A DNA stretch of 24,968 bases from a virus. Under the pieces are notes generated by a model. The model ran no database searches, had not been told where the DNA came from, and worked only from the letters and a program-made list of their open reading frames with translations. Positions 1-24,968 of this stretch are shown here, in pieces. Where the stretch lies: positions 1-24,968 of IMG/VR virus record IMGVR_UViG_3300032083_002719. One strand, 5' to 3'. The position numbers and the translations under genes are program-made. Position 1 is the stretch's first letter. Every line of letters begins with the position of its first letter.

Positions 1-8
1 AAAATAAT

Positions 9-13
9 TCCTT
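9..13 (-). promoter_or_regulatory. Possible ribosome binding site of a gene beginning at or beyond the left edge
   Basis: On the minus strand, 45 bases follow the stop of the large fibre gene. They contain AAGGA, followed by eight AT-rich bases before the window ends. That spacing would put a start codon at or just outside position 1. An alternative is a short frame opening at the ATG at 29-27 (MCQLKEGII, open to the edge), but it has no Shine-Dalgarno sequence. No terminator hairpin is visible between, so the next gene is probably co-transcribed with the fibre gene. Confidence 0.3.
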
Positions 14-45
14 CTTTCAATTGACACATAAAAAACTCAATAATA

Positions 46-3000
46 CTATACTATGTATTTACCCGACAGAGTAGCAGAAAGACTATTAGTGAGTGTGGTT
101 CCGGCAACACCAACAACAATCGTATCATTTGTTGCAAGATATTTTGGTTTCTCTAAAATCTCAACCACACTGTTTTTAGGTATTGTTAAATTATACACCA
201 AGTATCCTTGTCTGACACCTGTAGTTAAAATACCACCAACACTTCCTCCTCGATAGATTGATACTGATGCATCAACATCAAGTATCAAATCATAATTACA
301 TAGACGAATTGATTGTAAGACTGATGGATTTGTAGTTGATGTGAAGAGTTCTGTTCCTGCTGTTGTTACAATTGTTGCTCCTGTTCCAATGTAATCAGTA
401 TCAGTTTTTTCGGAATAAACAATAAAGGAATCTAATCCATTATTAATACCAGTTGCATCTGTTCCCACACCAGCAAATGCTTGGAAGTTCAAAATGTCTG
501 ATGGATTTGCAATGATTGGTTGATCTAAGAGTTCTAATGCACCCTGATAAGGAATTATAACTCTTTGTGATGTTGGAACATTTTCTCCACCATCAAAGTC
601 ATGTCTTGATGTGAAATAAAGATTTGTATTATAGATATTTGTTACTTGAATAGACTCAATAACATAACTCTTACCTGCTGTTGCTGGGAATGTGTATGCA
701 ATTCCAGGTCCAATAAAGATGTCGTTGTTTGCTTGAGATGTAGAAAGTCCTGCCTGTGCAGTTCCAATACCACTACCAACTGAAACATAAATTGATGTTG
801 TAATTCCAGTATCAAAAGTACCTGAACCTCCTCCTCCTCCTCCTGTTGGTGCTGCCCAAACAGGAACTCCTCCAGAAACAGTTAATACGGAACTAGCAGA
901 ACCTACTGTGAGTTTAGATAGTGTATTTGCTGCCGATGAATAAAGAATGTCACCAGTTGCATAAGTAGTGTTTCCAGTTCCACCATAAAGTTCATCAAGA
1001 ACACCACTATTAATGTCTGATGCATTAAATGCTTCAAGTTCCGTTGCAGTGAAAGCAATAATAGAAATTGATAAACCGCCAGCTGGTGCTGTTGTGAATG
1101 TAATTTGTGTTCCTGATACTGTGTAATCAGTAATTGGTTCTTGTACTACACCACCAAGAACAACACGAAGTGATTGTGCATTTACTGGAGTGTATGCAAC
1201 AGCAGATTTTGTAAGATTAAATGTTACTATAATACCGTCAAAAGATCCTCCGATGTCATCAAGGATATCAATTACTGATCTCCCCCCATCAATCCAAGAA
1301 ACACCAATTCCAGCAACATTAGACAATACCTGACTGTCTGTTCCTGGTGATCCATTAGAATCATAAATGGAAGCACCGATTGCTATATTATTTTGGAATG
1401 TAGAAACACCAGTTACATTTAGAGTTCCATTGACATCGAGAGATGATGTTGGATTTGTAGTTGCAATACCAACATTCCCACCATAAAGTGCCAACTGAAT
1501 TGTGCCATCAGCATCTACATCAATACTTGGGAATCCAGAAACATCATTAACTGAGAAGATACTTCCAGAAGTTAGGTTATTAGTAACAGAGAATAATTGA
1601 CCTTCAGAACCTTGAATGTCAAGGGCAGTAATTCCAGCACCAACATCTATTGAAAGTTTTGCTTCTGGATTTGTGGTTCCAATACCCACATTTGAAGTGG
1701 TGCTAATACCTGCTTCATAAGATTCCCAAAGAGAATCTCCACCACTACCACTCTCAATTGAAACATCAATTGTCTTAGTTCCTGCATTATAATTAAATGT
1801 ATTTCCAGCACCGATAAAGTTAATTGCAGTTACAACACCAGTTGTTTGTTCTATACCACCAGATTGAATACCAATGTTGAATCCACCAGTAGCACTTACG
1901 AAACCACCAACAGTTAAATCTCCAGTAGATGGATTATAAGAAATTCCACCATCAGTATAAAGACTTTCATACTGAGCTGGGGTATTATTACTGTCTACAA
2001 AAGTTGGATAGAAGGATGCTGCAGTAGATGTATCCGCTGTTGCAATCTTAACTGCAACATCAGCAGTGATACCTGTTATACCACTACCATCCCCGTAGAA
2101 GGTGTATCCTACCCCTGCAGTGATGTCATTTGCAGTAATACCACCATCAGCATCCCTCTTTACAATTTTATTTGATGTTGCTGCTGTAGATGAATCAACG
2201 CTAATTGTAATTCCAGAACTACCATTGTAAGTAGTTCCAGAACTATAAAGAACATCAGTTCCTCTTGTTAAGTCTGATAAATTACTTCCTAAAGAAATTC
2301 CAGAAATTGTTGAGTTTACTAACTTATCATTAGCAATTGTTCCTGTAGTAATATCTCCATCGACAATAGAACCAGAAAGATTTAATTTGGAATAATTAAT
2401 ATTTGCAGAATTAGATATGTCATTATTAACGATTGTAAGATTATCAATCATTCCAGTAGTAATTATACCAGTGCTATTAGTGGAAACCAAAGTACCAGTT
2501 CCAGTTGGTACTGTTTGAGTTCCACTATTACTAATAGATGTAATAACTGGTGATGTTAAAGTCTTGTTCGTTAAAGTAACTGAATTATTCAGAGTTGCAA
2601 AGTCATCATCACTCAGTGCAGTATTAAACTCTGCTGTAGTTCCACTTAATGTATTATTGGAAAGATTGATAGTTTTGGTCGTTAGTGTTTGACTATCAGT
2701 AGTTCCTACAATAGATCCAGTTGGAGCAGATTTTCCATCAAGTAACTTGGCACTTAAGTTTTCAACTGTAGTTTGAGATTGAACAATAAATGGTGCTGTT
2801 CCTGATGTTACTTGAGATTCAATCTGACCATTAACAGATAACTTAGCGAGATTAGTTGAGGTGCCAATACCTACGTTTCCAAATTCTCTATAGATATCAC
2901 TTCCAGTAGCATCTTCCCATTGCTGTAATTCTACATCTACAAGAAGAGAACCATTTTGATAATAAGCAGTTGCATTAACAGTATCACCAATACTTACACT

Positions 3001-4782
3001 ACTATTAGTATTCAGTACTCCATTAAAAGTAGATACACCAGCAACATAAAGAGTGTTTGTTGTTGTTAACCCTGTTACAGTAAGGTCTCCACCAATCGTA
3101 ACATCATCAGGCAATCCAATCTGTGGGGTAGAACTTTCTCCAGTCCCACCAGTTACCTCAATTTCATTTGCAGTTCCACTAATTGATTGGACATAATCTC
3201 CTGATGTATAAGTTCCAAGAACAACTGAATTTTCTGTAAGTGTTGCACCAAGTGCTACAACACCTGTTCCATCAAAAGATACTGTAGGTGCAGTTACAAA
3301 ATCTCCAGTAATACTAAAGTCTCTTGCGGTTTCTAATGATGTTGCAGTTCCTGCGTTCCCATCCAGTGATGCAGTTACAATACCAGCAACAATACCAGCA
3401 CCAGTGATTGTAGTTGCAGATCCAACTGTTAATGAAGTAATAACTGATACTTCATCTGAAAGACCAACAGTAATACTATTTCCAGAACCTACTGTTTCTA
3501 TTTCATTCGTGGTTCCAGCAATCGTAAGGATTTCAGTATCAAGATCAATTGAAAGTGCTCCACCAGTATCTCCCTGAACATCTAAATCTTGAAGATCTAC
3601 CTGATCATCAACATAAGCCTTAATTGATTGCTGAGTTGCTAACGCATCATCGCGATCTGATGTAAGTCCATCTTCATCAAGAATTGCTGTTACTGCAACA
3701 CCTGTATTTTGTAATGTTAAACTGGAAACAGTTGTGAGACCAGAAGTTACTTTTAAGTCTCCAGGTAATTCTACATTATTAGGTAATGAAATTGTTGGAG
3801 TAGTTCCTTCTCCAGAAGTTACATCTACTGATACTTGATTTGCAGTACCACTGATTGATGCAACATAATCTCCAGATGTATAAGTTCCAAGTTCAATGGA
3901 GTCTGTAGTAATTGTTGCTGCTAATGAAACATTTCCTGTTCCATCGAAAGATACTGTAGGTGCAGTTACAAAATCTCCAGTAATACTAAAGTCTCTTGCG
4001 GTTTCTAATGATGTTGCAGTTCCTGCATTACCAGTCAAATCCCCAGTAAATGTTGTGGCAGTAATTGCACCAGATACATTTACATCATCTAATTCAGTAT
4101 GACCATCTACATCTAAATCAACACCAACAGCAAGTTGAGTTCCATTAAAAGTTAAGTTTGCATCATCCTCTAATTCCCCACCACTTCCAACAATAACAAC
4201 TCTATTATCAGTTAGATCCTCTACTTTAAATGTATTAGCCTGACCTCCAGCATTAATGTCAAGTAACCCACTAGTGGTTGTAATACCGGATACATTAAGG
4301 TCATCTAATTCAGTTTGTCCATCAACATCTAAGTCACCATTAGCATCAATTGCACCAGTGAAGGTTGAGACACCAGATACATTAAGGTCATCAAGTTCAG
4401 TCTGACCATCAACATCTAAGTCACTATTAAGGTCAACATTAGAAGCAAAGGTTGAGACACCAGATACATTAAGGTCATCTAATTCAGTTTGTCCATCAAC
4501 ATCTAAGTCACCATTAGCATCAATTGCACCAGCAAAGGTTGATACTCCAGATACATTTAAGTTTGTATCAAAGTTTACATCAGAAGAGAAAGTTGAAACT
4601 CCAGTAAGATTTAAATCCCCCTCTAATTTAGTATCTCCATAGACATGAAACTTTGATGTTGCATTGGTAGTACCAATACCAACAAAGGGAGTTGATAGTG
4701 TAGATATTCCGATGTCTTTAGTGTCGTTATCAATGTAGATAAACGAACCAAACTGAGATAACTCCCTGTTTCTTATAGTCAT
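46..4782 (-). CDS. Very large repetitive virion fibre-like protein (1578 aa)
   Basis: No enzyme motif is visible; composition is rich in Gly, Thr, Ser, Val, Asn and Asp and poor in Cys, as in trimeric beta-structured phage fibres. Residues ~1-240 hold near-exact repeats built on DLDVDGQTELDDLNVSGVSTF, encoded by nearly identical DNA. Two further long modules repeat LETARDFSITGDFVTAPTVS followed by a TYTSGDYVxSISGTAN unit. Later come NVGIGT(S/T)N...KLS modules and a GDGSGITGI unit. A run of six glycines (APTGGGGGGSGTF, residues ~1313-1325) looks like a hinge before a repeat-free C-terminal domain of ~250 residues, which could be the receptor-binding tip. Such proteins are common in cyanomyovirus structural regions. 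ATG start, 31 bases downstream of a double late-promoter motif. The fibre role is inferred; it could also be another tail or whisker-like structural protein. Confidence 0.8.
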   Translation of the reverse strand: MTIRNRELSQFGSFIYIDNDTKDIGISTLSTPFVGIGTTNATSKFHVYGDTKLEGDLNLTGVSTFSSDVNFDTNLNVSGVSTFAGAIDANGDLDVDGQTELDDLNVSGVSTFASNVDLNSDLDVDGQTELDDLNVSGVSTFTGAIDANGDLDVDGQTELDDLNVSGITTTSGLLDINAGGQANTFKVEDLTDNRVVIVGSGGELEDDANLTFNGTQLAVGVDLDVDGHTELDDVNVSGAITATTFTGDLTGNAGTATSLETARDFSITGDFVTAPTVSFDGTGNVSLAATITTDSIELGTYTSGDYVASISGTANQVSVDVTSGEGTTPTISLPNNVELPGDLKVTSGLTTVSSLTLQNTGVAVTAILDEDGLTSDRDDALATQQSIKAYVDDQVDLQDLDVQGDTGGALSIDLDTEILTIAGTTNEIETVGSGNSITVGLSDEVSVITSLTVGSATTITGAGIVAGIVTASLDGNAGTATSLETARDFSITGDFVTAPTVSFDGTGVVALGATLTENSVVLGTYTSGDYVQSISGTANEIEVTGGTGESSTPQIGLPDDVTIGGDLTVTGLTTTNTLYVAGVSTFNGVLNTNSSVSIGDTVNATAYYQNGSLLVDVELQQWEDATGSDIYREFGNVGIGTSTNLAKLSVNGQIESQVTSGTAPFIVQSQTTVENLSAKLLDGKSAPTGSIVGTTDSQTLTTKTINLSNNTLSGTTAEFNTALSDDDFATLNNSVTLTNKTLTSPVITSISNSGTQTVPTGTGTLVSTNSTGIITTGMIDNLTIVNNDISNSANINYSKLNLSGSIVDGDITTGTIANDKLVNSTISGISLGSNLSDLTRGTDVLYSSGTTYNGSSGITISVDSSTAATSNKIVKRDADGGITANDITAGVGYTFYGDGSGITGITADVAVKIATADTSTAASFYPTFVDSNNTPAQYESLYTDGGISYNPSTGDLTVGGFVSATGGFNIGIQSGGIEQTTGVVTAINFIGAGNTFNYNAGTKTIDVSIESGSGGDSLWESYEAGISTTSNVGIGTTNPEAKLSIDVGAGITALDIQGSEGQLFSVTNNLTSGSIFSVNDVSGFPSIDVDADGTIQLALYGGNVGIATTNPTSSLDVNGTLNVTGVSTFQNNIAIGASIYDSNGSPGTDSQVLSNVAGIGVSWIDGGRSVIDILDDIGGSFDGIIVTFNLTKSAVAYTPVNAQSLRVVLGGVVQEPITDYTVSGTQITFTTAPAGGLSISIIAFTATELEAFNASDINSGVLDELYGGTGNTTYATGDILYSSAANTLSKLTVGSASSVLTVSGGVPVWAAPTGGGGGGSGTFDTGITTSIYVSVGSGIGTAQAGLSTSQANNDIFIGPGIAYTFPATAGKSYVIESIQVTNIYNTNLYFTSRHDFDGGENVPTSQRVIIPYQGALELLDQPIIANPSDILNFQAFAGVGTDATGINNGLDSFIVYSEKTDTDYIGTGATIVTTAGTELFTSTTNPSVLQSIRLCNYDLILDVDASVSIYRGGSVGGILTTGVRQGYLVYNLTIPKNSVVEILEKPKYLATNDTIVVGVAGTTLTNSLSATLSGKYIV
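827..844 (-). repeat. (AGG)6 trinucleotide tract encoding Gly6
   Basis: Plus strand reads (CCT)6, which is (AGG)6 in the message of the fibre gene and encodes six consecutive glycines at the junction of the repeat shaft and the C-terminal domain. Because the unit is a triplet, slippage would lengthen or shorten the hinge without a frameshift. The mRNA tract also repeats an anti-Shine-Dalgarno-binding sequence. Confidence 0.9.
3275..3354 (-). repeat. 80-bp direct repeat in fibre gene, copy 1
   Basis: Reads the same base for base as 3947-4026, 672 bp (224 codons) away and in the same frame. It encodes the ATSLETARDFSITGDFVTAP part of a fibre module. Identity at synonymous sites suggests recent duplication or gene conversion rather than only protein-level constraint. 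Confidence 0.85.
3947..4026 (-). repeat. 80-bp direct repeat in fibre gene, copy 2
   Basis: Partner of 3275-3354, in phase with the reading frame. The copies diverge immediately outside the 80 bp, though the encoded modules continue to resemble each other (TYTSGDYV...SISGTAN). Confidence 0.85.
4289..4358 (-). repeat. 70-bp direct repeat in fibre N-terminal shaft, copy 1
   Basis: Identical to 4463-4532, offset 174 bp (58 codons). It encodes an ANGDLDVDGQTELDDLNVSG-type unit. Diverged copies of the same unit lie between and around them (about 4063-4570). Confidence 0.85.
4463..4532 (-). repeat. 70-bp direct repeat in fibre N-terminal shaft, copy 2
   Basis: Partner of 4289-4358. The middle copy (about 4375-4445) encodes almost the same peptide but with several base changes and LNSDLDVDG in place of ANGDLDVDG. 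Confidence 0.85.
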
Positions 4783-4812
4783 CTTATTAGAGGTGCATTC
4801 TTCTTATAAATC

Positions 4813-4824
4813 TATTTATTTATT
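4813..4824 (-). promoter_or_regulatory. Late-type promoter motif (two overlapping AATAAATA) before the fibre gene
   Basis: The minus strand reads AATAAATAAATA just upstream of the 1578-aa gene, giving two overlapping matches to the T4-like late motif NATAAATA. Transcription would begin a few bases downstream, leaving a leader of roughly 25 bases. It overlaps neither neighbour: the upstream gene stops at 4828. Confidence 0.6.
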
Positions 4825-4827
4825 CTA

Positions 4828-5784
4828 TTATAGGAGTGCTGGAATAAGATTCGTGTTACGTCTGATCTTATCAAGTTCAGAAGGACTGGATGTAGTAGCA
4901 GGAATTGTATTGATTCCAACGTTGACTTGATCTGCAATCAGATCTGCAGTAAATCTGGAAACAACTCCTCCACTTGTATAATAATGATTGAATGTTGTGA
5001 TACCTGCCTGAATTGTAAACTCATTTGCAGAAGGAACTCCAACAACATTAAAGACATAAGGTTGCTTAATGTCATTAGAGTTTGGATAAGTTCCACTATT
5101 AAGTTCAATATCAGGGAAGATGACCGTAGTTGCACCATCATCAGTATCGCAAGTCATTGCAATACCAACCATATGAACTCTGTCATTCACTTCTAAATTA
5201 TGATTTGCAACGTTTGTTGTAACCGTCGTAATACCTGAAGCAAAGTCATAAAGAACATTACTTACAGGACTCAATACAGAAAGAACTGAAGGTGCAAGAG
5301 TTTTCTCTACAGTATTTCTAGTAGCATAAACTTCAGGTGCAATAACTTTCTCATTGATGTATCTAGATTCTTCAATGTCCTTAAGAATCTTATCTGTTTG
5401 AACAGAAGAAACGAACTGCACAGCAACAGGTTGCTGAAGTGTTACAAGCACTCCATCAAATCTAAAGGGGTTATCAAGTTCTTCAGTAGAAAGAATACCA
5501 CCAGTTACAAACAAACTTTCTAATCCAGCAGGAAGTCTTACTCTCCACCCATTCGCAAGGAATCCATAGAAAGCAACTCGGTTATCTCCACCAAGATCGT
5601 CCCCACCGACAGGACGCCAAGCAGGGAGATATTGTCCATTTCCTTCAAGGATCCAATTTTTCCAAATCGAATAAACTTTTTGGATATCAAAGGTGGAGGT
5701 TGCTGCCCCCACCAAGATTTCTCTATCGGGTCCTATGTAAGAAAATGAATCATTAGTACCTCCAACTGTAAATGGATTAGGCAT
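4828..5784 (-). CDS. Virion structural protein, fibre/baseplate-associated type (318 aa)
   Basis: Function not recognised precisely. The N-terminal ~110 residues (SFSYIGPDREILVGAATSTF, then IQKVYSIWKNWILEGNGQYL) form a compact aromatic-rich domain. A middle stretch (~130-165) is richer in charged residues and may be helical. The C-terminal half is beta-rich (ITTVTTNVANHNLEVNDRVH), resembling the beta-modules common in cyanophage tail proteins. No signal peptide, membrane segment or catalytic motif is visible. It sits between two large structural genes and has its own late motif 22 bases upstream of the ATG, so it is probably a late virion component. Attachment or adaptor protein of the fibre network is a guess from context only. 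Confidence 0.7.
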   Translation of the reverse strand: MPNPFTVGGTNDSFSYIGPDREILVGAATSTFDIQKVYSIWKNWILEGNGQYLPAWRPVGGDDLGGDNRVAFYGFLANGWRVRLPAGLESLFVTGGILSTEELDNPFRFDGVLVTLQQPVAVQFVSSVQTDKILKDIEESRYINEKVIAPEVYATRNTVEKTLAPSVLSVLSPVSNVLYDFASGITTVTTNVANHNLEVNDRVHMVGIAMTCDTDDGATTVIFPDIELNSGTYPNSNDIKQPYVFNVVGVPSANEFTIQAGITTFNHYYTSGGVVSRFTADLIADQVNVGINTIPATTSSPSELDKIRRNTNLIPALL

Positions 5785-5806
5785 TATGCATCATCTTATT
5801 ATTAGG

Positions 5807-5814
5807 TATTTATT
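5807..5814 (-). promoter_or_regulatory. Late-type promoter motif AATAAATA
   Basis: Exact NATAAATA match on the minus strand, in the 36-bp gap between the 846-aa gene stop and the ATG of the 318-aa gene. The motif ends 22 bases before the start codon. Confidence 0.6.
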
Positions 5815-5820
5815 AAATCA

Positions 5821-8361
5821 TCAAGCAGGGTCAGAGTAAACCCTTTCAAGTGCTCCCGTTACAGAAACTGCCTGGTTCTTTGCTCTTGAGATAGATGCAG
5901 TAGCAGATGCATACTGACCAGTCTGAAGACCAACTGCAACCACTCGGATTGCAGCATCACTCGTCTCAGTAGCATTTCCAGGTGTTCTATTCCTTTGGTC
6001 ATTTGACTCATAGTTATAGGAGAAAGTGATTGATCCACTATCTGGAATATCAATACCATCTAAGAACGTATTTGGATTAACTTCTCCAGCTTCACCGCCA
6101 GTTGCACCAGTCTTCACGACAGTCGCATTATTTTCTGCAAAGTTTACATCAAGTTGAGTGAATGTAATAATGCCTGCACTTACAGAAGCAGTCAATGCAA
6201 CGGTATTAATACCTGCAAAGTTATTTGCAACAGAATCAGAATAAGTATTATGAAGTCTAAACACATCAGTTTGACCTACACCAGTTACATTAAGTGTTAT
6301 ACTTCCTGGAGCATTATCACCACTCTCTGTGATGTCTGGGTATGTTTGTGCAACACCTACAGACTTAACAGCGTTTACATAATATAATGCAGTCGTAATA
6401 CCTTGACCTGTTGGTCCAAGTACTCTTGGATCAAAATTAGTTGTTGCTGCAATTCCAACCCCAGTATCTGCAGCAGTGAATTCTACAACAACTTTCTGTC
6501 CATTTACGAATGGATGATTAGGTCCTGCACCGACAACAAATTCATTCGTAGCATTAATAATACCTGGTGTTACTCCTTGTGTTCCTGCCTCACGAGAAAT
6601 TGAAGTAGAAAGTCCAGGAATAATATCTCCAATAGAATCTGCTTCGTCATAGAAGACCCAGAAACGTGCAGATCCATCGTTAAAGAGGTTGTTGTTAAAG
6701 GTCAAGTCAACAGTAGAAGTAAATGCTTCATCAACTGTCTGTCCATTATTATCAAGGTATCTAACATCGTTAATGTCTGCAGCAGCAACACCGGAAATGT
6801 AAATACCAAGATTTCCTAAGTTATCCGAATCTGTGCCCGTATTAGATAAGTTGAAGGTGTCATCAACTGCAAGTGCATCAAGTCTACTACCCGTGAATTG
6901 AAGTAGTGGTTGTTGGATAGCACCGTATCTGAATGAGTTATCAAATTCATTTTGAAGTCCATTACCATTATCATAAGCAATTCCACTCAGAGAGTTAATA
7001 TCAGTTCCGGCAATACCAGAATTTACACGAATTGGTTGTCTCAGCAGATACTGAACTTTAGAGTAGACAGTTTGTAGTGATTGACCATTTGCATTAATAA
7101 TAATGTTAAAGTCTCTATTTCCAACACCAGTAATGTTAATCGTCTGAGGTGCCTGGAAGAATGAAATTCCAATTCCAGCATATACTGCAGTGGCAATACC
7201 AGTTGTAGTTCCGTTACCATCAGTAACACTAATGTTAATGTCTGTCGATGAAGTGAGAGGGAATCTATATGCCTGGTTGTTAATCTGCGACACACCAATA
7301 TCGGTGTTGTTCTGCTTACCGTATGTCTTTGATTCTTCTCTCACGAAAATTTCATAGAAATTATCGTGATTATAAAGTACGGTACTACCAGCAGAAACAC
7401 CACCCTCTGCAACAGTATCAAAGAAGAGAATTGGTTCATTGGAGAAACTTCCTTCTTCTGTAATACCAAAGAAGAATTCCTCTGGAACACCAGCGGCAGT
7501 AAATGTTACAACTCCAGCAGTACTTCCAGTAAGAGTCACTGGAGAGGTGCCAGTCAAAGCGTTATCTCTTGACTCGTGAAGACTAAATGAGTGACCTACA
7601 CCAGTAGGAACTGCGCCATCAGTATCTGCATAACGAAGATAATAGATACCGTTTGTTGTTAGTCCGGCAACAATATCTCCTGTTCCAGATGTCTGGTAAA
7701 CAATAGCATCTCCTGTGTAGAAGTATGGTGCAGATACAAAAGTATTTCCGTTTCCTACGATACCATCAAAAACTACTCTATCATTTGTAGCATCTACACT
7801 ACCATCAGTACCCACAGTCATTGAAGTTTGGATACCAGGGTTTACTGGGTTATAGTAAACAGTGGTAATACCAGCAGGACCAAGTGCATTCGCACCCAGT
7901 GTAATGGTTCCAAAATACTTTTTACCAATGCTGCCGTTAGGAGATCTTTCTGCCCAACCAGCATCCTTAATCAGTTTTCTGGTAATGAATTCTACATTAC
8001 TATTTCCACTATCTTGAGTCGTTTCATCAGGCAACCATCCGTTGATGAATTCAAAGGATTCCGGCGTGATAGCTTCCATTGGGAAGGGGAAACGAATAGC
8101 AACTTCGTCCTCTTTCCAAATGTTCTTAAACTTAGAATAAAGTGCCTGACCAGAAACTCCTCCAGTAGCACCGTATCCAACCATCTCAGATACACCAGTA
8201 CCAACTGTGCCGTATCTTGGAGCAGTTAATGCAAAACGCTTATTTTGATAATCAATAAGCATGTTTGCAGGTCCACCATTTAATGCAGTGGATGGATCAA
8301 TAGAAACTCCTTCAGTATAATCTGCATAAAATAGACTATCTGGATCTACAATTTTTGCCAT
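5821..8361 (-). CDS. Large virion structural protein (846 aa)
   Basis: Begins MAKIVDPDSLFYADYTEGVS. The N-terminal ~165 residues form a distinct domain (ALYSKFKNIWKEDEVAIRFP, FINGWLPDETTQDSG, KLIKDAGWAERSPNG), similar in flavour to the IWKNWI segment of the next gene. The rest is beta-rich with many Gly-Ile-Thr turns (VTFTAAGVPEE, GTTTGIATAVYAGIG) typical of cyanophage tail proteins. No Cys cluster, signal peptide or enzyme motif is visible. An AGG Shine-Dalgarno precedes the ATG, and a consensus late motif lies 40 bases upstream. I place it in the tail/fibre apparatus by composition and neighbours; the exact role is unknown. Confidence 0.75.
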   Translation of the reverse strand: MAKIVDPDSLFYADYTEGVSIDPSTALNGGPANMLIDYQNKRFALTAPRYGTVGTGVSEMVGYGATGGVSGQALYSKFKNIWKEDEVAIRFPFPMEAITPESFEFINGWLPDETTQDSGNSNVEFITRKLIKDAGWAERSPNGSIGKKYFGTITLGANALGPAGITTVYYNPVNPGIQTSMTVGTDGSVDATNDRVVFDGIVGNGNTFVSAPYFYTGDAIVYQTSGTGDIVAGLTTNGIYYLRYADTDGAVPTGVGHSFSLHESRDNALTGTSPVTLTGSTAGVVTFTAAGVPEEFFFGITEEGSFSNEPILFFDTVAEGGVSAGSTVLYNHDNFYEIFVREESKTYGKQNNTDIGVSQINNQAYRFPLTSSTDINISVTDGNGTTTGIATAVYAGIGISFFQAPQTINITGVGNRDFNIIINANGQSLQTVYSKVQYLLRQPIRVNSGIAGTDINSLSGIAYDNGNGLQNEFDNSFRYGAIQQPLLQFTGSRLDALAVDDTFNLSNTGTDSDNLGNLGIYISGVAAADINDVRYLDNNGQTVDEAFTSTVDLTFNNNLFNDGSARFWVFYDEADSIGDIIPGLSTSISREAGTQGVTPGIINATNEFVVGAGPNHPFVNGQKVVVEFTAADTGVGIAATTNFDPRVLGPTGQGITTALYYVNAVKSVGVAQTYPDITESGDNAPGSITLNVTGVGQTDVFRLHNTYSDSVANNFAGINTVALTASVSAGIITFTQLDVNFAENNATVVKTGATGGEAGEVNPNTFLDGIDIPDSGSITFSYNYESNDQRNRTPGNATETSDAAIRVVAVGLQTGQYASATASISRAKNQAVSVTGALERVYSDPA

Positions 8362-8401
8362 TTCTTTACCTAAAGAACGTTAGTAATTTCTGTTATAAAT
8401 T

Positions 8402-8409
8402 TATTTATA
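8402..8409 (-). promoter_or_regulatory. Consensus late promoter TATAAATA
   Basis: Exact T4-type late promoter octamer on the minus strand, 40 bases upstream of the 846-aa structural gene and in the 53-bp gap after the 549-aa gene. Confidence 0.7.
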
Positions 8410-8414
8410 ACATT

Positions 8415-10064
8415 TTATTCACCAGTCGGTGGAGTATCATCAGAATAAACTCTATCTAATTTCAAGTCAACTGGAATATTTGTTGGATCCGTATTAGCAG
8501 TAATTCCAGAAATAAATGCAGGTACATAATCTAAGTTTAAAAGTCTCACATCAAAATTAGTTCCAGAACTAAGAGAAAATGAATAAGTACTAGTTCTATG
8601 ATTCTCTGTACCGACTCCGACAATTTCTGTGCTAGTTCCTGTATCAAATACTCTAATTTCTGTTGCATTATCTGTCGGACCAACAACAGGTAATCCATTA
8701 ATGTTCACAGTAACAGCAGAAATAAATGCAACTGTTGAAATACCACCCCCAGTATCAACACTTGGAGTCAATTTAAAAGTAAATCCTTGATCTGGACCTC
8801 CAGTTCCTCCACCAGTAATATTAAATGTTACTGCAATACCAGTTCCACCACCATTAATATGAACTGCTGCATCATCAGTAGTATTGCCACCAAATCCAGT
8901 AAATCCATTACCAACAAAAGAATAAGTTCCTCCAGAAGTCACTTCAAATGCATGACCACCACCAGTTCCTCCACCAATAAATGAAGTATTGGAAATGTTA
9001 TTTGGTGTTCCTGCGGCAAATACATAAGTTCCACCAACTCCAGTTTCAACAGTGCAGTTATCTAATGTTCCAGAGTTAAGTGTGATTGCTTCACATGAAA
9101 TCCAAGTGGTATTTGAGATCTCAGTGTTAGAACTCATTCTAGTTTCACCCCATTCCTGAAAAGTGCAACCGTCCAAATCAACTAGTAATGGATCATTAGT
9201 TCCATCATTTGCATAAAAATATCCTTTATCATGACTATCTGCTGTGAAGAATGAGATATTGTTCAAAATACAAGTTGTTGCCCCACCTACAACATTAACT
9301 CCAGTAAATAATGAAGATGTGTTTACATTAGTAGGTGATAAAGGATTTTTGTCTGGAACTAGAATAGTTTTATTTGACTCTTCAAAATAAGTGTCTGTAG
9401 CTGCATCATCAACACCAATTGTTAGTTCACCTTGAAGAACACCACCAGTATCTGATGCAGCAAAGACTCCATACTGATTATTTACATTATCATTCTGTGT
9501 AGTTACTGTAGAAAATCCAGCAGCATTTCCAGACTCACCTCTTGAAATTGATAATCCAGTACCATAACGAATAGCATCAACTGCAAAGTTTCTACCTGCT
9601 GCAGCAGCAACTGTTACTAATTGTCCACCAAGACCTCCCACACTTCCTGCAGTAACAGAGGCTCCATTTGTTGCTGTTGGGGTTGCATTTGGATCTGCAA
9701 CAAAACATCTCCAACCTGTTGCTAAACTTACATCACTACCATCAGTATAATACACTTTATAATTAGTAGATCCACCATCACTCATAAAAACACCAAATCC
9801 ACCATTTGCTACAGTATCAACAACTGCTCGTCCAGTTGCATATAACCACACATAAACGTGATCACCAGTACCAAAAGTTATACCACCAGTATTATTATAA
9901 ACTTGTCGATTATTATTTGATACTCTTTTAGTATATGATTGAGTTCCTTGAATATAATAGTCAGTTTCAAATGCTGCAGCACCACCACCAATTGTTGCCC
10001 AATTACCTTCTCCTTCAGCAAGTACATAATTTGTTAAATTTACTCCCACTACAGGTGCTGCCAT
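8415..10064 (-). CDS. Virion structural protein, beta-helix-like (549 aa)
   Basis: Starts MAAPVVGVNLTNYVLAEGEG. Residues ~1-230 contain Trp/Gly-rich beta segments. The middle (~255-420) has short repeats with regularly spaced Asn/Ser/Thr and hydrophobics (CILNNISFFTADS, EISNTTWISCEAITLNSGTL, ISNTSFIGGG, GNGFTGFGGNTTDDAAVHIN), the pattern of a right-handed parallel beta-helix as in phage tailspikes or depolymerases. A C-terminal beta-domain follows. No catalytic residues can be assigned by eye. AGGAAG precedes the ATG as a ribosome site. I find no late motif directly upstream; it probably shares the transcript started before the 90-aa gene, and its ATG overlaps the stop of the 27-aa peptide gene (TAATG). 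Polysaccharide binding or degradation is possible but unproven. Confidence 0.7.
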   Translation of the reverse strand: MAAPVVGVNLTNYVLAEGEGNWATIGGGAAAFETDYYIQGTQSYTKRVSNNNRQVYNNTGGITFGTGDHVYVWLYATGRAVVDTVANGGFGVFMSDGGSTNYKVYYTDGSDVSLATGWRCFVADPNATPTATNGASVTAGSVGGLGGQLVTVAAAAGRNFAVDAIRYGTGLSISRGESGNAAGFSTVTTQNDNVNNQYGVFAASDTGGVLQGELTIGVDDAATDTYFEESNKTILVPDKNPLSPTNVNTSSLFTGVNVVGGATTCILNNISFFTADSHDKGYFYANDGTNDPLLVDLDGCTFQEWGETRMSSNTEISNTTWISCEAITLNSGTLDNCTVETGVGGTYVFAAGTPNNISNTSFIGGGTGGGHAFEVTSGGTYSFVGNGFTGFGGNTTDDAAVHINGGGTGIAVTFNITGGGTGGPDQGFTFKLTPSVDTGGGISTVAFISAVTVNINGLPVVGPTDNATEIRVFDTGTSTEIVGVGTENHRTSTYSFSLSSGTNFDVRLLNLDYVPAFISGITANTDPTNIPVDLKLDRVYSDDTPPTGE

Positions 10065-10147
10065 TATTTCTTCCTAACTACTTTCTTTTTTGAATTTTTC
10101 ACCTTATGTCCATTACTAGTTTTAACTGGATCAGGTCTGTGAGTCAT
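10064..10147 (-). CDS. Small highly basic peptide (27 aa), newly noticed
   Basis: The frame reads MTHRPDPVKTSNGHKVKNSK and ends KKVVRKK: 10 Lys/Arg and two His in 27 residues, with one Asp and no Glu, so strongly cationic. The start lies inside the 3' end of the upstream 90-aa gene (17-base overlap), and its TAA shares an A with the ATG of the 549-aa gene (TAATG). Exact overlaps on both sides suggest translational coupling. GGAAACAG upstream is a weak ribosome site. Function unknown; a nucleic-acid-binding peptide, or merely a coupling leader for the 549-aa gene, are both possible. It is short enough to be chance. Confidence 0.45.
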   Translation of the reverse strand: MTHRPDPVKTSNGHKVKNSKKKVVRKK

Positions 10148-10403
10148 CTACTGTTTCCGATGCTGCTTTTGCTTTAGTCTTAATAACAACATCACAATCG
10201 GAATTAAAATCTCCAATCTCACCAGAGTATTCAATATCTAAACAGACAGGCATAGAATCCTCCATATAAAGTTCTCCATTTCTTTCTTTAGGAGTTGCCC
10301 ATCCAAGTGCCTTCGTCAAATCAGGTTTGATTGTAATATGCAGATTTCCCTGAACATCATAAAAATGAGTCATATAACGTTGAATAACAGGATCAAATGT
10401 CAT
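10131..10403 (-). CDS. Conserved-looking small late protein, unknown function (90 aa)
   Basis: I choose the ATG at 10403 (MTFDPVIQRYMTHFYDVQGN). A longer frame begins five codons earlier at a TTG (10418), but the ATG lies 23 bases after a late motif, matching neighbouring genes. The protein has alternating hydrophobic stretches (LHITIKPDLTKALGW, PVCLDIEYSGEIG, CDVVIKTKAKA), suggesting a small beta-domain, with an acidic Ser/Thr tail. No signal peptide or membrane segment. Its place within the late structural block suggests a virion or assembly accessory; I do not recognise the family. Confidence 0.6.
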   Translation of the reverse strand: MTFDPVIQRYMTHFYDVQGNLHITIKPDLTKALGWATPKERNGELYMEDSMPVCLDIEYSGEIGDFNSDCDVVIKTKAKAASETVDDSQT

Positions 10404-10426
10404 CTTAATAAAAAACAATTCTCAAC

Positions 10427-10434
10427 TATTTATT
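10427..10434 (-). promoter_or_regulatory. Late-type promoter motif AATAAATA
   Basis: NATAAATA match on the minus strand between the 718-aa gene stop (10438) and the 90-aa gene ATG (10403). It probably drives the 90-aa, 27-aa and 549-aa genes together, since no other late motif lies between them. Confidence 0.6.
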
Positions 10435-10437
10435 ATA

Positions 10438-12594
10438 CTATAAAACATTCACATTAATCAAGTTTCCGTTTCCATCATAAGTAAACTCCTTACTCACATA
10501 AACACCAGTGCCAACAATAGCAGTAAGGACACCAACATTATCATAGTAGAATGTTTTTGTTCCTACATCAGAAGTCACAGTTGAAAGAGAACCTGCCTGA
10601 TAATACTGAAGTGTCTTATCAAGAGTGGTAACAAACTCTCCAGTAAATGCTGTTGCCGTTACAACACCAGAGAATGTTGCATTTCCATCAGCAGATAATG
10701 TTGTTGCTGTTCCAGGAAAACCAATCTCAATTCCAGATCTTGCAGTGATAAGACCAATAGCATCAACATTCGTTACATCCTCATAGGTCAATGTTCCTGC
10801 GATAGAAACATTTCCACTAAAGGTTGCATCAACACCAGTAATGTTAGTGACGTTAATTGATGGAGACCCTGTAAGGTTCTCTGCAACTGTAGCAATGCCT
10901 GCTACATCGGCATAAGAAGCAATACCAGCATTCGTAGCATAAGTGGCGATTCCTGCTACGTCAGCATAAGAAGCAATACCGGCATTAGTTGCATAAACAG
11001 CAGTATCAGCATTCACACCAGTTAGGTTTGAACCATCACCATAGAATGATGTTGCTGTCACAACACCAGTTACATTTACATCACCAACAACATCTAATGC
11101 AACTTGTGGATCTGCACTATTGATACCTACATTCGAATTTCTGTAGATGTTTGCACCTTGTTCATTCCATAAGGAAGAAGCAGCACCAGGACTGATGAAC
11201 TTAAACTTACCAGAAGTAGCATCATAAGATAAAACCTTACCATCAGAGATAGAAGATCTATCAATATCATCTAAGTAACGGAGATTAACTTCACCACCAC
11301 CACCAAGACTCATCAGCTGTTGCTGAATGCGATTGACGAAAGTTCTATAATGTGATGATAAATCTTCAAATGTTACAAACTTTTGGTCTAATGGGAGTAA
11401 TGGATCAGCATCTTCATTAACTGTAACTGGTTGTTCTTTAAGTTTTTCAATCTCTTTGAATGCTTTCTCAATCTCAAGTTGAAGACCAGTTGGATCAAAT
11501 TCTTCTGGTATCTCACGACCTTCTACTTCCGTAACTGATTTCTCTACGGCACGAATCGAAAGTTTAATATTAATAAGATTATCTCTGACCTTATCAATAT
11601 CATCAGAAAGGATTTCAATCTCTTCATCATAATATTTAATTTCAGGAAGTTCTGGTATCTCAGGTATCTGTGGGATTTTATTCTCTACATCCTTAATTGC
11701 CTCTTGTAATTCGGCAATTTCATTCTCATAATACCTAACCTCAGGAAGTTGTGGAATGTCTTTACGGACTTCTTCGACAAGTTCAGTGAGTTTATCTAAG
11801 TCATTATCATAGTATTTTATTTCAGGTATTTCTGGTATCTCAGGAATAGAATTTTTTACAGTTTCAATTCTATCCTGAAGATCTGTAAGTTCAGTATCAT
11901 AATACTTAACTTCTGGAAGTTCAGAAAGTTCTTTCTTCAGTTCAGCAACTCTCTCATAAAAAGTTTCTTTCGTTGCTGCAATGTCATTCTGAATTTCTGA
12001 AGGATCAAATGTTTCTGGTATTTCAAGTTTGGATAATTTATCCAAATCCTTCAGCATCTGATGCGTGACTTTCTTAATCTCTCTGAGACTTTCTCCATGC
12101 TGCTGGAAGATCTCAGAACCAGATACTTGAAGTTCGTCTACTCTCTCAGTAAGTTTCTCTACTTCATCATCATAATACTTGACTTCTGGAAGTTCTGAGA
12201 TGTATTCCCGAAGACTTTTTATTTTTTCATTAACAGGATTTAAATTATATTCATCTACACCAATCTTACTAGAAATCAGAACTTCTAATTTTGCAAGTTC
12301 TTCATCATAATACTTTGGTTCTTTAATTGTAGAAGCAACTTCTTCTAGTCTTTCACGAAGAACTTCAATAGGATCTTTTAATTTTTCTACATCAACAGGA
12401 TCTTCTTTAATCTTAACTGCAGGTTTAGGATCTAATAAATCTTTCGGTGATGTAAGTCTCCTATTCTTCTTTTCTTCTGAAAGTTTTTTCTTCTCTATTT
12501 CTACAGCACGAAGTTTCCTCTGCTCTTCTTGTTGCAGACGAAACTCTTTTAATTCTAATGGAGATAATAATTTCTTCTTCAAAATACCCGACAC
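10438..12594 (-). CDS. Coiled-coil virion protein with fibre-like C-terminus (718 aa)
   Basis: Residues ~1-60 are highly charged (Lys/Glu/Arg/Gln-rich helix). From ~90 to ~345 there are six repeats of a (P)E(I/V)KYYD.E...L unit separated by predicted coiled-coil stretches and Pro-Glu-Ile-Pro hinges: KEPKYYDEELAKL, LPEVKYYDDEVEKL, LPEVKYYDTELTDL, IPEIKYYDNDLDKL, LPEVRYYENEIAEL, LPEIKYYDEEIEIL. After a Gly-rich link (~430) comes an NVGIN(S)xDPQVALDV / SFYGDGSNLTGV beta module, then an internal repeat of YATNAGIASYADVAGIAT, then a short C-terminal beta-domain. This looks like an elongated fibre or whisker: coiled-coil stalk plus beta-rich tip. The start is a GTG only 9 bases after a late motif; a TTG four codons on (12582) would give a more usual leader. 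It is divergent from the plus-strand exported-protein genes. Confidence 0.75.
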   Translation of the reverse strand: MSGILKKKLLSPLELKEFRLQQEEQRKLRAVEIEKKKLSEEKKNRRLTSPKDLLDPKPAVKIKEDPVDVEKLKDPIEVLRERLEEVASTIKEPKYYDEELAKLEVLISSKIGVDEYNLNPVNEKIKSLREYISELPEVKYYDDEVEKLTERVDELQVSGSEIFQQHGESLREIKKVTHQMLKDLDKLSKLEIPETFDPSEIQNDIAATKETFYERVAELKKELSELPEVKYYDTELTDLQDRIETVKNSIPEIPEIPEIKYYDNDLDKLTELVEEVRKDIPQLPEVRYYENEIAELQEAIKDVENKIPQIPEIPELPEIKYYDEEIEILSDDIDKVRDNLINIKLSIRAVEKSVTEVEGREIPEEFDPTGLQLEIEKAFKEIEKLKEQPVTVNEDADPLLPLDQKFVTFEDLSSHYRTFVNRIQQQLMSLGGGGEVNLRYLDDIDRSSISDGKVLSYDATSGKFKFISPGAASSLWNEQGANIYRNSNVGINSADPQVALDVVGDVNVTGVVTATSFYGDGSNLTGVNADTAVYATNAGIASYADVAGIATYATNAGIASYADVAGIATVAENLTGSPSINVTNITGVDATFSGNVSIAGTLTYEDVTNVDAIGLITARSGIEIGFPGTATTLSADGNATFSGVVTATAFTGEFVTTLDKTLQYYQAGSLSTVTSDVGTKTFYYDNVGVLTAIVGTGVYVSKEFTYDGNGNLINVNVL

Positions 12595-12603
12595 ACTTTT
12601 AGG

Positions 12604-12611
12604 TATTTATT
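12604..12611 (-). promoter_or_regulatory. Late-type promoter motif AATAAATA in divergent region
   Basis: NATAAATA match on the minus strand, 9 bases before the GTG used for the 718-aa gene. Transcription would start almost at the GTG, so either the message is nearly leaderless or translation starts slightly further in. Confidence 0.55.
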
Positions 12612-12622
12612 TTATTAGAAAT

Positions 12623-12630
12623 ACTAAATA
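12623..12630 (+). promoter_or_regulatory. Possible late-type promoter for the plus-strand cassette (ACTAAATA)
   Basis: ACTAAATA differs by one base from the late octamer core ATAAATA. It lies 27 bases before the ATG of the first plus-strand gene, back to back with the minus-strand late motif at 12604-12611. No sigma-70-like promoter is visible in this 63-bp divergent gap. Confidence 0.35.
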
Positions 12631-12657
12631 AAGCAGTGCCCCGTAAATCAGAAAAAA

Positions 12658-13158
12658 ATGAAAAAAGCATTGCTCGCTTTTGGAATGGTTTTGATAAGTG
12701 CAACCTCAGCATCAGCAGGTGGACTTACATCTAGATTATCTTCGAGTGTTCAATTAACCGTTGATGGTCCTGTAACATCATCAACACGTCTAGGTTCTTC
12801 TTATTCAGTATCTGGAAGTAACATTTCAGTAACTACACTAGGAGGTCTTACTGGATCTTCTGCAACTGCACCTGCCACTATAAGCTCTGGAACTTATGGT
12901 ATTGCAACTGATGGTCAAGCATTTAGTTTCGCAGAATCTCAGTTAGTTGGTGATACAGTAATCACTAATGATAGTCTCGGATCTAATGGTAGATTTGATA
13001 GTCCAACCCTTTATTCTAATAATACTATTCAAGCGGGTGGTACTGCAGGATCTCTTGCCGGTACTATCGATACCACTGGAACAGTTAGTTTAACTGCTGG
13101 TGGTCCCGGAACAAGTGCTATTGGACAATTCGTAAGTGAAATCACCATTTTTGAGTAA
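12658..13158 (+). CDS. Exported protein of unknown function, paralogue of the next gene (166 aa)
   Basis: A clear signal peptide, MKKALLAFGMVLISATSASA with cleavage after ASA, is followed by a Ser/Thr/Gly-rich mature domain of ~145 residues predicted to be beta-rich. The mature part opens GGLTSRLSSSVQ, contains YSVSGSNIS and DGQAFSFAES. The same order of motifs occurs in the next protein (GSLTSRTETKQ, YSVTGTNVE, GKAFQFTETY), so the two look like tandem duplicates. No Cys, no catalytic motif. An export signal on a phage protein implies action in the host periplasm or envelope, or delivery outside the cell. Five bases separate it from the next gene. Confidence 0.7.
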   Translation: MKKALLAFGMVLISATSASAGGLTSRLSSSVQLTVDGPVTSSTRLGSSYSVSGSNISVTTLGGLTGSSATAPATISSGTYGIATDGQAFSFAESQLVGDTVITNDSLGSNGRFDSPTLYSNNTIQAGGTAGSLAGTIDTTGTVSLTAGGPGTSAIGQFVSEITIFE

Positions 13159-13163
13159 GAATT

Positions 13164-13613
13164 ATGAATCGTTTACAAGAAGCAATTAGTATAGGATTGA
13201 TTCTTGGTGTGGTGCATGGAACACTTCAACCTTCTTGGAGTGTTCCTGTTGTACCTAACTTTAGTCAAGGATCATTAACCAGCAGAACAGAAACAAAACA
13301 AACTATTACAGAAACCATCAATTCGATGGACTACAACACAGGTTATCAGTATTCAGTAACTGGAACTAATGTAGAAACAACTGATGGGAAAATCAATCTT
13401 CCCCAAGTAGTAACCACCAATACTATTGATGGAGTGACTTCAACATTCACTGGATTACAAACAGGTTCTCAAAATTGGAAGCAAACAAACCCAGGAAAGG
13501 CATTCCAATTTACAGAAACTTATCAGGGACCAGGATTAAGTAATCAAACAATAATACAAAGAGTAACAGAAATAGAAAGCGCAACTGACACGACCTCAAT
13601 TTTTAGTCAATAA
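13164..13613 (+). CDS. Exported protein of unknown function, second tandem copy (149 aa)
   Basis: The N-terminus MNRLQEAISIGLILGVVHGT followed by LQPSWS fits a signal peptide or membrane anchor. The mature domain carries GSLTSRTETKQTITETINSM, YQYSVTGTNVETTDG and PGKAFQFTETYQGPG, aligning in order with the motifs of the preceding protein. Threonine-rich and beta-like, with no Cys and no enzyme motif. It sits between two other exported-protein genes on the same strand (gaps of 5 and 22 bases), so all three are probably one transcript. Confidence 0.7.
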   Translation: MNRLQEAISIGLILGVVHGTLQPSWSVPVVPNFSQGSLTSRTETKQTITETINSMDYNTGYQYSVTGTNVETTDGKINLPQVVTTNTIDGVTSTFTGLQTGSQNWKQTNPGKAFQFTETYQGPGLSNQTIIQRVTEIESATDTTSIFSQ

Positions 13614-13635
13614 ATTTAATAATTCTGATAAAATT

Positions 13636-14313
13636 ATGATGATCCCAAAACTATTTCGAAGAAATAATGCCTCTAAAAGTATTCTCACAATAACATTATT
13701 ATTTGCAAATCCATCTTATGCTGAAACTGTTGGTGGTGTGTCTGCTACTGCTAATCCTGTTGCTAACTCCTCAGGCAGTGTTACAAACCAAGCTATACAA
13801 GTCCTTCAGGGACCTTACATTACAAACACCTACGGTGGAGGTATACAGTGTCAAGGTCCCACTCTCAACTTTACACCCTATGTAACAGGTGCTGTATCTG
13901 CTGCTAAACCATACGAACCATTTTTTAATGATCCTGTGTATGATGTTAGTGATTTAGATGGAGATGGAAGGATTGATAATCCAGGAGATATAATTTTTGA
14001 AAAGAGAACTAGAACAGGACAAAAAGATAATTATAATTTATCTGTAGGTTTCTCTGCTACATGGTCTAGACCACTGGACCGAAAGTTACAGGACCAGTGT
14101 AAGGAAGCAGCATCAACACAGATTGCTTTACAGAGACAACTGACTGCCAATAAGAGATTAGATTTTGAACTTGCTAGATTGAAGACTTGTGGAAATCTAA
14201 TGAAGGAAGGGATCTTATTCACTCCCGGCACAGAGATGTCAAAGTTATGTGCTGATGTGACAGTAATGAATAAGAATGCTATTGCTCCACACCGTCATTC
14301 TATTCCTCAATAA
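13636..14313 (+). CDS. Exported protein of unknown function (225 aa)
   Basis: The N-terminus has a basic stretch (KLFRRNNASK), a hydrophobic core (SILTITLLFA) and a cleavage-like NPSYA-E, giving a signal peptide of ~29 residues; starts at 13636 or the adjacent ATG at 13639 are equivalent. The mature part includes a DLDGDGRIDNPGD segment (residues ~98-110), whose D-x-D-G-D-G-x-I-D order resembles an EF-hand or dockerin-type calcium loop. Next comes YNLSVGFSATWSRPLD, beta-like, then a C-terminal helical region with Cys (QDQCKEAAS, LKTCGNLMK, SKLCADV). Third member of the plus-strand exported cassette. Convergent with the next minus-strand gene with only four bases between stops. Role unknown; calcium binding is inferred from the loop only. 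Confidence 0.65.
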   Translation: MMIPKLFRRNNASKSILTITLLFANPSYAETVGGVSATANPVANSSGSVTNQAIQVLQGPYITNTYGGGIQCQGPTLNFTPYVTGAVSAAKPYEPFFNDPVYDVSDLDGDGRIDNPGDIIFEKRTRTGQKDNYNLSVGFSATWSRPLDRKLQDQCKEAASTQIALQRQLTANKRLDFELARLKTCGNLMKEGILFTPGTEMSKLCADVTVMNKNAIAPHRHSIPQ

Positions 14314-14317
14314 TGGT

Positions 14318-15028
14318 TTATTTTCTTAAGTCTCTTTGTAACTGTCGTCTCTCACTTACAGAGAGCACCACTTCCTTGACACCTACTTTATCTTTTGCTT
14401 TCTGAACTACTTTCTTTACAGCAGGTCTGATAATCTTCAGTAGTAACTCTGCTAATGGTTTACCAAAGACTGCTGCTGTTGCTGCTGCCATAGCAATCGT
14501 AACTGTTGTTGTCACTTCGTTTGCTGATGGTAAATACTTCTCTACAAATGTAGGTTCTTCTATTATCTCAACGGTTTCTTCATTATTTTTCTTTTCACAT
14601 CTTTTAAATTGCTCATTATATTCCTCATCTATTTCACAAGAAGGAATAGTAATTTCTGGTGTTTTTGGTATAGAAACTTGAGGAGTCTGAGGTATTTTAG
14701 TATTACCTTCAAGATCTAACTTTGGTGCTATTGCTTCTGGTGGTCCAGTTAATTTTACATCTTCTTCCGGATCATAGTCAATTGGATTGAAAGAAGGAAC
14801 TTGACCATCACAAAAAACAACATTTCCATTTGGATCATCTTTAACTAATCCCGGACCATTAAGATTTGCTTCTACACATCCAGGAACATCGACTATCGGT
14901 GTTCCAATAGTTAAAGTAACTGGTGGGGAGTTTGGTAATGATATAGGTGGACCAGTAAAAATACTTTTTATGGGAGGAATACCAGTTGCGGATATTTCTT
15001 CAATCCTTACATCATTAATTTGTGGCAT
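14318..15028 (-). CDS. Proline-rich membrane-anchored protein, unknown function (236 aa)
   Basis: The N-terminal ~150 residues are rich in Pro, Ile and acidic residues (FTGPPISLPNSPPVTLTIGT, IPQTPQVSIPKTPEITIPSC) and look extended. Around 172-200 lies a hydrophobic stretch (VTIAMAAATAAVFGKPLAEL), a likely membrane segment, followed by a strongly basic amphipathic tail (KIIRPAVKKVVQKAKDKVG). No signal peptide at the N-terminus. Its ATG overlaps the stop of the 36-aa membrane protein (TAATG). The Pro-rich arm plus membrane anchor suggests a structural or membrane-tethered role during infection; no family recognised. Confidence 0.65.
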   Translation of the reverse strand: MPQINDVRIEEISATGIPPIKSIFTGPPISLPNSPPVTLTIGTPIVDVPGCVEANLNGPGLVKDDPNGNVVFCDGQVPSFNPIDYDPEEDVKLTGPPEAIAPKLDLEGNTKIPQTPQVSIPKTPEITIPSCEIDEEYNEQFKRCEKKNNEETVEIIEEPTFVEKYLPSANEVTTTVTIAMAAATAAVFGKPLAELLLKIIRPAVKKVVQKAKDKVGVKEVVLSVSERRQLQRDLRK

Positions 15029-15138
15029 TAGTCTTTAAAGATATTTGAAACTGCTGTAAAAAGATGAAAGAAAATTACATACAGAAAAAATTTATCCTGA
15101 TTATCTCTTTTCTTTTTTGCTGGGACTGATCTAGCCAT
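15028..15138 (-). CDS. Small membrane protein (36 aa), newly noticed
   Basis: Reads MARSVPAKKKRDNQDKFFLY then VIFFHLFTAVSNIFKD: a basic N-terminal 15 residues and one hydrophobic aromatic segment (17-33), so a single-pass peptide with a cytoplasmic basic end. Its TAA overlaps the ATG of the 236-aa gene. GTTAAATA about 25 bases upstream is a degenerate late-like motif. Function unknown. Confidence 0.55.
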   Translation of the reverse strand: MARSVPAKKKRDNQDKFFLYVIFFHLFTAVSNIFKD

Positions 15139-15187
15139 TTTTTAAATACCAAAACATCTTTACTATTTAACACTTCTCACACTTTTT

Positions 15188-15430
15188 TCAGAAAGGCAGT
15201 ACACCACCAGTTTGTGCGGGTAGTTCAGGAACCTCTGGCATCTCTGGGAGTGCTTCATTAATAATACCAGGTAATGCTTCCGAAATTGACCTTGTAATCT
15301 GGTCGATTGCTTGTTCCTTTGCCTGTTCAATCATTGCATCCTTATTCATATAAAGGTATGTTCCTGCACCAATTATTGAAAGTGATACTAGTCCTGAAAG
15401 TAATGCAATTCCGTTAACTAATTTTTGCAT
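15188..15430 (-). CDS. Small single-pass membrane protein (80 aa)
   Basis: MQKLVNGIALLSGLVSLSII starts a hydrophobic segment that runs to about residue 26 (GAGTYLYM), an uncleaved anchor. An amphipathic helix follows (KDAMIEQAKEQAIDQITRSI) and then a Pro/Glu tail (EALPEMPEVPELPAQTGG). AAGGTAAG precedes the ATG. It lies just after the 28-aa membrane peptide and before the 36-aa one, making three tiny membrane proteins in succession. Function unknown. Confidence 0.6.
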   Translation of the reverse strand: MQKLVNGIALLSGLVSLSIIGAGTYLYMNKDAMIEQAKEQAIDQITRSISEALPGIINEALPEMPEVPELPAQTGGVLPF

Positions 15431-15431
15431 T

Positions 15432-15518
15432 TTAGTTCTTACCTTTTTTTATAGGCCATGTAATATGTAGGGTGTATGTCAGTAAAGTTATAAATCCAAA
15501 TACAAATAAAGTACTCAT
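15432..15518 (-). CDS. Tiny membrane peptide (28 aa), newly noticed
   Basis: Reads MSTLFVFGFITLLTYTLHIT then WPIKKGKN: one hydrophobic segment plus a basic C-terminus. Its ATG overlaps the stop of the nuclease gene (TGATG) and its TAA is one base before the next gene's ATG, so it is plausibly translated by coupling. Function unknown. Confidence 0.5.
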   Translation of the reverse strand: MSTLFVFGFITLLTYTLHITWPIKKGKN

Positions 15519-15979
15519 CACTCTATCAAAGTTCCGTGCGCTCTTCTTATCTCTCTCAATAATTCCAGGTTCATGTCTTTTGTTCCGCCTGCATAGGGTA
15601 ACGCATAACCCTCGTTAATCATTTGTTCATTGAGTGACACTGACTCGTCCCCAATGTATAACCAACCAAGAAGACGACCATATTTGCCGACGCCACCAAC
15701 AAGTTCAGTCCTAACAGACAACTCATCGTCACCAGCAATAGTACTTTCCAATTTCTCTTTGAGCCAGTTGGTTGCGTCGATTCCAAGTGCCTTCTCCTCT
15801 AAGTTCTTCGTTCTCTTTTCCGGTGTATCAACTCCCGCTATCCTTACTCGTTCCTTTTTATATAAGTCAAATCCTAAATCTAAAATAAAATCCGCCGTGT
15901 CGCCATCAATTATTTTCACAACCTCTACAACTCTAAAGTTGTAACAACTCTTTCTACTTGGCGGTTTCATGGCACCCAT
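15518..15979 (-). CDS. Thermonuclease-like (SNase family) nuclease (153 aa)
   Basis: Staphylococcal-nuclease fold: VKIIDGDTADF (22-31) gives the first calcium-binding Asp pair. RIAGVDTPE (47-55) supplies the catalytic Arg, second Asp-Thr and general-base Glu. KYGRLLGWLY (99-108) supplies the second catalytic Arg. SLNEQMINEGYALPY (115-129) is the usual family C-terminal helix. The core is full length with no signal peptide, so it probably acts inside the cell, for example on host DNA or RNA for nucleotide recycling; that role is inferred. Two starts exist, 15979 and 15970. The 15979 ATG overlaps the -10 box of a perfect sigma-70 promoter and could only be used on read-through transcripts; 15970 would be almost leaderless from that promoter. 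Confidence 0.85.
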   Translation of the reverse strand: MGAMKPPSRKSCYNFRVVEVVKIIDGDTADFILDLGFDLYKKERVRIAGVDTPEKRTKNLEEKALGIDATNWLKEKLESTIAGDDELSVRTELVGGVGKYGRLLGWLYIGDESVSLNEQMINEGYALPYAGGTKDMNLELLREIRRAHGTLIE

Positions 15980-16006
15980 TATACTACACCTTTAGTTATT
16001 TGTCAA
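15978..16006 (-). promoter_or_regulatory. Perfect sigma-70 promoter TTGACA-N17-TATAAT
   Basis: -35 TTGACA at 16006-16001, 17-bp spacer, -10 TATAAT at 15983-15978. It lies in the 3' end of the HNH gene, and the -10 overlaps the upstream ATG of the nuclease gene. Expected start of transcription is near 15971, essentially at the second ATG (15970). Confidence 0.75.
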
Positions 16007-16631
16007 GTTTATTTAGTTTCTCTTCTCTCCTCTTTGCCCAATAGGCTTTCATCTTTGCTTTGGTTTCCTCACTATGTTTTTTACCAGTAAAGTGGTTAGT
16101 GTATCCATTCTCATATAACTTTTTATGTCCCTCAGATATTTTTTTCTTTTCTTCTTCTGTTCTTTCTACATCTTTATTCCAAGCAGGTCTTCCTTTCATC
16201 GCCTCACTTAGTTTTCTCTTTTGTTCTTCTGTGAGAGGCACACCTTTATTAGGGTTGATATATCCATTCTCATATAACTTTTTATGTCCCTCAGATATTT
16301 TTTTCTTTTCTTCTTCTGTTCGGGGCACACCTTTATTCCACCCAGCTGGTGCCATAGGGCGGTCAGGGTTTTCTTTCAACCACTTAGCAAAGTCAGGTCT
16401 CTTTCTACCTGTGTTACCTTTGATACTGGCTCTACTTTGTTGTTCTCTAATTATCTCTTCCTTACCAATGATACCGGCCAAACCCATTGCCGCATACCAA
16501 TCTTGCCATCTACCATGTTCTAGGTAAAGGGCAAAGTGTAACTCAGAATGCTCCTCTACACTACACTCAATAATGTTAGTAGGGTCATCAGTGCCACCAG
16601 CATGGCGCGGTATCTTATGGTGTCTATGCAT
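15996..16631 (-). CDS. HNH-type endonuclease with NUMOD3 repeats, probable homing endonuclease (211 aa)
   Basis: The N-terminus MHRHHKIPRHAGGTDDPTNI, followed by IECSVEEHSELHFALYLEHG, is the HNH-type pattern seen in many cyanophage free-standing endonucleases: His-His pair, Gly-Gly, Asn, then H-E/H. Residues ~75-205 hold NUMOD3-like DNA-binding repeats (RTEEEKKKISEGHKKLYENG twice, LTEEQKRKLSEAMKGRP, KHSEETKAKMKAYWAKR). Two of these repeats share a 60-bp perfect DNA repeat. It starts at the very beginning of the HNH motif, so a slightly truncated N-terminus is possible. It has its own sigma-70-like promoter and sits between the 49-aa membrane gene and the nuclease gene. Role by family: site-specific DNA cutting that spreads its own gene. 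Confidence 0.8.
   Translation of the reverse strand: MHRHHKIPRHAGGTDDPTNIIECSVEEHSELHFALYLEHGRWQDWYAAMGLAGIIGKEEIIREQQSRASIKGNTGRKRPDFAKWLKENPDRPMAPAGWNKGVPRTEEEKKKISEGHKKLYENGYINPNKGVPLTEEQKRKLSEAMKGRPAWNKDVERTEEEKKKISEGHKKLYENGYTNHFTGKKHSEETKAKMKAYWAKRREEKLNKLDK
16102..16161 (-). repeat. 60-bp perfect direct repeat in HNH gene, copy 1
   Basis: Identical base for base to 16261-16320, spaced 159 bp (53 codons), in frame. It encodes the TEEEKKKISEGHKKLYENGY NUMOD3 unit. The flanks differ at once. Confidence 0.9.
16261..16320 (-). repeat. 60-bp perfect direct repeat in HNH gene, copy 2
   Basis: Partner of 16102-16161. The intervening NUMOD3 unit is clearly diverged, so identity of these two copies suggests recent duplication or conversion. 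Confidence 0.9.
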
Positions 16632-16651
16632 ATAAAAAATAACCTAAACCA

Positions 16652-16681
16652 ATTATAACATCAATAGTATTATTTAGTCAA
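16652..16681 (-). promoter_or_regulatory. Sigma-70-like promoter TTGACT-N18-TATAAT for the HNH gene
   Basis: -35 TTGACT at 16681-16676 (overlapping the stop of the 49-aa gene), 18-bp spacer, -10 TATAAT at 16657-16652. Transcription would start near 16645, giving a leader of about 14 bases before the HNH ATG. Confidence 0.6.
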
Positions 16682-16823
16682 GGTCATCATTGAGTTCAGT
16701 GTAAGATATACGCATCAGGTATATAACATAACCTAATGCCATACAAACAGAAAGAAATACCATAAAGATCACTGACCACACCGGATCATTTACATTATCA
16801 AGTGGACGAAGAATCAGATTCAT
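16674..16823 (-). CDS. Small membrane protein (49 aa), newly noticed
   Basis: Reads MNLILRPLDNVNDPVWSVIF then MVFLSVCMALGYVIYLMRIS and ends YTELNDDLD. One strong hydrophobic segment (16-37) sits between a polar N-terminus and an acidic tail. The start lies 26 bases inside the end of the 104-aa gene, in another frame. It is the last gene of the envelope cassette before the HNH insertion. Function unknown; a spanin- or holin-accessory-type role is only a guess. Confidence 0.6.
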   Translation of the reverse strand: MNLILRPLDNVNDPVWSVIFMVFLSVCMALGYVIYLMRISYTELNDDLD

Positions 16824-17112
16824 CAGTAGTAGATATACTTATGATATCTAGTCCTTCTACTTTAGATGGTGTTGATTTTATAATTGGTTTATCTTCATTC
16901 TCCCACATTTCTACAATGTCTTCTGCCTGCTTATCGACAGATGCCATTTCCATTCGGACTTTACCTTCTATCCATTTCAACCACAACCATTCAATAAACC
17001 CTAATGCAAGATGACGAACAATAGGGTTTTGTTTATTTGCCCATCTTTTGGACTTTGTATACCAAGTATCTTCACCACCCCATTGATGTTCAAATTTGTA
17101 ATCAACAGTCAT
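16798..17112 (-). CDS. Unknown protein with Trp-rich helix and acidic Ser/Thr tail (104 aa)
   Basis: I choose the ATG at 17112 (MTVDYKFEHQWGGEDTWYTK), whose start overlaps the end of the 195-aa gene by 11 bases (TTTAATGACTGTTGA). A longer frame begins 13 codons earlier but would run deeper into that gene. The protein has five Trp in the first 55 residues, an aromatic amphipathic helix (HLALGFIEWLWLKWIEGK, ~34-51) that may lie on a membrane, a charged region, and an acidic Ser/Thr tail (STTDESDSSST). No signal peptide. Unknown function within the envelope cassette. Confidence 0.6.
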   Translation of the reverse strand: MTVDYKFEHQWGGEDTWYTKSKRWANKQNPIVRHLALGFIEWLWLKWIEGKVRMEMASVDKQAEDIVEMWENEDKPIIKSTPSKVEGLDIISISTTDESDSSST

Positions 17113-17689
17113 TAAATACACTACCGACTTCAGATCCAACTTCGGAACCAATTTTATTTCCTAATAAAGTTGCCCATCCTGCTGCCAGCCATCCAACATA
17201 AGGAATGTTAACTAAAGTAGGAAGTAGCACACCAGTGCTAATTGCTGTTCCTGCTATTGCACCTTGTGACCGTGCTCCAGCGTCCGCCACGATACACTCT
17301 ATGTCTTTTGCAGACTTTCCCTCACCTGTAATCACACCTCCTTGTGTATTACGATATCCTTCTGCAGTGTACTCATCTAAACTATACTCTATTCTTTTTT
17401 CAGTTCCACCACCAAATAATCCTTTCTTTTCTCTATTTAAATCTAAGGATCTTTCTCTAGACAAAACCTTAGGATCATTTGCTTTATATCTTACACTATA
17501 TCCATCTTTGGTTACATCCATTTCATATGAAGAATAATCACCATTAGGGATTTGTATTATTGGACGATTAATACTTTCTGAAGGTGTAGATTTTAATAAA
17601 TGACCTAAAATACCAATATGAGCAACACCAATAGAAACTCCAACAAACCAAATAATTGCAGTACTAATTGCTTTAGGTTTAAAGTTCAT
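17102..17689 (-). CDS. Membrane protein with C-terminal glycine-zipper region (195 aa)
   Basis: N-terminal anchor (AIIWFVGVSIGVAHIGILGH, ~11-30); a polar middle domain (~35-135) with Tyr-rich segments (DVTKDGYSVRYKAND, RIEYSLDEYTAEGYR); then a hydrophobic Gly/Ala-rich tail (AIAGTAISTGVLLPTLVNIP, VGWLAAGWATLLGNKIGSEV, ~144-187) with GxxxG-type spacing like glycine-zipper or pore-forming peptides. A strong GAGGAG ribosome site lies inside the end of the preceding gene, whose stop overlaps this ATG (ATGA). Placed directly after the holin-like gene, it could help permeabilise the membrane; this is inference, and no family is recognised. Confidence 0.65.
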   Translation of the reverse strand: MNFKPKAISTAIIWFVGVSIGVAHIGILGHLLKSTPSESINRPIIQIPNGDYSSYEMDVTKDGYSVRYKANDPKVLSRERSLDLNREKKGLFGGGTEKRIEYSLDEYTAEGYRNTQGGVITGEGKSAKDIECIVADAGARSQGAIAGTAISTGVLLPTLVNIPYVGWLAAGWATLLGNKIGSEVGSEVGSVFNDC

Positions 17690-18012
17690 TTTTTCTCCTC
17701 TTCATCTTTTGGTTTAGGAACAGGAACTGTTACTGTTGTTTTTTGTGTCCCTCCACCATTTCCATTAGACTTTGATGGTGTGACACCAAAAGTCGCCAAA
17801 GTTCCCGTGAAGACGCTGGCAATAAAAGTAGGGTCAATTTTTTGCTGAGGTATTCCTGGAATTGAAACATAGTTTAAAGTTAAGATTGCACCCGTCCATG
17901 TCAATACAATTAATCTAACCAAGCTTGAAATTCCTTCTTCATGCCAATGGAATCCATCATCATCATGATCTTTCTTCTTTTTTGGAAGCATTGACCTGAT
18001 AGTTTTAATCAT
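17686..18012 (-). CDS. Holin-like two-segment membrane protein (108 aa)
   Basis: A charged N-terminus (MLPKKKKDHDDDGFHWHEEG) is followed by two hydrophobic segments (SLVRLIVLTWTGAILTLNYV, ~30-49; TFIASVFTGTLATFGV, ~62-77) and a soluble, strongly charged tail with alternating Thr-Val and Lys-Glu (PKPKDEEEKK). Size, two segments and charged tail fit a small phage holin, and the cassette contains a lysozyme upstream, but no holin family is recognisable with certainty. The first ATG (18012) is only three bases after a late motif; the in-frame ATG at 17991, preceded by AGGTC and 24 bases from the motif, is an attractive alternative start giving 101 aa. Confidence 0.6.
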   Translation of the reverse strand: MIKTIRSMLPKKKKDHDDDGFHWHEEGISSLVRLIVLTWTGAILTLNYVSIPGIPQQKIDPTFIASVFTGTLATFGVTPSKSNGNGGGTQKTTVTVPVPKPKDEEEKK

Positions 18013-18015
18013 TTG

Positions 18016-18023
18016 TATTTATG
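18016..18023 (-). promoter_or_regulatory. Late-type promoter motif CATAAATA
   Basis: NATAAATA match overlapping the last codons of the 64-aa gene, just before the holin-like gene. If used, transcription would start inside the first annotated codon, favouring the second ATG at 17991. Confidence 0.45.
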
Positions 18024-18213
18024 GATCTAGAGCATCAACTGTAAAATTAGTATTTAATATTCTATTGTATTGTATACAAAGTTCTTCACTTGATTCATGT
18101 TCCCATTTGTGATAGACATTCTTAAGTTTTTTTGTATAATCAGAACCATCATTATTTTTCATCTCGTCAGCAACAATGGTTTTGATTAATACATCTCTTG
18201 TTAAGTTGGTCAT
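18019..18213 (-). CDS. Small soluble protein, unknown function (64 aa)
   Basis: I choose the ATG at 18213 (MTNLTRDVLIKTIVADEMKN). The frame is open back to a TTG at 18258, with no better ribosome site there. The sequence is helical and charged (DGSDYTKKLKNVYHKWEHES, SEELCIQYNRILN) with no membrane segment. TATAAATC 8-15 bases upstream of the ATG resembles a degenerate late motif. It lies between the HEGWH protein and the holin-like protein. Function unknown. Confidence 0.55.
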   Translation of the reverse strand: MTNLTRDVLIKTIVADEMKNNDGSDYTKKLKNVYHKWEHESSEELCIQYNRILNTNFTVDALDP

Positions 18214-18305
18214 TCTGGATGATTTATATCCAACAAAGAGTTCACCATTATTACACAAGAGATTTCACATAACTCTTCTTGGCTGGTCTTCCTAAGTAGG
18301 ATTTA

Positions 18306-18977
18306 TTATTTAGTAATGTAACCTTCTTTAATAAGATACTTGCGGGTCAAAGGCGTGGGAGGATATATTTCCCACATCTTTCCTGTAGTACATGCCGCAA
18401 GTGCATCAGCAGTCATTCCTTCAGTTCTGCCTGCCCACCCTGCTTCTGCTTCCCAAGGAAGAACAGATTTTGGATAAGTTCTTTTTGCCATTTCTCTCCA
18501 GATAGAAGGAACATCATCTTCAGGAAGAATGATAGCAATCAATGAATTATTAATTGTTCCTGCCATACAATCCTGTGCTACATGCCATCCTTCATGTCGA
18601 ACTACACTCATCAATGTAGATTGTCTACCCATGAATGCATCGTTCAGAAAGAAGTTATTACTTACAGTATGATAAACACCACGATTACCTACAGGAAAAT
18701 ATTTCTGATCTCCTAGAAAAACCATAACTCCGATCTTATCAAGGGAGTCCAACATCTCATTAAACTCAGTAGCAACAGCAGAATAATCAGAGTTGGGATA
18801 ATTATCTTGAATGTCTTTGATACTTGTGATTCTTTGAACATTATCGGTGCATTCCCGTAACATCATGCATCCTAAAGAATCATTACTATTGTATCCTCTG
18901 GTTATTTTTTCATCTCCTGCATATGCTGTTCCTGCTAGTGCAGCACATCCAAGAAGAGATAATAAAAGTTTTTTCAT
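18306..18977 (-). CDS. Exported protein with HExxH motif, putative zinc metallopeptidase (223 aa)
   Basis: A signal peptide (MKKLLLSLLGCAALAGTAYA, cleavage after AYA, or lipoprotein-like at C11) leads a ~200-residue mature domain. It contains VVRHEGWHVAQDC (126-137), where H128-E129-G130-W131-H132 is a perfect HExxH zinc-binding/catalytic motif in a predicted helix. Downstream acidic residues in LPWEAEAGWAG (E176/E178) could be the third ligand, as in gluzincin-type enzymes. Four or more Cys suggest disulfides outside the cytoplasm. Its ATG overlaps the preceding stop (ATGA). Being exported and encoded in one run with a muramidase, it may cut envelope proteins or peptide cross-links, but the substrate is unknown. 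HExxH also occurs by chance, so activity is not certain. Confidence 0.65.
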   Translation of the reverse strand: MKKLLLSLLGCAALAGTAYAGDEKITRGYNSNDSLGCMMLRECTDNVQRITSIKDIQDNYPNSDYSAVATEFNEMLDSLDKIGVMVFLGDQKYFPVGNRGVYHTVSNNFFLNDAFMGRQSTLMSVVRHEGWHVAQDCMAGTINNSLIAIILPEDDVPSIWREMAKRTYPKSVLPWEAEAGWAGRTEGMTADALAACTTGKMWEIYPPTPLTRKYLIKEGYITK

Positions 18978-19183
18978 GCGTAATATGCCTCAAAGTATTT
19001 TATAATGCCATTAGTATTTACATTACCTTGAGATACCCAATCATGAGCACATTCATACATTGATTGATTAGTGTATTCAGGTAATGATTCTTTTAGTTGA
19101 CTACCATATTTAGTAAGAAGAACTTTAAGTGCCGACTCACGAAGTTTCAACTTATGTTCACTGTAACGCCAATCTTCAATCAT
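18974..19183 (-). CDS. Small soluble protein, unknown function (69 aa)
   Basis: I choose the ATG at 19183 (MIEDWRYSEHKLKLRESALK), which overlaps the stop of the 118-aa gene (ATGA). A TTG 11 codons earlier would overlap it more deeply. Helical and charged with a C-terminal aromatic end (GIIKYFEAYYA), no membrane segment. Its own stop overlaps the start of the HEGWH protein gene. Function unknown; coupling suggests it is made together with its neighbours. Confidence 0.6.
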   Translation of the reverse strand: MIEDWRYSEHKLKLRESALKVLLTKYGSQLKESLPEYTNQSMYECAHDWVSQGNVNTNGIIKYFEAYYA

Positions 19184-19536
19184 CGAAACTGCTCCCAACC
19201 AGTTCCAGATTGCCAACCACCAACACCAGTCGGATTCAGTTGTTTTGTAGTTTTACCACTATTAGTAGCAATATTATAAATCACCTCATGAATATTTTTT
19301 GGTTCTACTGTATCATCCTCATGTAGTAATTGTTCTTCAGATACTGCATGTTCATATGCTTCTTTGATAGTCATTTGACGATCAGATAAGACTGCCGGAC
19401 CAAACCAAGAATCATCTTCCAAATACTTCGGAGCAAGAACTCCTACAAAAGAACCATATCCTTGAGTGAAGTATCCAGGACCACATTCAAATAATGGTGC
19501 TTCTAAGTTGTCAATTAAATCTAAAGTCATGCCCAT
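19180..19536 (-). CDS. Unknown protein, envelope-cassette member (118 aa)
   Basis: Starts at the ATG at 19536 or six bases later at 19530 (the latter gives an ATGA overlap with the lysozyme stop). The N-terminal half is Gly/Phe/Tyr-rich (CGPGYFTQGYGSFVGVLAPK, DDSWFGPAVLSDRQM); the second half is a charged helix (EAYEHAVSEEQLLHEDDTVE) ending in a Gly/Trp segment (GVGGWQSGTGWEQFR). No signal peptide or membrane segment. Not recognised. Confidence 0.6.
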   Translation of the reverse strand: MGMTLDLIDNLEAPLFECGPGYFTQGYGSFVGVLAPKYLEDDSWFGPAVLSDRQMTIKEAYEHAVSEEQLLHEDDTVEPKNIHEVIYNIATNSGKTTKQLNPTGVGGWQSGTGWEQFR

Positions 19537-20126
19537 ACCATTTTCTTAGTGTAATCATACGCATAAAGTTCTCTATTACCTTTGATACCCCATCCTAACC
19601 AGTAGTATGCAGGTCTCATGTAATAAGATACTGTTTGTCCACCACCCTCAAATTGTGGAAGAACACGTTGAAAGATAGGTTCATTAATCATCCAACGAAC
19701 TTGGCAATCTAATTCACTTGGATTACAATCATACTTCACTGCAAAGTTTCCAAGTCCTCTATAACGATTGATAGAAGTCCACTGAATCAATCCATAACCA
19801 CCACTCAAACAGTTCTCATAAGTAACACGAGCACCACCTTCACAGATGTTAGCAATAAACTTAGACTCCTGTTGAATGTTTCCCATGATTGTAGCAAGAG
19901 CATTACGATCAGAGATCTTTGTGTGCTCTTGTAATGCTGTTAAAACAATTTTTTCATTAGGAGTACAATCAGGACACTTCCAAGAGGGTTTAATTGGATC
20001 CTCAGGAATACTCACAGTATTCTCTTCAGGAGTTATAATATTTTCTTTTTGCTTTGGTGCGGATTTAGAAATAGATGAAGCACCTAGAATACTCACCAAA
20101 GCAAAGGTAGTAAACTTAATTAACAT
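19527..20126 (-). CDS. Secreted phage lysozyme-type muramidase (199 aa)
   Basis: N-terminal signal sequence (MLIKFTTFALVSILGASSIS), a short linker with a CPDC pair (51-54), then a domain of ~140 residues resembling phage tail lysozyme. NALATIMGNIQQESKF (75-90) has the probable catalytic Glu E87 in a helix. GGYGLIQWTSINRYRGL (109-125) is the conserved Gly-Tyr-Gly-Leu-Ile-Gln-Trp loop. An aromatic helical end follows (YYMRPAYYWLGWG). Expected role: cleaving the glycan backbone of peptidoglycan in the host periplasm, so the endolysin of this phage (signal-peptide type) or an envelope-remodelling enzyme. It is preceded by a perfect sigma-70 promoter and an intrinsic-terminator-like hairpin; no Shine-Dalgarno is close to the ATG. 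Confidence 0.75.
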   Translation of the reverse strand: MLIKFTTFALVSILGASSISKSAPKQKENIITPEENTVSIPEDPIKPSWKCPDCTPNEKIVLTALQEHTKISDRNALATIMGNIQQESKFIANICEGGARVTYENCLSGGYGLIQWTSINRYRGLGNFAVKYDCNPSELDCQVRWMINEPIFQRVLPQFEGGGQTVSYYMRPAYYWLGWGIKGNRELYAYDYTKKMVWA

Positions 20127-20148
20127 TAAAAAAGGAGCTTATTGCTCC
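20127..20148 (-). terminator. Intrinsic terminator hairpin (GGAGC-AATAA-GCTCC-T6)
   Basis: On the minus strand, GGAGC at 20148-20144 and GCTCC at 20138-20134 form a 5-bp stem with an AATAA loop, followed by six T. It should end transcription coming from the ferredoxin/Hli chain. Unusually, it lies downstream of the lysozyme promoter and its T tract is followed at once by AATG, the lysozyme start. The plus strand has no good T tract. Confidence 0.6.
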
Positions 20149-20151
20149 CTT

Positions 20152-20180
20152 ATTATAATGGATTAAGTTTTTTTTGTCAA
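20152..20180 (-). promoter_or_regulatory. Perfect sigma-70 promoter TTGACA-N17-TATAAT before lysozyme
   Basis: -35 TTGACA at 20180-20175 (overlapping the end of the 41-aa gene), 17-bp spacer, -10 TATAAT at 20157-20152. Transcription would begin near 20146, at the foot of the terminator-like hairpin. Confidence 0.75.
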
Positions 20181-20302
20181 GGTGTCGGTATGTAAACTGG
20201 TTGCATTATTCCACCACCTGGTCCGTCATCATCATCAGCATCTTCGGTAAGCACTGAATGAATTATAAAAGCACCTAACAGAAAAGTTGCTAATAACAAC
20301 AT
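20177..20302 (-). CDS. Small membrane peptide with acidic/proline tail (41 aa)
   Basis: The frame is open for longer upstream, but the ATG at 20302 overlaps the Hli stop exactly (TGATG), and the upstream part overlaps the Hli gene in another frame. The protein is MLLLATFLLGAFIIHSVLTE, one membrane segment, followed by DADDDDGPGGG and a short Pro tail. It ends the chain of overlapping genes just before the terminator. Function unknown; co-translation with Hli suggests a thylakoid-membrane setting. Confidence 0.6.
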   Translation of the reverse strand: MLLLATFLLGAFIIHSVLTEDADDDDGPGGGIMQPVYIPTP

Positions 20303-20409
20303 CACCAAATTCCAGGGATTAGGTCGCCGGTTAGGGCATAGGATCCCATTGCTGCAATAACACCAAGCATTGCTGCCCAACCATTAATACGTTCTGCTCT
20401 TTCGTTCAT
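20302..20409 (-). CDS. hli: Minimal high-light-inducible protein (35 aa), newly noticed
   Basis: The sequence MNERAERINGWAAMLGVIAA, continuing MGSYALTGDLIPGIW, is a complete one-helix Hli/CAB-family protein. E6-R-I-N9-G is the start of the chlorophyll-binding signature and AAMLG the following small-residue helix face, with the usual SYALTG exit. Hlis are thylakoid proteins that bind chlorophyll and carotenoid and protect photosystems; phages carry them to keep host photosynthesis running. The residue normally Arg in the NGR signature is Trp here. AGGAG lies 8 bases before the ATG. The ATG overlaps the previous stop (ATGA) and its stop overlaps the next ATG (TGATG). Confidence 0.85.
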   Translation of the reverse strand: MNERAERINGWAAMLGVIAAMGSYALTGDLIPGIW

Positions 20410-20555
20410 TGTTCTTGCTCCTGTGTTTTATTGTAAATAATGACTCTACCATTTTCATGGGTGAATACTAGTTCATCATCATGTGCCCAGCAGAGTTCTT
20501 CGTATAGGGCATTTAACCTCTCCATATCATCATAGAGTTGATTTGGATTAGGCAT
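20406..20555 (-). CDS. Small acidic protein, unknown function (49 aa), newly noticed
   Basis: Reads MPNPNQLYDDMERLNALYEE then LCWAHDDELVFTHENGRVII and ends YNKTQEQEQ. An acidic N-terminal helix, a short beta-like FTHENGRVIIY stretch, no membrane segment. It starts 8 bases inside the end of the 107-aa gene and its TGA overlaps the Hli start (ATGA). Unknown function; conserved coupling to ferredoxin and Hli would imply a photosynthesis-related accessory, which is inference. Confidence 0.6.
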   Translation of the reverse strand: MPNPNQLYDDMERLNALYEELCWAHDDELVFTHENGRVIIYNKTQEQEQ

Positions 20556-20871
20556 TTATGTTAGTAACTGGTTCGTATGGATGTTGAGGTTTGTGTTCTC
20601 TATCCATAGGTTGAGATTTACTAAGGTCTCTTCTGGATTGATTCTTAATAACAATAAAAGCATCTTTATTGTACTTACGAGTACCAATGGGCGATTGCCA
20701 CTTCTTGTTGTACTCTTCACCTACATCAATACCAGACACTTGAGTTCCTGCCATTTCGACAGAAATTTCATCTCCTTCGTCCCACCCGTATTTTTGGGCA
20801 AGAGAAGAAACTTGTTCATAAACAGATGGAGTATTCATTACTCGATCTTCTGGTTCAAGACTTCCGTGCAT
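20548..20871 (-). CDS. Unknown protein coupled to ferredoxin (107 aa)
   Basis: Starts at the ATG overlapping the ferredoxin stop (TGATG); a second in-frame ATG 11 codons on (20838, MNTPSVYEQVSSLAQKYGWD) may be the real start. Contents: helical N-terminus, an acidic beta-like middle (GDEISVEMAGTQVSGIDVGE, YNKKWQSPIG), then a basic segment and Pro-rich end. No signal peptide, Cys or membrane segment. Function not recognised; its position between petF and hli suggests expression with them. Confidence 0.65.
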   Translation of the reverse strand: MHGSLEPEDRVMNTPSVYEQVSSLAQKYGWDEGDEISVEMAGTQVSGIDVGEEYNKKWQSPIGTRKYNKDAFIVIKNQSRRDLSKSQPMDREHKPQHPYEPVTNINA

Positions 20872-21164
20872 CAGTAGAGGTTCTCTTCTTGTTCAGTTTC
20901 AATTATAACATCAGAAGTTGGATATGCAACACAAGTGAGAACAAATCCTTGTTCAATTTGATCATCATCCAAGAATGATTGATCACTTTGATCTACTGTG
21001 CCAGAAACAATCTTACCTGCACAGGATGAACATGCACCAGCACGACAAGAGTAGTTCATGTCAATACCACCCTCCTCGGCAGCATCAAGAAGATATTGAT
21101 CATCTTGACATGTGACAGTTGTTTCTGCACCATCAGAAGTACGGAAAGTAACGTTAAAGTCCAT
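20871..21164 (-). CDS. petF: Plant-type [2Fe-2S] ferredoxin (97 aa)
   Basis: Full-length plant/cyanobacterial ferredoxin with the cluster ligands C40-x4-C45-x2-C48 in [13 protein letters not shown] and C78 in VLTCVAYP. The family's [20 protein letters not shown] stretch and acidic C-terminus (ETEQEENLY) are also present. It carries electrons from photosystem I to reductases; in cyanophages it is thought to feed enzymes such as bilin reductases or nucleotide reduction. Length (97) is the family norm. Its ATG shares a base with the stop of the 28-aa gene (TAATG) and its own stop overlaps the next ATG (TGATG). A promoter TTGACA-N17-TACAAT lies 64 bases upstream. Confidence 0.95.
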
Positions 21165-21250
21165 TAGTAAGTTTCAGATAAATTTTGTACGGAGTATGCC
21201 AACAATACAAGGAAGGCAATACTAGTTATTGTAAACACGATTGAATGCAT
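21164..21250 (-). CDS. Tiny membrane peptide before ferredoxin (28 aa), newly noticed
   Basis: Reads [20 protein letters not shown] then VQNLSETY: one hydrophobic segment (3-19) and a short polar tail, the size and shape of the small single-helix subunits of photosystems and cytochrome b6f. It does not match psbT, psbM, petG, petL or petN as I remember them. TAA overlaps the petF ATG (TAATG). It starts 10 bases after the Hli stop. A sigma-70 promoter overlaps its first codons, so it may instead be a chance frame in a promoter region. Confidence 0.5.
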
Positions 21251-21256
21251 TGTCAA
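21228..21256 (-). promoter_or_regulatory. Sigma-70 promoter TTGACA-N17-TACAAT for the petF chain
   Basis: -35 TTGACA at 21256-21251, directly before the 28-aa ATG; 17-bp spacer; -10 TACAAT at 21233-21228. Transcription near 21221 would give petF a leader of about 57 bases and omit the start of the 28-aa frame. Confidence 0.6.
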
Positions 21257-21260
21257 GTAC

Positions 21261-21479
21261 TCAGAAACCGAAAAGTCCGAAAAAGAACACACTACCAGTC
21301 GTAGCATAAGAAACCAGTGCAAAAGCAAATCCAATCATTGCTGTGCGACCATTGAGTTTCTCTGCACGTTCTGCATGTGTCTCAAGACCATATGCCTCAG
21401 TATAAGAGGGATCAACATACATACGGGGTTCAGTAGCCCACATGTTTGTGCGTCCACCGTCTTCAGTTGTTACAGTCAT
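21261..21479 (-). CDS. hli: High-light-inducible protein (72 aa)
   Basis: One-helix chlorophyll-binding CAB-family protein: AERAEKLNGRTAMIGFAFAL (36-55) is the full ExxNxRxAMxGF signature, with E40, N43 and R45 positioned for pigment ligation and the Glu-Arg salt bridge, followed by the SYATTG exit. The ~35-residue N-terminal extension (TNMWATEPRMYVDPSYTEAY) is typical of longer phage Hlis; the C-terminus is Phe/Gly-rich. Expected in thylakoids, protecting photosystems during infection. AAGGAG lies just upstream of the ATG, and a sigma-70 promoter precedes it. Confidence 0.92.
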   Translation of the reverse strand: MTVTTEDGGRTNMWATEPRMYVDPSYTEAYGLETHAERAEKLNGRTAMIGFAFALVSYATTGSVFFFGLFGF

Positions 21480-21506
21480 TTTACACTCCTTAATGTTTCT
21501 TTACAT

Positions 21507-21535
21507 AGTATATAGCAAAAAGCAGGGTTTGTCAA
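21507..21535 (-). promoter_or_regulatory. Sigma-70 promoter TTGACA-N17-TATACT before hli
   Basis: -35 TTGACA at 21535-21530, 17-bp spacer, -10 TATACT at 21512-21507; transcription near 21500 leaves a ~21-base leader with AAGGAG. A 39-codon frame (21479-21593 region, opening MVNQFHEHFGRGKSN) runs through this promoter and ends in an ATGA overlap with hli; I do not call it a gene because the promoter lies within it. Nothing else is seen in 21480-21596. Confidence 0.75.
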
Positions 21536-21596
21536 GACCTTTTTGGTATTATTTGATTTACCTCTGCCAAAATGCTCATGAAATTGATTAACCATT

Positions 21597-21621
21597 AAAA
21601 AAAGGAGTGCCGTCGCACTCC
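21597..21621 (-). terminator. Strong intrinsic terminator after the beta-barrel gene
   Basis: On the minus strand, GGAGTGC (21621-21615), loop GACG, GCACTCC (21610-21604), then seven T. A 7-bp GC-rich stem plus T tract placed 33 bases after the beta-barrel stop makes this a clear Rho-independent terminator. Confidence 0.85.
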
Positions 21622-21653
21622 CAGTATAGCATCTAGATGTTTACTTGATTAGA

Positions 21654-22016
21654 TCAGAAGTTATACTTCAGACCTGCTTTAGTTCCGTAACCGGTGTCGT
21701 CATCACCAGTGATGAAAGAAACCTCACCATAGACACTCAGGGCATCCGTCAGTGAGACAGAAGCGCCACCCTTACCAGAGAACTCAACTTCGCTTTCAGC
21801 ACCGTCAGGGGAGACGAGAGCAGGACCACCTTGAATGTACCAAGCAGAAGATTCTCCCAAATCACCTTCATAACCAACGGCAAAGTCAGTAACGGTTCCA
21901 GAATAATCCGATCCAACAAAACCACTATTGGCTTCGACGTTGACGTAAGGACCTGCAAGGGCAGCACCAGCAGAGACGGAAAGTGCAGCAGTTGCTGCGA
22001 ATACAGATTTGATCAT
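21654..22016 (-). CDS. Small outer-membrane beta-barrel-like protein (120 aa)
   Basis: Signal peptide (MIKSVFAATAALSVSAGAAL-A, cleavage at ALA-GPYV), then ~99 residues of alternating strands (PYVNVEANSGFVGSDYSGTV, DFAVGYEGDLGESSAWYIQG, EVEFSGKGGASVSLTDALSV, YGEVSFITG) ending in GTKAGLKYNF. A terminal Phe after an alternating last strand is the recognition signal for outer-membrane barrel assembly. Size fits an 8-strand barrel of OmpA/OmpW-like fold. Cyanophages are known to carry small porin-like genes; the role may be altering host surface or transport, unproven. GC content looks higher than in the glycan genes upstream. Served by a dual early/late promoter and a ~150-base structured leader, and followed by a strong terminator, so it is monocistronic. 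Confidence 0.75.
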   Translation of the reverse strand: MIKSVFAATAALSVSAGAALAGPYVNVEANSGFVGSDYSGTVTDFAVGYEGDLGESSAWYIQGGPALVSPDGAESEVEFSGKGGASVSLTDALSVYGEVSFITGDDDTGYGTKAGLKYNF

Positions 22017-22172
22017 TTGTTAATACCTCGTAATTTTTACTTGCGGAATTTCACCCGCAGATGAAGGGGGAGTTCGACGTTCCCCGCATTTTTGTCATAA
22101 CATAACCAGGCAGCGAGTAATTGAGGCGTTCGGGTTTGTTACAGTTCGTGAAGCAGTTGCCTCCCGAACACT
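22017..22172 (-). ncRNA. Long structured 5' leader of the beta-barrel gene, candidate regulatory RNA
   Basis: About 155 bases, GC-richer than the surroundings, with several complementary pairs on the minus strand. GTTCGGG (22169-22163) pairs with CCCGAAC (22134-22128). GAGGC (22163-22159) can pair with GCCTC (22127-22123), giving an H-type pseudoknot. A competing GTTCG/CGAAC pairing uses 22148-22144. A GGGGA/TCCCC hairpin lies at 22085-22067, and TGCGG/CCGCA with an 8-base loop at 22059-22042. GAGG lies 11 bases before the ATG. A short frame opening MRGTSNSPFICG sits inside. I do not recognise a known riboswitch class; regulation is inferred from structure only. Confidence 0.45.
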
Positions 22173-22180
22173 TATTTATA
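22173..22180 (-). promoter_or_regulatory. Consensus late promoter TATAAATA before the beta-barrel gene
   Basis: Exact late octamer on the minus strand, sharing three bases with the -10 box of the sigma-70 promoter at 22178-22206, so the same start region could be read early by host sigma-70 and late by the phage sigma. Confidence 0.6.
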
Positions 22181-22206
22181 ATAACAGAAGATTAGAAGTT
22201 TGTCAA
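22178..22206 (-). promoter_or_regulatory. Sigma-70 promoter TTGACA-N17-TATTAT before the beta-barrel gene
   Basis: -35 TTGACA at 22206-22201 overlaps the stop codon of the upstream glycosyltransferase-like gene; 17-bp spacer; -10 TATTAT at 22183-22178. It insulates the beta-barrel gene from the glycan operon. Confidence 0.65.
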
Positions 22207-22916
22207 GGGGTTTCTCTCTTCTCTATTCGGTATGCCCTACCGTGCTCATCAAATCCATCAATATCAATGTAATTAGGTTCACCAGTAAAATTGTCTACTG
22301 GTGAAACGAGAAGATAAGGACCTGGAATTCTATCATCATTAGGATGATAAGTTCTAAAGTTGGTTGGATGGAAATGAATTGTAACTACTTTCTTTCCAGG
22401 ATTTCTGCATGTGTATCCAAGTTCTCTCATGTGATAAGTAATCTTATTATCACATCCAGGTTTACCCATTGTATAATTCATCTTTTCAGATACTGCAATC
22501 GGTGCCTTAAAAATCCAAGAGTCTTGTGATGCTGGATTTTCATAAGGTTCAATCTCCCAGTTCTTTCCATCACCAGTAGAAATTTCCCAACGACTTAATG
22601 CATAAAAAGTTTTATCCATGTTGATACTCTTAAAATACCTAAGAGTATCGTCAAAAATAATGTCGGCATTTGAGATCACACAAATTTCTCCCTTCAAGTT
22701 CTCATTACAAAACTTGAGGAGAGATTCATAAGTTGGCCTATCTTTATTAATTACCTTTTTAATCTTTGGGGAATCAAAATTAAGTTCAGTATCTTCTTCC
22801 ATAAAAAGATACACATTCTCAATTAAATCATTTCCGAGATTTTGATGAAGACAATACAAGTATTCACCATTCCTCATGTGATTTGAGGAAGTAAAATATT
22901 CTAATAGTAAGTTCAT
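22203..22916 (-). CDS. Glycosyltransferase-like protein (237 aa)
   Basis: The N-terminal LLLEYFTSSNHMRNGEYLYC and later YESLLKFCNENLKGEICVIS resemble the start of a nucleotide-sugar-binding fold. NADIIFDD (83-90) looks like the DXD-type metal/sugar-nucleotide site. SQDSWIFKAPI (130-140), GKPGCDNKI (151-159) and HFHPTNFRTY (181-190) are further conserved-looking polar clusters; the pattern SQDSWIF...PGCDN is seen in glycosyltransferase-like proteins of phages and bacteria. No membrane segment. Last gene of the glycan cassette, one base after the cupin stop, with AAAGG before the ATG. Substrate unknown; modification of host envelope or virion glycans is inferred from neighbours. Confidence 0.55.
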   Translation of the reverse strand: MNLLLEYFTSSNHMRNGEYLYCLHQNLGNDLIENVYLFMEEDTELNFDSPKIKKVINKDRPTYESLLKFCNENLKGEICVISNADIIFDDTLRYFKSINMDKTFYALSRWEISTGDGKNWEIEPYENPASQDSWIFKAPIAVSEKMNYTMGKPGCDNKITYHMRELGYTCRNPGKKVVTIHFHPTNFRTYHPNDDRIPGPYLLVSPVDNFTGEPNYIDIDGFDEHGRAYRIEKRETP

Positions 22917-22917
22917 T

Positions 22918-23292
22918 TCAATTACCTTTTATTAATCTGCAAGAATCTTCATCGAAATGTTGCGTAGAAAATTCAAACAATTCAGTATCTTCTATTGCAA
23001 TCATTTGGTGTCGAAGTCCTATAGGAACTTCAAATTTGTCCCCTTTATTTAATAAAATAAAATTTGCATCTTCTAAAGAATCATCAAAAGAGTAAAACAA
23101 CTTTATAGATCCAGACTGAACATAAAAAGTTTCTCTTTTAATTTTATGATAATGCCAAGAACATTTCATTCCTTTAACAATGACAAGTATTTTTCCACAA
23201 TAATCTTTATTGTTAACAATCCACTTTTCATATCCCCATCCTTTAGGAACAAAATTATCTAAAGAAGTTTTTATCTGATATTCCTTTGTCAT
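22918..23292 (-). CDS. Cupin-fold protein, sugar-isomerase/mannose-6-phosphate-isomerase type II-like (124 aa)
   Basis: Opens with KGWGYEKWIVNN, like the WG-E entry of type II mannose-phosphate isomerase cupins. It then carries cupin motif 1 (CSWHYHKIKRETFYVQSGSI, with H47, H49, E54 as metal ligands) and motif 2 (NKGDKFEVPIGLRHQMIAIE, with H95). A single-domain cupin of normal size. It probably acts on a nucleotide- or phospho-sugar in glycan synthesis. Its start lies 38 bases inside the end of the HAD phosphatase gene in another frame, a long overlap that suggests coupling. Confidence 0.7.
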   Translation of the reverse strand: MTKEYQIKTSLDNFVPKGWGYEKWIVNNKDYCGKILVIVKGMKCSWHYHKIKRETFYVQSGSIKLFYSFDDSLEDANFILLNKGDKFEVPIGLRHQMIAIEDTELFEFSTQHFDEDSCRLIKGN

Positions 23293-23575
23293 CTACAAAA
23301 AAATCTGCGTTTGGTTTTCCAAGTTGAAGTTCATGAAATTTGCAATTCCATTTTTTCAATTGACTCAATGTAAAATTATACCACATTTTATTTACTTTTG
23401 ATAGATCACCATTGCAGGTTCCCATACCTCTAGCAGTAAAATAGATTATGTAATTTCCTTCATCATACAATCTATTTACTACTTCTATTCTTTCTTCAAT
23501 TGGAACTGCTTCTTCATACTTTCCCCATGTATTATTACAAATAGTTCCATCAATATCAAAGCAGTACCTTTTCAT
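23255..23575 (-). CDS. Small HAD-superfamily phosphatase (106 aa)
   Basis: HAD motif I FDIDGTIC (6-13; nucleophile D7, D9), motif II YFTARG (45-50; T47), and motif III/IV GKPNADFFVDDKG (86-98; K87, D95-D96). No cap domain, as in short sugar-phosphate or capsule-biosynthesis phosphatases. ATGA overlap with the exostosin-like gene upstream; overlaps the cupin start downstream. It probably dephosphorylates a sugar-phosphate intermediate for the neighbouring transferases; substrate unknown. Confidence 0.75.
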   Translation of the reverse strand: MKRYCFDIDGTICNNTWGKYEEAVPIEERIEVVNRLYDEGNYIIYFTARGMGTCNGDLSKVNKMWYNFTLSQLKKWNCKFHELQLGKPNADFFVDDKGISDKNFFR

Positions 23576-24390
23576 GAATATTTTTCTATTAACATTTCAG
23601 TAAGTTTAAATGACCCCATAGGAGAAGCATTTCTCTCATACCAACTTCTACATGCATTGTGCATGTATTCCCATTCATTCTTAGGAACATTAGAAATTTT
23701 TTCTATTACTTCTTCTGGAGTTTTTACTCCTATGTAATGAATTCCCTCAATCCATGGTTCATGGTAATTGTTTACATCACAACCATCAACTACAATCGGA
23801 ACAGTTCCATGAGCCATACATTCAATGTCTCGATTACACTTCGGACCATATCCAGGAAGAAGAAGACCAAATTTAGAAGATGCTAATCTATCTTGATATT
23901 CTTCCTGTGTATAAGGATAAGAATTAGGACCTCCTCCTTGAAGAGGCATTACAAATTCATCTATGCAAGTAGACCAATCATAGTTTAATCTACCTTTTGC
24001 TTGAATTTGGTTTTCAACCTTCCCCATAAAAATAGAAAGAATAGATCTTTCATCATAAGAATTAATTCCCCTCTCAACACGTTCACATACTTTTCTAGGA
24101 TGTCTAGAAAAAAATGTCCATGGATGAATCTGTGGATGATCTGGAACCGTATTGGCAAATAGACCAACTCTAAAAGGAGGTACTGGTCTATCATCAACTC
24201 TCGCTCTATCCCAAATCAAAAATTCTTTATTTTCATCTGCCCAGATATAATCACCTTCAATGTAAGAAAATTCTACAAGATCAAGTTCTTTCCACATTGC
24301 CATCATCTCCCTACAATTATTTTCATAAGTAGGGTTTTCCGCATACCCAGGATATTCTGGTTTATAAATTTTTAATTTTGTTTTTTTCAT
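23572..24390 (-). CDS. Exostosin-like glycosyltransferase (272 aa)
   Basis: The C-terminal half shows the exostosin/GT-B-type signature: SSKFGLLLPGYGPKCNRDIE followed by CMAHGTVPIVVDG (171-203), where a Ser-Lys-Phe-x-Leu-x-Pro-Gly segment and a Glu followed by Gly-x-Val-Pro form the donor-binding region. Earlier, SILSIFMGKVENQ (117-129) is the usual Phe-x-Gly start of that domain. No signal peptide or membrane anchor, so probably cytoplasmic. Part of the overlapping glycan cassette. Donor and acceptor sugars cannot be told from sequence. Confidence 0.7.
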   Translation of the reverse strand: MKKTKLKIYKPEYPGYAENPTYENNCREMMAMWKELDLVEFSYIEGDYIWADENKEFLIWDRARVDDRPVPPFRVGLFANTVPDHPQIHPWTFFSRHPRKVCERVERGINSYDERSILSIFMGKVENQIQAKGRLNYDWSTCIDEFVMPLQGGGPNSYPYTQEEYQDRLASSKFGLLLPGYGPKCNRDIECMAHGTVPIVVDGCDVNNYHEPWIEGIHYIGVKTPEEVIEKISNVPKNEWEYMHNACRSWYERNASPMGSFKLTEMLIEKYS

Positions 24391-24407
24391 AATATTAATA
24401 ACTCAAA

Positions 24408-24968
24408 TTACTTATATGCATTTACACATAATTGCCCAGGTCTTTTATGTTTTTCCATATCAGTTAAGTCAGTTCTTTCAATTTTAGTAAATCCAACATG
24501 AGAAAGTAACCTATACAACATTTCATAATCATAAGCCATAATGTGAGAAAGATTTCCAATTTGCATTTTTTTACTTGAAGTAAATACTGGATTTTCTTGA
24601 CACCTTTCCAAATTATGCGAAGTAACTATATTGGCAACAAACCAACCACCAATTCCCATTATCTGATAATGTGGAGGAGCACTACCCCATGCATTCTTAC
24701 CCCCAAACTCATCACTTTGCCTATTCACATAAGCAACAGCACTTGCGTAAAGATCTGGACACACTGTCCTCAACTTTCCACCTGGTTTCAATTTATCATA
24801 CATCTTTCTCAAAGTAGGGGCAATGACTAGAGCAGGTATATGTTCTATTGTGTGAGACCAATAAAACTCATCAACAGAATTGTTTTCAAATGGTAGTTCT
24901 TGCTCAATAATATCAAATTGATTATCTCGTATTCCCAAAGTTGTCCATCCATCCATGGGATCACCAGT
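24408..24968 (-). CDS. SAM-dependent methyltransferase, 5' end cut by the window (at least 186 aa)
   Basis: The frame stays open through the right edge; the residues T-G-D-P precede MDGWTTLGIRDNQFDI, fitting the end of motif I (G-S/T-G-D-P...GW) of class I methyltransferases, so the ATG at 24956 is probably internal. Then LPFENNSVDEFYWSHTIEHI is motif post-I/II and LRKMYDKLKPGGKLRTVCPD motif III. A C-terminal domain follows (HIMAYDYEMLYRLLSHVGFT). First gene seen of the glycan cassette; likely methylates a sugar or lipid intermediate, substrate unknown. An 18-base gap follows before the exostosin-like gene. Confidence 0.75.
   Translation of the reverse strand, partial: TGDPMDGWTTLGIRDNQFDIIEQELPFENNSVDEFYWSHTIEHIPALVIAPTLRKMYDKLKPGGKLRTVCPDLYASAVAYVNRQSDEFGGKNAWGSAPPHYQIMGIGGWFVANIVTSHNLERCQENPVFTSSKKMQIGNLSHIMAYDYEMLYRLLSHVGFTKIERTDLTDMEKHKRPGQLCVNAYK

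Follow-up and report, generated by a model that had tools for sequence, protein, structure and literature searches.

The 5' leader of the E. coli ompA gene carries stabiliser hairpins ahead of an outer-membrane-protein gene, and the leader described here is like it in having hairpins before such a gene and a ribosome site that is mostly open; no sequence relation between the two is known. Among phage RNAs, the manA and wcaG motifs (RF01745 and RF01761), known from marine metagenomes and cyanophages (PMC2864571), are likewise structured candidate cis-regulatory leaders in T4-like cyanophages, and the PhotoRC-II RNA (RF01717) of phage psbA is tied to one phage gene family, as is the two-hairpin (A+B) element that we report. 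While manA and wcaG are found 5' of metabolic genes of several kinds, the A+B element occurred ahead of one gene family only, and it would join them as another phage RNA family.

The element was found in the window, i.e. the whole 24,968-nt stretch of viral DNA that was analysed, the source of which is a T4-like marine cyanophage. The original prediction had proposed a riboswitch, thermosensor or small-RNA target in a long leader of this window and had suggested a comparison with Rfam. A search of the window and the related leaders with Rfam 15 gave no family at or above the gathering threshold, and at E values up to 10 only weak chance matches appeared. The A+B element thus differs from PhotoRC-II, which has no match in the window or the leaders, and from manA and wcaG in being without an Rfam match, though the same search detects manA in the related locus L345. 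This manA RNA lies at positions 245-432(+) of L345, about 1 kb 5' of the gene for the outer-membrane protein (OMP), and scored 191.9 bits. The A+B leader bears what we take to be a superficial resemblance to the glutamine riboswitches, in the order UUCAUC, stem, AAGUAA. It differs from them in having no enclosing P1 helix, and a glutamine riboswitch was rejected as a candidate, with neither glnA (RF01739) nor Downstream-peptide (RF01704) giving a model match even at E up to 10. The glnA RNA has been reported in cyanophages (PMC9964418). No earlier description of the A+B element was found in the largely open-access literature searched.

A conserved two-hairpin core before the OMP gene

The gene downstream of the leader, predicted to encode a beta-barrel surface protein, is indeed Phage_OMP, an outer-membrane protein of 120 aa (21654..22016, minus strand; PF24653, E 3e-49; phrog_417), and a terminator-like hairpin with a U-run follows it at 21603..21622 (-). 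The same ORF appears in other records as a member of the DUF680 / T4-GC 241 / PhCOG173 family, and the gene is present in 469 deposited phage records. The literature connects the family with host adaptation as well as phosphate limitation (PMC6224464, PMC3686209): a role in phosphate limitation has been suggested (PMC6224464), DUF680 genes are over-represented together with pstS genes at BATS (PMC3686209), and when lines of S-TIM4 were evolved on Synechococcus WH8102, mutations in the OMP gene, many of these disruptive, arose in essentially all phages (PMC6224464). Since mutations accumulate in the gene, it would appear to be costly, which makes a tight control of its dose plausible.

The start-proximal half of the leader, at 22037-22086 (-), holds the two-hairpin RNA element. 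Hairpin A (22067..22085, minus strand) reads GGGGA-ACGUCGAAC-UCCCC, and hairpin B with its conserved flanks (22040..22063, minus strand) reads CAUC-UGCGGG-UGAAAU-UCCGCA-AG(UAA); a Shine-Dalgarno-like GAGG follows at 22026..22029 (-). The original prediction had counted two further hairpins here, and these are present at 22085-22067 and 22059-22042, as is the 5' hairpin at 22169-22144. Its emphasis, however, was on the least conserved part of the leader, whereas the half adjoining the start codon is by far the most conserved. The relatives consisted of 80 viral contigs fetched by protein, a further 80 plus two genome contigs fetched by motif pattern, and 20 annotated phage regions. Across these the order is hairpin A, CAUC, hairpin B (UGYGGG...UCCRCA and variants) and AAGUAA, with the core ending mostly 17-24 nt 5' of the ATG; its conserved single strands are the loop GUCGA, CAUC and AAGUAA. 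The stem of hairpin A mostly has 5-7 pairs and occurs in 60 different versions among 166 leaders, while its loop is usually NNGUCGA (GUCGA or GUCGG in 129 of the 166). About a fifth of the leaders replace this loop with A-rich, tetraloop-like sequences of the ACAA/AAAA type (e.g. L021:986-1069), so the GUCGA loop is not strictly needed. Because the search pattern demanded hairpin B, this hairpin is over-regular in the 80 pattern-fetched contigs; the protein-fetched set is free of that bias.

The existence of a conserved RNA structure is almost certain, and the evidence for it is covariation, not single-sequence stability: the fold of the window's leader by itself is not unusually stable compared to shuffles (z = -1.04). 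In 18 trimmed sequences, counted on a plain MAFFT alignment, 97.2% of the cells were paired and 51 cells carried double changes against 15 in shuffles, the double changes falling at all six pairs of hairpin A and at three pairs of hairpin B. Hairpin A had been hidden from RNAalifold by misplaced MAFFT gaps and was recovered on the trimmed alignment. With 85 model-aligned sequences, a count that leans towards the model by construction, 98.8% of the cells were paired and 222 had double changes, where shuffles gave 56 (0 of 500 did as well), and slid controls on the same alignment dropped to about 60% pairing or less. The covariance model R1 finds both hairpins in the window, which was outside its seed, at 53.7 bits (E 5.9e-13). 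Compensatory changes in homologous leaders, set beforehand as the test of the prediction, are thus abundant for hairpins A and B, and the claim of a regulated structured leader gains support from them; a conserved structure with compensatory changes within a 5' leader, as expected of a cis-regulatory RNA, is present.

The element apparently stands, in marine cyanobacterial viruses, before this one outer-membrane-protein gene and nowhere else. Each of the 85 related loci searched had one R1 match, and eight complete phage genomes gave one strong match each, 5' of the OMP gene, the next best having an E of 0.005. In searches by pattern, where the protein was not used, 82 of 82 among the matches listed precede an OMP ORF. 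The element also occurs in the Prochlorococcus phages P-SSM2, MED4-213 and P-RSM6; it is absent from the OMP copies of the T7-like podoviruses S-RIP1 and 9515-10a, and from ACG-2014f. The idea of a host-genome feature was dropped, as a strict pattern run over 84,980 genomes had only two matches, both in metagenome-assembled contigs and both followed by the phage OMP gene. The two contigs, L090 and L091, are named Rhodobacteraceae and Lewinella and have the leader element and then the OMP gene; they are probably cyanophage contigs binned with bacteria. A weak second R1 match (20.5 bits, E 0.005) was seen in S-ShM2 (GU071096.1) at 17708-17753 (-), away from the OMP gene.

Promoters and upstream hairpins

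The original prediction of TTGACA-N17-TATTAT fused to the late octamer was found to match exactly. This composite early/late promoter (22173..22206, minus strand) consists of TTGACA at 22206-22201, TATTAT at 22183-22178 and the overlapping TATAAATA at 22180-22173, and it is the best sigma-70-like site in the region. Its -35 overlaps the 3' end of an upstream ORF of 237 aa (22203-22916, minus strand), the stop codon of which (22203) lies inside TTGACA; this ORF had no match in Pfam or PHROG. With two copies of TATAAATA in the whole window against 2.1 expected by chance, the octamer by itself is weak evidence, and it is the recurrence in relatives that counts: the composite arrangement is seen in about 50 of 165 related leaders. 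The sole other octamer of the window, at 8402, is separated from its ORF by about 41 bases. The distance from 22172 to the ATG at 22016 agrees with the predicted leader of about 155 nt. There is, in addition, a weak candidate for an inner extended -10, TGTTATGAC (22094..22102, minus strand), from which the RNA would start at about hairpin A. In the relatives an inner -10 is located 30-45 nt 5' of CATC in 74 of 165 leaders, compared to 8.7% of background stretches. The position of the promoter appears to shift among phages, while the candidate starts stay upstream of the A+B core, so that the core would lie within every predicted transcript.

Transcripts from the outer promoter would begin with the hairpin H1 (GUUCG.GAGGC/GCUUC.CGAAC; 22144..22169, minus strand), identified from the fold and the relatives. 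Of 95 leaders, 72% have, in varied sequences, a stem of at least 7 pairs just 3' of TATAAATA; among shuffles the share is 19%. Between H1 and the core, the comparison of relatives revealed an optional third hairpin, P0, that the original prediction had not mentioned (22099..22140, minus strand), with an outer helix AACAAACC/GGUU(A)UGUU, an inner GC/GC and an 11-nt loop CUCAAUUACUC, the conserved form of this loop being CUCAAYUACUC. P0 was seen in 44 distinct leaders including that of the window; the 11-nt loop follows CNCAAYUAHUY and the stems vary but stay complementary (GGUGC/GCACC, GAUCC/GGAUC, CCC/GGG, CUC/GAG). At the consensus level P0 is complementary to the stretch from hairpin B to the Shine-Dalgarno. 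A pairing of the P0 loop with the AAGUAA flank or the Shine-Dalgarno was nevertheless rejected as unsupported, because native partners did not outperform permuted ones (P = 0.62). The view of P0 as a promoter or regulon motif of phages in general was also discarded, its frequency elsewhere in phage genomes being that of the background. The loop presumably resembles that of the T4 gp43 operator, a likeness that was set aside, the motif not being enriched elsewhere. In leaders with P0 the extended -10 usually comes after it, at two discrete spacings of about 15 or 35 nt. The two distances differ by roughly two helical turns (e.g. L129, L201, L023, L025), and in the second of these classes the outer arm of P0 overlaps the -35.

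Alternative pairings and an attenuator-like leader

The mutually exclusive GTTCG(GG) pairings of the original prediction stand only in part. GTTCGGG/CCCGAAC is possible in the window, in competition with the 5' hairpin, but it is not conserved: of two close relatives that keep the 5' hairpin with changed bases, L004 is unable to form it and L165 retains just 4 pairs. Judged from these sequences, the alternative is limited to the window genome. Nor did the possible pseudoknot find support in the pairing tests of P0 and of the upstream strand with hairpin B, the latter being no better than shuffles in 100 leaders of the window type. This type has no U-run and no competing pairing above shuffles, such as an attenuator would have. 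Kissing of the self-complementary UCGA loops was dropped as an idea because many leaders replace the loop of hairpin A. As for the suggested thermosensor, it is disfavoured by the folds of the relatives, in which the Shine-Dalgarno and AUG region is largely open, with mean unpaired probabilities over 165 leaders of about 0.6 for the former and 0.8 for the latter; the window's own Shine-Dalgarno region is somewhat less open (0.37-0.49). The sequestration of the ribosome-binding site in a labile helix that marks an RNA thermosensor was thus not found, and with the site largely open, neither a thermosensor nor a simple masking switch is supported.

A conserved mutually exclusive pairing does exist, in other sequences, in the leaders of Prochlorococcus phages. 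A set of 111 distinct leaders, from P-SSM2, MED4-213, P-RSM6 and numerous contigs, has an upstream module D, AAGGACUCGAAAGAUCGUAACCCUGCGUAGAUG, whose CCCUGCG forms a duplex with the 5' arm of hairpin B (CGCAGGG). The mean energy of this duplex is -13.4 kcal/mol compared to -5.6 kcal/mol for shuffled strands, and when partners were permuted, 0 of 2000 sets were as good as the native one (z -4.8, a value that relatedness may inflate); hairpin B itself, as a positive control, gave -9.95 versus -9.06 with an s.d. of 0.13. Hairpin A sits inside the helix between D and B, and 3' of this helix comes a U-run, with at least 6 U among 8 residues in 86% of the 111 leaders against 1.1% of nearby control stretches. 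These leaders therefore have the stem, the U-run and the competing pairing of an attenuator, and, like known transcription attenuators, they have shared-strand helices and a G+C-rich stem; they differ in that the loop of the terminator contains the conserved hairpin A, and the window version has neither the U-run nor the upstream strand. By its sequence, the Prochlorococcus-phage leader has the anatomy of a transcription attenuator and looks like a stop/go switch. In folds up to the U-run, CCCU was in the long helix in 84 of 111 leaders and in an upstream hairpin in 26, while folds of the full leader favoured hairpin B in 70 cases and the long helix in the other 41. The 3' arm of hairpin B is made after the U-run, so the upstream hairpin, rather than hairpin B, is more likely to be the kinetic competitor of the long helix.

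Possible modes of action

Our best reading of these comparisons is that the A+B leaders form a gene-specific family of cis-acting structured leader RNAs controlling the cyanophage OMP gene, to which we assign a probability of about two in three (0.68). A regulatory role of the leader RNA is likely, and the virus seems to ration OMP through its own messenger RNA. The core would act after transcription initiation and set the amount of OMP; most likely, a factor or signal docks on it and alters how translation begins or how the mRNA decays. The window version would do so with neither a terminator nor an evident cover over the ribosome site; we infer the regulatory step of this type, since its leaders lack a terminator and alternative pairings of hairpin B do not exceed the chance level. 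In the Prochlorococcus-phage version the attenuator helix would compete with hairpin B and with the upstream hairpin, and that an arm of hairpin B is shared with the upstream strand supports the element being a regulatory device and not merely a structural one. A tentative extension, which we put forward as a possibility, is a sensory RNA family in which A+B together with D or P0 sense the state of the infected cell and set the dose of a costly OMP; Prochlorococcus phages would use attenuation to this end, and Synechococcus phages translation or decay.

The same hairpins could instead be a constitutive mRNA stabiliser or translation enhancer, protecting the 5' region or aiding ribosome loading with nothing being sensed. 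The placing of hairpin A where transcripts from the inner promoter are predicted to begin, the 5' hairpin after the late promoter in most leaders and the mostly open ribosome site all fit this account; we consider it rather unlikely, since simple protection would not require the conserved unpaired CAUC, AAGUAA and GUCGA, the G.U closing pair or the gene-specificity, and the Prochlorococcus type adds an attenuator. Conserved unpaired residues and two conserved structured modules before one gene, along with the attenuator form and its conserved upstream domain UCGAAAGAUCGUAA in Prochlorococcus phages, would also suit a metabolite- or ion-binding riboswitch. That this is the case seems unlikely, considering that the A+B core, at about 50 nt, is small and has no junction, that it has no Rfam relative and that no expression platform is visible in the window.

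The exposed conserved loops GUCGA and CUCAAYUACUC could pair with a small RNA, but sequences like the P0 loop are not enriched elsewhere in phage genomes and the Shine-Dalgarno is not consistently hidden, so a small-RNA target or an RNA thermosensor is improbable. Inverted repeats near promoters often bind proteins, and P0, which stands at either of two fixed distances from the inner -10 and whose outer arm can overlap the -35, might be taken for an operator or promoter part. An element acting as DNA is nonetheless highly improbable, as A+B lies inside the predicted transcript and the arms of A and P0 vary freely yet remain complementary, also by G-U pairs, a pattern not accounted for by sequence-specific binding to DNA. 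The unremarkable single-sequence folding is all that speaks for functionless chance hairpins, a notion that covariation refutes for A and B, and that the model match and the gene specificity make hardly credible.

A leader RNA before the OMP gene alone, with two wirings in related phages, offers a testable handle on how a host-envelope protein is metered. Extra copies of OMP adjoin pstS in Sf-FR1, Sf-FS3, S-SCSM1 and P-SSM2, and the first three have a single strong R1 match per genome despite the extra copy. The element separates the two copies in P-SSM2, where the paralogue next to pstS, PSSM2_247, is without A+B and the neighbouring copy has it. PSSM2_247 is the second Phage_OMP-type gene seen immediately 5' of pstS at L216:1753-2109, and such genes were also observed in L082, L083 and L087.
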